A model generated the notes under the pieces. That model was not told the DNA's origin. It saw only the letters and a list, made by a program, of their open reading frames with translations, and ran no database searches. From positions 62,001 through 126,000 of the forward strand of contig NZ_VCNC01000005.1 of assembly GCF_006210265.1 (NCBI RefSeq): 64,000 nucleotides of DNA, written 5' to 3'. Both the position numbers and the translations under genes were made by a program. How positions within the stretch are numbered: the first letter of the stretch is position 1; every line of letters starts with the position of its first letter. Shown piece by piece: positions 1 to 64,000 of this stretch. The stretch comes from Desulfovibrio sp. UCD-KL4C. GTDB taxonomy: Bacteria > Desulfobacterota > Desulfovibrionia > Desulfovibrionales > Desulfovibrionaceae.

Positions 1-1
1 T

Positions 2-2269
2 TACGCGGATTATACGTTACAAGGCTCCGTGACGATTGCATGTAAACAAAATGGGCTTGCAAAACAATATAGAGAACAATTGTTTCAAGCTGCTAAGTTG
101 TGGATCTCCTTAAAAAACGGAGTTAATGAAATTCTTGGATTTGGCTGTGAAGGAATTGTTGTTCGCCAAGGCACACAAGTAGAAAAGCATTTTTATCCAT
201 GGGCCATAAATGATGAAGATGTAGAGTACATAAGTAATAAAAGCCATGAATCAAAAATATTGCCCGATGTTAATTTTGTAAAAAAAAATAATAAATGGAT
301 TGCAATATACACATTTCAAAAGTCATTTCCAGTAATTACTATAACAATCAAAGAGTCTCTTTATATTTTAAAAGAATTTTTAAATAAAAATTTTGTATGC
401 AAAAACATATCTCGTTCAAATTTTAGAAGGATTTATGATGGTAGTTTGGTCTACATTGACATTGGGGTTTCTATATCTGAAATGGATATTTCGTACTTTA
501 GAGATGTTGCTGCCAGAATGTATGCAATTTCAGCATTGAATTTGTCTTCAAGAGAGCTAAAAAGACGTTATACAAAAGAAAGGCAAATTGAAATATTAAG
601 TAAATTAATTGGTTTTGAAGAATTTTACAAAGAATTAATTGAAAATCATATCAAAATGATATGGAAGAAATGCAAAATAAAAACAAGTGTAGCACATAAA
701 AATAGAGAAACAGACGTCAGCTTAATGATAAAAGTGTGCTCTATGGATGCAAATATTATTTACAATCAAGTCGCGCATATAGTTTCACAGCTTGAAATTC
801 CTGCAAATTTTGATGAAAAAATAATATTAATTGATCCTTTTTCTGGTCCTTACCTTAGAGCGTATGATAAAAGTAACTACTCCAAGCTTATATCTGAAGT
901 AAAAAGACTCTGTCTGGCTGGAATTGTTGACCGTTTTTTGATTGCCCCTAAAGATTGTACCAGAGTTGCAGATGTAAACAAGAGATGGTTCAATCTTGTC
1001 TGTGAAAAAACTCATAACTCCCAGAAGGTTCCTGTCACCCCCCAACTATGGGGATTTGACCAAGTCAAATCCCGATATTTATTACAGTGTGATGTAGATA
1101 TTTTGGTAGGGCGCCGTGATTTTTGTCACGACTATCTTTCTGAAATGATTGACGCACTTCAGTCGAGCGACGTTTTTGGAATTGGCTTTAATATTCCCCA
1201 CTCTCCAAATTCTCAAGATAAGACATATGATGCTTTACCGGGAGATTACGTGCCAGAGGTCCGTTGTGGATTGTTTGACTTGGATCGGCTGAAAGCCAAT
1301 AGGCCCTTTCCGAATTATATAGAAAATGGGTATTTAAAGCTGTCGTGGTATCGGTCTATCCAACGCTACCAACAAACATATGGCTTCAGATGTCTTCGTG
1401 GTGGTTCTCCCAGAACCTTTTATGTCCACCCTAATAACAATTGTAAAGCCGACAGTAATTTTTATGCGAAAGTACGAGATCTTATATCACAAGGGGTTGT
1501 TCCTTCGTTGCAATATGGACAATGGGACGTTAAAGGAAGCATAGAGGATTGGAAATATCCAGTGAGGAGTGAGAAGCTTGTTTTCCTTTTAAGAGGACGA
1601 AACACACCATTACACAAAGTTAATAGATGTATTTCTAGCCTTTTAATGCAGAGGGTACAGAATTTTGGCGTGATTCTAATCGATGATGCGTCGTCCATAG
1701 AGCATCAAAATAATCTGTATAGGGAATTTTCACGATTGAAAAGAGCCACTTTTGTTTGTAATACCACACGACTTGGGCATATTCAAAATACTATTTTTGC
1801 GATAAATCAAATTTGTACCAATAACGATACCCTAGTAGCAATATTAGACTTAGATGATGCGCTCATAGATAGAAATACAAGCCTGTTAATCGAAGAAAAG
1901 CACCAGCAAGGACATGATGTTATTTTGGGGGCGATGTATCGCCCCGACAAACCTTTAAAGGTTTATTTCCCTCACTTTGATGCCCCGCGTTCACACTTCG
2001 GAGGAGAAGTATGGATTCATTTACGAACTTTTACTAGGAAATTGTTTAAATCTATACCTCAAGACTCTTTTAAAAAAGGTAAAGAGTGGGTGACCGTATG
2101 CGAAGATTACGCAATCATGGTTCCTATAGTGGAGTTGGCAAAAAAACCAGTCTATATTCCACAATATCTTTATTTCCATGAACGCTCCACATTCACGTCA
2201 CCAGCTTTACGAGGAGAAAAAGATTTGACGATTCGAACTATACTAAAAAATAAACCTCTTAGTACATGA
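2..2269 (+). CDS. Large multidomain glycosyltransferase, 5'-truncated by the window edge
   Basis: The reading frame is open from base 2. The first possible start (GTG at 29) has no ribosome binding site, so the gene most likely begins outside the window. About 750 residues are visible. Near the N-terminus a glycine-rich loop GFGCEGIVV and, later, LVYIDIG resemble the P-loop and the DFG-like region of small-molecule or lipopolysaccharide kinases, but the usual catalytic aspartate motif is not recognisable, so this part may be a degenerate kinase fold. The middle contains CDVDI, a DxD-like motif. The C-terminal 220 residues look like a GT2 fold (VFLLRGRNTPLHKVNRCI, then LDLDDALI, then a late CEDYAIM). 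It is probably a cytoplasmic enzyme of surface glycan assembly. Glycosyltransferase is likely; donor and acceptor are unknown. Confidence 0.7.
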   Translation, partial: YADYTLQGSVTIACKQNGLAKQYREQLFQAAKLWISLKNGVNEILGFGCEGIVVRQGTQVEKHFYPWAINDEDVEYISNKSHESKILPDVNFVKKNNKWIAIYTFQKSFPVITITIKESLYILKEFLNKNFVCKNISRSNFRRIYDGSLVYIDIGVSISEMDISYFRDVAARMYAISALNLSSRELKRRYTKERQIEILSKLIGFEEFYKELIENHIKMIWKKCKIKTSVAHKNRETDVSLMIKVCSMDANIIYNQVAHIVSQLEIPANFDEKIILIDPFSGPYLRAYDKSNYSKLISEVKRLCLAGIVDRFLIAPKDCTRVADVNKRWFNLVCEKTHNSQKVPVTPQLWGFDQVKSRYLLQCDVDILVGRRDFCHDYLSEMIDALQSSDVFGIGFNIPHSPNSQDKTYDALPGDYVPEVRCGLFDLDRLKANRPFPNYIENGYLKLSWYRSIQRYQQTYGFRCLRGGSPRTFYVHPNNNCKADSNFYAKVRDLISQGVVPSLQYGQWDVKGSIEDWKYPVRSEKLVFLLRGRNTPLHKVNRCISSLLMQRVQNFGVILIDDASSIEHQNNLYREFSRLKRATFVCNTTRLGHIQNTIFAINQICTNNDTLVAILDLDDALIDRNTSLLIEEKHQQGHDVILGAMYRPDKPLKVYFPHFDAPRSHFGGEVWIHLRTFTRKLFKSIPQDSFKKGKEWVTVCEDYAIMVPIVELAKKPVYIPQYLYFHERSTFTSPALRGEKDLTIRTILKNKPLST

Positions 2270-2507
2270 TCCTGCTACGTAATTGTGGACACACGGTTAA
2301 GTCGCTATCTTGACTTCTACAGGAGATGCTTCTGAAATGTAGTGGTATTTTCTTTTTAAGAGGTGTCATTAATAATCCCGCCATAATATCTTGTAGAGGT
2401 TCATACTTGATCTAACATATTTCAAAAAGTTGGTACACCAACCTTCCGGTTTTCAGTGCCAGTCACCAATACTTTCAGGGATGTTTCATACTGGTCTTTT
2501 CTGTGTG

Positions 2508-3064
2508 CTACTGCACCACCAGCTCCATAACATCAACATCGGTCACTGGATTCCTGAAAGCTACTTCATTGGCAATATAGCGTATCTGGGACTTCAACTT
2601 CATCCTTCCATTTTTAGAATCTAGCGCTCCGGCAGTTTTCTCCATCAGAAATGACTGTATCCGGTTTTTGCGACTGGTAGCAGTCACTTCCATATTCAGT
2701 ATTTGGTTATCATCGAATTCATAAGTAGCGGACAGTTTCAGCCTGCGCTCGTCCTTTAGTTTGACCAGAAATGTTTCCACGTAATCTGATGGATCAGGGG
2801 TATCACTGGTATTGAGATCGTTCTTGTTGCAGGGTAGTAGGTGATCTTCTGGAATTCTCTTCCCATACTGATTTCGATTTCATTGTCATTGAGAACAACA
2901 GGTATGGTTTGAAATTCAGCTGCGGTATTCAGTGTCAGCTCCAGAAACTGTTCTCTGGTTGTGTCATGGATTACTTCTTCGATGGTTGTTGCTCCTGCTG
3001 TGTTAGCAAGAAGAACAATACTCAAGGTCAATGCTACTAAAATTATTTATTTTATGATTTTCAT
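2508..3064 (-). pseudogene. Dead copy of a small secreted-protein gene
   Basis: Compared with the intact paralogue at 5485-5787, this copy starts with the same ATG and signal-peptide codons (3064 downward), but codon 6 is TAA where the paralogue has TCA. After the stop the similarity continues (IVLLANTAGATTIEEV, then REQFLELTL, then FQKITYYPATRTISI). A second lesion follows: the conserved frame runs into a stop near 2756, while a long open stretch in another frame (ETFLVKLKDERRLKLSA and onward to 2508) looks like the rest of the protein, which implies an indel around 2790-2860. The intact ancestor would have been roughly 180 residues, secreted through Sec. Function is unknown. A sequencing error could explain the frameshift but is less likely to explain both lesions. 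Confidence 0.7.
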
Positions 3065-3152
3065 TTGATTTCTCCTGTGACGGTGAAGTTCGGTTGACCG
3101 AAGATTTTGATGTGTTGAAAAAGAAAAGGCCCCGAACCGAAGTCCGGGGTCT
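2850..3152. repeat. Direct repeat copy 1, left of the RHS pair
   Basis: About 300 bp here match 5573-5875 at an offset of 2723. The shared block covers the signal-peptide half of the small secreted-protein gene, its ribosome binding site and the terminator-like hairpin upstream of it. The two copies bracket the RHS gene and its 92-residue partner. Confidence 0.75.
3118..3152 (-). terminator. Rho-independent terminator of the RHS/92-aa operon
   Basis: On the - strand a GACCCCGG/TTCGGGGCC hairpin is followed by TTTTCTTTTT, just downstream of the stop of the gene at 3184-3462. The same element recurs at 5841-5875. Confidence 0.75.
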
Positions 3153-3183
3153 TTGTGGTGTGTTAAAAAATGTTTATTTCATA

Positions 3184-3462
3184 TCAGTTCAATTTAAATT
3201 TGCAGGCTAGACAACGATCATCGTCTTTCTTTAATAAGTAAAACAGACCAATTGCTATCCATAAAAATTCACTCTTTGCCATATCGTCATACAGAAAATA
3301 GTCACTTGAGATCAGCAGGAGAGAGTAAACAATTAAAAGAGTGCCAACTGTCTTGTTTGATAAAGTATTTGCCTGTTCTTTACAGTGAGGACAAGCTCTT
3401 TTTTTCATGCATAATAACCCCGCAACTAGCATGATAATGGTGATTATGATTGTAGCTGACAT
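3184..3462 (-). CDS. Small membrane protein with two CxxC knuckles, possible RHS immunity protein
   Basis: A protein of 92 residues with three hydrophobic segments (about 3-18, 40-60 and 66-78) and two CxxC pairs, CPHC near residue 24 and CLAC near residue 83, which together could bind one zinc. Its ATG shares one base with the stop codon of the RHS gene (TAATG), so the two are translationally coupled. A small membrane gene directly after an RHS-repeat gene is the usual place for an immunity protein, and a membrane location would suit protection against a membrane-active tip. That role is inference from position; I do not recognise the family. Confidence 0.6.
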   Translation of the reverse strand: MSATIIITIIMLVAGLLCMKKRACPHCKEQANTLSNKTVGTLLIVYSLLLISSDYFLYDDMAKSEFLWIAIGLFYLLKKDDDRCLACKFKLN

Positions 3463-5273
3463 TACCTTCTTCCCAATTTATTGTTTTCTCTTAAGACGTC
3501 ATGCTGTTCACGTATTGAATTTTCAGCTTCTTCATTTGGTTTGTTTTTGCCAAGCACAGCATCACTGGAAACATCGTATAGCATCTGAATCGCAGGACCG
3601 ACAATTGTCCCTGTGGCGGCTCCAGCAGGACCAGCCGCGCCTCCGCCTACAAAAAATCCTCTTACGGCTCCCTTTGCGGCACTTCCTACAAGTCTTTTTA
3701 AATAATTTTTCCCCTTCTTCTTAGCTGCTTTTTTAGCTTCTTTTCCCGATTCTTTGGAATCCTCTGATTTCTCATTTTTCGGATCGTCGCTATCTTCATT
3801 CTCGTTCTCATCATCAGTGCGTTCACTGCTACCATGCAACCCATCCCGGTCAACAAAGTTAATCGGATCATCGAGGCAGTAACCATACAGGTCAACATCC
3901 CCACCTTCATAACAAAGTGGGTCAGGAGAAATGAACCTACCCATGACAGGATCATATTCACGATAGCCAAAGTGGATCAGGCCAGTATCGGAATCATGCA
4001 GACCGGCAGCGAAGCCGAGAACCAGATCATGTTCGGAAGCACTGTTATATACTCTTCTACCGAAAGAATCGTATAGAATATCCTGTACACTGTTTCCTGA
4101 CGAATCAGCAACAGTAAAGATGCTGCCCAACTGATCGGTTGCAAAGAGAAATACCTGACCATTTTGGGACATCCCCATTACGCGACCATGTTCATTGTAG
4201 TGAAATTTGCTGATACCTTCTGCATCTTCAACTGCGGTGAGAGTGGTCGAATCCTTCCACTGATATCTCTGGACAAGCTGACTGTTTATGTATTTGGCAG
4301 TTCTGAAACCGCGTTTATTAAAACGGTATTCGATGTCGGTTCCATCCGGCAGATGGACTTCGCAGAGTTGTCCTGTTTTCAGGTATTCGTATCTGGTAAT
4401 GCCTTCAGGCGAGTTCTTTTCGGACAAGTCGCCGTCTTCATCGTAAGTATAGGTGGTTTCACCTGCTCGAATCAGTTGGTCAAGATCGTTGTAGCGGTAT
4501 TCCTGTTTGTCACTGCTTGCGACATGGGAGAAAACACGCTGGCCCATCTGATTGTAGCGGTATATTTCAACATTCTCGCCGTTGTATTTGACCAGTCGGA
4601 GTCGTCCTCCTTCATCATACTGATATTCAAGGACATGACTTGATTCAGCTGAGACAAGCAACTTGTCTTCGATCCTGAGATTTTCATCACGGTTTACAGC
4701 AAGGACTGCGTATGTGCTTTCAGTCTTCGGGGTAAGGAACTGGAGTACTTCATCTGCGATTTCATTAATGTCTACATTGTCACGCTGCATCTCATCGCGG
4801 ATTGATTTGCCTGTACCGATCTGGGGTGTTCTTGATTGGGATGTCATGGGCTTGAGTTTGGAACCTCCACCACTGAGGTGTTTTTCGAACTCGTTCTGGA
4901 TTTCGTTTCCGTAGATGGTTTGCTTCAGCTTCTGCACCACAGGCAGGTTGGGATTCTCTTGCATGAACTTGGCATGGACCATGCGCTTCAACTTGGTATG
5001 CATGGTTTTGGTTTCTTCCCATTCATAGTTCTTTTGGTCCCATCTGCGCTTGATCTCAGGCTTCATCATTGAAGGGTACATACGATCGCTAGTTGAGAAT
5101 TCAGAAAAATCAGGTCTGGGATCAGCAAGTTCTTCACCCGTCCTGTGATCTACGATCTTCCAGAGGTTTTCGATTTGCATCTCCGCTGGTTCTGTTTCTC
5201 CGTATAGTGCGAGGCCGGTTGTAGGTTCATTGCGGGGTCTAAGTGCCATCTTGTAGTGGTTGAAAGATTTCAT
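3462..5273 (-). CDS. Short RHS-repeat protein with variable C-terminal tip, polymorphic-toxin type
   Basis: A protein of 603 residues. The first ~180 residues are polar, without signal peptide, and unfamiliar. From about 210 there are YD repeats (YDEGGRLRLVKYNGENVEIY, YDEDGDLSE, FHYNEHGRVMGM), followed by the RHS core signature YREYDPVMGRFISPDPL near residue 450 and NFVDRDGL, where most family members have DPxGL (the proline is arginine here). The tip after the core is a charged Lys/Glu stretch followed by a Gly/Ala-rich hydrophobic segment (GAVRGFFVGGGAAGPAGAA) and a charged tail. It resembles no nuclease or deaminase toxin I know and could insert in membranes. RHS proteins usually exceed 1000 residues, so this is a short form. 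Ribosome binding site GGAGG-like (AGGAAAG) precedes the ATG at 5273. The toxin role is inferred. Confidence 0.8.
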   Translation of the reverse strand: MKSFNHYKMALRPRNEPTTGLALYGETEPAEMQIENLWKIVDHRTGEELADPRPDFSEFSTSDRMYPSMMKPEIKRRWDQKNYEWEETKTMHTKLKRMVHAKFMQENPNLPVVQKLKQTIYGNEIQNEFEKHLSGGGSKLKPMTSQSRTPQIGTGKSIRDEMQRDNVDINEIADEVLQFLTPKTESTYAVLAVNRDENLRIEDKLLVSAESSHVLEYQYDEGGRLRLVKYNGENVEIYRYNQMGQRVFSHVASSDKQEYRYNDLDQLIRAGETTYTYDEDGDLSEKNSPEGITRYEYLKTGQLCEVHLPDGTDIEYRFNKRGFRTAKYINSQLVQRYQWKDSTTLTAVEDAEGISKFHYNEHGRVMGMSQNGQVFLFATDQLGSIFTVADSSGNSVQDILYDSFGRRVYNSASEHDLVLGFAAGLHDSDTGLIHFGYREYDPVMGRFISPDPLCYEGGDVDLYGYCLDDPINFVDRDGLHGSSERTDDENENEDSDDPKNEKSEDSKESGKEAKKAAKKKGKNYLKRLVGSAAKGAVRGFFVGGGAAGPAGAATGTIVGPAIQMLYDVSSDAVLGKNKPNEEAENSIREQHDVLRENNKLGRR

Positions 5274-5484
5274 CTTTCCTCCATAGTTTATAATTATGGG
5301 GCTGTGTTATGAACCCTTATGGTCCAAAACAACTCCTCCCTCTATATTTATAAACTACCGAGAAGAACGGACCTTGAGTGACTTGACAATGCCCATTTTT
5401 GAAGAAAGATGTCATTTTATTGGGATAGAAAGCTGATTTGTATGAAACTGAGACGAGGCAGTAGGGCGGATATACTCCAACAGT

Positions 5485-5787
5485 TTACAGAACACCAAGT
5501 CGTTCCGGTTGTACAATTTCAGGCACATAGGTTATTGCAATTGTTCTGTTTGCAGGGGAGTATGTGATCTTCTGGAATCCTTTTCCTGTACTGATTTTGA
5601 TTTCGTTATCATTGAGGAATACTGGCACAGTTTGGGATTCAGCTACTGTTGCCAGTGTCAGTTCCAGAAACTGTTCTCTTGTGGTGAAAGATACTACTTC
5701 ATCGATGGTTGTTGCTCCTGCTGTGTTAGCCAGAAGAACAATACTCAAGACTAATGCTATTAGAATTATTGATTTTATGATTTTCAT
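5485..5787 (-). CDS. Small secreted protein of unknown function
   Basis: A protein of 100 residues with a clear Sec signal peptide (MKIIKSIILIALVLSIVLL, cleavage likely after NTAGA) and an AGGAG ribosome binding site before the ATG at 5787. The mature part (TIDEVVSFTTREQFLELTL, FQKITYSPANRTIAI) matches the dead copy at 2508-3064 but stops about 80 residues earlier, so this copy may be C-terminally truncated. No known domain is recognised. It is transcribed toward the RHS gene and lies about 210 bases upstream of it; whether they share a transcript is unclear. Confidence 0.6.
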   Translation of the reverse strand: MKIIKSIILIALVLSIVLLANTAGATTIDEVVSFTTREQFLELTLATVAESQTVPVFLNDNEIKISTGKGFQKITYSPANRTIAITYVPEIVQPERLGVL

Positions 5788-5875
5788 TTGATTTCTCCTG
5801 TGACGGTGAAGTTCGGTTGACCGAAGAATTTGATGTGTTGAAAAAGAAAAGGCCCCGAACCGAAGTTCAGGGCCA
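5573..5875. repeat. Direct repeat copy 2, right of the RHS pair
   Basis: Partner of 2850-3152. It holds the signal-peptide half of the intact small secreted-protein gene, its ribosome binding site and the upstream terminator hairpin. Confidence 0.75.
5841..5875 (-). terminator. Rho-independent terminator of the toxin-antitoxin-like pair
   Basis: On the - strand a GGCCCTGAACTTCGGTTCGGGGCC hairpin-like sequence (shortened description: GGCCCTGAA / TTCGGGGCC arms) is followed by TTTTCTTTTT. It lies downstream of the stop at 5908 and is a copy of 3118-3152. Confidence 0.7.
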
Positions 5876-5907
5876 TAATAGATGGAATATGTATCTATAA
5901 ATGTAGG

Positions 5908-6099
5908 TTATAGAGCATTCTTGATAGATTCACGATATTCCTGAACGTCCTGCTCAGTAATTTTGATATGTTTAACTTCACCGTCTTCTTCAATGACGAT
6001 GGGGGTATTGGTCAGTAACGCAATTTCACGTGCTTTGAGAGCTGAACGTTTAAGTGCCTTTTCAATAAGGTCTTTGAACTCATCATGGTTTTTATCCAT
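5908..6099 (-). CDS. Small charged protein, probable partner of the zeta-like toxin
   Basis: A protein of 63 residues (MDKNHDEFKDLIEKALKRSA start), helical and highly charged, with ITEQDVQEYRESI near the C-terminus. Its ATG overlaps the toxin stop by one base (TAATG) and its ribosome binding site AGGAGG lies inside the toxin's last codons. The toxin-first gene order, size and coupling match small proteins paired with zeta-type kinases. Function as antitoxin is inferred from the position. Confidence 0.6.
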   Translation of the reverse strand: MDKNHDEFKDLIEKALKRSALKAREIALLTNTPIVIEEDGEVKHIKITEQDVQEYRESIKNAL

Positions 6100-6613
6100 T
6101 ATTTACCTCCTGAGTCGATCAACTGAGGACTCTTGCCCTTATTCTTAAAGAAAAACCATTCATCAACAAGTTCTTTGTATACTGGAAAATTGTTCAGTCC
6201 ATTATGGAAACGTCTTCTGATGGCATCTTCAGGAATGTTGTGTCCGCCCTGAGACACCCTATAGGCTACACGGTCTATAGCGGCTTGTTCATTGTCCAGA
6301 GATAGGAACACCAGAGTTACTTTATATCCTTGGCTTTGCCATTTAGGTATTTTCTTGATGTATCCTTTACCTGATAGAGTTGTTTCCAGTGAGAAACTGA
6401 ATCCTTCTGCAACGTACTTGTCGATCTGTTTCAGCATCAGCTTTCCGGCTTGTATTGCTTCAGATTCGGGAGAGAAGGGTGCTAGTCCGCTGGCGATCTT
6501 ATCCGCATTCACGAAGAGTGGCGTCTCGAACAGGCTTGGCAGGAATTGGTAAACAAAGGTTGTTTTATCTGCTCCGTTGGGACCTGCAATGATGACATCT
6601 GTTTATTAGACAT
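6099..6613 (-). pseudogene. Zeta-toxin-family P-loop kinase, frameshifted near the N-terminus
   Basis: The main open frame (start GTG 6512, 137 residues) lacks the P-loop, but the same frame read upstream gives DVIIAGPNGADKTTF, the Walker A region of the zeta/UDP-N-acetylglucosamine kinase family. A proper start (ATG at 6613, reading MSNKQ) sits in another frame: one base is missing between about 6597 and 6605, and a TAA at 6603-6605 closes the kinase frame. In addition the usual GAGKT is GADKT, which replaces the glycine before the catalytic lysine. Downstream residues (SFSLETTLSGKGY, VTLVFLSLDN, RVAYRVSQGGHNIP, the arginine-rich RRRFHNGL) are well conserved. The gene is therefore probably dead twice over. 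Intact length would be about 171 residues. Confidence 0.7.
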
Positions 6614-6846
6614 ATCTTGCTGGTTGTTTGCTAAGTAGTTGATTAATTTAATTTGTGTTTATACAATACACTGTAAAGTAAATATCCGCAGTATGAAAAA
6701 CGGTCAAATTTTAAATATTGGTATCAACAATTTAAAAAAGTACATTCATGTCAACCAAATGCCAACCAACTTAGAAATGAAGGTTGATATTGTTACTTTT
6801 TTCGAAAAATAAATATAATTATTTCAAGTAGTTAAATATAAGATAT

Positions 6847-6892
6847 CGGATTCCTAATCTTGGTGTCACAAGTTCGATTCTTGTCGTGGTCA
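6847..6892 (+). other. 3' half of a tRNA gene (anticodon loop to acceptor), probable attachment site
   Basis: A perfect T-arm is present: stem ACAAG (6868-6872), loop TTCGATT, stem CTTGT (6880-6884), then a seven-base acceptor strand CGTGGTC and a discriminator A. Upstream, TTCCTAA looks like an anticodon loop with CCT (Arg), but its stem pairs poorly and no D-arm or 5' acceptor strand precedes it. A fragment running from the anticodon loop to the 3' end is what tyrosine-recombinase islands typically leave at their far end. No integrase is visible in the window. Confidence 0.55.
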
Positions 6893-6910
6893 TCATCTTA
6901 AATTATATTG

Positions 6911-6943
6911 AAGGGTTAACTCATGTTTTGAGTTGACCCTTTT
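6911..6943 (+). terminator. Hairpin terminator after the tRNA remnant
   Basis: AAGGGTTAACTCA pairs with TGAGTTGACCCTTTT. It is one of several terminators in the window built on the core GGTTAACTCA (compare 22853, 28512, 30525). Confidence 0.7.
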
Positions 6944-7010
6944 CTGCGTTTTACGGGGTGGTGCCAACTGGGGATGCCAACCTGATTACTTGAGCTTGAT
7001 TATGATTATG
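6929..7010. repeat. Imperfect att-like repeat, copy 1
   Basis: From the right arm of the terminator through GGGGTGGTGCCAACTGGGG and ATGCCAACCT this stretch resembles 9842-9925. The two copies bracket the methyltransferase-sulfotransferase segment of about 2.9 kb. Confidence 0.5.
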
Positions 7011-7087
7011 ATTGCGGTAATAATTTGCATTTTGGGTATGAAAGTTGTATTCTTAAAAAATCATAAATATAACAATTTAGGGATAAC

Positions 7088-7957
7088 ATGGAATATTATT
7101 TTATCGAGAATGAGAGTGTTAAGGGGCCTGTTTCCAAGCGTAGTATGGTTTCCATCATTGAATATGGAGATCTCACAGAAGAATCATTAGTCAGATACAT
7201 GTCTGAAGAATGGAGCCGGATAGGTGATACAGAGTTTAAAGATAAATTATCATCTCCTAAAACAAAAAAAATGGAAATAGGAAAAGGTGTTATTAAATTA
7301 TCGAAAAATGAAGATGAGCTTCGAACTGATTTTAGGCAATTTTTGAAAAGACCAAGAAGTTTTCTTCGCGCATTGATTGACGCAAGAGGTTTAAAAAAAC
7401 AAGTAGAAGTGTGGGTTAAATATTACGGGGTTTTTGATGTAAAGGACTATTCTTCGTATAGCGTTGAGGGATTGGATAACGAAACTGGATATTATGCTGG
7501 CGATTTGATCGCATGGGCTAAGGAATGTTCACCAGTTAAAAAACCTAAAATTTTATTTGCGGGTGAAAGTACGGATAATGCCGATGTCGTAGCTCCTTAT
7601 TTTAATGCCAGTGAATATTGGTCTACGGGTATTATCGGATGCGATATTGAGTGGGATTTCAATGATCATGCGCCGACGAATCTCCCCGTTGCGGATGTAA
7701 TTGTCAGCCAGTCAATGATTGAGCATATATTGTCACCAATGCAGCACTTAGAAGCTCTTGTAAATAGTTTGAATCCAGAAGGGATTTTGTTGGTATCAAC
7801 ATGCATGCCAAGGTTTACTTATCACCGTTATCCTCATGATACATTACGATATCACCCTGATTGGTTCGAGGCTTTTGCAGATAAATTCGGTCTGACAGTT
7901 GTTCGACGCAGAATTGTTGGTTTCTTTATTTCATATTGTTTTAAGAAAGAAATGTAA
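7088..7957 (+). CDS. GYF_2-domain / class I methyltransferase fusion
   Basis: A protein of 289 residues. The first ~57 residues (MEYYFIENESVKGPVSKRSM, then VRYMSEEWSRIGDTEF) match the GYF_2 (DUF4339) pattern, a small peptide-binding or scaffold module. A polar linker follows, then from about 150 a Rossmann methyltransferase core: ILFAGEST as motif I, ADVIVSQSMIEHI as motif IV with the loop typical of Methyltransf_11-like enzymes, and LVSTCMPRF. The distal YPHDTLRYHPDWFE is typical of methyltransferases found near glycosyltransferases. The substrate is unknown. ATG at 7088 follows AGGGATAAC. A hairpin terminator lies directly downstream, so it is monocistronic. It lies in the island-like segment. 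Confidence 0.7.
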   Translation: MEYYFIENESVKGPVSKRSMVSIIEYGDLTEESLVRYMSEEWSRIGDTEFKDKLSSPKTKKMEIGKGVIKLSKNEDELRTDFRQFLKRPRSFLRALIDARGLKKQVEVWVKYYGVFDVKDYSSYSVEGLDNETGYYAGDLIAWAKECSPVKKPKILFAGESTDNADVVAPYFNASEYWSTGIIGCDIEWDFNDHAPTNLPVADVIVSQSMIEHILSPMQHLEALVNSLNPEGILLVSTCMPRFTYHRYPHDTLRYHPDWFEAFADKFGLTVVRRRIVGFFISYCFKKEM

Positions 7958-7964
7958 CTAAATG

Positions 7965-8001
7965 ACAATGTGGCAGCATTTTAAAGTTGCTACATTGTTT
8001 A
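7965..8001 (+). terminator. Terminator of the GYF_2-methyltransferase gene
   Basis: ACAATGTGGCA pairs with TGCTACATTGT around an AT-rich loop, followed by TTATT. It starts seven bases after the stop codon. Confidence 0.65.
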
Positions 8002-8557
8002 TTATTGCCTCACCATTGAAGTATCCTATAGATGACGGACAGTCTTTGGTCTATTTAATCCTTATACTGTTTGGCGGAATAATAGAGTAAAACTGAAAGT
8101 CATTTCAAAACTATTTCGTTCTATTTCAGAGGGAGTAATGACTCGGGAGGAGGTACCTAATAAGGATCTACCCAAACGAATCGATTTGTATCGAGGTGAT
8201 CAATTTGAGTAGCTTTCTTGTGTACTCTCTGGAGTTAAGAGAGTCTGTTACTTGCTACTATACAAAGCATAGAATTACTCCCGATAAGATTTCTATAATC
8301 AAAAAAGCATATGCGGAAATGGATTGCCAGTATGCAGAGTATAGTAGTCAGGCTATGAAGAAACTTGTAAAAACTTGCAAATCTTTAGCGATATTAGAGT
8401 TAGATAGATTCACACGCTTCACCATACAACTCTACAAAGACCACATTTCCACCTGATCCACAGAATCATCCAAAAAATAAAAGAATAATCAAGCCCACTC
8501 TGTGACCACCACATAACCTCCAAATTTAACAACATATTAAATTAGAAGGAGATTCTG
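8002..8557. other. Degenerate region without a convincing gene
   Basis: Two short open stretches, 8139-8213 (start MTREEVPNKDL) and 8196-8456 (GTG start, 86 residues), overlap in different frames and look like pieces of one broken gene, but I recognise no family. From about 8457 the sequence resembles 10205 onward, the upstream part of the repeat that carries the DUF6573-like remnants. Confidence 0.4.
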
Positions 8558-8716
8558 ATGGTTAAAAATAACGATCCACTGTTTAATCTTATCTACGCAT
8601 ATACACGGAAACAAACTATCGAAGATTGAAATCTGATTGATGTGACCTAGCAGGCGAGGGATAATAAAATCACTCTTACGATTGATCTAAAACTCATACT
8701 AGATACTTGGGAGTGA
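8558..8716 (+). pseudogene. DUF6573-like remnant, copy 1
   Basis: After AGAAGGAG the ATG at 8558 reads PLFNLIYAYTRKQTIED, then stop, NLIDVT, stop, QARDNK. This is the N-terminus of a DUF6573-type protein, a family I associate with plasmids and integrative elements, carrying two internal stops and losing similarity after about 35 residues. A second wreck lies at 10350-10547, which lacks the second stop and shows the continued reading GFKVPVCVSLNLH. Confidence 0.6.
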
Positions 8717-8770
8717 ATAAAGGTCTAACGGAATATTATTGCAAATATTAAGCTGAGGATAGTTTTCAAT

Positions 8771-8799
8771 AAAAAGACCCCGCACCTAAGTACGAGGTC
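8771..8799 (-). terminator. Terminator of the sulfotransferase gene
   Basis: On the - strand GACCTCG pairs with CGGGGTC and is followed by TTTTT, about 40 bases after the stop of the gene at 8841. Confidence 0.7.
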
Positions 8800-8840
8800 A
8801 TAGAAGCTGAATTGAACTTTAAAATAAGCCTGCATAGCTT

Positions 8841-9785
8841 CTAGATTTTAGAACTCAATCTGCTCAATTCTTCTTCTATAATGTTTTGCAAATTTTCACT
8901 GAACATCGCCTTGCCATATCCTGTAATACGAGAATTTACATGTGTTTTTAAAGGTCCGGTTGACATGTTCTTTGAATCAAAGGACCAGTTTTTAATAATA
9001 CCTTGGCATTTATCAACGTCAGAATGAGGATCTATAAATTGAACAATTTTTGAAAAATATTTAACAGGATCAGATTTAATATCTTCATATTGAAGAGCTA
9101 ATACTCTATGATTATTTGATTTGTATTTTTCAAATTCTATTTTCATGCACTTCCAATCGTGAATTAATTTTTTAAGAGTTTTAGCTGTGATAATATCACT
9201 TGTCTCATTTGTCTGGTAAGAATCGATCATTAAAAAATCGTTTATTGTAAATCTGCACATTTCTGCATCAGCTCTGTTTGTCTTAGTCGACCTATAGAAA
9301 TGCATTATATAAGAAGCTAGGAAATCGTATAAATTACGATGTAAAAAAATAATTTTTGCTTCAGGAAAAACTCTCTGAATGCGCGGAAAAACTTCAGTAG
9401 AAAGAGCTGTCGTCTTGTCTCCAATAGCCGTAGTGCCTGCTTTCTGTCGTAAAAAACAGTTAAGCACAATTTCACGGGTTGCTTGATCTGCTATTTTCTG
9501 GGTAACGCTGGTTTTATTGTCTTCAGAAACAAAATTACGTTTTTCAATTGTTTTTATTTCGACCAGATCATCAAGCCAATTTTGCTTTCGATCGCATATA
9601 TAATCACCCCATTGATAAATTGATTTATAGATTGAATCATAAAGTGATGGTGTGTTTTTTAAACCAGACGCAAAGAAAAGGCCCTCTCCGATACAGCAAA
9701 TGCCATTAACGTCATTAAGCATATTCTTAATCCACGTAGATCCCGTCTTCGGAAGTCCTGTTATAAAAAAGAATTGTTTTATCAT
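8841..9785 (-). CDS. PAPS-dependent sulfotransferase family protein
   Basis: A protein of 314 residues. FFITGLPKTGSTWIKNML at residues 6-23 is the 5'-phosphosulfate binding loop, and IIFLHRNLYDFLASYIMHFY near 145-165 is the 3'-phosphate motif (Arg and Ser present). It most resembles bacterial sulfotransferase-family proteins associated with glycans or small molecules. No signal peptide. ATG at 9785 follows AGGGACG. It is a single-gene unit ending at a terminator, in a segment bracketed by att-like repeats, with lower GC than the core genes. PAPS supply is plausible in a sulfate reducer. The acceptor is unknown. Confidence 0.8.
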   Translation of the reverse strand: MIKQFFFITGLPKTGSTWIKNMLNDVNGICCIGEGLFFASGLKNTPSLYDSIYKSIYQWGDYICDRKQNWLDDLVEIKTIEKRNFVSEDNKTSVTQKIADQATREIVLNCFLRQKAGTTAIGDKTTALSTEVFPRIQRVFPEAKIIFLHRNLYDFLASYIMHFYRSTKTNRADAEMCRFTINDFLMIDSYQTNETSDIITAKTLKKLIHDWKCMKIEFEKYKSNNHRVLALQYEDIKSDPVKYFSKIVQFIDPHSDVDKCQGIIKNWSFDSKNMSTGPLKTHVNSRITGYGKAMFSENLQNIIEEELSRLSSKI

Positions 9786-10349
9786 CGTCCCTAGTTCCTA
9801 TCTCAAATTAATATCAAGTCTATTCATAAACAGATAGGTTAGAGTAGACTTTTTATGGGGTTATTTTGGGGTGTTGCCAAACGGGAATGCCAACCTTGTT
9901 TGTTTGAGATTAATTGTGATAATTAGTATCCTGACGATACTGATCTATTTTTCACTCGGTGTTTTGCGAGCCGTTCAAAGTGTTTTGCCTGTAAGTTTCG
10001 CTTAGTTGCTAATCTAGGGATACATTTTTTTTAATGTTTTTTGTAGAAGAATATGGATCATTTGTGCGCAGTCTTTCGTAAATGTTTTCCCCACCCAATT
10101 TTTTGCATCTCTGTCGTTGTTGTAAAGCAAAAGAAATAAAACATGAAATTTAAAAAGATCATGCGCTAAGCTGAATTTATGTAAAGAGTATTATTGTTAG
10201 GTCTTAGTATCAAAGAATCCAACGATCCCCAGAATCATCTTAAAAAATCACATTACACCAAATATAAAAAAATAAGTTTGGCGTGACCAACTCCAGCACC
10301 ACAGGATAACCTTTAAATTTCAAAACATACTAAATTGAAAAATATTTTG
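9786..10349. other. Gene-free stretch with att-like repeat
   Basis: No credible gene. It contains repeat copy 2 (9842-9925) and, from about 10205, sequence similar to the region upstream of the first DUF6573-like remnant. Confidence 0.5.
9842..9925. repeat. Imperfect att-like repeat, copy 2
   Basis: GGGGTGTTGCCAAACGGGA, ATGCCAACCTT and TTTGAGATTAATTGTGATAA align with 6955-7010. The preceding GAGTAGACTTTTTA aligns with the terminator arm at 6929-6942, but the hairpin itself is destroyed here. Confidence 0.5.
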
Positions 10350-10547
10350 ATGGTCAATAATAGCTATCCACTGTTTAATCTTATCTACGCATATACACGG
10401 AAACAAGATACCTAAGATGGCAATCTGATTGATGTTACAGCGCAAGCGAAGGAATCAGGTTTTAAAGTTCCAGTCTGCGTATCATTAAATCTACACGCAA
10501 AAGACATCACCCCCCAGCGGTTTAGAAGGAGAAGGGCAGAGCATTGA
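10350..10547 (+). pseudogene. DUF6573-like remnant, copy 2
   Basis: The ATG at 10350 reads PLFNLIYAYTRKQDT, stop, DGNLIDVTAQAKESGFKVPV and CVSLNLHAKDITPQRF before the terminal stop at 10545. One internal stop interrupts a sequence typical of the DUF6573 family N-terminus. Compared with 8558-8716 this copy is more complete. Confidence 0.6.
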
Positions 10548-10556
10548 AGGTCGACT

Positions 10557-11144
10557 TCATGAGCTTGGGCCTTTTTTCCTTTTTTTATACCATTCCTGAT
10601 CTCCGTATAGTTCATCTGCACAGTTTTCACAGAGACCATGACTAAATTGAGAATTTGTTCGAGCTTCTATGTAGGTTTCAAGCTCTCTCCAGTAGCCTTC
10701 GTCGTCCCTGATTTTTTTGCAACTAGAGCATATAGGTAATAGGTCTTGTAATGTGTTTATATTTTGTTGCTGTTTTTCAATTAAATTTTTATTTTCAGAT
10801 AAGATTTTTCCTATATAAATTATTGAAACTAGGGATAGTAACGTTACTATAAATCCCGGTAGTTCACTTAGTATTTTTGTATTTGAAGTTTGTTCAATAA
10901 AATTGTTCCATATTAAAAAAGTAAGTATTTGTCTCAAAGTCATTAGAAAAAACATTCCTGCAAGAAAAATAATTTTCCATTCGCCATATTTAATAGAAAT
11001 ATAAATAGCTAAGATACAAGATGTTAATCTGATTGCTATGGATATTAGGAGTTCTTGTGTTGGCGCTGTGATGATTGATAAATATGCAAAAATAAATATG
11101 GCTGTTATTGAGATGTATACTTTGTTTTTTAACGTAAATAACAT
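10557..11144 (-). CDS. Membrane protein with C-terminal cysteine cluster of the sensor-associated type
   Basis: A protein of 195 residues with four or five hydrophobic helices in the first ~125 residues, a short coiled stretch (LIEKQQQNINTLQ), then LLPICSSCKKIRDDEGYW, followed by ARTNSQFSHGLCENCADEL. This four-cysteine module is common at the C-terminus of PAS/GGDEF or response-regulator proteins in sulfate reducers, where it is thought to bind a metal or a cofactor. Here it is attached to a membrane anchor only, with no kinase or cyclase domain. It could be a membrane sensor or an incomplete relative of such sensors. ATG at 11144. Confidence 0.6.
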   Translation of the reverse strand: MLFTLKNKVYISITAIFIFAYLSIITAPTQELLISIAIRLTSCILAIYISIKYGEWKIIFLAGMFFLMTLRQILTFLIWNNFIEQTSNTKILSELPGFIVTLLSLVSIIYIGKILSENKNLIEKQQQNINTLQDLLPICSSCKKIRDDEGYWRELETYIEARTNSQFSHGLCENCADELYGDQEWYKKRKKGPSS

Positions 11145-11474
11145 TGGCTAGTCCTTTTCAAGTAGAGATTTTGCATAGCATAAAATATAACGTATTAATT
11201 TAGTATATATTTTAACTACTGACAGGCAACGAAAGGGGGGGTACTACTCTGATATTGAGTCATATTTAACAGCAATGATACAGATAGTAAACTTGTCTGA
11301 ACACATGATTAAATATGTAAAGCCTGCTCATATGATTTTCTGGAGAATCTTCTATGGTAACCTCAATGCTCAATTACGATTGAAAACACTTTTACTTTAC
11401 CTTAAAATAAATAAAACTTGTTATGGGGGGTAATAATTACCCTGCAGCTATATAATGGAATTTGGAGGATAGGT
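11145..11474. other. Divergent intergenic region
   Basis: About 330 bases between the - strand membrane protein and the + strand chemoreceptor. It must carry both promoters; I see no convincing boxes. A run of seven G lies near 11235. Confidence 0.4.
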
Positions 11475-13280
11475 ATGTTCAGAGATCTTAGCATCAAATG
11501 GAAAGTTTTAATTATATCTGTGGCCGGGCCTTTGGTTGTCGCCCTAGTCATGGATTTTATGCAATCTCAGTCTATAAGAAAACAAGCCGTTCAGGCCATT
11601 GTAGCTCAATCTAGAGCTATTACCCTGCAGGCTGAAGCAACGCGTGACGAGATGGCTAAAAAACTCAAACTCGGTATCATAAAGCCCTTTGACCAAATTT
11701 CTAAGAAAAATATTCTCGAGGCCGTGCCGGTTATCACCGCCATTTCTACTGCAAAGGCAAATGCGAAGAAGCTAGGCTATCAATTCCGCGTTCCCAAGGA
11801 ATCGCCCCGCAACCCGCTCAACAAACCTACGCCTTTCGAATCCAAAATTTTAGCTGAACTTAAGGAAAAGAACCTAGAAGAACTAGTTATCCGTGAAACC
11901 GGACAGGTTCGCTATTTCAGGCCTATCCGCCTATCAGAGGAATGCCTTTACTGCCATGGCGACCCCAAGGGCCAGCACGACGCTGTAGGTGGAATCAAGG
12001 AAGGATGGAAAGCTGGTGAGATTCACGGAGCTTTTGAGCTCGTTTTTTCCATGGACAAGGCCAATGCCAAAATCGCAACGGCAGGTTTGCAACTGGCAGG
12101 AATTACCGCAGCTATTTTAGCGCTGATCACCATCGTGGTCTGGATACTGCTCAAAAAGAGTATCATTGGCCCTCTTTTGAACATTGAAACTTTTGCATCC
12201 AATGTTGCAGATGGCGACCTGAACGCCAAACCTAATGGCTCGTTCAGTGCAGAACTGGGCAGCGTCAAACATGCTATTGAAACTATGGTGGGCCGTCTTA
12301 AGGAAAAGATGGAGGAAGCTAGCTTTAAGAGCAAGGAAGCTGAGGCCCAGACCTTGCGCGCTGAAGAAGCTCTAGAAACAACCAAGACTCAGGAAGCCAA
12401 GGTTTCATCCCTGTTGCAGAAGATTACGCGTATTGCCCAGAAAGCGCAGGGTATCGGCCAACAGGTGTCTTCCGCCGCCGAAGAGTTGTCGGCACAGATC
12501 GAGCTCGTTAATCGCGGTGCAGACATTCAGAATCAGCGCACCACCGAAACAGTCACGGCCATGGAAGAGATGAACGCCACGGTCCTGGAAGTCGCACGTA
12601 ATTCCGGTTCGGCGGCTGAATCGGCAGACACCGCCCGTGAATACGCTGGCGAAGGATCTCAGGTGGTCGAACAATCCGTTGAATCTATCCAGTTGGTCTA
12701 TGAACAAGCCAAGCTGCTCAAAGTGGAAATGACTGCCTTGGGACAGAAAGCTGATGACATCAACCGCATTCTTGAAGTCATAAACGATATCGCCGACCAG
12801 ACCAATCTTCTGGCTCTGAACGCAGCCATTGAAGCGGCCAGAGCGGGCGACGCCGGACGCGGATTCGCAGTTGTAGCTGATGAGGTCCGCAAGCTGGCAG
12901 AAAAAACTATGAACGCAACCAAGGATGTATCCGCTACCATCGTGGCCATCCAGACTGGCGCACACAACAATATCGAGAGCGTGGACCGTTCGGCTAAGGC
13001 CACCGAGGCAGCCACTGATCTGGCCCACAAGTCCGGTGAGGCTCTTGATCGCATCGTCGGACTTGTTAATGACACCTCGGATCAGGTTCGCTCCATTGCC
13101 ACCGCCGCGGAAGAGCAATCCGTAGCCAGCGATGAGATTAACCAAGCTGTGGATGACATCAACCGCATCACCCAAGAAACATCGGCGGGAATGAACGAAT
13201 CTGCCAAGTCCGTGGCCGAACTGACAACATTGGCTCAGGAGCTACAGGCCCTGATCGACGAAATGGTGGACAACGACTAA
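11475..13280 (+). CDS. Methyl-accepting chemotaxis protein with DUF3365/Tll0287-like heme-type sensor domain
   Basis: From the ATG at 11475, which follows TGGAGGATAGGT, the protein has 601 residues; an upstream in-frame TTG at 11418 lacks a good ribosome binding site. Order: N-terminal membrane helix (about 12-28), periplasmic domain containing the CLYCHGD motif (CxxCH, single covalent c-type heme as in DUF3365 sensors), second membrane helix near 205-225, HAMP, coiled coil, and an MCP signalling domain with the hairpin [31 protein letters not shown] (split here as [18 protein letters not shown] and [17 protein letters not shown]). It probably senses redox state or a gas. From about 11800 the sequence is visibly richer in G and C than the neighbours. 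Confidence 0.9.
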
Positions 13281-13370
13281 CGAAACCACCACGATACGGA
13301 AATAATAGGCGGACATCCATCTCGAATAGTTCAAAGGCATTACACACAAAAATCATAAATGAGAGTAATA

Positions 13371-13409
13371 AATAGGGGTTGGTTAACATATGTTAACCAA
13401 CCCCTATTT
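13371..13409. terminator. Long perfect palindrome, bidirectional terminator
   Basis: AATAGGGGTTGGTTAAC and its exact complement surround the centre ATAT, followed by TT. It lies about 90 bases after the chemoreceptor stop and shares the GGTTAAC core of the other terminators in the window. Confidence 0.7.
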
Positions 13410-13620
13410 TGAGTATGCGCTTTGAGATATATTGTTCTTTTACGTTAACCAGAGGGACGATTACAACATTGACTTCAAAGTAACGGTTTCAGCTATTTTA
13501 CCTTATATAAATGGTAATGTTTTTGTTGAGTGCTACTGAGACTATAATGCTGAATTTTTATTGCTATTAAATGTAAATTGTAATTATATTATTGTACTCA
13601 TTCTTAAAAAAGGGAATAAA

Positions 13621-13689
13621 ATGAATACAAAACTAATGATTCTCTGCTTTTTATTGGGCGCCTTGATAATATCTGGATGTGTAACTTAA
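13621..13689 (+). CDS. Tiny lipoprotein (22 aa)
   Basis: MNTKLMILCFLLGALIISGC followed by VT: a signal peptide with lipobox ISGC and only a two-residue remainder after the cysteine. AAGGGAATAAA precedes the ATG. It resembles entericidin-sized lipopeptides but is even shorter. It lies 40 bases upstream of selO and could be cotranscribed. Confidence 0.4.
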   Translation: MNTKLMILCFLLGALIISGCVT

Positions 13690-13729
13690 TACTCTTGTGT
13701 ATGTAGATTGAATACTAACCGGAGTCCTC

Positions 13730-15175
13730 ATGGATTTTATTAATAGCTACGCGCATTTGCCCGAAAAATTTTACCAGCGGATCAATCCCGTGGCAGTGGA
13801 AAATCCGAAGTTAATTCGCGTAAATAATTCTCTAGCTACAGAGCTTGCATTGGATTTGCCAGAAGACGACAGTGCGATGGCTGCGCTTTTTTCAGGCAAT
13901 ACCATCATGGAAGGGATGGAGCCTGTGGCAATGGCGTATGCCGGACATCAGTTCGGAGGGTTTGTTCCGCAGCTTGGTGATGGCCGGGCAATTCTGCTGG
14001 GTGAAGTGATTAGCAATACCGGCAAGCGGTTCGACATCCAATTGAAGGGGGCAGGGCAGACTCGATTCTCACGTAATGGTGATGGTCGATCTGCTTTAGG
14101 ACCGGTTCTCCGGGAGTATATTGTTAGCGAAGCTATGCACGCTTTGGGTATTAGTACATCTCGAGCTTTGGGTATGGTGACAACTGGAGAACTCGTCTTT
14201 CGGGAGAGGCCGGTTCCGGGTGGCATCTTTACACGTGTGTCATCCGGATTAGTCCGTGTTGGCTCTTTTGAATATTTCGCTGCTAGAAATGATGCGGAAG
14301 CGGTCAGGCAGTTGGCCGATTACGTTATCGATCGCCACTATTCCGAAGCAAAAAGTGCGGCAAATCCATATATCGATTTTTTTCGTCGAGTTTGTGAAGC
14401 CACAGCCCAACTTATTGCTCGCTGGATGGAAGTGGGATTCATCCACGGCGTTATGAATACGGATAATACGTCCATCTGCGGAGAAACCATTGATTATGGA
14501 CCGTGTGCTTTCATGGACACCTATATCCCGAATAAGGTTTTCAGTTCTATTGATCATGCCGGGCGGTATGCCTATAGCAATCAGCCGAACATAGGCCAAT
14601 GGAATATGGCTGTTCTTGGCGGGAGCCTGCTTGGATTGTTTGATGACGATGTTGAGACGGCACGTGCTATTGGGGAAGAGGTGCTTGAAACATTTATGCC
14701 TGCGTTCAAGAAACACTATATGGTCAGAATGTGCCGCAAGATCGGGCTGAATAGCGCAGACGAGCTCGGTTTTCAACTCGTCCGTAGTTTGATGCAACTC
14801 ATGCAGCAAAATCACGTTGACTTTACCATCGCCTTCCTAGAACTTTCAGAGGATATGAATCGTTTTATAGCGCTTTTCGGGAAGGCATCCTCTATTGAAT
14901 CATGGAAGGCTAAATGGTTCGAACTCATCGCCGAACAAGGAGATAGCCTTGCGGTGGTTCAGGAGAGAATGCGTGCGACCAATCCGGCTTATATTCCCAG
15001 AAATCACCAAATTGAAAGGGCCATTAGGGCTGCCGAAGATCAGAATGATTTTTCCCTGACACATCAACTCATAAATATACTGAAGACTCCATATACCGTG
15101 CAGTCAGGCAGTGATATATATATGGCACCTCCTAAACCGGAGGAAGTCGTGAGGCAGACATTTTGCGGAACATGA
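13730..15175 (+). CDS. selO: Protein adenylyltransferase SelO (YdiU family)
   Basis: A protein of 481 residues, the full length of the family. SelO is a pseudokinase-fold enzyme that transfers AMP to Ser/Thr/Tyr of target proteins in redox responses. Visible hallmarks: MAYAGHQFGGFVPQLGDGRA near residues 67-86, IQLKGAGQTRFSRNGDGR around 103-120 with the binding lysine, the HGVMNTDN catalytic loop near 238, and DYGPCAFMD with the metal-binding aspartate. The conserved C-terminal cysteine, which is selenocysteine in animals, is in TFCGT. ATG at 13730 follows CGGAG. Confidence 0.95.
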   Translation: MDFINSYAHLPEKFYQRINPVAVENPKLIRVNNSLATELALDLPEDDSAMAALFSGNTIMEGMEPVAMAYAGHQFGGFVPQLGDGRAILLGEVISNTGKRFDIQLKGAGQTRFSRNGDGRSALGPVLREYIVSEAMHALGISTSRALGMVTTGELVFRERPVPGGIFTRVSSGLVRVGSFEYFAARNDAEAVRQLADYVIDRHYSEAKSAANPYIDFFRRVCEATAQLIARWMEVGFIHGVMNTDNTSICGETIDYGPCAFMDTYIPNKVFSSIDHAGRYAYSNQPNIGQWNMAVLGGSLLGLFDDDVETARAIGEEVLETFMPAFKKHYMVRMCRKIGLNSADELGFQLVRSLMQLMQQNHVDFTIAFLELSEDMNRFIALFGKASSIESWKAKWFELIAEQGDSLAVVQERMRATNPAYIPRNHQIERAIRAAEDQNDFSLTHQLINILKTPYTVQSGSDIYMAPPKPEEVVRQTFCGT

Positions 15176-15297
15176 GCCTCTTTTTTGTGCAGATTGGTAA
15201 CGTTGGTCAATTTGTATATACTCCACGCATTGAAAGCCGATATAACTGTTACTAATGTTGAGATGAATGTCCTAAATTATTGAACAGGACTATGCTT

Positions 15298-17061
15298 TTA
15301 ATCTTCCCGATTGTAGTAGCTGGTTATAAGGTCTTGCTTTGAAAGCATGCTCATAATCTTTTTAGGGTTGTCGCTGGAGACAACAGGTAGTTCATTAACA
15401 TTTAAAGCAATCATTTTTTCCAATGCAGTTTGCAAGGTATCTTCTTCTATCACCGTAATGACATTTGTGCTGGCAACATCTTTTGCAACAAGGGCGTTGG
15501 ATTGACCTTCTTCAAACATTAGTTCTCTTATGTCATTTATTGTCAAAATCCCCGTAAGTTCTCCATCGGTGTTGACAACTGGATAATATGGTTCTGGTGA
15601 ATTGGTCACAATTTTCACCACAGTGCCAATCGGCAAGTTTTCTTCCAATGTACTAACATGTTTGGTGGTCAGGGCATCACGAACATGCAGCGCCGAAAGA
15701 ACGCCTCTGGCAAATTCATTTATATGGGCAGGAGAGTCCAGTCGACTGCTGAATTGTTTTTCATACAAACTCATTTTACCGAGAATTAAATAGGATATGG
15801 TTGAAACCAGCATTAGCGGCACCAGCAAAGTGTAACTGGAGCTCATTTCACAAGCCATAATAATTGAAGCGATCGGTACTTTTGCAACTCCTGCAAAAAA
15901 ACCTCCCATACCTACTAGAATAAATGAATTGGGGTTAACGATCCAATTCGGAGCAATCATGTGTCCTATGCCGCCAAAAGCACCTCCGAGCATGGCTCCA
16001 ATGAAAACCGATGGTCCGAAAACACCGCCACTCCCGCCGGAACTGATAGTACATGAAGTTGCAATTATTTTTACGAAAACCAGTACCAGCATTGTGGTCC
16101 AGATCATTTGGCCGTCAAGAGCCAATTGAATCCATACATAGCCTCCATCAATAATCTGTGGGTAGAAATACGCAATGCAGCCAAGCATGAATCCGCCAAT
16201 AGCAGGGCGGAACATTTGTGGCATTGGCAGCTTTTCAAAAAAATAATCCCGCATTCCATAAAAGAATTTGATATAAATGAACCCCACAAAGGCACAGACA
16301 ATTCCGAAAATGGCATAAGGAATAAGTTCCACCGGCATATCGAATGCAACGTTTCCCGGGTGAAAAAGGGCATGTCTACCATATATTTCTGAAAAAACTG
16401 CATGAGCCATGATTGAAGATATGATGCAGGGCAGAATCGCTTCATATTCATACTCCGTTTCCCTATAGAGGACACCGGGTACAAACAATGCTGCTCCAAG
16501 AGGGGCCTGAAAAATTGCTCCTATACCACCCGCAGCACCAGCAAGTAACAGTACACGTCTTTCTCGTGGTTTTAGGTTAAGCCAGGTTGCCAGTAGGGAG
16601 CCGAATCCTGAACCTATTTGTGCAATCGGTCCTTCTTTGCCTGCCGACCCACCACTGCCGATGGTCAGGGCAGAAGCTATGATTTTTATAAAAGGAGCGC
16701 GTTTTCTGGTAAATCCGCCTTGTAGGTGGAAAGATTCGATCATGGCATCTGTGCCGTGACCTTCAGTTTCAGGTGCTATATTGAAAACAAGCAATCCTGA
16801 TAAAAGACCGCCCAGTGTTGCAATGGGAATAATCCAGAGCGAAAATCCTGTTGTTGCAACGTTGATATCGAGCGGGTTGCCTACATTCGGCTCAAAGAAA
16901 CAGATTGGCAACCTGACAAAAAATTCGAGAGCATTGTCCAGAAGACGGTCAAAAAATACTGCCCCAACACCGGCAACAACTCCTACAGCAATACTCAATA
17001 TCAGCCAGCGTGCATGTTGAGGCCAGTTGGCAAATCGCAATCTTTCCATAGCAAAGGCCAT
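15298..17061 (-). CDS. ClC-family chloride channel/antiporter with CBS pair
   Basis: The chosen ATG at 17061 follows TTAGGAG; an earlier in-frame TTG at 17103 has no such site. The product has 587 residues. About eleven membrane segments carry the ClC signatures GSGGSAGKEGP (residues ~135-145, with the gating glutamate and the usual arginine replaced by lysine) and GSGGVFGPSVFIGA. Two CBS domains occupy the last ~140 residues (TKHVSTLEENLPIGTVV, then ASTNVITVIEEDTLQTAL) and probably bind adenine nucleotides to regulate gating. Single gene, divergent from glcB. Confidence 0.9.
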   Translation of the reverse strand: MAFAMERLRFANWPQHARWLILSIAVGVVAGVGAVFFDRLLDNALEFFVRLPICFFEPNVGNPLDINVATTGFSLWIIPIATLGGLLSGLLVFNIAPETEGHGTDAMIESFHLQGGFTRKRAPFIKIIASALTIGSGGSAGKEGPIAQIGSGFGSLLATWLNLKPRERRVLLLAGAAGGIGAIFQAPLGAALFVPGVLYRETEYEYEAILPCIISSIMAHAVFSEIYGRHALFHPGNVAFDMPVELIPYAIFGIVCAFVGFIYIKFFYGMRDYFFEKLPMPQMFRPAIGGFMLGCIAYFYPQIIDGGYVWIQLALDGQMIWTTMLVLVFVKIIATSCTISSGGSGGVFGPSVFIGAMLGGAFGGIGHMIAPNWIVNPNSFILVGMGGFFAGVAKVPIASIIMACEMSSSYTLLVPLMLVSTISYLILGKMSLYEKQFSSRLDSPAHINEFARGVLSALHVRDALTTKHVSTLEENLPIGTVVKIVTNSPEPYYPVVNTDGELTGILTINDIRELMFEEGQSNALVAKDVASTNVITVIEEDTLQTALEKMIALNVNELPVVSSDNPKKIMSMLSKQDLITSYYNRED

Positions 17062-17444
17062 CAATAATCTCCTAATATATTGCATATTCTGCTCTGAATC
17101 CAAGAGGGGGGAAGCAAAATAACTTCGTTTTGATACTAATGTACATCTTGAGCAATAGTCAAAGTAATCTATATCTTTAAATATATTTTTTGTGAGTGAG
17201 GATTCTGCTGATAGCGCTGCTCAAAATTGATATTCTGCTAGGTCTTTCTTGGGCAATAATCTATGCTAAAGTATAGATAGAATACTCATATAAACATGGC
17301 GAACTGGACCTGCATGATAAGTTCTCTGCTTATATTTAATCCCATCTATTCGCATTGACAGAGAAATATTCAAATGTTTAATTGGTCTGACCAATGAAAA
17401 ATGTTTTGATGTGTGAATAATTAGAAAATAGTGAGGGAAGGATT
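17062..17444. other. Divergent promoter region of the ClC gene and glcB
   Basis: About 380 bases without a gene. The operator-like palindrome at 17381-17395 is the only clear element. Confidence 0.5.
17381..17395. promoter_or_regulatory. FadR/GlcC-like operator upstream of glcB
   Basis: ATTGGTCTGACCAAT is a perfect 7-1-7 inverted repeat. It fits the TGGT-N3-ACCA operator pattern bound by FCD-type GntR regulators such as FadR, LldR and GlcC. It ends 49 bases before the glcB start, a sensible place to control malate synthase G by glycolate, lactate or acyl effectors. No regulator gene lies in the window. Confidence 0.55.
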
Positions 17445-19613
17445 GTGGAACACATTACAGTTGGCGGGCTCATGGTTGCCAGACCTTTGTATGATCTTGT
17501 TGAAAATAAGATTATACTGGGGACAGGAATCTCTTCATGCACTGTTTTTTGGGAAAAGTTGCAATCAATTTTGACTGATTTGATGCCTCGGAACAGAGAG
17601 CTGCTGGAAAAACGTAAAGAGCTTCAAACCCGTATTGATGAGTGGCATTTATCACGCACGGGGCAAGCTCATGATGCTGCTGAATACAAAAAATTTCTTT
17701 ATGATATAGGATATATACTACCTGAAGGTGAGCCTTTCTCTATAGAAACAGAAGGAGTAGACCCTGAACTGGCAACCGTAGCTGGACCGCAACTTGTGGT
17801 GCCGATTACCAATGCCCGCTACGCCTTGAACGCTGTTAATTCCCGCTGGGGCAGTCTGTATGATGCTCTTTATGGAACAGATGTGATTCCTGAAGATGGC
17901 GGCGCAGAAAAAGGTAAGAGTTACAATACCGTTCGCGGACGTAAGGTTATGGAATATGCATCCGCATTTTTGGATAGCGCAATTCCGTTTTCAGCCGGAA
18001 AACATGTTGATGTTGTGGAATACAAAATTTCTTCGAAAGAAAAGGTTGAGTTTAGTGCGGTGCTGAAAGATGGATCTGAATCCGCGCTTGCTGATTCTGC
18101 CCAGTTTGTAGGATACGCGCAGAATGGTTCTTTACTTCTTTTCCGTAATAACGGCTTGCACATTGAAATCCATATTGATGCAGAAAATATTATCGGGCGT
18201 GATCATCCTGCCGGAGTAAAAGATGTTGTGATGGAAGCCGCAGTCACTACCATTCAGGATTGCGAGGATTCTGTTGCAGCGGTAGATGGTGAAGATAAAG
18301 CCTTGGCGTACAGTAACTGGCTGGGACTTATTCGCGGTGATCTTGAAACAACTTTTAAGAAAGGTGGTAAAGAGGTTGCGCGCCGTATGGCTGCGGACCG
18401 TGAATACACCGGACTGGATGGTACGACATTTTCATTGTCCGGTAGGTCTATGTTGCTGATTCGTAATGTCGGGTTACTCATGACAACCGATGCTGTGATG
18501 CTTGCCGACGGAACAGAAATTCCTGAAGGTATACTTGATGCTATGATGACCGGGCTTATTGCTCTGCACGATATAAAAAAGCTGGGTCGTTTTCAAAACA
18601 GTAAAACCGGAAGTGTTTATATAGTTAAGCCTAAGCAGCATGGACCGGAAGAAGTCGCTTTTACTTGTGAGCTGTTTGCAAGAGTAGAGACAGCTCTGGG
18701 TATGGCTGCCGGAACTATGAAGATCGGAGTTATGGATGAAGAGCGGCGTACTACAGTCAACCTTAAAGAATGTATCCGTGCTGCAAAAGATCGAATTATT
18801 TTTATCAATACTGGATTCCTTGATCGCACAGGGGATGAAATTCATACCAGTATGGAAGCCGGTCCTATGGTTTGTAAAGCGGATATGAAAAATGCACGCT
18901 GGATGAGCAAGTATGAAGACTGGAACGTTGATGTGGGGCTTGCCTGTGGTTTTTCCGGTCAAGCACAAATTGGTAAAGGTATGTGGGCTATGCCGGATCG
19001 CATGCGCGAAATGGTGAAAACTAAACAAGGTCATCCGCTTGCCGGAGCTAATTGCGCATGGGTTCCTTCGCCAACTGCTGCGGTGTTGCACGCCATGCAT
19101 TATCATACCGTGGATGTTTTTAAGCAACAGGCCAAGCTTTCAGGATCATCCAGAGCAACCCTCGACGATCTGCTGGCGATCCCTCTTTTGGAAGGAACAT
19201 TAACTTCCGAAGTTGTTCAGCGTGAGATAGAAAATAATTGTCAGGGTATTTTGGGCTATGTGGTTCGCTGGGTAGAGCAGGGCATCGGTTGTTCAAAGGT
19301 ACCGGATATTAATGATGTAGGACTCATGGAAGATCGAGCAACACTGCGTATTTCAAGTCAGTATCTGGCTAACTGGCTGCACCATGGACTCTGCACCGAA
19401 GCGCAGGTTATGCAGGCTTTGCAGCAGATGGCCGTTGTGGTTGACCGTCAGAATGCTGGCGATCCGCATTACTATAATATGGCTCCTGACTATGAAAAAA
19501 GCATTGCTTTTGAGGCTGCTTGCGACCTTATTTTCAAAGGCTGCAAACAGCCTAGCGGATATACCGAGCCTATTCTGCATGCAAAACGGCGTGAGGCTAA
19601 GGCTGCTAAGTAG
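17445..19613 (+). CDS. glcB: Malate synthase G
   Basis: A protein of 722 residues, the normal length of isoform G. It condenses glyoxylate with acetyl-CoA to malate in the cytoplasm. Family features: [20 protein letters not shown] [20 protein letters not shown] near 125-143, the region around [21 protein letters not shown] (here [18 protein letters not shown]), [11 protein letters not shown], and [13 protein letters not shown]. The start is GTG at 17445 after GAGGGAAGG. No isocitrate lyase is in the window, so glyoxylate from glycolate or purine breakdown is a likely source. A strong terminator follows. Confidence 0.95.
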
Positions 19614-19636
19614 TAAGAAGGATTATTGATTTTTAT

Positions 19637-19668
19637 AAAGGGAGGCTGTTTATACAGCTTCCCTTTTT
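19637..19668 (+). terminator. Terminator of glcB
   Basis: AAAGGGAGGCTGT pairs with ACAGCTTCCCTTT around TTAT and runs into a T tract. Confidence 0.85.
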
Positions 19669-19703
19669 TTGTGGATAAAGAACGTCCGGTCTGGTGATGT
19701 CGT

Positions 19704-20972
19704 TTAACCAAAGTAAAGTATGTTGACCAAGTTGGATACAAGCCACATGGCTACTACATAGTGAAAGTTGCTCGTGAGTATCGACCGTGGGGATATATGG
19801 TACCGACTGGTTAAGACTAAGCCTACTCCGGATAACGGACTACTTCCTGTTGAGATGGCCCAGCTTGTTAGAAATAAAAATGCGAGTCTTGAATTATCTG
19901 GATGCAGTGGCAATAGTAAAGGGCTAACAATGGATATACCTACCAGTGGGTGTACGCCAATAAGTCCTAGAATGATTAGCAGTGCTGATATCATCGCAAA
20001 CATGCCGTGGCTGAATGAATTCCCTGTGAAATTAAACAGTTCTGGGTAAACCTGAATAATCGATGTTATACCGACAGAGAAAACTCCGGCTGTGAGAAAG
20101 AGCACGAACTGGCTGACCGTGGAGTTTATTCGATACGTGATAAACTCTTGGAGATATGGCAATCGTGGTCTACCGCGCATCAGTAGAATTGCAGCCGGAG
20201 GCGCAACTATACAGATCAGCATAATCATGCCTAGTTCGGGGAATAAATAATGGCCGGCGATAACAGTTACCGCCAGTAGTAGAGGTACTGTCATACTTTC
20301 TATCCGCACCGGATAACCTGTAAATTCGCTTTTGCGAATAAACCCAACCTCAACAATCGAATAGCAAATTGAAATAACGCAGAGAGTTAGGCCCGGTAGA
20401 AGTATACGGTGATACTGCATGTCCGGAGCGTAGGTGAGGGCAACTCCGGCGGCTATAAAAAAAGGTGACCACCATGCAGCCGCGCAGAAAGATCTGGCGA
20501 GAAGAATAGCCTGCGCTTTAGTTAGAGTGTTATTGCGTTCCAATCTATCCCCAAAAACAAAAAGAATAGAGAGGTTGATAACCGCGCCAAGTAGATTGGA
20601 TCCGAATGCGGTGATTGCCATGGCCCGTTTTCCTTTTGGAAGATTGTCATCTTTGGCGGAGGGATTGGTTAATGCCAAAAAGGATACAGCTATAAACATC
20701 GGCAGTAATTGCAGATTCTGGGTCATTATCTTTTGCCAACCCAGAAATATTCCATTTTGAGCTGAAAATAACAGCGCAATGATGCCTGCTGAAATAAGGA
20801 AACAAGCTTGTTTACGGGATGTTGCGGGGAGTCTGTTCCACTCTATAATGACTACCAGCCAGGCCATTATGGCAACTGCGGTAACTAGTGGCTGGATGAG
20901 TCCGCTGGCAATAAAAAGTATCAAGGTGGCTAGGATGAGCCAGCCTGTATATTTTTGCAAAGTGGTGAGCAT
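19704..20972 (-). CDS. Polytopic membrane protein, probable ion-transporter-superfamily carrier
   Basis: A protein of 422 residues with about eleven to twelve hydrophobic helices and few charged residues. The C-terminal third contains GLIGVHPLVGISIVSPLLLP and STGSSPLSGVGLVLTS, re-entrant-like small-residue stretches that recall the ArsB/DASS/NhaD group (ion transporter superfamily), but no family signature is certain. ATG at 20972 has a poor ribosome binding site. It is convergent with glcB, and the pairing with malate synthase may hint at an organic-acid substrate; this is only a guess. Confidence 0.6.
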   Translation of the reverse strand: MLTTLQKYTGWLILATLILFIASGLIQPLVTAVAIMAWLVVIIEWNRLPATSRKQACFLISAGIIALLFSAQNGIFLGWQKIMTQNLQLLPMFIAVSFLALTNPSAKDDNLPKGKRAMAITAFGSNLLGAVINLSILFVFGDRLERNNTLTKAQAILLARSFCAAAWWSPFFIAAGVALTYAPDMQYHRILLPGLTLCVISICYSIVEVGFIRKSEFTGYPVRIESMTVPLLLAVTVIAGHYLFPELGMIMLICIVAPPAAILLMRGRPRLPYLQEFITYRINSTVSQFVLFLTAGVFSVGITSIIQVYPELFNFTGNSFSHGMFAMISALLIILGLIGVHPLVGISIVSPLLLPLHPDNSRLAFLFLTSWAISTGSSPLSGVGLVLTSRYHISPRSILTSNFHYVVAMWLVSNLVNILYFG

Positions 20973-21159
20973 AGTTGATCAGGAATTGGAGGTTAGAGTT
21001 TTGAGGTTTATTTCGGAAGAAGTGTAAGAGCGTTTATGGAAACAGGCAAGTTGGAAAAGGGTATGAATTTTGATTTGTAACGATAGGTTGTTGGTTTCAT
21101 TTTACGGCAAAGGTTCCAGTCTATATTGGGCTTTTATTTTTATATTACCGAGCTTGGGA

Positions 21160-22316
21160 TTACTTGTTATTCGCTTCCAACTCGCGCAGGATATGTTCAC
21201 TTTGCTTGGATAGTCCTATTCTCTCATAGAAGGAAGAAAGTTCTCTGAAAATATGTTCTCTTGATTGGTTATCCCTCGTGACTGAAAGAGCCTCTGCAAA
21301 AGCATTAAAAGTTAAGCTATAGTCTCCTTGCAAGGCATATATCTTTGCAAGAGCTATATAAAGTAACGGGTTAGGATCATATTTTAATGCTCGTTTGATT
21401 TTTTTAATTATTTTTGATTCTTTTTTTGTATTAAATTTGTTGCGATTTCTTTCAGCAATTCTTGCACGTTGACACTAATTTTGTCTAAAATTTCATCCGA
21501 AATAAACTTCGCTCCCATTTTGGAATAGAAATCAGTTTTTTTAGAGAACCTCTGAATACTTTTTTCTAATTCACCTTGTTTGTGAGATTGTTCATAGAAT
21601 TCTTCAAGCTTATAGCAAAGCTTATTTTGCATAGGAGTTGCCAAACCACGCGAAATTTTATTTTCAAAGTCCTGTTGTGATTTGTAATAGTAGTGATTTA
21701 TCTGAATTTTTTCTGAAGTATGGTATGACCGCGGCCCAATAATCGGAATGCAGTGCTCGTTTACACAGAATGTATTATTTTTATAAATAAAATGGTGTGG
21801 AGATATTACATCTTCAGTCATCGCAGGCTGGATGATACTTTTGATAAGTGAGTGTTCTTTAAGACATGTGGTATAGGCTTTATCTGGGCCTAAAGATGGT
21901 CTTTTAATATTTCCGTTTGATCCAAATACCTTCCAACTAATTCCAACTGCAGGATATGTTTCGTACTCTTCAAGAAACTCGGAAATATCAGTTTTACTCT
22001 TTATGTTGATATATTCATCAGCATCTATAAAAGCGACCCAGCGTGCATCCTCACCAAATTTTTTAAGGAATGCTGCATATGCACTGAGCTGTGGGAATTC
22101 ATTTAGTGTTATATCTTGAACTTCAATAATTCCACACCGCATATAATCAGCAAGAGTCGTCTTAATGCTAATCTTACTATTGTTGTCAAAAATATAAATT
22201 TTATCAAATCCAATTGCAAAATGATAGTTTACCCAATGTATAAGATCATAGCCTTCATCTTTTACTATGCAACATATTACTGCATAAAACTTATTCGTAT
22301 TTGTATTGTAGTTCAT
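21160..22316 (-). CDS. GT92-like glycosyltransferase with TPR tail in the -1 frame
   Basis: The first frame (22316-21408, 302 residues) is a GT-A glycosyltransferase of the GT92/Glyco_tranf_2_4 type: VICCIVKDEGYDLIHWVNYH at the start, IYIFDNNS, and WVAFIDADEYI with the DxD motif near residue 105. It ends IQKKNQK, stop. At 21426-21420 the codons CAA AAA AAG contain the heptamer A-AAA-AAG; moving back one base opens 86 further residues (ESKIIKKIKRALKYD, DPNPLLYIALAKIYALQ, a TPR-like repeat) to a stop at 21160-21162. Either programmed slippage or a one-base deletion in the A tract explains this. No good ribosome binding site precedes 22316. Confidence 0.65.
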
Positions 22317-22379
22317 TTATTTGGTCACACTATTAATTTTATATAATTTTGATTCATATAACGTGAACAGGGGATTAGC

Positions 22380-22736
22380 TTATTTACTAAAATGTTCTAT
22401 ACAGATATCAGCAGTTCGCTTTGCATGTTCATTGATTTCTTCATGTGTGGGATTAATCCGCAACCCTACTAGTATCTCCATGCGCATGGACAGCAATGTA
22501 CTTATGAACATTTTGATCGCATATTCTGGATCATCAGCGGATAATCTCGTCTTAAAAAAATCCAGCAAAGCAGATTTTGTTCTAGTGGACCCTACGGCAA
22601 AAAATGCTCTTGTCATTTCAGGTGCTTCAGGTCCCTCAGATATTAGTAATCGTATACCTGCCAAATGTGTCTTTGACATATGCACTTCAAGAAAGCCAAT
22701 AGCAAAATGAGTTAATCCCTCAAGTGGGAGGGACAC
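22380..22736 (-). pseudogene. TetR-family regulator lacking its DNA-binding domain
   Basis: A 118-residue frame opening at GTG 22736. It matches the ligand-binding half of TetR/AcrR proteins (THFAIGFLEVHMSK, LLISEGPEAPEMTRAFF, then FISTLLSMRMEILVGLR). The helix-turn-helix that should precede it is absent and the upstream 100 bases hold no trace of it. It cannot bind DNA as it stands. It lies next to the duplicated 3' end at 22926, so the same rearrangement may have removed its front. Confidence 0.6.
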
Positions 22737-22852
22737 TCATTTTACTATCAATCATGTTCTATATTCTTTTTACAGGCTCAAAATTTAAAAGCATGCGAAT
22801 TCTTACCCAAAATAAACGATAGGCGAATATTTTCTTTTGAGCATCGTATGTG

Positions 22853-22887
22853 AAAAGGGTTAACTCAGTTTTTGAGTTAACCCTTTT
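22853..22887. terminator. Hairpin terminator of the GGTTAACTCA family
   Basis: AAAAGGGTTAACTCA pairs exactly with TGAGTTAACCCTTTT around GTTTT. It lies 39 bases before the truncated gene copy at 22926, the same relation as 28512-28550 to the intact gene at 28590. Confidence 0.75.
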
Positions 22888-22925
22888 GTGTGGTTAGCGG
22901 AGACCTGTTTTCTTGTCAGGCTGTT

Positions 22926-23060
22926 TATTCTCCAATATGGAGATACTGTTTTTTAAGGGAAGCCATTTCACCTTTAAGAATCATCTGGTCCATCATGAAG
23001 TTGACCGTATCCTGAAGACGTTCAGCATTAGCAGGCATCAGATAGCCTAATTCAGAACGA
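22926..23060 (-). pseudogene. Truncated 3' end of the periplasmic binding-protein gene (duplication)
   Basis: These 135 bases equal 28591-28725 with a single mismatch (22931/28596) and encode, on the - strand, the last ~44 residues of the intact protein (SELGYLMPANAERLQ to QYLHIGE) followed by a stop (TAA here, TAG in the intact copy). Homology ends abruptly at 23060. The copy has no start and lies in direct orientation to the intact gene 5.67 kb away, bracketing the glycan cassette. Confidence 0.85.
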
Positions 23061-23130
23061 TGGTATTTATTTTTGGAATATATTTTGCATAGTGTTCGCA
23101 GAGTGTCATTTGATTAACATGGAGGATATT

Positions 23131-24996
23131 ATGCAGGTCATTATACTCGCTGCGGGGAGGGGGCAAAGATTAAGTCCCATTACAGATACGGTTCCAAAAC
23201 CTTTGGTTGAGGTAAACGGTACGCCGCTCATTATTAATGCACTTGATATTTTTTCTAAGCATCCAGTCGAAAGGTTCATTATTGTTGAAGGTTATGAATC
23301 TAAGCAGCTTCGCGCACAGCTCGGTGACAATTATAATGGAATAGAAATTATATATGTTAGTAATGATGACTGGGATAAGACCAATAATATCCATTCTCTA
23401 TGGTTAACCCGTGACTTATGGGATAGGGATTCCGTTCTGATGGAATGCGATATCTTTTTTGATGCTGGGCTTGTTGATTTGCTTCTTACAGCGCCATTTG
23501 AAAATTCTGTTTTGGTAGACCGTTTTCAGCCTTACATGGATGGTACTATTGTAGAACTTTCTGCTGATAAAAAAAATATTACCCGGCTTATTCCGGGTAA
23601 AGATCAAGATGCAAATTTTAATATTACTGATAAATATAAAACAGTTAATATATATACTTTTACCCATGAATTTCTCCAGAATATTTTTAAGCCTACCATT
23701 GATCTTTATGTGAAAATTAATGGGCAAAATGAGTATTATGAATTGGTTCTGGGTGTGATAGTTTTTATGGGCAGCAAAGATCTGGTTGCGAAAGAGTGCC
23801 ATCCTCACCGCTGGTTTGAAATAGATGATTTTACCGACCTGCAACGGGCTGAGGCTTATTTGAGTGATGATTATTCTTTGTTGCAAAAAATCCGTAAAAA
23901 GTTTGGTGGATACTGGCGTTATGATTTCACTGATTTTGAGTATCTCTATAATCCATACTTTCCAAATCAAAATTTATACAATGAACTTCGCTTGAATTTG
24001 ACGGATCTTTTAGGCAATTATCCTTCCGGGCAGATGGAAATTAATCACAGTCTTGCAAATTGGGTACGGATTGATGAATCCATGCTTGCAGTGGCTAACG
24101 GTGGGTCAGAATTAATAGAAAATTTGCGTCGTAGTTTTAAAAAAGTGACTTTATTGTTGCCGTCATTTGACGAGTATGCACGAAACCTTGCTCCCGAACA
24201 GATCCACTACATTAAGCCCAATTCGCAGACATTAGCCCATACACCAGAAAGCATTGTTAAGGCAACCAAAGCAAGCGGGTCAAATGCATTGGTAATTATT
24301 AATCCTAGCAATCCAGCGGGAACGAAGTTCACGCCTTCAGAACTGCATTATATTTTTGGTGAACTTCGCTCTTTGGATATGATCATTTTAGATGAATCTT
24401 TTGCTGATTTTATAAGCACCGGAAGAGACGTCTCCTTTTTGGATGAACTGAAAAAATATCCTAACATGGTTATTCTAAGGAGTCTTAGTAAAGACTTAGG
24501 CGTTCCTGGAATTAGACTTGGGTATGTTGCTACTGCTGATACAAAAAGAATTGCTGAAATGCGTTCTGCTTTGCCCATATGGCATATAAATTCTTTAGCT
24601 CAGTATTTTATTGATATTCTGCCAAAGTATCGTAATGATTATGCTGCTGCTCGTTCGATGGTTATTGCTGCAAGAGACGAAATGTATGAACTCTTATGCG
24701 ATATTCCTTCCATAAAAATTATTCCATCTTTTGCTAACTATTTTTGCTGTGAATTGCCGGACGGTGTTTCTTCTGACGAAATTCAGGAACGTTTATTTAT
24801 GGACTACAAGTTCTTGGTAAAAGATCTTGGCAAAAAGCAGGGACTACCCAAAAATAAATTTATAAGAATCGCCGTAAAAAGGCCTGAAGAAAATAAAATG
24901 ATTGTCAACGCTTTGGCAGAAACTTTAGCAGGTGTAACAACTCATATTAATAGTCAGAACTTAGAACTTTTACAAAATATTCAAAATTATGTTTAG
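23131..24996 (+). CDS. Cytidylyltransferase-aminotransferase fusion (LicC/PntC-like)
   Basis: ATG at 23131 follows GGAGGATATT; an upstream in-frame start at 23092 has no such site. 621 residues. Residues 1-~245 are a nucleotidyltransferase of the LicC/PntC group: VIILAAGRGQRLSPITD, VPKPLVEVNGTPLI, and MECDIFF with the metal-binding aspartate. Residues ~270-610 are a fold-type I class I/II aminotransferase: INPSNPAGTKF near 390, LDESFADF, and LSKDLGVPGIRLGY near 450 with the PLP lysine. Such fusions are known in 2-aminoethylphosphonate metabolism (PntC with a transaminase), where they make CMP-activated head groups; phosphocholine or amino-alcohol substrates are alternatives. No PEP mutase gene is in the window. 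First gene of the three-gene cassette. Confidence 0.8.
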   Translation: MQVIILAAGRGQRLSPITDTVPKPLVEVNGTPLIINALDIFSKHPVERFIIVEGYESKQLRAQLGDNYNGIEIIYVSNDDWDKTNNIHSLWLTRDLWDRDSVLMECDIFFDAGLVDLLLTAPFENSVLVDRFQPYMDGTIVELSADKKNITRLIPGKDQDANFNITDKYKTVNIYTFTHEFLQNIFKPTIDLYVKINGQNEYYELVLGVIVFMGSKDLVAKECHPHRWFEIDDFTDLQRAEAYLSDDYSLLQKIRKKFGGYWRYDFTDFEYLYNPYFPNQNLYNELRLNLTDLLGNYPSGQMEINHSLANWVRIDESMLAVANGGSELIENLRRSFKKVTLLLPSFDEYARNLAPEQIHYIKPNSQTLAHTPESIVKATKASGSNALVIINPSNPAGTKFTPSELHYIFGELRSLDMIILDESFADFISTGRDVSFLDELKKYPNMVILRSLSKDLGVPGIRLGYVATADTKRIAEMRSALPIWHINSLAQYFIDILPKYRNDYAAARSMVIAARDEMYELLCDIPSIKIIPSFANYFCCELPDGVSSDEIQERLFMDYKFLVKDLGKKQGLPKNKFIRIAVKRPEENKMIVNALAETLAGVTTHINSQNLELLQNIQNYV

Positions 24997-25077
24997 TTGC
25001 ATCGCATTTATGAGTAGGCGGCAGTTCGTTTTTTTAGTCATATTCAAACTACGTAATTTATCTAATTAGGATTAGTA

Positions 25078-25788
25078 ATGAATGCAAAAAATAAATGGCA
25101 AGAAGTCTGGCTCCGTAAGGGTGGAGAAAAGAGTTCATATGATCTTGAAGGACTAATGCAGGCGGATGGGTTTGATACCAACACCGGTGCTATGACAGTG
25201 GTAGATTGGTTAGATACATCTGCTGATATTAATAAACATTTACAGATTTCACATGGGAATAATTTGCTAGAAATCGGGTGCGGAGCTGGCGCAATGCTCT
25301 GGACTATGCGTGATTGCGGAGTAAATTTGTACGGTGTGGATTATTCTGAAACTTTACTTAAAAAAGCCCGCAAAGCTATTCCTGAACTTTCCGCTGAGAC
25401 ATGTGAAGCAGCCAGCTTGAACTTTCCTGATAATATGTTTGAAGCGGTCTTCTCACATGGTGTTTTCTTTTATTTTGAAGATTACGACTATGCAGAACGA
25501 GCAATGAACGAAATTTTGCGAGTTCTAACCGACCATGGAAAAATTTTCATTCTCGATGTCCCCGATCTTGATAAACGCGACGCCTGCGAAACTTTTCGTC
25601 GGGATGTTGTTTACGCTGGTGAAGATTATCCAACTGCTGAAAACAGTCCTTATAGGCATCTTTATTATCCGAAGTCATGGTTTGAAAAGTTTGGAGAACG
25701 CAATAACTTGGCGACTACTTTTTTTGATCAGAATCTGCCAAGCTATCCCATGTCTCCGTACAGATTTAATGTCTTACTCGAATATTAG
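25078..25788 (+). CDS. Class I SAM-dependent methyltransferase
   Basis: A protein of 236 residues. Motif I NLLEIGCGAGAM near 61-72, the acidic end of strand 2 GVDYSETLL near 87, NFPDNMFEAVFSHGVFF as motif IV region, then ILRVLTDHGKIFILDVPD. A Methyltransf_11/25-type enzyme acting on a small molecule or sugar. It is 80 bases after the fusion gene and 17 bases before the sulfatase-like gene in one + strand unit, so N- or O-methylation of the activated head group or of the glycan is a natural guess. The substrate is unknown. Confidence 0.75.
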   Translation: MNAKNKWQEVWLRKGGEKSSYDLEGLMQADGFDTNTGAMTVVDWLDTSADINKHLQISHGNNLLEIGCGAGAMLWTMRDCGVNLYGVDYSETLLKKARKAIPELSAETCEAASLNFPDNMFEAVFSHGVFFYFEDYDYAERAMNEILRVLTDHGKIFILDVPDLDKRDACETFRRDVVYAGEDYPTAENSPYRHLYYPKSWFEKFGERNNLATTFFDQNLPSYPMSPYRFNVLLEY

Positions 25789-25805
25789 ATAAATTATTTC
25801 CAATT

Positions 25806-28475
25806 ATGAGCTATACTAAAAAAAATATAATCTGGATCGTCATTGATACGTTACGGTCAGATATGCTGGCATCGTGTAAATCAGAAGTAGCTAAGCCTAA
25901 CGAGATAGATAATATCCTTGAACAGGGCGTTTTGTTTACTGATGTTATGACTACAGGTGGAGGTACCAGAATCTCTGCTCCATCGTACTTCACCTCTTTG
26001 CGCCCGGGATTGACGGGGATGGCTCACATGGCTGTAGATACTTTGCGTAATCTTAATGATGACGCTATTTCTGTTACTGAGCATTTTAAACATCATGGGT
26101 ATAGAACCCTTCGGTGGGATGACAGCAGTCTTGATTCTTGTCAGCCTAAATCAGGGTTTGAAATTTTTGAGTCAGGATATCCTACATTAGATCATACCCC
26201 TGACCGGGATTATGATAATTCTCGGCGTGATGCTTTCGTTAAACGCTTGCGTAAAGATAATCAGCCTTTTTTTGCTTATCTCCACCTCGACTTCATCCAT
26301 GATTTTGGCGGATATTCACGCAACAATTGGTCAACGGAACAGTATCTTGATATTGTAGCTCAGCAAGCCAAAGATTTTCAGAAACTGTGGGATAAACTTA
26401 ATCCCGGTTTTGATGATATTGTAGTTATTTCTTCCGATCATGGCTGTATTCTTGATCGGGACTATATTGAATATGACAAAAAAAAACCATGGGATTTTTC
26501 AAATGCGAGAACTCAAGTTTTTGCTTCTTTTATTGCAGAAGGTTTGGTGCCATGTAAGCGGCATAATTTAATCCGTAGCATAGATATAGCCCCGACTTTG
26601 CTTGATATGGCTCTTGGGGAAGAAATGCATGCTCAGGGGGTATGCCTTACTTCTGTATTGCATGGCGGGCCAGAACTTGATTTGATTGGTATTGCCGAAC
26701 GTAATGTGACGTTGGAGAAAAAGAGCATTGCAGATTACACTTGTCTCAGGAAAAGTAATTGGACGTATTTTATTAACAGTCAAAAGCCATTTATGCTTTT
26801 CAATAGTGAAGATGGTGATTTAAACGTTGATCATCTTGGCAAGGGGTTTGAGGTTGAGAAGGAACTTCACCAATATTATGAAGATTTTGTCGTTAACGGT
26901 TGGCAAACTCCTACCGATTTGTACAAGCAACACGGGTTATCTATTCCAGTTGTACGCGGTGAGCCTGATATAAGCATATTACTTCCGGTCTGTAATTGGT
27001 CTGATGATGTGCGCTTGTGTTTGGACTCATTGCTTGATCAAATTTTGTTTACTGAATTAATTTTACTGGATGCTGACTCTAGCGGTGAAGTTGCTGAAAA
27101 ACTTGCAGAACAATATTCAGATAGAATGTATCTTCGTCATATTCAGGTTCAGGTCAATGAGAAATCTTTATGTGAAATGTTGAATATTGGGCTTGAAAAA
27201 GCGAAAGGAGTTTATTGTGTAACCGCCACTCCTTTATGCCAATACACTGAAAATTTTTGCTATTCACTTCATAAGGAATTTTTAAAAGATTCTAACGTAG
27301 TGCTTGCCTACGCAAATTCAAAACGTTTAATCAGTGATAATCGAGAAATGGGTTATTTGGGAACTGATGAATGCTTTGATGAGATTCTTTTTTCTAGAAT
27401 GGGATCTGGATTTGATCATAATTCAAGCTCTAAAATTTTATCTTTACCTTATTTTAATGAAATTGGAGCGTGTGCTATGTTTAGGACTGAAACTATGCGC
27501 AACTCTCGTGGGTTTGTAGAGAATCTTGGGAAAACATGGCATAAACTTATTAAGATAGGTACAATTAAGCATGTCCGCAAAGGACTGACAATCTCAAAAG
27601 ATTCGTCAATTTTGAGGCCGGTTATGCCGTGGCGAGAAGAACAGTCTAGGTTTAAGATAAGTGTAATAATTCCTGTGCTCGAATCCAATGTATTGCATAA
27701 GTTACCGCAAGTTATGTCGATGCTATCAACTCAGTGCGTAGATAGTATGGAAGTTCTTTTGCTATATTCGGCAGAAAACACCAGTTTTTTAAAAGCAGTA
27801 GCTAAAGATTTCTCAAAGCTAAAAATCAAAATAGTAAAGCATTCAGGACTGCTTTATAAGCTTTTAAACACAGGCCTTTATGTCTCCCGTGGAGAATTTC
27901 TTTTCTGGCTGGACCCAGCTGATAAACTTTTGCCAAAGTGTATAGGGAGCATGATTGATCATATGGATCAAGATCAGGACGTAACGGCTCTCCGTTGTGG
28001 GGTTATCCTCACTGAACAGGGCAAGCCAAAGCAGGTCGTAGTTCCGCACAGGCATACTAGGGAAATGATACAAGAAGTATGTGATTTGCGCGGTTTACTT
28101 TATAAACGTAGACTTCATAATGATATAGGTGTTTTTACTCCTTCAACAGGAAATGAATTTGGATGGGATCTTTGTATTAAATTATCTTTAGTTAGTTCTT
28201 TTCAAATTATTGAAGAACCTATGATTATAGCGACAAGAATGCATCAATATTTTATTCAGTCTGCTATTGAATCATATCGTAAAGTCATGCGTAATATGAT
28301 AAATGCAATGGGTGGGATGGTCGATTTTGTAAGGCTTTATGAAGATGATTTTAGAAGGCACTCCGCGGGTAAAGCCCGCTATATACTTGAAGAAGAAATG
28401 CTACTGATTTTAAAACTTATTAATAAGTTAGGAATATGTGCTGGGGGGCTCATTAGAGTACCTAAGATTTATTAA
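25806..28475 (+). CDS. Alkaline-phosphatase-superfamily sulfatase fused to two GT2-like domains
   Basis: A protein of 889 residues. Residues 1-~350 are a sulfatase/phosphotransferase fold: IIWIVIDTLRSDML with the first metal ligand, TRISAPSYFTSLRPGLTG with serine 57 at the nucleophile place (no CxPxR, so not a standard Cys-type sulfatase), and VISSDHGCILD near 208 with the second metal site. A GT-A-like domain starts near 385 (DISILLPVCNWSDDVRLCL) and another near 616 (FKISVIIPVLES, then FLFWLDPADKLLP). The second and first lack a clear DxD. No signal peptide or membrane helix is seen, which is unusual for this superfamily in glycan decoration. It could transfer a phospho-head group to a sugar or remove one. 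Confidence 0.75.
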   Translation: MSYTKKNIIWIVIDTLRSDMLASCKSEVAKPNEIDNILEQGVLFTDVMTTGGGTRISAPSYFTSLRPGLTGMAHMAVDTLRNLNDDAISVTEHFKHHGYRTLRWDDSSLDSCQPKSGFEIFESGYPTLDHTPDRDYDNSRRDAFVKRLRKDNQPFFAYLHLDFIHDFGGYSRNNWSTEQYLDIVAQQAKDFQKLWDKLNPGFDDIVVISSDHGCILDRDYIEYDKKKPWDFSNARTQVFASFIAEGLVPCKRHNLIRSIDIAPTLLDMALGEEMHAQGVCLTSVLHGGPELDLIGIAERNVTLEKKSIADYTCLRKSNWTYFINSQKPFMLFNSEDGDLNVDHLGKGFEVEKELHQYYEDFVVNGWQTPTDLYKQHGLSIPVVRGEPDISILLPVCNWSDDVRLCLDSLLDQILFTELILLDADSSGEVAEKLAEQYSDRMYLRHIQVQVNEKSLCEMLNIGLEKAKGVYCVTATPLCQYTENFCYSLHKEFLKDSNVVLAYANSKRLISDNREMGYLGTDECFDEILFSRMGSGFDHNSSSKILSLPYFNEIGACAMFRTETMRNSRGFVENLGKTWHKLIKIGTIKHVRKGLTISKDSSILRPVMPWREEQSRFKISVIIPVLESNVLHKLPQVMSMLSTQCVDSMEVLLLYSAENTSFLKAVAKDFSKLKIKIVKHSGLLYKLLNTGLYVSRGEFLFWLDPADKLLPKCIGSMIDHMDQDQDVTALRCGVILTEQGKPKQVVVPHRHTREMIQEVCDLRGLLYKRRLHNDIGVFTPSTGNEFGWDLCIKLSLVSSFQIIEEPMIIATRMHQYFIQSAIESYRKVMRNMINAMGGMVDFVRLYEDDFRRHSAGKARYILEEEMLLILKLINKLGICAGGLIRVPKIY

Positions 28476-28511
28476 ATTAGTTTCCTCGGTTGCATAGCTT
28501 GTCATATGAAA

Positions 28512-28550
28512 AGATGGTTAACCCATAAACTGAGTTAACCATCTTTTTTT
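28512..28550. terminator. Terminator between cassette and binding-protein gene
   Basis: AGATGGTTAACCCA pairs with TGAGTTAACCATCT (one mismatch pair near the loop) followed by TTTTTT. It can serve the + strand cassette and, read the other way, the - strand binding-protein gene. Confidence 0.75.
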
Positions 28551-28589
28551 AAAAAGAAGTGGGAACCGTTGCATTTGTTGCCAGCCTGA

Positions 28590-29366
28590 CTATTCCCCAA
28601 TATGGAGATACTGTTTTTTAAGGGAAGCCATTTCACCTTTAAGAATCATCTGGTCCATCATGAAGTTGACCGTATCCTGAAGACGTTCAGCATTAGCAGG
28701 CATCAGATAGCCTAATTCAGAACGAGTGAATGGATCGTTTGCAATGGGAGCTGACAAATTTTCATTGGTTGCTGCGTAATAAAGAGCCTCAACACTGTCA
28801 GTAATCATTACATCAACCTTTTTCTCGGCAACAGCCAGAGGAATTTCAAGATTTGACTTAAACATTATTACTTCAGCATTTTTAATATTTGCTTTAACAA
28901 ACTTCTCATTTGTTCCGCCGGGATTAACTCCGATCCGAACTCCTTTTTTATCAACATCTGCAAGAGATTTAAAACGTGACTTGTTATCCTTGGTAACAAG
29001 AATCGTTTTGCCGAACATCACGTAACCATGTGAAAAACGAGCTTCTTTCTGACGAGCAATAGTTCTAGTTATTCCGCTCATACCGATATCATATTTGTCT
29101 GCTTTCAAATCACCCATAAGGGTGGACCATGTTGTTTTTACCAGTTCAAGTTTTAATCCAAGACGTTTAGCAAAACTATCTGCTACAGCAATATCGAATC
29201 CTTCGTATTTGCCTTCATTATGAAATGAAAAAGGTTTGTAGTCTCCAGTTGTTCCAACGCGCAGTGTTCCGCTAGTAACAATTTCATCAAAGCTGCGGGC
29301 CTGACAGTTAAGAGCGGGGATAAGAACTAGAGTACAAAGCAATACGGTATAGAAAAATTTGGACAT
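28590..29366 (-). CDS. Periplasmic solute-binding protein, cyclohexadienyl-dehydratase-like
   Basis: A protein of 258 residues with a Sec signal peptide (MSKFFYTVLLCTLVLIPALN, cleavage near CQARS). SBP_bac_3 fold: GTLRVGTTGDYKPFSFHN, YEGFDIAVADSFAKRLG, DIGMSGITRT and VRIGVNPGGTNEKF. The last motif and DVMITDSVEALYYA are closer to periplasmic cyclohexadienyl/arogenate dehydratases (PheC type) than to ordinary amino-acid receptors, so either an enzyme making phenylpyruvate/phenylalanine or a binding protein is possible. No ABC permease lies beside it. GGAGA precedes the ATG at 29366. Its 3' end is duplicated at 22926-23060. Confidence 0.75.
   Translation of the reverse strand: MSKFFYTVLLCTLVLIPALNCQARSFDEIVTSGTLRVGTTGDYKPFSFHNEGKYEGFDIAVADSFAKRLGLKLELVKTTWSTLMGDLKADKYDIGMSGITRTIARQKEARFSHGYVMFGKTILVTKDNKSRFKSLADVDKKGVRIGVNPGGTNEKFVKANIKNAEVIMFKSNLEIPLAVAEKKVDVMITDSVEALYYAATNENLSAPIANDPFTRSELGYLMPANAERLQDTVNFMMDQMILKGEMASLKKQYLHIGE
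28591..28725. repeat. 135-bp direct repeat inside the intact binding-protein gene
   Basis: The partner of 22926-23060 (134 of 135 bases equal). It forms the 3' end of the coding region at 28590-29366. Confidence 0.9.
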
Positions 29367-29606
29367 GCGAAAAATCTCCTTTAGTTAGCAAGCATGGATA
29401 AAATATTTCAATTTCAGTACGTCAAAAAGGTGGTAAATTGCAACGTTTGAAGCCTTACATAAAATTTATCAATGTGGGAAAATAAGAAACATTACCACGT
29501 TCTGCTTTTATATAACCATCGCTACTATTTTTCTTAAATATCTGTTAAAAATAATAGTCACTCATTTTTAAATTTTCTTATTTTACATATCGACCTCGGG
29601 GGTAGT

Positions 29607-30518
29607 ATGTTTAAAAGTATAGTATTTTTTTCTTGGTTGTTGGTATTAATATCTTTCATCTTTCCATATGATAGTATTGCTAAGGATACTGTTCTCTTGA
29701 TGAACCGCCATGGTTATTTAGATTCCCGTCATACTTATGAGAATGAAGTTTTGATTACTGCGTTGGAAAAAACGAGAGAAAATTATGGAGATTTTGAGAT
29801 TGTGACTACAATCTCTAATGCACAGCGGGAACGTCTTTTTTTGGAGCTTCTTAAAGGTGAAAATTTAAATATCTATGTAGCTCCAACTCAGAAAAAATGG
29901 GAAGAAAAATCTATACCTATACGAATTCCTGTATTGAAAGGAATTCTAGGTTATCGACTTTTTCTTATCAGGAAGCAGAATGAAAAAGAATTTTCAACCA
30001 TCAGTACAGTTGAAGAGCTGAAAAAACTAAAAGCAGGCCTCAACAGGCACTGGAGCACTACCAAGGCGATGGAAGCCCTTGGCTTTAATGTTGTTAGAGG
30101 TGGTGAATACAAAGGTTTATTTAAAATGCTTATGTATGACAGGTTTGATTATTTCCCAAGAGGGGTAAGTGAAATTTTTGCTGAGTATGACAGCAGAAAG
30201 GATCTACTGCCGGATTTAGCAATTGAGCCTCATCTTGCATTATACTTACCACAGCCTACATACTTTTTCGTTTCTCCTAAGTTTCCTAAACTGGCAGAAA
30301 GAATTAAAGATGGACTGGAAAGAATGATTAAAGATGGAAGTTTTGATAAATTGTTCTGGGAATATAATGCATCAAACCTTAACAGAGCTGATCTTAAAAA
30401 TCGTTTAGTTCTTTTTGCAGACAATCCGTTTTTATCACCTGAGACTCCATTTAAGGAAAAGCAATTGTGGTTCAATCCTCTTGAGCAGCATAGAAGTGAA
30501 ATTCGTAAAGAAGATTAA
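29607..30518 (+). CDS. Periplasmic substrate-binding-like protein
   Basis: A protein of 303 residues with a signal peptide (SIVFFSWLLVLISFIFPYDS, cleavage near SIAKD). The body has the shape of SBP_bac_3-type receptors without strong motifs: STVEELKKLKAGLNRHWSTT, GLFKMLMYDRFDYFPRG, LALYLPQPTYFFVSPKFP, then a final helix KDGLERMIKDGSFDKLFWEY. Such orphan receptors in this group often work with sensor proteins rather than transporters. It is divergent from the PheC-like gene and convergent with the chemoreceptor at 30592, separated by a terminator. ATG 29607 after TCGGGGGTAGT. Confidence 0.65.
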   Translation: MFKSIVFFSWLLVLISFIFPYDSIAKDTVLLMNRHGYLDSRHTYENEVLITALEKTRENYGDFEIVTTISNAQRERLFLELLKGENLNIYVAPTQKKWEEKSIPIRIPVLKGILGYRLFLIRKQNEKEFSTISTVEELKKLKAGLNRHWSTTKAMEALGFNVVRGGEYKGLFKMLMYDRFDYFPRGVSEIFAEYDSRKDLLPDLAIEPHLALYLPQPTYFFVSPKFPKLAERIKDGLERMIKDGSFDKLFWEYNASNLNRADLKNRLVLFADNPFLSPETPFKEKQLWFNPLEQHRSEIRKED

Positions 30519-30524
30519 TAGAAT

Positions 30525-30558
30525 AAAGGGTTAACTCGTAAGCTGAGTTAACCCTTTT
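30525..30558. terminator. Bidirectional terminator of the GGTTAACTC family
   Basis: AAAGGGTTAACTC pairs with GAGTTAACCCTTTT around GTAAGCT. It separates the convergent genes ending at 30518 and 30592. Confidence 0.85.
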
Positions 30559-30591
30559 AAATTTCAACTGCGGGAAATGTGCTCCGGGTGA

Positions 30592-32733
30592 TTAGTTCTC
30601 ACTATGTACCATTTCATCAACAAGAGTTTTTAGTTCTTGTGATTGTCGTACCAATTCTTCCACAGCGCTCGCTGACTGCCCCATGCTTGTTGATGTTTCG
30701 CTAGAAATAATGTTTATTTCATCTACTGCCCGATTTATTTCTTCGCTGGTTGCAGACTGCTGCTCGGCTGCTGCAGCGATGGCTTGTACCTGATCAGTTG
30801 TTACGTTTACCAGTGATACTATTTCATCAAGAGAATCTCCTGAAAGTTTGGCCAGCTCGGTACTCTCGTTAATCATCTGTACTGCTTTGTCCATGCTGCC
30901 TATGCTATTGTGTGAGCCTGTCTGAATATTTTTGATGGCTTCACCAACCTCTTCAGTTGCCTTCATTGTCTTTTCAGCCAGTTTGCGAACTTCATCTGCT
31001 ACTACAGCAAAGCCTCGACCTGCATCACCAGCTCTAGCAGCTTCAATTGCTGCGTTTAAAGCCAGCAAATTAGTCTGGTCTGCAATGTCAGAAATAACAC
31101 CCATTATACTGTCAATGTCATCTGTCTGTTTGCCTAAGGAAGACATGTGTTCTTTTAGATCGCCAATTTGAGTCTGTACATTTTGTATTGAATTTACGGC
31201 CTTGGTTACTACCGTTGAACCTTCCTGTGCTTTGTCACGGGCTTTGTCTGATTCTGTGGCGGCGTTGCTTGCGTTCATGGAGACTTCAAGCACCGTAGCG
31301 TTCATTTCTTCCATGGCTGTTGCGGTTTCGCTGACGCGTTCAGTCTGAAGTTCGGCACCGCGGCTGGACTGCTCAATCTGCGCTGCAAGTTCCTCGGATG
31401 CAGTAGTCATTCTTTCCGCAACATGCTCCAAACGTTTGGCTGCGTCTAAAATAAGCTGACGACCGGATTCAGCTTTGCTTTTTGCTGTTTCGGCCTCGCT
31501 CATTGCTTTTTGGGCTCGCTCTGACTCATGGTCTGCTTCGTTACTTTTTTGTTCAGCCTCAGAAATTTTTTGTTTCAGATTGTTAACCATTTTTGACATA
31601 GCTAAAGCCAGCTGCCCAGCCTCATCTTTTTGGTGTATATCCAACGTTTGATCCAGATCTCCATCGGCCACTTTAGTGGCGAAGATTACACCTTTGGTCA
31701 TTGGTCCGGTGATTGCTTTGGTGAGCCATATAGCCACTAATATTCCCAGAAGAATTGCAGCTATAAGGCCGAAAATTATTATCCAAGTAGCCATGGCCAG
31801 GCTGTTAGCACTTTCGGTTGCTATGTTTTGGGTTTGCGCCATCCCCGCCTCAGCAGTTTTATCAGAAGCGGCAACAACTTGATTGGAGGCTATCTCTAAA
31901 CGGTTGTTCAGTTTCTGGAGTTGGTCCATGCCATCAGAGAGAATTGTTATTGCTTTATTATAATTGTCCGCCTCTTTCTTAATAAGCTCAAGGGAGTGCA
32001 GGTCTTTTTCCTGAGTTGTCATCGTCCTTATTTTATCTAAAACCTTATTCATCTTCGGGAACGTTTTAATGGCTTCAGCAAGTATTGTCAGGTCGTTTGT
32101 TGCTTGTGCTTTAAAATTCATTATCCGGATATTGTTGCCAAGATCTATGACATCATTGATACTTGTAATTTTAATCAGGCGGGCGTTCATTGCTAACGGT
32201 GATGCTTGTGAAGCAATTTGCGAGGAGAGTTTTTTATTTTGATCCTCAAGGTATTGATAGGCATTTTTCATGAATTTTTGGGCTGATTCAGTCATATTTA
32301 TACGAGCATTTTTCAGTTCGCCTTGAACCTTACGAGCCTTGTTTGCCAAACTGGTGTATTGTTCCACCGCTGCTGTAGCTTTTACTACATTTTCACGCAG
32401 TTTAACCAGTTGCGGAAACTTGTCAGCCAAAGCCTTAGCATCTTTTAAATGACTTGTTTTTAGCTCAGACAGTAAGTTTTGGCTTTCTGTCCAGTAGGAT
32501 TCGTCCTCAGACATGGCAAATCCGCGCATGGCATACATTGTGAGTAGAGATGCTTTTTGTACATCAATGGCTTCGGCCACTTCCGGCACATACATTTTAG
32601 CCAGCTTGTTGCTACCTTTTTTAGATAATTCCATGTTGATAATGGCTGTAGTACCTAACGCTGTCATGATGCCTAGAATAATTGTAAATCCAAGTCCTAG
32701 CTTATTGCCAAGTTTAACATCTTTTAAATTCAT
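30592..32733 (-). CDS. Methyl-accepting chemotaxis protein with large helical sensor domain
   Basis: A protein of 713 residues. Membrane helix at 13-33, an all-helical periplasmic part of about 270 residues (helical bimodular, HBM-like, from its length and coiled pattern), second membrane helix near 305-327 ([19 protein letters not shown]), HAMP, coiled coil, MCP signalling domain with [18 protein letters not shown] and [20 protein letters not shown] receptors commonly sense organic acids. GGGGAGG precedes the ATG at 32733. No C-terminal CheR-binding pentapeptide is seen (ends MVHSEN). Confidence 0.9.
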
Positions 32734-33356
32734 AAGAAAATCCTCCCCAGGATATGAATTATTCTGTTACGTGTGAATAAGACTCTAACGTATTGCTTTA
32801 ATGATATAAATACCGAGTATATCGATCTGCTTGTTTTGTATACATTGTAAGTACCTTTTATTGCAAATTGAATTTTTACATAGCTAAAGCATTAAAAAAT
32901 ATTATATGTTTTATTTTATTGTTTTAATCATAGTGCTATGACTTATACTGGATATGTTTTTTGATAAGCTAGTTAAAGTCTTGTCTTAATTTTTAAAGAA
33001 AAAACATATTTTTATTCATAATTCGTGTTCAAGATTTATTCAAAGCTTAACTTAAAATCTGTAAAAAAGATTGCGTAATTTTATAATTTTAAAATACTGT
33101 GATTAAAAGCTGAATTTGTAAGATATTGTGCGTGTAAAAAATAGAATATGCAGTATTGTTATGTAATATTCATTAAAACTTGATGACGTTGATATGACAA
33201 ATAGTATTGAGTCTCTGTAATGAAACTTGTTTTTTTAACACATATCCTTCAGAGCATACTCCACACTTTGCATCAATTTTATAATCTTCCCCTTGTGAAG
33301 ATGTTTTATACGTAGTACTTTAAAAGAGAGGTCTTTTTAAAAGTGCGGAGTGTTTT
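32734..33356. other. AT-rich divergent intergenic region
   Basis: About 620 bases between the chemoreceptor and the hybrid kinase, very rich in A and T. I see no gene and no clear hairpin; it must hold both promoters. Confidence 0.5.
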
Positions 33357-35648
33357 ATGCCAGAATTTAAACATATCCAGACTCAACTCAAGTCTATTAC
33401 TCAGGTTGTTTCTTGTGAACTGGAACGGGTTGAGGATATCCTTTACTTTTTGGATTCTCTGACGTCCAAGTTTTTTATTGAAACTGAACATGATTCAGTG
33501 GAAATAGCTAACTGGCTTAGCGAAAATGATTTTACCGTAGGGGAAGACGGTTTCTATTTAAGTATTCCCCAGCTTGTAGATTTTAGAAAGAAAAAGCTGT
33601 CCGGTGATGCAGTCAGTTTTTCGTGGCCGCCTGATAAGATTGATGATGAAATTGCCAGATTCCATATGTTTTGCCTTCATAATATTGGTGACATTCTATC
33701 CTCAATGCATGAGAGAATTCCCAGTGCAGTCTGGATGTATTATCAGGATGTCACAAACACAGCTTTGCAATTTCCATATATTGATCAAATAGAAGCTATT
33801 ACTCCCGATTTTGATTGGTCTAAATACCATACCTTCGCCTCGGTCAATCCAGAAGTAAACCCGGAAAGAGAAGTTCGCTGGTCGGCGCCTCATGTGGATT
33901 ACGCCGGAAGAGGGCTTATCGTTGCCGCGTCAATTCCGGTGTATATCGGGCATGACTTTGTCGGCTTGTGGAGTATTGATATAAAAGTGGAAGGATTGGT
34001 GCGTCATGAGATTCTGGCGGCAAGTCGGAAAAGCCAATTAACCTGCATTGTAGATAAAAACGGATCATTAATAGCGGACAGCCGAGGTGTGTCCATAAAA
34101 GAAATGGATAAAGGAGAGATTGCTCTTATTAATTTTAACGAGATTCATGAATGTTTTAAAAATGTAAATTTGCAAAAAATCTTTGATTCTAAGAGCGGGT
34201 ATAGAAATTTTAATTCCAGTGACGAATCATTTCAGGTTCATTGGCAGATAATAAATTCGATGGGCTGGATTTGTATAACAGTTCTCTCAGTTCATGAATT
34301 AATCACTACCGCTAAAACCCTCTTCCAAAAAGCATTTATTAACCTTAAAAAAGGTGATTCAGAGCCGCTTATAAAAACGGATCATTTTCCTGATGAAATG
34401 TTGGAGATGGCACATTCATATAACGAGATGGCTCATAGTCTGGATAAAATGCGCAAACAAATTTTGAATAAAAATCTTGAACTCGTAAAGCAAAGAATAG
34501 AAGCAGAAGCAGCAAATAAAGCAAAGTCTTCTTTTTTGGCTAATATGAGTCATGAGCTAAGAACTCCGTTAAACGGGATTGTCAGTATGCTCTATCTTAT
34601 TAAAGATACTGAACTTGATGGTGAGCAGGCTAATTACGTTAAATTTACTATTCAATCTGCTCAGCGGCTAACAGATCTGCTTGGGGATATTCTTGATTTG
34701 ACAAAGATCGAATCCGGTGAGGTCAAACTTGTAGAAAAACCGTTTGAATCTGTAAAAATATTTGAAGCAATAGAATCTCTGTTCGGGCCGACATGCAAGC
34801 AACGCGGTCTGAAATTTGAATTGAATGTAGACAGCTCAGTTCCAGCAACTCTTGTCGGAGACCCTTTAAGGTTCAGTCAGATTCTAAATAACCTTGTGGG
34901 TAATGCCGTTAAGTTTACCGAGCATGGAGAGATTAGCGTCGCTGTTCATTTGCTGTCGGATGTAGCTCCTGATGTTTCAAGAATTTTCTTTTCCGTGTCG
35001 GATACCGGTATCGGTATGGAAGAAAAAAATATTGAAAATTTGTTTGGCATGTTTATTCAGGTTGATGAAGGTTATCAACGTTTATACCAAGGGGCAGGTC
35101 TGGGATTAGCGATCGTCAGACAACTTGTGGTGCTGATGGGTGGTAATATTTCTGTTACAAGCAAACTTGGAGAAGGAACGTCTTTTTATGTGTCTATTCC
35201 ATTTAAAAAAGATAACAGTGAATCGATTCCTGCTAAAGAAAGTTTTACGATAAATCTTTCAGAATCAAGCCATTATTGGGTACTTGTGGTCGAGGATGAA
35301 AGAATAAATATGATTGCTACTAAAGCAATTTTAAAGAAGTCAGGATTTAATGTCGGTACAGCTGAAAATGGACTTGAAGCATTAAAAGAACTTAAAAAAA
35401 ACAGGTATGATCTGGTTTTGATGGATATCCGTATGCCGCTTATGGACGGGATTGAGTCCACTATTGCTATAAGAAACGGTCGCGCAGGTGATGACAATAC
35501 GGATATCCCAATTGTGGCTTTAACTGCTTTTGCCACAGCAAATAGTAAAAATGATTTTTTGCGTGCCGGCATGAACGATTATTTAACTAAGCCGCTTGAG
35601 ATCGATAGCCTCTTCAAATCTATTATGGCGCTGCTGAAAAATAATTAA
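33357..35648 (+). CDS. Hybrid histidine kinase with Cache-like sensor and receiver, no membrane segment
   Basis: A protein of 763 residues. Residues ~100-260 look like a Cache/PDC sensor ([40 protein letters not shown]), but there is neither a signal peptide nor a hydrophobic helix of membrane length, so the sensor seems cytoplasmic. His[22 protein letters not shown] near 390-410 with the phosphorylated histidine. HATPase: [36 protein letters not shown]. Receiver near 640-760: [14 protein letters not shown] with the aspartate and a late KPL lysine. ATG 33357 after GCGGAG. Monocistronic as far as can be seen; its output is unknown. Confidence 0.85.
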
Positions 35649-36258
35649 TTATAGAACAGATTGATATTTTTTTTTAATTCCTTAATTATATTCATAGATT
35701 TTGCTTAGTCGTATAAGCCCGCTCCTACGTACATATCTTTTTTATGGCGCTATAGATAATCCTGATTGAAATAGAATCCCTCGCAGTAATAAACGTAGTG
35801 AAATAATCTTTTACGCTAAATTAACGTTGAAATCGTGGAAGTAATACCCTAACGTCACGGCTGTTCCTGCGGAGACGGACTGTTATTAGCATTAGCGAAG
35901 TAGCAAATATTCGATCTCACGTAAGGTTAAAACTAGGAGAGAATATATCTAATGAAATCTTTTCAGTCTAATTATTCACTTTATGAACTAGCCCGTGCTC
36001 ACAATGTCCTTACGGATGATTGTCCGCAGGTTTTTTCTGCGTATCCAATTGGTTCAGAAGAGTTTTTGCATCCGTGTATCCCCATCTTTTGTGCTCACAG
36101 AAGACGTGGAAGTCCCATTTTATAAGCAAATTTGTCGTTTTATAAGAGTTAAAAAATGACCGATGGTCACAAGTGTGCGCTGTACACTTTACGCCAACAG
36201 TTGTTGCTTAAATCTTTCACGACATAAATTTGCTGCTAAACTTTTACCCCGTGAAAAA
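35649..36258. other. Long leader region upstream of the transporter genes
   Basis: About 600 bases. CCTGCGG near 35875 can pair with CCGCAGG near 36022, and a 57-codon frame lies between 35952 and 36125. A structured leader or attenuator is possible, but I recognise no riboswitch. Confidence 0.35.
35952..36125 (+). CDS. Possible small protein or leader peptide (57 aa)
   Basis: ATG after TAGGAGAGAATATATCT gives 57 residues starting MKSFQSNYSLYELARAHN and ending RRRGSPIL, with three cysteines. The good ribosome binding site is the only strong argument. It could be a leader peptide for the downstream transporter. Confidence 0.3.
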   Translation: MKSFQSNYSLYELARAHNVLTDDCPQVFSAYPIGSEEFLHPCIPIFCAHRRRGSPIL

Positions 36259-37425
36259 ATGAAAAAAGTATTACCCCCTTATCTCGCTATTGCGTTTGTT
36301 TGGTTCAGTGCCCACTTCGGCGGAGGTTTTGCCTCAGGACGTCAGATCGTTGCCTTTTATCTTAACCATCAGTGGACATCTCTGTTTATGCCTGCCGTAT
36401 CAATGCTGATTATGGCCGTCACTTTTTATTTTTCAATGCTTATCGCCGCGAAGTATGAAGCTTATGACTACAGCAGTTGGTCGAAGAAACTTTATGGCGG
36501 AGTTGCTCCAGTTATGGCTCCAGTCTTTGAAGTTCTTTTCAATGCTTTGCTTGTACTGGTTACTGCTGTGGCTTTCGCTACAGGTGGGGCGACCATTACT
36601 CGGGCTTTTGGCTCTTCTTACATGCTGAACACTGTAGTAATTGCAGCTATTATTTTTGTGCTGACAATTTACGGGGCAGACTTAGTAAGGAAGTCCGCTA
36701 CAGTTGTTTCTTTAATTTTGATCGCCTGCATATTTATAATTTATATCCCTAATATTATACATTTCTACCCAGATATTGTTCATAATCTGGCCGCTCTTAA
36801 AAGTGGGGAAATAGCTACAGGCAGCCCTGATACTTTTCTTGATTCACTTTGGTGGGGGCTAAAATATGGAGCTTTGCAATGCTGTGCTATCGGCGCGTAT
36901 ATTGTGCATACGAAGGCATGTCCTGATAAGGCCAGCATCAAAAAAGTCGCAGTAGTAGGTTTCTTCATTAACACCGTGATCATGTATATGACATATTTTG
37001 GAATTCTTGCTTTTGCAGAGAAAGGTGTTCTTACTGAAGCCGTTCCAGCTTTATTTGTTGTTATGCACGGTGTCGGAGGAGCATGGATGACCGCACTCAT
37101 CACACTTTGTATTATTATCGGTGCTGTTTCATCTGGCGTAGCCCTCGTATACGGAACCACTAATCGTCTTGTTATCTTCTTAGGGCGTAATCTGACTGAA
37201 GAAGAGAGAGCAAAGAAAAGTGGAAAGCATGCTATTTTTTCTTCATCTACATTAGTTATTGCCTGTTGGCTTGTCGCACAGTTCGGCCTGATTCCGCTTA
37301 TTGGTAAAGGTTATGGGAATATAGGGTGGGTTTCTTTATTAGTTCTTGTCTTACCTATTCTTATGCGTGGTTTTGGAATCTGGCGTTTTGCAGAAGATGT
37401 GGTTGAGACTGCTCCGGCTAAATAG
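36259..37425 (+). CDS. YkvI-family membrane transporter, copy 1
   Basis: A protein of 388 residues from the ATG at 36259 (MKKVLPPYLAIAFVWFSAHF), aligned with the start of the paralogue at 37469; an earlier in-frame start at 36163 would add 32 unlikely residues. About ten membrane helices. Signature stretches: HFGGGFASGRQIVAFYLNH, TAVAFATGGATITRAFGSSY, VVMHGVGGAWMTALIT, SSGVALVYGTTNRL. It belongs to the APC/LeuT-fold YkvI group of uncharacterised carriers. It starts the + strand run that ends with eutBC, so import of ethanolamine or a hydroxy acid is a guess. Confidence 0.75.
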   Translation: MKKVLPPYLAIAFVWFSAHFGGGFASGRQIVAFYLNHQWTSLFMPAVSMLIMAVTFYFSMLIAAKYEAYDYSSWSKKLYGGVAPVMAPVFEVLFNALLVLVTAVAFATGGATITRAFGSSYMLNTVVIAAIIFVLTIYGADLVRKSATVVSLILIACIFIIYIPNIIHFYPDIVHNLAALKSGEIATGSPDTFLDSLWWGLKYGALQCCAIGAYIVHTKACPDKASIKKVAVVGFFINTVIMYMTYFGILAFAEKGVLTEAVPALFVVMHGVGGAWMTALITLCIIIGAVSSGVALVYGTTNRLVIFLGRNLTEEERAKKSGKHAIFSSSTLVIACWLVAQFGLIPLIGKGYGNIGWVSLLVLVLPILMRGFGIWRFAEDVVETAPAK

Positions 37426-37468
37426 CTGATCATAAAATTAATATTTGATAATTTAACCCCCTGAGATA

Positions 37469-38647
37469 ATGAATAAAATAATTCCCGGCTATTTGGCGAT
37501 AGCTCTGGTGTGGTTCAGTTCGCATTTTGGAGGCGGTTTTGCCTCTGGTAGACAGATAGTAGCTTTCTACTTGAACCATCACTGGACATCCATGTTCATG
37601 CCTGCTGTTTCGATGCTTATTATGGGTATCTGCATGTATTACTCAATGGTCATTGCCGTTAAATTTAAGGCTTATGATTATAGTGCATGGTCGAAGAAGC
37701 TATATGGTGAAATCGGCTTTTTTGCAGTTCCGATGTATGAAATTCTGGTTAACGGAGTGCTTTTGCTTGCAACAGCTGTGGCTTTTGCCACAGGAGGAAC
37801 AGTTTTATCCAAATTGTTCGGCACTTCATATATGATGAATACTTTTTTTATCGCTGCCGTTATTTTTGTGTTTACAATTTACGGTTCTGAGCTTGTAAGA
37901 AGGTCGGCTGTTGTCGTTTCCTTTTTGCTTATTGTGAGTATGTTCATTATTTATCTTCCGAATATTATCCACTATTTTCCCAAAATACTTCAGAATATCG
38001 CGGCTATTAAGAGTGGGGAGATTGCTATAAGCGGTCCAAACTCTTCATGGGATGCTCTGTGGTGGGGGATTAAGTACGGAACGCTGCATTGTTGTGCTAT
38101 TGGAGCATATATTGTTCATGCACAGGTCTGTCCTGACAAAGCTTGTCTTAAAAAAGCAATTACTATTGGTATCATCATCAACAGTTTGATTATGTATCTG
38201 TCCTACTTCGGTATTCTGGCCTTTGCCGATCAAGGTATTTTCAAAGAAGCCGTTCCGGCTTTGTTTGTTGTTATGCATGGTATCGGCAGTTCGTGGATGA
38301 CCTCCCTTATCTCCGTTTGTATCGTTGTTGGAGCTGTTTCAACAGGCGTTGCCCTTGTATATGGAACCACCAATCGATTGGTGACTTTTTTGGGGCGTAG
38401 GCTTGATGAAGCAGGAAAAGCCAGCAAACAGCGCGTTCATTCTATGATAGCTTCAACCATTTTGGTTGCAGCGTGCTGGATGGTTGCTCAGTTTGGGCTG
38501 ATTCCACTCATCGGTAAGGGGTATGGAAGTATGGGCTGGGTAACAATGGTTTTGATTACGATTCCAATCATTCTGCGCGGGCTTGGCCTATGGCGCTTTA
38601 AGGATGATTCGTTCGAAGGTGAAGTTTATGTTGAAAAAGTTAATTAA
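37469..38647 (+). CDS. YkvI-family membrane transporter, copy 2
   Basis: A protein of 392 residues, colinear and strongly similar to the preceding gene throughout (HFGGGFASGRQIVAFYLNH identical; ATGGTVLSKLFGTSYMMN versus ATGGATITRAFGSSYMLN), so the pair is a tandem duplication. It starts 44 bases after copy 1 and its end overlaps the flavoprotein gene by 20 bases. Two diverged copies kept in tandem suggest either two substrates or a heterodimer. Confidence 0.75.
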   Translation: MNKIIPGYLAIALVWFSSHFGGGFASGRQIVAFYLNHHWTSMFMPAVSMLIMGICMYYSMVIAVKFKAYDYSAWSKKLYGEIGFFAVPMYEILVNGVLLLATAVAFATGGTVLSKLFGTSYMMNTFFIAAVIFVFTIYGSELVRRSAVVVSFLLIVSMFIIYLPNIIHYFPKILQNIAAIKSGEIAISGPNSSWDALWWGIKYGTLHCCAIGAYIVHAQVCPDKACLKKAITIGIIINSLIMYLSYFGILAFADQGIFKEAVPALFVVMHGIGSSWMTSLISVCIVVGAVSTGVALVYGTTNRLVTFLGRRLDEAGKASKQRVHSMIASTILVAACWMVAQFGLIPLIGKGYGSMGWVTMVLITIPIILRGLGLWRFKDDSFEGEVYVEKVN

Positions 38648-41429
38648 AGATATGCAGGGAGTTCTCCCTGCTGAGCGTATATATGATCATCCTGCACTTG
38701 TAGCTACCTATGCTGTTGATGCGAGCTATTTTGCTCCTAAGGCTAAGCTTATAGTTGATGTTATGAATTTGGAAGAAGTGTCCGGAGTGCTTAAAGTCTG
38801 CTCGCAGAATAATATGGGAGTAACTTTTCGCGGAGCCGGAACAGCTGTAAGCGGTCAGGCCTGCGGAGAGGGCGTTCTTGTTCGCCTTATGGGACCGTAT
38901 TGGAAAAAGGTAGAGGTCCTTGACGATGGTAAAATGTTTTGGGCTGGAAGCGGTGTGATAGGCATTGATGTGAATGTCGCATTGGCTCCGTATCAGCGCA
39001 AAATGGGGGCTGATCCTGCTTCCATCTCTTCAGCAACAATAGGCGGTATAATTGCCAATAATTCAGCAGGAATGTGCTGCATGGTTGAAGAAAACAGTTA
39101 CCATGCAATCAAAGGAATGCGTCTGATTCTTGCCGATGGAACCTATCTGGATACTACTGATAAGGACAATGTCGCTTCCTTTAGAAATTCCCATAAAGCT
39201 ATGCTTGATGAGCTTAGCGCTTTGCGACTTAAAGTTCTTGCCGATAATGATGTCGTTGAACGTATCAAGCGCAAGTATTCAATCAAAAACACTATCGGCT
39301 ACACTCTCAATTCATTTGTTGATCATGAAGATCCCGTTGATATTCTGATGCATCTGATGGTCGGGTCTGAGGGGACACTTGGCTTTATTCATGAAGTCCT
39401 TATGGAAACTATTCCGACTCCGCCCATAAGATCAGTAGCTCTTATGTTCTTCCCTTCTCTAAGTGTAGTCACGGATATTGTGATGGATATGAAGGATACA
39501 TGTAATATAGATGCAGCTGAAGTGCTTGATTATAATTGTCTTATAGCTTTGCAGAATAATCTCAAAGATATTCCTGATGTTATGAAGAATCCCCCGGAAG
39601 GCTCCTGCGCCATGCTTGTTGAAACTAAAGCGTGGAGTTCTGAAGAACTTGAGCAGAATGTTGATGAGATTTTTGGAGTTTTAAATAGTTTTCCGGCCTT
39701 AAGCGAACACCTTTTCACCTCCGATGAAGTAGAGTGTGAAAAATTGTGGAATATCAGGCGGTCTATCTATCCGGCCATTACCAACTATCGGGAAGCAGAT
39801 GAGTATGTTCTTACCGAGGATATTAATATCCCTGTTTCAAGATTAGCTGAGGGGTGCGAAGCTTTTCAGGAGTTATTCACCCGTCACGGATATTCCGTCG
39901 GTATTATGGGGCATGCATTTCATGGTAATCTTCACTTTTCAATCCCACTTAAAATTGCTGAAGATAAAGAAGTAGCTAGATTACATGCTTTTATGGTTGA
40001 TCTGGTTAATTTGATTACTGAGCGTTTTGACGGTTCTCTTAAGGCAGAGCATGGAACAGGGCGTGCAATGGCTCCATTCGTTCGTAAGGAATGGGGAGAT
40101 TCTTTATATGAAGTGACCTGCGCCGTTAAAAAAGTTTTTGATCCGGAATCGGTTCTCAATCCAGGTGTATTGATCAATGAAGATTCCAATGCGCATACTA
40201 ACGGGCTTAAAAGTCCTTTGACTGTATCGCCGTATGTGGATCTTTGCGTTGAATGCGGTTTTTGTGAGCAAGTCTGTCCATCAAAGAATATTGGCTTTAC
40301 TCCGCGGCAGAGGATCAGTCTTTTCAGAGCTGTTACCAAGCTACGTCTTGAGGGCAAGAATGAGATTGCGGATGAATGGGAAAAAATCTTTCGCAAGTAC
40401 GGTGAACAGCTTTGTGCTACTGATGGATTGTGCCGTGTAAAGTGTCCACTAGGTGTTGATGTTGCCAGCCTTATCAGGAGTATCAGAGGGGAAAAAGCCT
40501 CTGACCGTTCCACTAAAATTGCTGATTATGTAACTGATCACCTTGAGGGCGCTCTTAAGGCCGCTTCACTCACTTTGGGTGGTATGTCTCTTGCCCAGCG
40601 GGTAATAGGAGATACAATGATGTCCCGTCTTGCAGGTTCTGCCCGCAATCTTTCCGGGGAAAGTTTACCGCTCTGGAATAAAGCCATGCCGAAGGGTGGA
40701 AGTAAAGTTCCGGTAGTTAAATCCGGTACAGGGAAGCAGCGGATTGTTTATTTTCCTTCCTGCGCTGTGCGGACTATGGGGACCAGTAAGGAAGATAGGT
40801 CTGAACCTTTGATGAATGTGACTGTTCGGCTTCTTGAGCGGGCAGGGTATGAAGTTGTTTTTCCGAAGGGTATGGACAGTCTTTGCTGTGGTAAGTCTTT
40901 TGAAACTAAAGGATTTATGGAACAAGCTGATAAATTGGCACAAAAGCTCAGTACTGCTTTGCTTGAAGCGAGCGGGAGTGGAGAATGTGTTGTGCTTTGT
41001 GATACCAGCCCATGTCTGGCACGCATGAAAAAGACTTTGGATAAGCGACTTGTCATGATGGACCCTATCGAATTTACCATGAAGTATGTTGCGGACCGGT
41101 TAAACTTCAAGAAGCTCTCTAGAACAGTTGCTCTGCATCCGACATGTTCAACAAGAACAATGGGATTAGACGGAATGTTCAGCGAACTTGCCTCTAAATG
41201 CGTCGAGAATGTAGTTGTCCCTAAGGGGATAAACTGTTGCGGTTTTTCAGGTGACAAAGGGTTTCATAAACCTGAACTGAATAGATCGGCTCTTGAAAAT
41301 TTGAAAGGACAGATTGAGCATTGTGATGAGGGGTATAGTGTTTCCAGAACTTGTGAAATAGGTTTAACCCTGCACGGCGGCAAAAATTATCGCAATATTT
41401 TATATCTTGTAGAAGAAGCCACTCGTTAG
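38628..41429 (+). CDS. FAD- and Fe-S-dependent D-2-hydroxyacid dehydrogenase (D-lactate/glycolate type)
   Basis: ATG 38628 after GAAGGTGAAG; 933 residues. FAD-binding PCMH domain: FRGAGTAVSGQACGEGVLVR, GADPASISSATIGGI, MVGSEGTLGF. FAD oxidase C-terminal domain with HAFHGNLHF and AEHGTGRAMAP. Two 4Fe-4S clusters (CVECGFCEQVCP; CATDGLCRVKCP), then two CCG half-domains (FPSCAVRTMG...CCGKSFETKGF; HPTCSTRTMG...CCGFSGDKGF). This is the GlcD+GlcF fusion architecture used by sulfate reducers for D-lactate oxidation, passing electrons to the membrane pool. Glycolate is an alternative, favoured by the next gene being a phosphoglycolate-phosphatase-like HAD. Confidence 0.85.
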   Translation: MLKKLIKDMQGVLPAERIYDHPALVATYAVDASYFAPKAKLIVDVMNLEEVSGVLKVCSQNNMGVTFRGAGTAVSGQACGEGVLVRLMGPYWKKVEVLDDGKMFWAGSGVIGIDVNVALAPYQRKMGADPASISSATIGGIIANNSAGMCCMVEENSYHAIKGMRLILADGTYLDTTDKDNVASFRNSHKAMLDELSALRLKVLADNDVVERIKRKYSIKNTIGYTLNSFVDHEDPVDILMHLMVGSEGTLGFIHEVLMETIPTPPIRSVALMFFPSLSVVTDIVMDMKDTCNIDAAEVLDYNCLIALQNNLKDIPDVMKNPPEGSCAMLVETKAWSSEELEQNVDEIFGVLNSFPALSEHLFTSDEVECEKLWNIRRSIYPAITNYREADEYVLTEDINIPVSRLAEGCEAFQELFTRHGYSVGIMGHAFHGNLHFSIPLKIAEDKEVARLHAFMVDLVNLITERFDGSLKAEHGTGRAMAPFVRKEWGDSLYEVTCAVKKVFDPESVLNPGVLINEDSNAHTNGLKSPLTVSPYVDLCVECGFCEQVCPSKNIGFTPRQRISLFRAVTKLRLEGKNEIADEWEKIFRKYGEQLCATDGLCRVKCPLGVDVASLIRSIRGEKASDRSTKIADYVTDHLEGALKAASLTLGGMSLAQRVIGDTMMSRLAGSARNLSGESLPLWNKAMPKGGSKVPVVKSGTGKQRIVYFPSCAVRTMGTSKEDRSEPLMNVTVRLLERAGYEVVFPKGMDSLCCGKSFETKGFMEQADKLAQKLSTALLEASGSGECVVLCDTSPCLARMKKTLDKRLVMMDPIEFTMKYVADRLNFKKLSRTVALHPTCSTRTMGLDGMFSELASKCVENVVVPKGINCCGFSGDKGFHKPELNRSALENLKGQIEHCDEGYSVSRTCEIGLTLHGGKNYRNILYLVEEATR

Positions 41430-41491
41430 TAAGCTGGATTGTCGATATTAAACCATTAATAGGCAATCTTAATATGATGAAGGTAAAAAAT

Positions 41492-42154
41492 ATGAATTAT
41501 TCGCTAGATTTTTCCGCAGTCATTTTCGATCTTGACGGAACGTTACTTTATACATTGGAAGAAATTGCTGCTACAGGTAATGCTGCGCTTAAAAGGCTTG
41601 GCTATGCAACACATTCAGTCAGTGCTTACCGTACATTTTTGGGCGGAGGAGCTAAAAAACTGGCGTGGCGTATTTTGCCGCAGGATAAAAGAAACCAAGA
41701 AAATTATGATGAACTGCTCCCCGTACTTCTTGAAGAATTTGAGCTGTCTTTAAATACGATTGCTCGGCCTTATGACGGAGTTTTAGAAGCTCTTGCGGTT
41801 TTATCTTCTGCAGGTAAAAAGTTTGCTGTGCTTTCTAATAAGCCTGAGGAATTTTCTAAAATAGCCGTAGAAAAACTTTTGCCTGGCGTGAATTTTGAGG
41901 CTGTTTATGGAGCGCTTCAGAATGTTCCGTTAAAACCTGAGCCGGACAGGGCGTTGAAGCTTGCGGAGCTAATGGGAACAACTCCTGACCGGACTGTTTT
42001 TGTAGGAGATTCTGATGTAGATATCCAAACTGGGCTTAACGCTGGAATGATAACCGTTGGCGCAGGGTGGGGTTTCCGCGGCGTTGACGAACTTAAAGAG
42101 GCTGGGGCGAATATTATTTTGGATGTTCCGGCAGATTTGGCTAAGTTGCTTTAG
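41492..42154 (+). CDS. gph: HAD-family phosphatase, phosphoglycolate-phosphatase-like
   Basis: 220 residues from the ATG at 41492 (MNYSLDFSAVIFDLDGTLL, preceded by GAAGGTAA); starts at 41474 or 41477 are possible. HAD motif I FDLDGTLL, motif II VLSNKP, motif III lysine in LKPEPD, motif IV FVGDSDVDIQTG: the Gph set. It would release glycolate from 2-phosphoglycolate. It follows the dehydrogenase that could oxidise glycolate to glyoxylate, with malate synthase G elsewhere in the window, which would complete a short salvage route (inference). Confidence 0.8.
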   Translation: MNYSLDFSAVIFDLDGTLLYTLEEIAATGNAALKRLGYATHSVSAYRTFLGGGAKKLAWRILPQDKRNQENYDELLPVLLEEFELSLNTIARPYDGVLEALAVLSSAGKKFAVLSNKPEEFSKIAVEKLLPGVNFEAVYGALQNVPLKPEPDRALKLAELMGTTPDRTVFVGDSDVDIQTGLNAGMITVGAGWGFRGVDELKEAGANIILDVPADLAKLL

Positions 42155-42163
42155 AAATTGTTT

Positions 42164-42199
42164 AAAAGCGTGGCAGACTGTTTAGTTTGCCACGCTTTT
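42164..42199. terminator. Bidirectional terminator, hairpin copy 1
   Basis: AAAAGCGTGGCA pairs with TTGCCACGCTTTT. It separates the HAD gene from the convergent methyltransferase gene. A near copy lies at 43169-43204. Confidence 0.85.
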
Positions 42200-42218
42200 C
42201 TAGTTATTCTTTTCTTCG

Positions 42219-43043
42219 TTAAGGTTTCGATTTAATTTTATAGTGTAACATACGAAAGGCGTTTCTCCATTTTGGCACTAGCCTCATTAGTCTAATGAAA
42301 AATCCCCAGCGTTTTAGCTCTTGATCCATGTAGTAGGTAGTGTCCTGATACCTGAGATATGGTGACCACTTCTCTAGTAATAGGTCATCTTCCAATCCCC
42401 AGCGGAATGTTGCGTTGCTATTTTTGACTGTATCATGTTTCTTTTGGTTTTGGATTGCCCACTTTGAACTTACGTCAAAATGCAATTCACCTTGCGGAAT
42501 TCGGTCAGCTATCATTGTGATAATAGGATGTAATAATTCCTCTTCAAAGTACATGAAGACTCCCTCTGCCACTAAAATAAAATTACTTCCTGTATGTTTT
42601 TCAACTATTTGATCAATCCAAGAAACATCAAAAAAAGATTTTGCAATATATGGATTGTTTTCAGATTCAGGAAGTAACTGATTCCTGACATGAATAACCT
42701 CGGGTAAATCCAGTTCGTAAAATATACCTTTACCATTAAAAACGCGTTTGAATCGTGTATCTAGTCCTGCCCCAATACTTATAACTACTGGATTGTCGTG
42801 GTTTTTGATAAATTCGGTTACTGCTTTATCAAAACGACGAATGCGGATTGCTGTCCCAATGATGCTCTTGTCTGCTGTTTTATATTTCGAAAAGTCGTAG
42901 TCAATTTGGTTAACAAGTTGGCAGGATAGTGGGTCATGGATAATTCCATCGACACGCAAGGTTTCTAAATTCCGCATGTATAGGGGAATGAACAGGGTAT
43001 CTGCCACATTATCGTCTATGGTGACGGATATTGGTTCGAACAT
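42219..43043 (-). CDS. Leucine-carboxyl-methyltransferase-type SAM methyltransferase
   Basis: ATG at 43043 follows AAAAGGAGTTATT; 274 residues (an upstream in-frame start at 43181 is unlikely). LCM/PPM-type fold (often annotated Tcmp/TcmO-like): IGTAIRIRRFDKAV, PVVISIGAGLDTRF as SAM motif, FYELDLPEVIHVR with the acidic residue, ILVAEGVFMYF. These bacterial enzymes O-methylate small molecules or polyketides. It is the only - strand gene in a + strand metabolic run and lies between two near-identical hairpins, so it looks inserted. Confidence 0.8.
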   Translation of the reverse strand: MFEPISVTIDDNVADTLFIPLYMRNLETLRVDGIIHDPLSCQLVNQIDYDFSKYKTADKSIIGTAIRIRRFDKAVTEFIKNHDNPVVISIGAGLDTRFKRVFNGKGIFYELDLPEVIHVRNQLLPESENNPYIAKSFFDVSWIDQIVEKHTGSNFILVAEGVFMYFEEELLHPIITMIADRIPQGELHFDVSSKWAIQNQKKHDTVKNSNATFRWGLEDDLLLEKWSPYLRYQDTTYYMDQELKRWGFFIRLMRLVPKWRNAFRMLHYKIKSKP

Positions 43044-43168
43044 AATAACTCCTTTTTTTGAAAATATTGTTGAAATTTGCATAATGATATTCAAGATAAT
43101 AGCTTTAAATTTGTTTATAAATATTCTTTTTAAATGGGAATGACAACCAGTTTCATTTGAGTTTAAAT

Positions 43169-43204
43169 AAAAGCGTGGCAAAATGTTGTGTTTGCTACGC
43201 TTTT
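43169..43204. repeat. Hairpin copy 2, right of the methyltransferase
   Basis: AAAAGCGTGGCA ... TTTGCTACGCTTTTATTT repeats the terminator at 42164-42199 with a few changes. No + strand gene ends just before it, so it probably arose with the insertion of the methyltransferase gene. Confidence 0.65.
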
Positions 43205-43360
43205 ATTTATTTATATCAAATTCCAATTGTTACGTTTCTAATACTGATGGTCATCGGCATCAGTTTGATAGTGGCTTTCCCTCAGATTGCTCTGTACTTG
43301 CCAGATTTGTACTTTAGTAGTTAGTGTCTGCTAAGCTGAGTAACTATACATAAAATTAGT

Positions 43361-43394
43361 GGACAGTCAGGCTGTTTTATAGGCCTGACTGTCC
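43361..43394. promoter_or_regulatory. Perfect 12-bp inverted repeat upstream of eutB
   Basis: GGACAGTCAGGC and its exact complement GCCTGACTGTCC flank a ten-base loop, 21 bases before the eutB ATG. There is no T tract, so it is more likely a regulatory hairpin or operator than a terminator. Confidence 0.5.
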
Positions 43395-43415
43395 TAACTA
43401 ACGGAAGTCTGCAAA

Positions 43416-44780
43416 ATGAGTACATTACAGAAAGATAAAAAAAGTTTGAGATCATTACTTGCTTTAGCTTCACCGCTTCGTTCCGGCGATGTCTTGGCAG
43501 GAGTGGCAGCAAGAACAGAAGAAGAGCGAGTTTTAGCCCAGATAGAACTCTCTGAAGTTCCTTTAACAAGGTTTTTAAACGAGCCTGTTATTGCTTATGA
43601 AAAGGACGAAGTTACCCGTCTTATTATCGATGATCATGATAAAGAGGCCTTTGCCCCTGTAAGCAGTTTCACTGTTGGAGAATTCCGTGACTGGCTTCTC
43701 ACAGACGTAGCTTCAACGGATGTGCTTACAAAACTTGCCATGGGTATCACGCCTGAAATGGCTGCCGCTGTTTCAAAACTTATGCGTATGCAGGATTTGA
43801 TTCTTGTAGCATCTAAATGTCAGGTTATTACAAAATTTCGCAATACACTCGGGTTACCAGGGAGATTTTCTGTGCGGTTGCAACCCAATCATCCCACCGA
43901 TGATTTAAAAGGAATTGCCGCTTCAACTTTAGACGGACTGTGTTACGGCTCAGGTGACGCTGTTATCGGCATTAATCCAGCAACAGATAATGTTGAAAAT
44001 ATTACCCGTTTGATGTGGATGCTTGATGATATAGTTGAAAAACATTCCATCCCTACCCAAACATGTGTTCTGACCCACGTTACAACAACAATGGAAGCGA
44101 TTAAGGCCGGAGCTCCGGTTGATCTTTGCTTTCAGTCAATAGCAGGAACTGAAGGGACCAACGCCAGTTTCGGTGTTAGTTTGAGCTTGCTTCAGGAAGC
44201 ATACGAAGCAACGCTTTCACTTGGACGTGGAACAGTTGGAAACAACGTTATGTATTTTGAAACAGGGCAGGGAAGTGCTTTGTCTGCTAATGCTCACCAC
44301 GGTGTTGACCAGCAGACACTTGAAGCCAGAGCTTACGCAGTTGCCCGCAAATTTAAACCTTTACTTGTAAACACCGTAGTCGGTTTTATCGGTCCTGAGT
44401 ATCTCTATAATGGAAAGCAGATCCAGCGTGCCGGTTTGGAAGATCTCTTTTGTGGTAAACTGCTCGGATTACCGATGGGAGTCGATGTTTGTTACACCAA
44501 TCATGCGGAAGCTGATCAAGATGATATGGATGTGCTTTTGACTTTGCTCGGTAATGCTAAGTGTAACTTTATCATGGGTATTCCCGGCGCGGATGATATT
44601 ATGCTCAATTATCAATCCACTTCATTTCACGATGCATGTTATCTGCGCAAATTGCTAAATTTAAGACCTGCTCCTGAATTTGAGGCATGGCTAGAAAAAG
44701 TAGGTATTCATGACGAGAAAGGAAAATTATTGCCCGCATCCAGTTCTAATTCTTTGATGGCCATAACACAGGGATTATAA
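43416..44780 (+). CDS. eutB: Ethanolamine ammonia-lyase large subunit
   Basis: A protein of 454 residues, full length for EutB. With EutC it forms the cobalamin-dependent lyase that splits ethanolamine to acetaldehyde and ammonia. Recognisable EutB stretches: KLMRMQDLILVASKCQVITK, GRFSVRLQPNHPTDDLKG, SIAGTEGTNASFGV, YFETGQGSALSANAHHG, MGVDVCYTNHAEADQDDMD. ATG 43416 after ACGGAAG. The stop overlaps the eutC ATG. No microcompartment shell, EutA reactivase or adenosyltransferase gene is in the window. Confidence 0.95.
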   Translation: MSTLQKDKKSLRSLLALASPLRSGDVLAGVAARTEEERVLAQIELSEVPLTRFLNEPVIAYEKDEVTRLIIDDHDKEAFAPVSSFTVGEFRDWLLTDVASTDVLTKLAMGITPEMAAAVSKLMRMQDLILVASKCQVITKFRNTLGLPGRFSVRLQPNHPTDDLKGIAASTLDGLCYGSGDAVIGINPATDNVENITRLMWMLDDIVEKHSIPTQTCVLTHVTTTMEAIKAGAPVDLCFQSIAGTEGTNASFGVSLSLLQEAYEATLSLGRGTVGNNVMYFETGQGSALSANAHHGVDQQTLEARAYAVARKFKPLLVNTVVGFIGPEYLYNGKQIQRAGLEDLFCGKLLGLPMGVDVCYTNHAEADQDDMDVLLTLLGNAKCNFIMGIPGADDIMLNYQSTSFHDACYLRKLLNLRPAPEFEAWLEKVGIHDEKGKLLPASSSNSLMAITQGL

Positions 44781-45568
44781 TGAAAGAAAACAAACCTGAA
44801 ATTATAACTGTTGACCCTTGGTCCGAGCTTAAAAAGTTTACTGATGCCCGTATTTCACTTGGAAGGTGCGGAGTCAGTCTGCCTCTCAAAGAATCTCTTT
44901 CGTTCAAACTTGCTCATGCAAAAGCGCGTGACGCAGTTCATTTGCCATTTAAAATTGACGAACTTAAATCTGAACTTGAAGAAAGCGGACACACTTGTCT
45001 TAAGCTTAAAGGCAGCACTGATGACAGAATGGAATATTTAACTCGTCCTGATAAAGGTAGAGTTCTAAGTTTTAAGTCGCGTGAATTACTTGAAAAACAG
45101 GAAACAGGATATGACGTGTGTGTGGCTGTAGGGGATGGACTCTCGTCTCGCGCAATTCATGAAAACGGATATAGTTTTATCCATGCTTTTATGCCTCTAC
45201 TTGAGCAGGCGGGAATTAAAGCTACTCCTGTCTGTTTGATTGAAAACAGCCGCGTTGCAATTGCAGATGAAATTGGAAGTATGCTTTCGGCAAAGCTTTC
45301 AGTAATACTCATTGGTGAGAGACCGGGGCTTAGTTCCCCTAATTCGATGGGAATATATCTAACCTACAACCCTATACCGGGCACAACTGATGAAGCTCGT
45401 AATTGCATTTCAAATGTACGTGACGGTGGTTTAAGTATTGCAGAGGGGGTACAAAAATTGTCCTATTTAGTTGAACAGGCTTTGATTACCAAGACGTCAG
45501 GCGTAGAACTTAAGGACAAGATGCCATCTAATTACTTGCCATTTAATGAAATAAAAATGCTTGGCTAG
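44780..45568 (+). CDS. eutC: Ethanolamine ammonia-lyase small subunit
   Basis: A protein of 262 residues. EutC features: TDARISLGRCGVSLPLKESL, FKLAHAKARDAVH, DVCVAVGDGLSSRAIHEN, LIGERPGLSSPNSMGIYLTY, and the C-terminal ARNCISNVRDGGLSI. It contributes to cobalamin binding with EutB. It starts inside the eutB stop (TAATG), so expression is coupled. The pair ends at a strong terminator shared with hydF. Confidence 0.95.
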   Translation: MKENKPEIITVDPWSELKKFTDARISLGRCGVSLPLKESLSFKLAHAKARDAVHLPFKIDELKSELEESGHTCLKLKGSTDDRMEYLTRPDKGRVLSFKSRELLEKQETGYDVCVAVGDGLSSRAIHENGYSFIHAFMPLLEQAGIKATPVCLIENSRVAIADEIGSMLSAKLSVILIGERPGLSSPNSMGIYLTYNPIPGTTDEARNCISNVRDGGLSIAEGVQKLSYLVEQALITKTSGVELKDKMPSNYLPFNEIKMLG

Positions 45569-45592
45569 CTCATCTGAATTTTTATGATAAAT

Positions 45593-45636
45593 AACAACTC
45601 CCTCTTACACGGTTTCAAGTATAAGAGGGAGTTGTT
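45593..45636. terminator. Bidirectional terminator between eutC and hydF
   Basis: AACAACTCCCTCTTA pairs exactly with TAAGAGGGAGTTGTT around a 14-base loop. It touches the hydF stop codon. Confidence 0.9.
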
Positions 45637-46838
45637 TATAAATTGAATGGTGCAATAATCCTTTCCAGAACGCCCTGTACTTTTGAAATTGCAACTCCGT
45701 AATTGGTTATCGGCACTCCTCTGCGATTACATTCTGTAACTCTTCTTAGCATTTCAGTGCGATTTAGCATGCATGCTCCGCAGTGAATTACCAGTTTATA
45801 TTTTTCAAGATCTTCAGGAAAATCGTGTCCTGCATATGTTTCAAACTTAATATTTTTACCTGTGTATTGGGTGACCCAGCGCGGGATTTTCACCCGTCCT
45901 ATGTCATCCGCAACGTCGTGATGTGAGCATGCCTCACCCACAAGCACAGTATCTCCGTCTTCTAAAGTATCAATAGCTTCTGCGCCCTTAACAAGACTTG
46001 GTAAATCCCCTTTAAAACGGGCAAACAGAGTCGAAAAAGTGGTTAACGGAATGTCATCTGGAACATCACCTGCAACGGTTAGGACTACTTGCGAATCTGT
46101 AATGACCAGCGCAGGTTTGCGCTTCATATTTGATAGAGTTTCTTCAATTTCACGATCTTTAACTGTTACAGCTACTGCGTCACAGTCCAGAATTTCTCGT
46201 ATAACTTGAACTTGCGGTAAAATAAGCCTTCCTTTCGGCGCAGCCAGATCAATTGGGACAACACAGACAATCCAGTCTCCTTCTCCGAAAAGGTCTCCGG
46301 CAAGAACTGGTGTTTGTTTCATTTCATCCGGTGCTAGTTCAATGAGAGCTTTTTTAATTTCTTTAATGTTTAAGCCCGTTGTTGCAGAAACTTCTAAGAA
46401 TGAAAAATTGTTTTCACGGCAATAGCTTAGTTCTTCCTCTGAAGGAGTTCGCAGATCATTTTTATTGAAAAGAACAAGGAATGGAATTTTCAGTTTACAG
46501 ATATTGCTGATAATATTTTTTTCATAATTAGTAATGCCTTCTTCTCCGATTACAACAAGTGCAACATCAGATCTCCATAAAACTTTCTGAGAGGCTTTTA
46601 TCCTAAGTTCTCCAAGTTCCCCTGTATCATCAAGCCCTGCTGTATCGTAAAAAGTAACGGGGCCGAGCGGCAGCAGTTCATAATGTTTAGCAACTGCGTC
46701 CGTAGTTGTTCCCGGTTGATCTGAAACAATTGATATATCTTGGTCTACGATTGCGTTTATCAGAGATGATTTTCCTGCATTTCGTCTTCCGGCCAGAGTT
46801 ATAACCAGTCTGACTCCGCGGGGTGCTTTATTGGACAT
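45636..46838 (-). CDS. hydF: [FeFe]-hydrogenase maturation GTPase HydF
   Basis: A protein of 400 residues. HydF is the scaffold on which the di-iron subcluster is assembled before delivery to HydA. GTPase motifs: GRRNAGKSSLINA, DQPGTTTDAV, DTAG and NKND. The C-terminal iron-sulfur ligands are ACSHHDVADD and, near the end, IHCGACMLNR (HCxxC). The ATG at 46838 follows AAGGAGCAATA and lies inside the end of hydE (11-base overlap). Last gene of the hydrogenase operon. Confidence 0.95.
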   Translation of the reverse strand: MSNKAPRGVRLVITLAGRRNAGKSSLINAIVDQDISIVSDQPGTTTDAVAKHYELLPLGPVTFYDTAGLDDTGELGELRIKASQKVLWRSDVALVVIGEEGITNYEKNIISNICKLKIPFLVLFNKNDLRTPSEEELSYCRENNFSFLEVSATTGLNIKEIKKALIELAPDEMKQTPVLAGDLFGEGDWIVCVVPIDLAAPKGRLILPQVQVIREILDCDAVAVTVKDREIEETLSNMKRKPALVITDSQVVLTVAGDVPDDIPLTTFSTLFARFKGDLPSLVKGAEAIDTLEDGDTVLVGEACSHHDVADDIGRVKIPRWVTQYTGKNIKFETYAGHDFPEDLEKYKLVIHCGACMLNRTEMLRRVTECNRRGVPITNYGVAISKVQGVLERIIAPFNL

Positions 46839-47835
46839 TATTGCTCCTTCTTGAAAATCCTTTCGAAGATGAGGGGGTGAAGTTTAAATTTCTGATCATA
46901 TTTTCAGCTTGAAATAGAGAGTCTGAAACATCAATTGCAACAGAGTTTTTACCAGGATAAATATTGTAATCCGCGCGATGAGCAGAGGGGGTGACAGAAG
47001 GCATTATTACGTTGCATCCTCTGCCGAGTCCGAGTTCTCTGCCTTTTGAATCAAAAGAATCAAGAGCAGATGTAGCAGGGATATTGGCTCCTGGATTTAA
47101 AATACGGAGCAGAGCGGTAACTCTGTACGAGAGTAATAAATCTCCGGCAGCGCACTCTGCAAAGGGAGTATCAGGATGTGGAATGAAAGGGCCTGCTGCA
47201 ATCATGTCCAGTTTAAGATCTTTTAAAAACATAATGTCTTGTAAAATATCTTTTATGTTTGAACCGGGTAGTCCTACAATGATGCCTGAGCCTATTTCGT
47301 ATCCCATATCGCGGAGAGATTTAATGCGATGAAGCCTTGCTTCGAACGATTCCCCATCCCTGATTTTTTTATATAATTCGGGGTTTGAAGTTTCGAGTTT
47401 AATCAGACAACGGTCTGCGCCGCACTGTGCCCAATAAGCATACTCATCAAGTCCTCGGTCCCCAACTGATAAGGTGACAGCAACGTCGTGATGGTTTTTA
47501 ATTTCTTTAACCAGTTCTCCAATTTGCTCTTTTGTGTAGCTGAAATCGTCCCCTGATTGTAAAACAATTGTCCGCGCTCCGTTTGATGCAGCGGTAGCGG
47601 CTGCTTCCAGAATCGTCGGCAGATCAAGTCGGTAACGATTTATTTTTGAATTCGGAGCTCTTAGTCCGCAATAAAAACATTTTTTGTTGCAAACATTCGA
47701 AAATTCTACAATTGCACGAATGAAAATTTCATTTCCAAATATTTTTTTTCTTGTCTGATCGGCAAGTGTGAAAAGAGCATCATCACTACGACCTTTTAAG
47801 TAATCCAGAATTTTTAGTTTGCTGAGGTTGTCCAT
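46828..47835 (-). CDS. hydE: [FeFe]-hydrogenase H-cluster radical SAM maturase HydE
   Basis: A protein of 335 residues with the radical-SAM motif CNKKCFYCGLR (CxxxCxxC) near 51-61, LQSGDDFSYTKEQ, GSGIIVGLPG and the C-terminal part GCNVIMPSVTPSAHRADY. HydE processes the precursor of the H-cluster subcluster. It overlaps hydF and follows the 187-residue unknown gene by 46 bases. Confidence 0.95.
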   Translation of the reverse strand: MDNLSKLKILDYLKGRSDDALFTLADQTRKKIFGNEIFIRAIVEFSNVCNKKCFYCGLRAPNSKINRYRLDLPTILEAAATAASNGARTIVLQSGDDFSYTKEQIGELVKEIKNHHDVAVTLSVGDRGLDEYAYWAQCGADRCLIKLETSNPELYKKIRDGESFEARLHRIKSLRDMGYEIGSGIIVGLPGSNIKDILQDIMFLKDLKLDMIAAGPFIPHPDTPFAECAAGDLLLSYRVTALLRILNPGANIPATSALDSFDSKGRELGLGRGCNVIMPSVTPSAHRADYNIYPGKNSVAIDVSDSLFQAENMIRNLNFTPSSSKGFSRRSNNVQ

Positions 47836-47881
47836 ATAATTATGATCCCGAGATTAAATTGCGATTTGTTACTTGCGATTT

Positions 47882-48445
47882 TTAAATATTCATTAATCTA
47901 GCGCATTCATTTATTAGCCTGAATGCAGCCACTTCATTCTTTGTTGAATTGGATGGAGTTTTTCCTGATTTTGTCCATTCTAACAGTTTTTCAACATCAG
48001 CTTCTACCATCCCCCAAAAACCTTGCGGAGCATGATTCTCGGCTAGTGCATACTGGCCGAAACAGATCGTATCATCTACGACAACAATCGGCAGGCTCGG
48101 CAGTTTACGGACAGGATGTAATTGTACTTTTGCGGGGTGTTTGTCGGCAATGCCTGCCATAAGTGAATATGAATTTTTGATTTCATCTTCAATAGATTGT
48201 CTGGAAATTCCAAACCTGAGTGCTTCAAGGAAAGATTTTCTCCAACTGAAGTCAAGTTTTGGTTTTATTGCAATAATATCAAGCTGTTTGAACTGCTCTT
48301 TGGCAAGAGCCTTATTAAGTCCTGTCATGTGTCGTTCAGATTTTGTGAAAGGGCCGTAAATAGCTCCGTTAAGAATTATCCGACGGGATGCTGCGGAAAA
48401 AAGGTCAGGAATATTCAGTTCTTTGGTGCCTGCAAAAAGTTTCAT
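47882..48445 (-). CDS. Unknown protein of the hydrogenase maturation operon
   Basis: A protein of 187 residues, cytoplasmic, no cysteine-rich motif and no membrane segment. Notable stretches: RRIILNGAIYGPFTKSERH and LPIVVVDDTICFGQYALAEN. I do not recognise a family. Its ATG is three bases after the aspA stop and 46 bases separate it from hydE, so it is embedded in the maturation operon and a role in H-cluster assembly or hydrogenase quality control is plausible by context only. Confidence 0.6.
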   Translation of the reverse strand: MKLFAGTKELNIPDLFSAASRRIILNGAIYGPFTKSERHMTGLNKALAKEQFKQLDIIAIKPKLDFSWRKSFLEALRFGISRQSIEDEIKNSYSLMAGIADKHPAKVQLHPVRKLPSLPIVVVDDTICFGQYALAENHAPQGFWGMVEADVEKLLEWTKSGKTPSNSTKNEVAAFRLINECARLMNI

Positions 48446-48447
48446 TT

Positions 48448-49881
48448 TTATTTAATCCAGTTGAAGTCGTCAGTAATGTAGCCAAGTTTACATAGTCTGT
48501 TCGGGGATAAGATTTCATCTATATCTTCTAGGGAGGCAATATCCTGATGTAGTAATTCTTCGCGGATTGTTCTTCCTGCGTTTTTTGCATTGATCAGAAT
48601 TTTTTCGACTCGTTCATATCCCAGCACCGGAACCAGAACCGTTGCGAGAGCATAGCTTTTTTCCACATGCTTTTTACATCTGTCATGATTAGCTGTTATC
48701 CCCGCAATACAATTTTCTGAAAAGCTCTTAGTTGCATTAATTAAAAGTGTCAGGGATTCGAGCAAAGAATGGGCAAGGAGCGGAAGCAAGTGGTTTAACT
48801 CTAACTGTCCCATAGAGGCGGCTAAGGTAATTGTTTGATCATTTCCCATAACTTTTAATGAGATTTGCGTTACCGCTTCCGGCATGACAGGGTTAACCTT
48901 ACCTGCCATTATTGAAGATCCGGCTTGAAGAGTCGGGAGTTTTATCTCACCAAGTCCGGTTGCAGGGCCGCTGGCAAGCAGGCGTAAGTCTGAGGATATT
49001 TTTACCAGATTTACAGCGTATGCTTTCAGGAATCCTGAAACTTCAACAAAAGAATCCATATTCTGTGTAACGTCGATTAAATTTTCAGCGCGTGAAACAG
49101 GAAGTCCCGTTATCTGTTTTAATTTTCCTGCCGCGCAAAGAATGTAATCGCGAGAAGCTCCAAGTCCCGTTCCGATGGCGGTGCCACCTAGATTAACTTT
49201 TTTAATTCTTTCTCTGCATTTAAAAATTCTCCATCTGTCCCGTGCTACCGCTTCAGCAAAAGCTCCGAAGGTCATGCCCAAAGTCATGGGCACAGCATCA
49301 TTTAATTCAGTTCGTCCGACTTTAACGATGTCACGAAATTCCTGTTCTTTAATTTGAAAAGATTGCTGGAGTTCGGTAACTCCAGCTTCCAGTTTTATTA
49401 AAAGGTTGAGCGTGGCCACCTTTAGAGCCGTGGGGTACACGTCATTGGTGGACTGGTGCATATTCACATGTTTTAGAGGATGTACCAGCGAGTAATCGCC
49501 ACGCTCACCATTTAGAAGTTCAATCGCGCGATTGGCGATAACTTCGTTGAAGTTCATATTGGTCGAAGTTCCGGCACCGCCTTGAAACGGATCAACTATG
49601 ATTTCGTTATGGAGGTTGCCGAAAGCTATGTCTTTACACGCCGTGATAACAGCGTTACCGATTTTTTCATCCATGTGATTCAGTTCAACATTTGCAACTG
49701 CGCAAGCTTGTTTAACCATAGCGAAAGCACGGATGAATTCTGTGTGCATTTGATAACCCGAAAATGGGAAATTACGCACAGCCCTTAAAGTATGAATGCC
49801 GTAATAAGCATCCGCTGGAATGTTCATTTCGCCAAGTGTGTCACTTTCGATCCGCATTTTTACTTTTTCGGTATTCGACAT
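48448..49881 (-). CDS. aspA: Aspartate ammonia-lyase
   Basis: 477 residues from the ATG at 49881, preceded by GGAGCAGCT; an ATG at 49896 is also in frame. Fumarase/aspartase superfamily: MGMHTLRA-like YGIHTLRAVRNFPFSG, GGAGTSTNMNFNEVI, the signature GSSIMAGKVNPVMPEAV near 320. It releases ammonia and fumarate from aspartate. It sits between hydG and hydE in the operon, as in Desulfovibrio vulgaris, and a contribution of amino nitrogen to maturation has been suggested by context; ordinary aspartate metabolism is the alternative. Confidence 0.9.
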   Translation of the reverse strand: MSNTEKVKMRIESDTLGEMNIPADAYYGIHTLRAVRNFPFSGYQMHTEFIRAFAMVKQACAVANVELNHMDEKIGNAVITACKDIAFGNLHNEIIVDPFQGGAGTSTNMNFNEVIANRAIELLNGERGDYSLVHPLKHVNMHQSTNDVYPTALKVATLNLLIKLEAGVTELQQSFQIKEQEFRDIVKVGRTELNDAVPMTLGMTFGAFAEAVARDRWRIFKCRERIKKVNLGGTAIGTGLGASRDYILCAAGKLKQITGLPVSRAENLIDVTQNMDSFVEVSGFLKAYAVNLVKISSDLRLLASGPATGLGEIKLPTLQAGSSIMAGKVNPVMPEAVTQISLKVMGNDQTITLAASMGQLELNHLLPLLAHSLLESLTLLINATKSFSENCIAGITANHDRCKKHVEKSYALATVLVPVLGYERVEKILINAKNAGRTIREELLHQDIASLEDIDEILSPNRLCKLGYITDDFNWIK

Positions 49882-49899
49882 AGCTGCTCCGATCATTTA

Positions 49900-51327
49900 T
49901 TACAGGTAAAGATCTCTTTCACCTGCTTCCATACGAGTAACTCTGTCAGTTAGCAACTTTCTTCGATCAGGGTCGGCATAACTATCAAGTTCTTTGCGGA
50001 TAAGCTCATTACCGAGTTTTTTAGTTTCTTCGGAACCGTAATCTTCCAGATATTCTTTAAAGGTCAAAAGGCCGTTAGGTAGACAGAACTTCTGGATAAA
50101 ACCGGTTTTGGCAAGTTCCATAAAATGTTCACCTGTACGGCCGAGACGATAACAGGCTGTGCACCATGAAGGAACATAGCTTTGCTCACCTTCGATAAGG
50201 CTGCGGATAACTTCATCAAGACTACGGCTGTCACCAACGCAGAACTGCTGAACATCTGGGCGATCATATTGAGGATCGCTGTATGCACCGGGATAGGTTC
50301 TTGAACCGGCAGAGATCTGAGAAACTCCTACTTCAAGCAGTTCTTTGCGGAAATCGGCATTTTCACGTGTTGTCAGGATTAGTCCTGTGTACGGAACAGC
50401 AAGGCGGAGCACAGATACAATCTTTTTGAAGTTATGGTTGGATGACAGATAAGGAGGATTAAAAGCAATCTCTGATCCCTGAGCAGGTTCAATTCTTGGA
50501 AATGAAATAGTATGGGGACCAACACCCCAGTCTTTTTCGAGCTGCTGGGCATGGTAAAGGAGGCCCATAACTTCAAAGATAGGATCAAATAAGCCGAAGA
50601 GAGCACCCATTCCTACGTCATCTATGCCTGCTTCCTGTGCGCGGTGCATGGCATAAAGTCTCCATAAATAATCTGTTTTTTTACCTGCAAGATGAACTTT
50701 TTTGTATGTTTCCTGATGATAAGACTCATGGAAACACTGATAAGTTCCAATACCGACATCATGAAGTTTTTTAAAACCTTCAACATCCAGTGGAGCACAG
50801 TTTATGTTTACTCTACGAATTTCGCCGCTTATATCTGATGTTACAGAATAAACATCACGTACTGTTTGGGCAATCCAGTCTGCATTATATTTAGGATGTT
50901 CCCCGTAAACCAGCAAAAGTCTTTTGTGACCGATCTTTTCCAGAACTTCTACTTCTTTGCGGATTTCTTCAGAACTTAGTGTTCTGCGGTTCAAGTCTTT
51001 GTTTTCTGCATTGAATCCGCAGTAAGCACACTGATTGACACATTCATTGGAAATATACAGCGGGGCAAAAAGGACTAGCCTGTTGCCATAGATTCCTTTT
51101 TTGACTTCCATAGCTGTTTCAAAAATTTCGTTATCCAGATCTTTGTCGGTATTTTTAAGAAGCACCGCGGCTTCAAATGGGGTAAGACCTTTTCTTTCTT
51201 TTGCTTTGGTAAGAATATCCCTAACCTGAGCAGGTTCAGGGTTGGTTGCTTTTTCCATTTCAGACCAGATAAGATCTTCATCTATAAATGACTTAAGATT
51301 GTGCCCAGAATTATTAATATTTTTCAT
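49900..51327 (-). CDS. hydG: [FeFe]-hydrogenase H-cluster radical SAM maturase HydG
   Basis: A protein of 475 residues. ThiH-like radical SAM enzyme that cleaves tyrosine to give CO and cyanide ligands. CVNQCAYCGFN (CxxxCxxC) near 95-105 for the SAM cluster; the C-terminal cluster ligands are CTACYRLGRTGEHFM and a cysteine in QKFCLPNG, spaced as in HydG rather than ThiH. ATG 51327 after CAGGACAAAATC. It is 17 bases after the TM1266-like gene. Confidence 0.95.
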   Translation of the reverse strand: MKNINNSGHNLKSFIDEDLIWSEMEKATNPEPAQVRDILTKAKERKGLTPFEAAVLLKNTDKDLDNEIFETAMEVKKGIYGNRLVLFAPLYISNECVNQCAYCGFNAENKDLNRRTLSSEEIRKEVEVLEKIGHKRLLLVYGEHPKYNADWIAQTVRDVYSVTSDISGEIRRVNINCAPLDVEGFKKLHDVGIGTYQCFHESYHQETYKKVHLAGKKTDYLWRLYAMHRAQEAGIDDVGMGALFGLFDPIFEVMGLLYHAQQLEKDWGVGPHTISFPRIEPAQGSEIAFNPPYLSSNHNFKKIVSVLRLAVPYTGLILTTRENADFRKELLEVGVSQISAGSRTYPGAYSDPQYDRPDVQQFCVGDSRSLDEVIRSLIEGEQSYVPSWCTACYRLGRTGEHFMELAKTGFIQKFCLPNGLLTFKEYLEDYGSEETKKLGNELIRKELDSYADPDRRKLLTDRVTRMEAGERDLYL

Positions 51328-51344
51328 GATTTTGTCCTGATTTT

Positions 51345-51587
51345 TTAAACTAGAAGTGATTTAACTTTTACACCTTCAAGCATTCCGAGTTTTCCCGTCA
51401 AAGCTCCAACTTCATCGGTAGTTGCTTCTATAATGATACCGATAACGTTTACACCTTTTTCGCGGAAAGGAAGCCCCATACGCCCAACGATTATATTGCC
51501 GAATTCACTGAGAGTGTTATTGACTTTCGGTGCAGATTCAAATCGATTTTTAATCGTTATGCCAATGATTCCTAACCGTTTATCCAT
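51345..51587 (-). CDS. TM1266-family iron-only hydrogenase system putative regulator
   Basis: A protein of 80 residues with an ACT/NikR-C-like fold: RLGIIGITIKNR at the start, LSEFGNIIVGRMGLPFREKG, VNVIGIIIEATTDEVGALTG. The family is regularly linked to hydE/F/G and is thought to be regulatory. ATG 51587 after CGGAGAAAATGC. It opens the maturation block directly upstream of hydG. Confidence 0.85.
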   Translation of the reverse strand: MDKRLGIIGITIKNRFESAPKVNNTLSEFGNIIVGRMGLPFREKGVNVIGIIIEATTDEVGALTGKLGMLEGVKVKSLLV

Positions 51588-51704
51588 GCATTTTCTCCGA
51601 TCTACTAATGAGTCACAGGCAGTAAAATAGTATCAGGTATTAATCTGCAATGGTTATGAAGGCGGGTATTCCGGGCGGCAACCAACTTTTAGTTGGCAGG
51701 TCCA

Positions 51705-51857
51705 GAAGACTCGACCCCGGGATCAGGACAAACCCTTTCCGCAGGCAGACTCTTCGGCTGAAATTTTACTGAATACAATTTAGAGCAGGGTATACAAAAT
51801 AATTATAATCAAGCGTTGACCCTTGGAGCAGATCCTTCCTAGCCGCAGGCAAACGCT
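51705..51857 (-). ncRNA. Candidate structured RNA with two related motifs between hydB and the TM1266 gene
   Basis: On the - strand two blocks of about 47-50 bases share the order TGCCTGCGG, AGG, TCC and GGTC. The first (51857-51812) is closed by AGCGTT pairing with AACGCT; the second (51754-51705) by AAGA pairing with TCTT. A perfect CCAACT/AGTTGG hairpin follows at about 51682-51696. The intergenic gap is 285 bases inside the hydrogenase operon. A tandem riboregulator, a processing element that sets hydAB against maturase levels, or a REP-like pair are all possible. Confidence 0.35.
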
Positions 51858-51872
51858 ATTTAAATTATGAAC

Positions 51873-52211
51873 TTAAAAGTTAAGCTTGTATCCTTTGGCT
51901 TTAAGGGCACTGAGCTTAGCACTGCGATCAATATATTCCGTATGGAGCAACTCATGGGATTTATGTCCGCAAGGTCCATCATGTAGAAATCCGCCATCTT
52001 TATTATAGATTTTGGTGATCATCGGGTTGTTCTGTGATTTTCTGAATTTATAGATTTTTGGGTTAGCGTCTGCTGCGTAAACAGATTTCTGCCTCGAAGC
52101 TACAAAACTCATTGCTGCGGCAAAAGCTTCGGAAGCAATGTTCACGCTGAGTACAGCATAACCAGTCATTACACCACAAGCTTTTAAGAAACTGCGTCTT
52201 TTCATTTTCAT
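51873..52211 (-). CDS. hydB: Periplasmic [FeFe]-hydrogenase small subunit with Tat signal
   Basis: A protein of 112 residues. Twin-arginine signal KMKRRSFLKACGVMTGYAV at the N-terminus, cleavage near EAFAA, then the short mature subunit (VASRQKSVYAADANPKIYKF) that wraps around HydA. As in Desulfovibrio, only this subunit carries an export signal and HydA travels with it as a folded complex. AAGGAGA precedes the ATG at 52211; 13 bases separate it from hydA. Confidence 0.95.
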   Translation of the reverse strand: MKMKRRSFLKACGVMTGYAVLSVNIASEAFAAAMSFVASRQKSVYAADANPKIYKFRKSQNNPMITKIYNKDGGFLHDGPCGHKSHELLHTEYIDRSAKLSALKAKGYKLNF

Positions 52212-52224
52212 ATCTCAGTTCTCC

Positions 52225-53568
52225 TTAAGCCTTGATTTTACGGGCTCTGAACCTTCTATTAATCTGAGCAACAGTACTTCTGAATAATGAAGCCTGAATT
52301 TCAGGATCAAGAGGTTGACCACCGCCGTTGACGCAGCCACCGGGGCAAGTCATGATTTCGATGAAGTGATAAGGAGATTTCCCTGCTCTTACTTCATCAC
52401 ATATCTTTGCAGCATTTTTCAGCCCGCTGGCAATTGCGACCTTAACAACACCGAAGTTCGGAACATTGATATCGGCCGTTTTAATGCCTTCGTGAGTACG
52501 AACAACTTTAATGTTCGGGTCATTTAATTTTTCACCGGACAGAACTTCATAAGCAAGCCTGAGAGCTGCTTCCATAACACCACCGCTGTTACCGAAAATA
52601 GTGGCAGCACCGGTTGATTCACCTAATACTGGATCAGGGTCTTGATCAGGCAGATTGTTGAAATCGATGCCTGCTTTTTTGATCATATACGCCAGTTCTC
52701 TTGTGTTGATTGTGGCGTCGATGTCGCTGAACCCGCTGTCAGTCAGTTCCGGGCGTATGCCTTCATATTTCTTGGCAATACATGGCATAATTGAAACAGT
52801 ATAAATCTTTTTGGGATTAGTGTCTGTTTCTTTTGCGCCGTATGTTTTGGCTAAGGGGCCAAGCATACCTATCGGAGATTTACAGCTTGAAAGATTAGGC
52901 ATCAGGTCAGGATAGAATGTTTCAGCAAATTTAATCCATCCCGGGCAACAGGAAGTAAACTGAGGCAAAGGCCGTGCATCTTTTTCTCCCTGTTCTTTTA
53001 CACGGTCGATAAGCTCAGTACCTTCTTCCATGATGGTAACGTCGGCAGCGAACTCAGTATCCCATATGTAGTTGAATCCCAGTTTTCTGAGAGCTGCGTG
53101 CATCTTACCGCCGACATATGTTCCGGTAGCAGCACCGAAGCATTCCCCGAGGCCGTAACGGACAGAAGGGGCGGGCATGGAGACAACGATGGTGTCAGGA
53201 TCTTTGAGCTTTTCAAACAACTCATCAACAAAAGAGACACCTTCGTAGATTGCTCCATAAGGACAGTTTGTTAAACATTGTCCACAATTCATACATGCTA
53301 CAGGGTCAACTACTTGGTGAATTTCGTCATCATTTATGGACTGAATTGCACCGGTAGCACAGACTTCTTCACATGCTCCGCAAGCTTGACATTTGTCTGC
53401 ATCGACCTGGACAAAAGTAATTCTATCCGGATCTGTACCGTCTTTAGGGGCGTAATTCCGATACATGACACCTTCAATAAGTCTCATACTTCCCTCCTTA
53501 TCTGGGTGGATTGCAGAGAGATCCGCTGGGGCCATTGCCGGCCCTGACTTGGGCGTACATCCTGACAT
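52225..53568 (-). CDS. hydA: Periplasmic [FeFe]-hydrogenase large subunit
   Basis: 447 residues from the ATG at 53568, which follows AAGGAGGATATCCT; the open frame extends upstream to 53643 without a ribosome binding site. Two 4Fe-4S ferredoxin motifs (CQACGACEEVCATGAI, CMNCGQCLTNCPYGAI) and the three H-cluster motifs L1 FTSCCPGWIKF, L2 MPCIAKKYE and L3 EIMTCPGGCVNGGGQP. It has no signal peptide of its own; export depends on HydB. It oxidises hydrogen in the periplasm and passes electrons to c-type cytochromes. First gene of the eight-gene operon. Confidence 0.97.
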   Translation of the reverse strand: MSGCTPKSGPAMAPADLSAIHPDKEGSMRLIEGVMYRNYAPKDGTDPDRITFVQVDADKCQACGACEEVCATGAIQSINDDEIHQVVDPVACMNCGQCLTNCPYGAIYEGVSFVDELFEKLKDPDTIVVSMPAPSVRYGLGECFGAATGTYVGGKMHAALRKLGFNYIWDTEFAADVTIMEEGTELIDRVKEQGEKDARPLPQFTSCCPGWIKFAETFYPDLMPNLSSCKSPIGMLGPLAKTYGAKETDTNPKKIYTVSIMPCIAKKYEGIRPELTDSGFSDIDATINTRELAYMIKKAGIDFNNLPDQDPDPVLGESTGAATIFGNSGGVMEAALRLAYEVLSGEKLNDPNIKVVRTHEGIKTADINVPNFGVVKVAIASGLKNAAKICDEVRAGKSPYHFIEIMTCPGGCVNGGGQPLDPEIQASLFRSTVAQINRRFRARKIKA

Positions 53569-54285
53569 AGGATATCCTCCTTGGTTAAACTGATGTGCAG
53601 TTTGTTTGAACTTGAGTATACATAATTTGAAATGGTAACACAAATCAACAATTATTATTATAAAGTTGTATCATTAATATAGTGTAATAAGGGGCAATAT
53701 CTTTCCATTACTATTTAGAGCCCATTCGTGTCCGGTTAACAAGCAATTGAGGTAACGGTTAACTATCTTTAATTATGAATGTTTCTTCAGGTGGATCGAA
53801 TTACTCTTGCAAACAGGAACGCTTGAATACATTTAGCTGAGCGAGCTGAAGTATTTGTTGCAGACTTCATTCAATCTGGAGTGGAACTTTAGGAAGGCCA
53901 GTAGCAGATGGAAAATCATTGCTGTGTAAATCTGACTTAGTACCACATTTTACGATCTTCAGATAAAATAAAAAAATCTTGAAGATAGTTTGCGATCCAA
54001 AGTTGAGCGGATTAGAGACACGAGGCTGGAGTTGATTTGTGAGTAATTCTCTGGGAAAAAGAATGAGAGCGTTGCTAATGTTGAAGCCTGATGCAGTTAT
54101 TTTAAGTAGAGAACTTGTGTGGAATTCCTTTGCTCAAACAATTTAAGATATGCACTCTTTAAAAGAAGATGAATGGGGGACACCTTTTTGCAATGCTCGG
54201 GGCTTGAGAGCCCTTTGTAGCCGATTCTGTTCTCCTGATGCATGAATATTATCTTGATCGATAGCTGTCATATCGAGGGTGAATT
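53569..54285. other. Gene-free region upstream of hydA with repeat copy A
   Basis: About 700 bases between the hydA start and the stop of the hemerythrin chemoreceptor (both - strand). It should carry the hydA promoter near 53600-53700. The remainder is dominated by the repeat at 53723-53911 and sequence that I cannot assign. Confidence 0.5.
53723..53911. repeat. 189-bp direct repeat, copy A
   Basis: From CATTCGTGTCCGGTTAAC to GTAGCAGATGG it aligns over its whole length with 56222-56411, with scattered substitutions. Each copy contains TTAATTATGAATGTTTCTTC and TATTTGTTGCAGACT. Both strands are broken by stops, so it may be debris of a gene or insertion element. Confidence 0.7.
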
Positions 54286-55962
54286 TTATTTGTAACCATT
54301 TTCTTTCATGTAATCTTTGTACTTAGCATCAACAACAAGAATATGTTTTATTACCCAGTCCTTAAGGAATCGGATTAGGTCATGGGCTGTTCTGCCGTTG
54401 CCTTCCTCTACTTCATTTTTAAAACTTACAACCTCAGCGATAAAGTTTTTATGCAGTTTTTTGTGGTGCTGTGAGTCTGAATATCCATGTTTATCAAACA
54501 GTTCTTCTTCGTATTTAAAATGCTTTTGCGTATAGGCAAAAAGTTCATCGGCAACTTTTTGAATGATCATATCTTTCTCTCCTGATTCAATGGCCACACT
54601 AAATTTATCTACGAGTATGATTAAATCCTTATGGTGCTGGTCCAACTCACGGACTCCTACTGAAAAATCATCAGACCATTCAATTTTTCTGCTGATTTCG
54701 TTGGACTCTATACCACTCGTTGAAATTGTCTGTATAATTGAATCAAGTTCCTTGAACATAACGTCTATCTTATAAATATTATCAGAAGAGGCGGACATCT
54801 TATCAGATGTTTGAGAGGCAAAATCAGCGATATTTGTCACTGTCTCATTGATATCTAAAGAGGTTGATGATTGTTGTTCACTAGCTGTTGCTATGGAACA
54901 TATTTGGACATTCATTTCATCGACAATTTTGACAAGTGCAGCAGTATGTTTTTGAGATCTTGTAACTGCATCAGTGGATTCTGAGATGTCCTTGGATATA
55001 GCCGAAACCTCTTGAATATTATTTTTCGCATTATTTTGAATTTTGTAAACGGCATCACCTACATTCTGGGTTGCAGACATTGTTTTCTCTGCAAGTTTGC
55101 GGACCTCATCTGCAACTACGGCAAACCCACGTCCCGCATCACCTGCACGGGCGGCTTCTATTGCAGCATTAAGTGCTAAAAGATTGGTCTGGTCGGCAAT
55201 ATCGGTGATTATTGTCATTACTTCTCCGATATTGTCAGCTTGTTTTCCAAGCGTTTCCATGCTTTGCATTAGTGTCCCAGATTTTTTTTTAATTTCCATA
55301 AACAAAGTCATAGCAGCTTTTACTTCGTTAGCACCGATCAGAGCGCTGTTTTTTGATTCATCAGATCCATCTGCCGCTAGCGATGCATTACGGGCTACTT
55401 CTGAGACACTTGCACTCATTTGCTCCAATGCCGCGGCAGCTGATGATATCTGTGTTTTCTGGCTTTCTACCGCATTATAAACATTTGAAATGTACTCTGA
55501 AAGTCCTTCAATTTCTGGGAATAATTCGGTGGAAACTGTTTGGGCATTTTTGGCTTTACCTTGAATTGACTTCATTAATTGATCATTTTCGAACACAGAG
55601 TTGTTTTGCAGTTCAATCTTTGATTTAAGCTTATTTAGATCCATTTCCTGTTCTTTATACTTGTCGTGGAAGCTAACCAGTTCTGACTGAAGACTTGTAA
55701 TGATTTCAGCTGCAGATTCTCCTGCTTTTGTCGTGGTTTGTGCAGTTGAAACAACATGCTCTTCTAGAATTTTTAAAAGTTTTTCCGGGACCACCAGTTC
55801 CGGTTTAATAGTTATGAAAAATCCTATTGCTGTTATGGAAGCGGCAATGAAAACTAAAATTATCCACGTGGTTGGGGCAAGCATGCTTGTGGCGATTAAC
55901 CCTGCTAAGGTTGTTATTATTGGCAAGGTAAACCATATTAATAGTGTCAAAATTAAAGACAT
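54286..55962 (-). CDS. Chemoreceptor with C-terminal hemerythrin domain (DcrH-like)
   Basis: 558 residues from the ATG at 55962, preceded by GAGAGGGCATTAC; a TTG at 55977 is less likely. Two membrane helices at the N-terminus with almost no periplasmic loop, MCP signalling domain ([35 protein letters not shown]), then hemerythrin from about 430: [49 protein letters not shown], which supply the His/Glu/Asp ligands of a di-iron oxygen site. DcrH of Desulfovibrio is the known model of such an oxygen or redox receptor for aerotaxis; here there is no large periplasmic domain. Confidence 0.9.
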
Positions 55963-56804
55963 GTAATGCCCTCTCAATAAAATTTTTACTAATTTGTTTA
56001 ATTAATTTATAATATATAAAAAAATCAACTGAATGGTAGTATAAATCAAGAATTTTGTAACATCAGGTTTATTCCTGTATTATTCTCAATGTAACATGTC
56101 GGTAGCAAGAAGTAAAAAAAACAGTAAAATCTTGACAATATTTCCACTTGCAGTTTTTTTGCTGATTGAATCCTGTGTTTTTGCCTTTTAAGTACTTATT
56201 TAAAATAAAATTTATAAAATTCATTCGTGTTCGGTTAACAGGTCAATTAAAGTAACGGTTAAATCTCTTTAATTATGAATGTTTCTTCAGGTGAATCAAA
56301 CAAATTTTTCAAACAGGATCACTTGAATACGTTTACCTGAGCAAGCTGAATTATTTGTTGCAGACTCACCCAACCGTAGAGCGGAACTTTAGCAAGGCTA
56401 GTAGCAGATGGCCGTTACTGGTTTTGTCCTGAATAATTTGGTCTGAGGTTACTCCCTGTTTTCTGTTGACTGTACTGCGCTTAATGACCGTATCTTTAAT
56501 ATTTTTATTCAGTCTAGTAACGAAATTAATTTTGATTTGATGAAAGTCGTTAACCAGATATAATTGCTGTAGCTCTTGTCAAAAACAACAATTGATTCTT
56601 TGGGAAATTGTAGTGTTTTAGCGAGTTTAAATTGTGCTGCCTGGCGTCGGAGAATTATGATCGGGACACTGGTTTTATTCCGAGATGGTAGAGCTGACGG
56701 GTGTTTACATCAAGATTGCAAATACCGTAGCAAATGGATGGCCGTGTAGTTATCTTTTGTTATAGAATAATATCTAAGCTACTGAATATCCACTCGGATA
56801 AATT
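55963..56804. other. Gene-free region with repeat copy B
   Basis: About 840 bases upstream of the hemerythrin receptor. It holds the receptor promoter (- strand), repeat copy B (56222-56411) and about 390 bases of further unassigned sequence before the broken hemerythrin gene. Confidence 0.5.
56222..56411. repeat. 190-bp direct repeat, copy B
   Basis: Partner of 53723-53911, same orientation. Together they bracket the hemerythrin chemoreceptor gene. Confidence 0.7.
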
Positions 56805-57272
56805 ATGAGTAATCTATGGAAGCAGGATTATTTACTAGATATTGATACTATTGATGAGCAACATAAACATTTTTTTGAAATGACTGCGCAAATAATCCGA
56901 CTTGCGGAAAAATTGCGTGATGACAATTCTGTTGAGAAAATTATTCAAGCCGTGGGAGCCTTGCGGACATATGCTTTTTTGCACTTTAAAACGGAAGAAT
57001 AATTGCAACTTAAATATGAATTTTCTGGATATATGCATCATACTACTTTTCATAATTCATATCTTGAAAATATGATATTTTTTAAACAGAAGTTTAAAGT
57101 TTTGTTAAACAGGAAAAAAAATGGTGAAGAGATAAGTTCTGCTATGGAAGAATATTTGATTGATATGGCAGATTATGTTGCCCACTGGTGGGCAGAACAT
57201 ATTGTGAAGCAGGATACAATTTATGCTAATTTTATACGTAAGTGCCAGAATAAAAACGGAACTTTTGAATAA
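56805..57272 (+). pseudogene. Bacteriohemerythrin gene with an in-frame stop
   Basis: A 155-codon frame starting MSNLWKQDYLLDIDTIDEQH. TAA at 57000-57002 interrupts it directly after the ligand motif HFKTEE; the same frame continues LQLKYEFSGYMHHTTFHNSY and ends with HWWAEHIVKQDTIYANFIRK, so all hemerythrin iron ligands (H-x3-E, H...H, H-x4-D) are present across the stop. A single base change would repair it. Either a recent nonsense mutation, read-through, or a sequence error. Confidence 0.75.
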
Positions 57273-57341
57273 AGTGAACAGCATTTGTTGTTTCTAAATG
57301 TCGTTCACTATTCACGTTTAAGAGTGATTAAAAAAGACAAA

Positions 57342-57641
57342 CTAATCAGTCAGTGTCTCTTTTAGAACAGATATTTCATCCATAGTCATGGTCGGGATAA
57401 ACTCGGTTACAGTATATTCTGCTACTCCGTTTATGTGAAAAGGATCTTCATGGATAACGGAATCCAGTTCTTCAAGTGAAAGACCTTTTGCTAAAATGAC
57501 TCCACCAGTGCGTGGAACCTTCCTGCCTGACATAACGAAAACACCTGCTTTATAATATTTTTTTAAATATTTGATATGCTCGTCAATGAATTTTTCTATT
57601 TCACTCACAGGTTTTACGTAGTTTAAGCTTAAAATGTACAT
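57342..57641 (-). CDS. YciI-like protein
   Basis: A protein of 99 residues, single YCII-related domain: MYILSLNYVKPVSEIEKFID, LKKYYKAGVFVMSGRKVPRT, GGVILAKGL, EDPFHINGVAEYTVTEF with the conserved His/Asp pocket (HEDPF). The family contains ferredoxin-like alpha-beta barrels of mostly unknown function. ATG 57641 after AAGAGGGCAAC. A weak hairpin (GTGAAC ... GTTCAC, 57277-57309) separates it from the preceding gene. Confidence 0.8.
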   Translation of the reverse strand: MYILSLNYVKPVSEIEKFIDEHIKYLKKYYKAGVFVMSGRKVPRTGGVILAKGLSLEELDSVIHEDPFHINGVAEYTVTEFIPTMTMDEISVLKETLTD

Positions 57642-57795
57642 TGTTTGTTGCCCTCTTTTTTTAGAAGTGATAAGTAGACTAGTCTCTTAAAATCTAGACA
57701 TTTTCTAATTATTAGTATGCTGCTGAAAAAGATTATTTTTTTGTTTAAGTTTGTCAAGATCGGCTGTAGCAATTTTCATTTTTAAGGAGAATGCG

Positions 57796-58125
57796 ATGAA
57801 TTTATCTAAGGAAAGAGCTGGAACTTATTTAATTATTGAGATTAAAGAATCACGTCTAGATTCTTCAAATTTTATTCTTCTTAAATCTTCACTTGATAAG
57901 ATTATAAAGCAGGGTGAAAATAGATTAATAATAAATTTGTCACAAGTAGGTTTTATGGATTCAAGTGGAATTGCCGGACTTCTTCCCAGTGTGCGGACAC
58001 TTGCCGGAACTGGACGAATCCTTTTGGTCGGACTAACTAAAACTGTTAAGCAGCTTTTTAATCTCGGCAAGTTAGATAGAATTTTTGATATTTATCCTTC
58101 AGTTGAAGACGCATTGAATAGTTGA
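57796..58125 (+). CDS. STAS-domain anti-anti-sigma factor
   Basis: 109 residues from the ATG at 57796, preceded by AAGGAGAATGC; an upstream in-frame start at 57751 is less likely. STAS domain: LIINLSQVGFMDSSGIAGLL with the phosphorylatable serine in DSSG, then GRILLVGLTKTVKQLF and LDRIFDIYPSVEDAL. It would bind an anti-sigma kinase or act in a partner-switching cascade. No such kinase is adjacent. Confidence 0.85.
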   Translation: MNLSKERAGTYLIIEIKESRLDSSNFILLKSSLDKIIKQGENRLIINLSQVGFMDSSGIAGLLPSVRTLAGTGRILLVGLTKTVKQLFNLGKLDRIFDIYPSVEDALNS

Positions 58126-58173
58126 TTATTGTTGGTGATATTTTCTTAAAATTAGTACATGTGCTATTAATTT

Positions 58174-58208
58174 AAAAACCTTGAACATAAATGCTGTTCA
58201 AGGTTTTT
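58174..58208. terminator. Terminator after the STAS gene
   Basis: AAAAACCTTGAACA pairs exactly with TGTTCAAGGTTTTT around TAAATGC. Confidence 0.85.
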
Positions 58209-58386
58209 AAATTTTGTATAAGGAGTTAGACAATATATCGTTTTAAGAGTTATTTTTTATAGTTTTCTGATATATGCTAATTCTGTTTTAATCCACTTGA
58301 CTCTCTGAAATGGATTGGTAAATAACAAGTCTGTATTCAAATATTTAATATGAAATAGTAATTTAATGATATGGAGGATATATCTT

Positions 58387-58878
58387 ATGCCGTCTTTTGA
58401 TATTGTTAGTGAAGTTGATTTGCAGGAAGTTGATAATGCCGTAAATAATGTGATCAAAGAAATTGATACCCGCTATGATTTTCGCGGAGTACCAACAGAA
58501 CTTTCTTTTAATAAAAAAGATAAAGTTATCAATCTCGTAACCGGCGATGATATGAAAGTTAAAGCCGTAAAAGATATGCTCATCACCCATTTTACTAGGC
58601 GTAAAGTTGATTCCAGAGTTATTGATTATGGTGAAGTTGAACCTACTTCGAAAGGACAGCTCAAACAGGTAGTTAAGCTTAAAGAAGGTATTGATAAGGA
58701 TACAGCCAAGAAGTTGGTAAAAATGATTAAAGCCAGTAAGATTAAAGTTCAGGCTGCTATTCAGGATGAGCAGGTCCGTGTGACAGGAAAGAAAATTGAT
58801 GATCTACAGGAAGTTATGGGGTTAGTCAGAGAATGTGATTTGGAGATGCCTTTTCAGTTTGTGAACATGAAAAGCTAG
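58387..58878 (+). CDS. yajQ: YajQ-family nucleotide-binding protein
   Basis: 163 residues from the ATG at 58387, preceded by ATGGAGGATATATCTT. Typical Yaj[82 protein letters not shown]. Members bind nucleotides, and some bind cyclic di-GMP and control gene expression. Single gene, convergent with the 650-residue protein. Confidence 0.95.
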
Positions 58879-58902
58879 TTTATTTAAAAGTTAGTTAATT
58901 TT

Positions 58903-58949
58903 AAACCCGCCTGAATATGCTGATAAAATCAAATTTCAGGCGGGTTTTT
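58903..58949. terminator. Bidirectional terminator between yajQ and the 650-aa gene
   Basis: AAACCCGCCTGAA pairs with TTTCAGGCGGGTTT and ends in a T run. Confidence 0.85.
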
Positions 58950-58987
58950 ATTTATGATTATTAAAATGCTTAGTTGAATATTAGAAT

Positions 58988-60940
58988 TTAATTTAAGTTG
59001 GAAATAAATACAGCAGCTTCGTTTGCGGCTTGTTGCTTATTTAGCGCAACAGGTTTGCTGATAGCTATATGGGCAATTATGTGGCCGATTGTTGCCAGTT
59101 TTTTCTGAATTTCAGCTTCAGTAGATTCTTTATGCACGGCTTCAATCAAATCACCCTGATTTTGTATTTCGAAACCTGCTGGCATTAAAATTCGCTTTAT
59201 GAATTCAATTCTTGCTATGCGTTCTTCGGCCGAGCCTTCTCCTCCTTTAAATCTGAAATGGATATGGTTTTTGCTGGAATCCTGATCACATACAGTATCA
59301 ATTTCAGATAAATCTTTTTCAGATTTTAGTTTAATATTCAGATATGTTTTTGAGAGGATAGCATAACCTTCAACAGAGTTTTCTTCAGACCATCCGGGAC
59401 GTTTTGCTCCAAGTCCGAACCATAGAGCCCACATGGGAACTGATTTAATGTCGTCGGGAGATATTTCCATTTTCCCCGCAGCTGTAGTGAAAAGACCTTC
59501 TTCAAGATTCAACACAGTCAGCGATATAGGCTGGCGGGCCGTTAGATGTTTTGATCCGTCTAAGCCGAGACCTTCTTTGCTGATTAGAGAAAACATTTCT
59601 GAAACTGCTTTTTCATTAGCAAAGCGTACAAGGTCATACATGGATTTACTCTTTTCAGGTAAAAACATTTCCGTATTTTGAGCAGAAATTTTTAGGTTTG
59701 CAATATATTGCAAAGTCCTTTTCATGCGGTCTATAGCTCTTACTCCTTTGTTTGGATAAGGTTCTGTCGCGGTTATGAATACGCGGTTGCGGAGGTCTGT
59801 AATCCATCGGCATTTTTGAGGAGCACCCAGTATTTTTTCAATTTCACCGCCACTTGCATTTATTGTTTTAGCAGAGTGGAGTGACAAAGACTGCCTTTCA
59901 GGATTTGAAAGTCTGCGCTGTTTTTCCCGCCTTGAAAAGATAAACGGGGCTGAGTCATTGTCACTTAAAACTGCCGAACATCCGGTTTCTTGATCTGCTG
60001 GTGGAAGTTCTGTTTCAGGTGTGTGCAGGGTTTCAATTGAACCTGTGTCCTGTGTTTTTATTTGCGGCTGAATGATGACCGCAACAGGAGTTTCTCTATT
60101 TGAGTAGCCAAGTTTGATACGTGCTTTTATGGATTCAGGGTAAAATTTGCAGAGTACAGCTTTCTTCCATGCACTTACAATATCTTGCGGGCTGACATTA
60201 TGAATTATTGTGTTGTTTTCAGGAAGTATGCAGTTTTCTTCTTCTGGTGTAACACTAGCTGAAAGTGTCAGCAAATTACCGCCCTTGGCTGTTTCAAGTG
60301 CCGCAATTTCAAGTTCATTAGTGATTACATCCGGCATTTGCGCTTTCATAAAAACTGAAATCAGAGCTTCGGAAGTATTTTTTAACTGTTCAGGGTCAAG
60401 AGAAGTTACTGATTCTAAAATATGATCAATATGAACTCTTAAATCATTAGCTTCGATGAAGTAATTGTAAACACCGGAGCTTATAACCATACCATTCAAG
60501 GTATTGATGTCTGTCTCAGAAATTATACGGGAAAGGTTCACTGCATTTGCACCTGCATGCGCGGCGTATTTTGCAGATTTTGATAGATCAAGCGTAAAAG
60601 GCATTGAAATATCAGGGTCCGGTACGGTTACAGCCATACGCACATAGAAATTTATTTTGTTATAATAATCCATTAAATCCATGAAACGTATTGGATTCAT
60701 AGATTGCAGCTGTTCAAGCATCCAATGTACCTTGTTACCAAGGTCGATGGATAATTTTTCGACATTTGCCCAATCCACTTCGCTAAGGCCAAATCCTATG
60801 TCTTCAATACGTGAGATTATGTGCAGACATTCTTCTTCAAGGTCCATAAGCATTTTAAATGAATTATATCTTCTTCTAAGAAGTCTGCCTGGAGGGAAAG
60901 TTTCATAAGTCCAATGATTAAAAATTTTATTAAATTTCAT
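58988..60940 (-). CDS. Unknown 650-aa protein with a PEP-synthase-like C-terminal domain
   Basis: Cytoplasmic, no membrane segments. The N-terminal ~230 residues are helical, a proline- and charge-rich linker follows near 290-350, then a domain with KCRWITDLRNRVFITATEPY and MKRTLQYIANLKI, and from about 510 a stretch WALWFGLGAKRPGWSEENSV, NHIHFRFKGGEGSAEERIAR, IEFIKRILMPAGFEIQNQGD. The last two resemble the extra C-terminal domain of PEP-synthase/PPDK-like proteins of deltaproteobacteria (NxIxFRFKGG...). The catalytic PPDK domains are absent. A role linked to PEP or pyruvate metabolism is speculative. ATG 60940. Confidence 0.55.
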   Translation of the reverse strand: MKFNKIFNHWTYETFPPGRLLRRRYNSFKMLMDLEEECLHIISRIEDIGFGLSEVDWANVEKLSIDLGNKVHWMLEQLQSMNPIRFMDLMDYYNKINFYVRMAVTVPDPDISMPFTLDLSKSAKYAAHAGANAVNLSRIISETDINTLNGMVISSGVYNYFIEANDLRVHIDHILESVTSLDPEQLKNTSEALISVFMKAQMPDVITNELEIAALETAKGGNLLTLSASVTPEEENCILPENNTIIHNVSPQDIVSAWKKAVLCKFYPESIKARIKLGYSNRETPVAVIIQPQIKTQDTGSIETLHTPETELPPADQETGCSAVLSDNDSAPFIFSRREKQRRLSNPERQSLSLHSAKTINASGGEIEKILGAPQKCRWITDLRNRVFITATEPYPNKGVRAIDRMKRTLQYIANLKISAQNTEMFLPEKSKSMYDLVRFANEKAVSEMFSLISKEGLGLDGSKHLTARQPISLTVLNLEEGLFTTAAGKMEISPDDIKSVPMWALWFGLGAKRPGWSEENSVEGYAILSKTYLNIKLKSEKDLSEIDTVCDQDSSKNHIHFRFKGGEGSAEERIARIEFIKRILMPAGFEIQNQGDLIEAVHKESTEAEIQKKLATIGHIIAHIAISKPVALNKQQAANEAAVFISNLN

Positions 60941-60961
60941 GTAGTATATTAATGTTATAGA

Positions 60962-62896
60962 TTAAACTGAACCAGTGTTTACGACTTGTTCTTCGGCTGA
61001 TATTGCATCAAGCGGTAAAACTACTTTAAACAGGGTTCCGGGACCTGAATTTTCAGGGAGATTCATTCCTTTTGAAATAGATCTGGGAAGGGGACTGATT
61101 GCTTCAATCGTTCCACCGTGATCTTTTATTATTCCAAATGAGACTGAAAGGCCGAGCCCTGTCCCTTTACCTACAGGTTTGGTTGAATAGAAGGGGTCGA
61201 AAATTGTACCTAATTTTTGCGGATCTACTCCATGTCCAGAGTCGGCAAAAAGTGCGGTTATTGTCATAGTCGCTATGTCTAAATGTGTCGTAATCTGGAT
61301 AGTTCCCTGTTCGTTAACTGCTTCCATCGAATTTGAAAGAAGATTCAGCCATACTTGTTTAAGTTTTTCAGGATCGCCGTGGATAATCGGGAAGCGCTCA
61401 TCAAGTACTGTATCAATTTCAATCTGCTCAAGTTTGAAAGTGTGACTGACGAGTTGTAGAACTTCAAGAATTGAATTGTTAAAACACATTTCAGTCTTTT
61501 CGCTCTCAGTTTGTCTGGAAAATCCAAGCAAATCTGAAACAATTTTACGGCAGACGCGAGCTTGTTTTTCAATAATTTTAAGATCCTGTGAAATTTGATC
61601 TTCTGGTGAGAGATCGTCTTGCAACAGTTGTGCATAACCGAGAATAATTCCAAGCGGTGTATTGATTTCATGCGCTACGCCGCCTGCAAGCTTTCCTACT
61701 GATTCCATCTTTTGCGATTGAATTAGTTGTGCTTGATAACTTTTAAGCTCAGTTATTTCGCGAGCTGTTGAGAGAACTCCGATAATGCTGTCGTTTTCAG
61801 AATAGACAGGGACTCTTATGGTGTGAAACCAGCGGACTGTTGAATCGTGTTCATCCTGTTCGCGTGTTTCTTTATTAATGATCAGTCCGGAAGTTAAAAC
61901 TTTTCGGCTTTCTTTCATCCTGATTTCAGCTTCATGAGCATGGAACAGATCTTGATCTTTAAGTCCTATTATTTCTTCTTCCGTTTTACCTAAATGTTTG
62001 GCAAGCGGCTTGTTAACAGCCAGATATGTGTATTCCGGTCCTAGTAAAGATATATAATCAGGTGATACATTAATTATTGTTTTGAGAAGTTCTTTTTGTC
62101 TGGTCAGGTTTGTTTCTGTTACTTCAAGATCTTCAATGTGACTTTCTAGGTTCATTGCCATTGCATCGAAAGTATCCGTCAGTTCTTGAATCTCATCACC
62201 TTTTAAAAATTTCCTATAAAATTTAAGGTTGTTATCAGGAGTAGAGTCTTTGTATATTTCAGGTCCTAAGTGTGTGCGGACAATATCAACAGCATGTTTT
62301 TGAAGTTTGCCTAATCTGACAGTCATGCGTCTTGCAAAATGTGTTGAAACCAAAACAGCAATAAGCAGTACTGCTCCTGTTAAAACAAAGATTGCAAACA
62401 TCAAGTTTTGGACAACGCTTTGAATACCCGCTCTCGATAAACCAATGCGGACTGTTCCCAGTTTTTTACCGCTGATAAAGATAGAAGCAGCAAAGTCATA
62501 AATTTTTAATAATCCTGTATCAACCATGACAATATTGGTTGATTTATCAGAAGAATTCGCTTTACGGAGTTGTACTGGGAATCCTTCATTGAAGGTGCTT
62601 GCGAGAACTCTCTCTTCATCATCTAGAATAAACGCATAAACTATTTCGTCATCGGCTTTTTTTACTTCGTTAACCATCGATTCAAGCTGAAGCAGGTCAG
62701 TAGAAAGCATAGGGTCTTGAGCTCTGAGTGCTAAATTTTCTGCTAGAACTTCACCGCGTTTGCGTGTCTGATCAACGAGAGCTTCTGAAGCCATGCTGGT
62801 AACGAAAAAAGCAATGATCAGGGCTGTAAAAACGACAATCAGCGTTAATCCCAGATTGATCTTTGTACGAAAGCGCAGGCGTGAAAGGAAGATCAT
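60962..62896 (-). CDS. PAS-HisKA-HATPase sensor histidine kinase
   Basis: A protein of 644 residues. Membrane helices at 12-32 and about 168-190 bracket a ~130-residue periplasmic domain; then HAMP (LGKLQKHAVDIV), coil, PAS (NVSPDYISLLGPEYTYLAVN), PAC-like EQDEHDSTVRWFHTIRVPVY, HisKA VGKLAGGVAHEINTPLGIIL with the histidine, HATPase LLSNSMEAVNEQG, FADSGHGVD, GTGLGLSVSFGI. HisKA is of the NtrB/atoS-like type (HEINTPL). Its ATG overlaps the stop of the PhnD-like gene by ATGA, so the pair is coupled; the binding protein probably feeds the kinase. No response regulator is beside it. Confidence 0.9.
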   Translation of the reverse strand: MIFLSRLRFRTKINLGLTLIVVFTALIIAFFVTSMASEALVDQTRKRGEVLAENLALRAQDPMLSTDLLQLESMVNEVKKADDEIVYAFILDDEERVLASTFNEGFPVQLRKANSSDKSTNIVMVDTGLLKIYDFAASIFISGKKLGTVRIGLSRAGIQSVVQNLMFAIFVLTGAVLLIAVLVSTHFARRMTVRLGKLQKHAVDIVRTHLGPEIYKDSTPDNNLKFYRKFLKGDEIQELTDTFDAMAMNLESHIEDLEVTETNLTRQKELLKTIINVSPDYISLLGPEYTYLAVNKPLAKHLGKTEEEIIGLKDQDLFHAHEAEIRMKESRKVLTSGLIINKETREQDEHDSTVRWFHTIRVPVYSENDSIIGVLSTAREITELKSYQAQLIQSQKMESVGKLAGGVAHEINTPLGIILGYAQLLQDDLSPEDQISQDLKIIEKQARVCRKIVSDLLGFSRQTESEKTEMCFNNSILEVLQLVSHTFKLEQIEIDTVLDERFPIIHGDPEKLKQVWLNLLSNSMEAVNEQGTIQITTHLDIATMTITALFADSGHGVDPQKLGTIFDPFYSTKPVGKGTGLGLSVSFGIIKDHGGTIEAISPLPRSISKGMNLPENSGPGTLFKVVLPLDAISAEEQVVNTGSV

Positions 62897-63855
62897 TCTT
62901 TAATCTCCCATTCTTTATGACTATTTTTGGTAAGGCCAAGTTTAGCCATGAGCTTTCTTATGGAATCATAGTCACTATCTTGTGCTGGAATAATTCCACG
63001 CATTCCAGCTTGTTTTAAAATTTGCGCCTGTTCTGGATTGTCCATAGATAGTTTAAACATGGCTTTTGCGATTGAATTCTTTATTTTAGGATCAAGACCT
63101 TTGCGAGCCGCGTATACCCAGCTTGGATAGCGTTTAGTTTCTGCGACAATTTTGAGTTTTGAAATATTAACTTTGTCTTTTACAATATTAAGTGTCCCTT
63201 CGCGAATTGAAGCAAAATCGTATTTTCCTGCGTATACTGCGAGAACAGCTTTTTCTTGCTTTCCTCCGGGGCCGGAAGCAAATGAGATTTCTTTAAAATC
63301 ATCGGCAGTAATACCTTGTTTGAAAAAAAGACCAAGAGCGAAAAGATAGCCTCCGGCAGAAAGGGGATCGACAGCAATCCAGCTTTTCCCCCTGCAGTCT
63401 TTAATTTTATGAATAAAACGATTGTCTTGCCTTGCAATGATTTGTCCTCTGAAAGTTGGACTACCTGAAGGTTCGATTATGCGGGCGAATGCCTGCGCTC
63501 CTGAATTTGCGATTTTTATGTAGGTCATCGGGTTTGAAAATGAAATATCAATATCACCATTTTCAACCATTCTGCGGTGTTCTTCAAATGTATCAGGAAA
63601 AACCTGCCTGAGAGTCAGGCCAGTTTCTTTTGCGAGATACTCGATAAGTTGGTTATGTCTTTGATAAGAAACTTTATGTGAATATTGAGGTAGATATGCG
63701 TAAGTAATAGCTTTTTCTGGCTCAGGAACGCTTATTTCTTCTCGGATAGACATGTTAACTTTAACGATGTTCTCATCCAGACCATATCCGCGAAGATATA
63801 GAGCGATACCGAGAAGAAGTAGGACTGTAGGGATTAAAAACTTAAGTTTCAGCAT
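62893..63855 (-). CDS. PhnD-like periplasmic binding protein
   Basis: A protein of 320 residues with an N-terminal membrane anchor/signal (LIPTVLLLLGIALYLRGYGL). PhnD/phosphate-phosphonate binding fold: YAYLPQYSHKVSYQRHNQLI, DISFSNPMTYIKIANSGAQ, GRGWIAVDP-like CRGKSWIAVDPLSAGGY, GGKQEKAVLAVYAGKYDFAS with the typical ligand turn. Such proteins without ABC partners often act as the sensor part of two-component systems. AGGAA precedes the ATG at 63855. First gene of the pair with the kinase. Confidence 0.85.
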   Translation of the reverse strand: MLKLKFLIPTVLLLLGIALYLRGYGLDENIVKVNMSIREEISVPEPEKAITYAYLPQYSHKVSYQRHNQLIEYLAKETGLTLRQVFPDTFEEHRRMVENGDIDISFSNPMTYIKIANSGAQAFARIIEPSGSPTFRGQIIARQDNRFIHKIKDCRGKSWIAVDPLSAGGYLFALGLFFKQGITADDFKEISFASGPGGKQEKAVLAVYAGKYDFASIREGTLNIVKDKVNISKLKIVAETKRYPSWVYAARKGLDPKIKNSIAKAMFKLSMDNPEQAQILKQAGMRGIIPAQDSDYDSIRKLMAKLGLTKNSHKEWEIKE

Positions 63856-64000
63856 TTAGTTTCCTGTGCGAGAGAAGCTGTCTTCCCCCTAACTATGCTG
63901 AGCAGGGCGGAAGCTTTAAGAGTTACTTTTAAGCGGGCTTTGTGACGTCAGGCATTCTTGCTTTGAAGCATTGTTTTTTTTAAATTCTGGAGCAAGATCT
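63856..64000. other. Upstream region at the right window edge
   Basis: 145 bases that probably hold the promoter of the PhnD-like/kinase operon. Nothing else is visible. Confidence 0.4.

Follow-up and report, generated by a model that had tools for sequence, protein, structure and literature searches.

In the Lic-1 system (LicA-LicB-LicC-LicD), imported choline supplies a phospho-amino-alcohol that is activated with CTP and transferred to a glycan by LicD. Known transferases of the alkaline phosphatase (AP) superfamily such as EptA, LtaS and OpgB are membrane-bound and use lipid donors; EptA, MCR-1 and PptA are periplasmic with lipid donors, and the nucleophile of EptA and MCR is a threonine. 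PptA has been described as a member of this superfamily (PMC10434233). The PntC-AEPT protein of T. denticola (6pd1), a fusion of a nucleotidyltransferase with a PLP domain, is reported to serve cell-surface phosphorus head groups (PMC6697681), and another nucleotidyltransferase-PLP fusion with a class V PLP domain is described in PMC13215547. The former report supplies the CMP-activation step and calls the tailoring of phosphonyl groups after C-P bond formation enigmatic (PMC6697681), and 'arylsulfatase A' has been listed among genes near phosphonate genes, in a set interpreted as pointing to the making of phosphonate esters (PMC9381506). Among the literature matches listed (open-licence papers), neither an AP-GT-GT architecture nor an AP-fold transferase with CMP-activated donors is described.

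The locus analysed here lies in a window of 64,000 nucleotides (G000:C5:62001-126000) from Desulfovibrio sp. UCD-KL4C, whose genome of 3.93 Mb is 99.9% complete. Three plus-strand ORFs (23131-24996, 25078-25788 and 25806-28475) were confirmed, the mechanical ORF of gene 1 beginning earlier, with a GTG at 23092, and a strong hairpin lies on either side of the unit:

22848..22892, plus strand: hairpin 5' of the unit (z -7.2)
23131..24996, plus strand: gene 1, bifunctional nucleotidyltransferase-PLP enzyme, 621 aa from the ATG (ORF, Pfam)
25078..25788, plus strand: gene 2, SAM methyltransferase, 236 aa (ORF, Pfam)
25806..28475, plus strand: gene 3 (SGG), AP-superfamily domain and two GT2-like domains, 889 aa, predicted head-group transferase
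28505..28555, plus strand: hairpin and T run 3' of SGG, terminator-like (z -7.0)

Pfam assigned NTP_transferase and Aminotran_1_2 (PF00155) to gene 1, Methyltransf_11 to gene 2, and Sulfatase (62 bits) with two Glycos_transf_2 stretches to SGG. A first-pass annotation, made from the letters alone, had proposed a three-gene head-group decoration unit at this place, with a LicC/PntC-like nucleotidyltransferase, a SAM methyltransferase and an 889-residue fusion of an AP domain with two GT2-like domains, and the same-strand ORFs together with these Pfam assignments and the profile matches given below bear out each of these components.

SGG was found in 12 of 348 genomes of the class (E 1e-20), and a search with the AP domain alone (1e-12) returned the same 12. 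Its identity to the window's protein was 52-80% within the genus and 28-30% in two genomes outside it; in a third outside genome it was 40% over the AP part and 24% over the GT part. Seven of the 12 SGG genomes have all three genes side by side; because of this adjacency and the conservation of SGG inside and outside the genus, the arrangement is not attributable to chance: the three genes are confirmed as real and conserved. Gene 1 occurs in nine class genomes (1e-60). In seven it is at least 55% identical to the window's gene and adjoins SGG every time, with gene 2 present in all seven (54-100% identical); G123 and G009 carry gene 1 at 37% and 35% identity and have no SGG. A sample of 395 genomes from the phylum gave 113 with SGG matches at 1e-10, and the places listed, the window's own excepted, each matched SGG in no more than a GT or a sulfatase stretch. 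Plasmids yielded no SGG at 1e-10, and 160 pattern matches to the AP domain in viral contigs included no relatives. A scan of genome contigs retrieved one distant sulfatase and two records that appear to repeat G263 and G266 (Desulfovibrio sp. MAGs), which in our alignments stand for those genomes and are not extra members. The AP-GT-GT architecture had been flagged as unusual, and it is indeed rare rather than widespread in the class, being confined to 12 of 348 genomes.

Gene 1 comprises two domains:

23131..23907, plus strand: LicC/PntC-like nucleotidyltransferase domain, predicted CTP:phosphoethanolamine type (profile against the PDB)
23908..24993, plus strand: CobD-like PLP domain, predicted serine-phosphate decarboxylase (best PDB match 6oux, 193 bits)
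24490-24492, plus strand: codon of K454, the Schiff-base lysine in SLSK (invariant in 9/9)

The first has an NTP-transferase fold with LicC (1jyk, 64.0 bits) and PntC (6pd1, 50.2 bits) as its nearest solved relatives, 4jd0 nearly tying with PntC at 50.1 bits and sugar-1-phosphate and other enzymes following at 46 bits or below. The top NCBIfam matches of the domain were sugar-1-phosphate types, all below cut-off. Grouping with LicC/PntC and not with sugar-1-phosphate enzymes was the check that the earlier reading had set itself, and the profile does prefer LicC/PntC, the near tie with 4jd0 notwithstanding. The domain is predicted to use CTP and phosphoethanolamine. By prediction, the unit is like Lic-1 in joining CTP activation of a phospho-amino-alcohol to glycan transfer, but the head group here apparently comes from serine phosphate and is methylated in situ, and an AP-GT-GT protein stands where Lic-1 has LicD. 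Gene 2 would provide the methylation: among the eight PDB matches of its profile, the third and fourth were phospho(methyl)ethanolamine N-methyltransferases, aligned over the generic SAM region only, and we predict that it N-methylates an ethanolamine head group.

For the PLP domain, 6oux, which we take to be SMUL_1544, exceeded the next PDB match by 58 bits. That second match was 3ftb (135 bits), deposited as a histidinol-phosphate aminotransferase; CobD (1lc5) scored 131 bits against 72 for E. coli HisC, and 3fkd (threonine-phosphate decarboxylase, 101 bits) and 3euc (HisC, 95 bits) were followed by further HisC entries. SMUL_1544 has been proposed to make ethanolamine phosphate (PMC4585668), and Cj1436 is reported to decarboxylate serine phosphate to ethanolamine phosphate for the C. 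jejuni capsule (PMC12409886). A Sulfurospirillum relative of the domain, 27.6% identical, is annotated as a norcobamide biosynthesis serine-O-phosphate decarboxylase. We favour serine-phosphate decarboxylation as a reasonably likely function because of this ranking of nearest PDB relatives, and not because of the NCBIfam CobD model TIGR01140, which scored 154.5 bits against a curated cut-off of 290.55. Although closest to the SMUL_1544/Cj1436/CobD group, the domain differs from it in being fused to a nucleotidyltransferase and in falling below the CobD equivalog cut-off, and the window genome has a separate CobD that exceeds this cut-off, for which reason the cobamide CobD was rejected as its identity. 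The fusion of a nucleotidyltransferase to a PLP domain that the first-pass annotation had noted therefore stands, but the PLP part is CobD-like rather than AEP-transaminase-like: it matches PF00155 instead of the class V Aminotran_5 of the PntC-AEPT type, and 6pd1 aligns only with residues 2-167 of gene 1. PntC-AEPT is accordingly like gene 1 as a nucleotidyltransferase-PLP fusion and unlike it in the class of its PLP domain, which in gene 1 is I/II, and in the present genome there is no PEP mutase.

The PLP domain could alternatively be a transaminase whose product is serinol phosphate or another phosphorylated amino alcohol; SGG would then still transfer a head group, from CDP-serinol or a similar donor. 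Besides the second place of 3ftb, the NCBIfam HisC model (137.6 bits, compared with 154.5 for CobD, both below cut-off) and the annotation of several PLP-only relatives on plasmids as histidinol-phosphate transaminase speak for it, as does a precedent in C. jejuni, where Cj1437 is described as making serinol phosphate for capsule synthesis (PMC12409886). The lead of 6oux and the preference for CobD over E. coli HisC point the other way, and we consider a transaminase doubtful, though the best surviving of the alternatives.

The distribution of donor pathways bears on SGG. Five SGG genomes (G264, G267, G268, G270 and G298) have neither gene 1 nor gene 2, and all five carry a PEP mutase over the curated cut-off; the seven SGG genomes with gene 1 gave no PEP mutase match at E 0.001. 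Gene 2 was not found at comparable identity in any of the five PEP-mutase SGG genomes, and among 14 genomes searched the only other match at 1e-10 was a partial one of 36% in G268. In the class, 11 of 348 genomes have a PEP mutase over cut-off and 36 more have only relatives below it, including the genus member G265, which has no SGG. Within the genus (17 genomes), the nine with SGG divide into five with gene 1 and four with PEP mutase, and none of the eight without SGG has gene 1 or a PEP mutase over cut-off. Fisher tests, which ignore relatedness, gave 0.0013 for the mutual exclusion of gene 1 and PEP mutase within the 12 SGG genomes; over the 348 class genomes, the association of SGG with PEP mutase gave 8e-6 and that with close gene 1 gave 7e-12.

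At its N terminus the PEP mutase is fused to a PF01467 cytidylyltransferase, as scanned in G298 and G268, and in 5/5 genomes genes for a TPP enzyme and for an Fe-ADH come after it (by Pfam in G298, by similarity in the others). PEP mutase and phosphonopyruvate decarboxylase passed their NCBIfam cut-offs in G298 and G270, the two scanned, and Fe-ADH fell below its own. In G298 this route follows immediately downstream of SGG; the other four genomes have the PEP mutase elsewhere, far from SGG. By analogy with the Fom1 PEP mutase-cytidylyltransferase, as presented in PMC6697681, these relatives likely have a hydroxyethylphosphonate route with CMP activation. Relatives that have SGG but not genes 1 and 2 would use such a Fom1-type pathway; its PEP mutase is absent from the window genome. 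The first-pass annotation had found no PEP mutase in the window, and a search at E 0.001 found none anywhere in the 99.9% complete genome. The aminophosphonate product that it had entertained for this organism is accordingly not supported; phosphonate chemistry does belong to the SGG family, in the sister genomes that pair SGG with a phosphonate pathway.

The place of LicD was also informative. LicD (PF04991) was found in none of the 12 SGG genomes, and among 20 genomes searched the only two with it, G055 and G135, carry PEP mutase but lack SGG. Relatives of gene 1 were also detected in 17 plasmid records (1e-40), seven of which provided contexts, and in three viral-collection contigs. In Gloeothece, gene 1 (34%) is followed by a methyltransferase that matches gene 2 along its length at 31% identity and then by LicD in the position of SGG. 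In the contig L139, gene 1 is accompanied by a LicD of borderline score (22.7 against 22.6 bits) and by a methyltransferase 24% identical to gene 2; LicD is the third gene after gene 1 in L140, and a CDP-glycerol-phosphotransferase-like gene lies upstream of gene 1 in L138. CDP-alcohol phosphatidyltransferases adjoin gene 1 in Erwinia (by Pfam) and Mesorhizobium (by annotation). Six of the 12 gene 1 contexts outside SGG genomes have no recognised head-group transferase: Fusobacterium, judged from three scanned neighbours; Priestia, Pseudonocardia and NGR234, judged from the genes with a functional annotation; and G123 and G009, where none was recognised near gene 1 and LicD is absent genome-wide. 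Near gene 1, G009 has a GT2 gene and a methyltransferase 24% alike over part of gene 2, and G123 an octopine-dehydrogenase-like gene. Gene 1 thus often, not always, partners CDP-alcohol-using enzymes, and the Desulfovibrio group has SGG in that place.

The reciprocal donor pathways, the lack of LicD in 12/12 SGG genomes and the LicD in the SGG slot of Gloeothece are our reasons for proposing SGG as the enzyme by which a glycan receives a phosphate or phosphonate head group from its CMP-activated form, and it is probably a head-group transferase. By context it most likely works like LicD, with a different fold; SGG has no Pfam match to LicD (PF04991). Its parts are as follows:

25806..26795, plus strand: AP domain of SGG, aa 1-330 (D14, T54, H165, D211 and H212 invariant in 12/12)
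25965..25967, plus strand: Thr54 codon, predicted nucleophile (aligns with the Cys of C-x-P-x-R sulfatases; invariant in 12/12)
26961..27635, plus strand: first GT2-like domain, aa 386-610, with an invariant YTE and without DxD
27636..28472, plus strand: second GT2-like domain, aa 611-889 (D-x-x-D in the nine genus members only)

The AP domain was modelled alone (aa 1-385, pLDDT 90.8) for fold comparison, because the model of the whole protein reached a pLDDT of only 69 and was poor in the AP part. Fold and metal-site residues place it in the AP superfamily. Its fold matches were sulfatases, which made up most of the structural neighbours, choline sulfatase, phosphonate monoester hydrolases and PbgA. 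The serine of SAPSYF (S57) had been named as the nucleophile; the alignment does not support this and places Thr54, three residues before it, at the position of the sulfatase Cys. The accompanying observation that there is no Cys-type sulfatase motif was correct: the formylglycine motif C/S-x-P-x-R is replaced by T-R-I-S-A in the window's SGG, and the position is Thr in all 12 proteins. SGG shares with EptA, MCR-1 and PptA the AP superfamily and, by prediction, the transfer of a phospho head group, and with EptA and MCR a predicted Thr nucleophile, but it has no N-terminal hydrophobic segment corresponding to their membrane domain, is fused to GT-like domains and is linked by gene content to CMP-activated donors. 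Its peak 19-residue hydropathy mean, 1.8, falls at aa 865-883, near the C terminus, where peripheral membrane contact is possible. Both GT-like domains have a GT2-like fold and match K4CP best; unlike K4CP and the tandem GT2 polymerases, however, SGG has no DxD in domain 1 (12/12), and the D-x-x-D of domain 2, present in 9/12, is missing in the three proteins from outside the genus. With GT domains that are degenerate in this way, the glycan acceptor is a guess.

If the AP domain were instead hydrolytic, taking the head group off again, recycling it or splitting CDP-alcohols as a phosphodiesterase or editing enzyme, with transfer left to a separate enzyme, this would agree with its nearest folds (sulfatases, choline sulfatase and phosphonate monoester hydrolases) and with an AP superfamily that is mostly hydrolytic. 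It would, however, leave 12/12 SGG genomes without a visible LicD-type transferase, it sits poorly with the LicD that follows genes 1 and 2 in Gloeothece, and the GT-like fusion and lack of an N-terminal membrane segment better suit cytosolic glycan synthesis; we regard it as unlikely. A genuine sulfatase acting on sulfated glycans, with unrelated neighbours, would account for the Pfam score of 62 bits and the predominance of sulfatases among structural neighbours, but it is very improbable and was discarded in view of the Thr at the formylglycine position, since Thr cannot become formylglycine, of the absent motif arginine and of an SGG distribution that tracks phosphorus-head-group genes. 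Slimmest of all is the chance of an AEP unit as in PntC-AEPT systems, which the PntC-like nucleotidyltransferase domain might suggest and which the missing PEP mutase largely rules out for the window genome, the PLP domain moreover not being class V.

As a head-group transferase, SGG would complete the following sequence. The PLP domain would decarboxylate L-serine phosphate to ethanolamine phosphate, which the LicC/PntC-like domain would join to CMP, giving CDP-ethanolamine; the gene 2 methyltransferase would N-methylate the amine before or after activation. Thr54 of the AP domain would then attack the CMP-activated head group with release of CMP, after which the AP domain would transfer this group to a glycan, bound or built by the GT-like domains, at one of its sugar hydroxyls. 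In the relatives without genes 1 and 2, SGG would be supplied with CMP-hydroxyethylphosphonate instead. For the joint account, in which the unit both produces a methylated head group of the phosphoethanolamine type and transfers it, with all its chemistry predicted from sequence, we estimate a probability of about 0.53, a figure reached because the transferase and decarboxylation readings support each other; it is weighed down by the deposition of the second PDB match as HisC and by G123 and G009, which have gene 1 and no recognised transferase. The chief weakness of the transferase account is that we know of no AP-superfamily transferase with a CMP-activated donor. More tentatively, at somewhat less than even odds, SGG may be the first cytosolic AP-superfamily transferase for CMP-activated head groups, with its donor set by residues D105, A143 and D162, and the unit may convert serine phosphate, without any need for choline, into head groups of methylated phosphoethanolamine or perhaps phosphocholine. 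If so, SGG would be a second solution to the task of LicD; it would also offer a possible reason for sulfatase-fold proteins in phosphonate clusters and a candidate enzyme for the attaching step.

With one donor pathway swapped for another around SGG, the same family can be compared with an amine and with a hydroxyl head group. Three positions of the AP domain stood out:

26118..26120, plus strand: D105 codon, candidate specificity residue (D in 7/7 amine-type; A/S/A/A/N in 5/5 phosphonate-type)
26232..26234, plus strand: A143 codon, candidate specificity residue (A in 7/7 amine-type; N/N/D/D/D in 5/5 phosphonate-type)
26289..26291, plus strand: D162 codon, candidate specificity residue (D in 7/7 amine-type; Y/Y/Y/Y/L in 5/5 phosphonate-type)

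Among the 115 columns invariant in the seven amine-type SGG proteins, these are the three at which all four PEP-mutase proteins of the genus differ. G298, on an independent branch, differs at the same three (13/115 in total; P 0.0012), and the GT part holds none of them. The division into amine and phosphonate types was the best among 126 comparable splits, and the observed count was reached by 5 of the 792 possible 7/5 splits. The correlation comes from a small sample with only two independent donor switches, which the SGG tree requires and its starred branches force; support for the PEP-mutase clade of the genus is only 86/90, and L028 sits on a long branch. The loss of two acids on the change from amine to hydroxyl would fit an AP domain that reads the head group directly. 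D162 lies three residues before H165, and the position next to D105 aligns with a lysine in the sulfatases 9koq and 6hr5. The residues described as clamping the ammonium in choline sulfatase, Trp129 and His145 (PMC9063841), fall by our reading elsewhere in the sequence than D105, A143 and D162.

Close to SGG, the fusion of an alkaline-phosphatase-superfamily (AP) domain with two GT2-like domains, a pair of ORFs, CvpA-like and MazG, was found in locus L015, and an ORF pair of equal size, matched to that of L015 by size only, lies close to SGG in L020 and L022-L025. Genes 1 and 2 (the nucleotidyltransferase-PLP fusion and the methyltransferase) are variably present or absent at these loci, as if the two were gained or lost as a pair at one chromosomal site. 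In G323 (L028 8244-11020), the AP and GT-GT parts of SGG are encoded by separate ORFs, which overlap and are out of frame; this may represent either a true split or an assembly error.

Relatives of gene 1 (35-36%) were also detected on three contigs of the virus collection (L138-L140), two of which carry LicD, a known head-group transferase, near the relative, one of these LicD matches being borderline.

In three of the genomes that possess PEP mutase, an enzyme of the phosphonate route, and lack SGG, a large protein adjoins PEP mutase:

L090 6614-8005 (G011), large protein
L093 5814-8426 (G038), large protein
L095 4843-7770 (G030), large protein

These proteins have in common a C-terminal domain with the motif GMGWSGSGA, and are perhaps another head-group transferase. 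By eye the protein looks sulfotransferase-like; a Pfam scan of two of the three retrieved no sulfotransferase match.

Upstream of the unit, the window contains:

8841-9785, minus strand, sulfotransferase-family gene
21408-22316, minus strand, GT92-like gene

The two hairpins flanking the unit (window 22848-22892 and 28505-28555) share the core GGTTAAC. EutB, the large subunit of ethanolamine ammonia lyase, is encoded around 15 kb away from the unit (window 43416-44780) and may be connected with its predicted ethanolamine head group.
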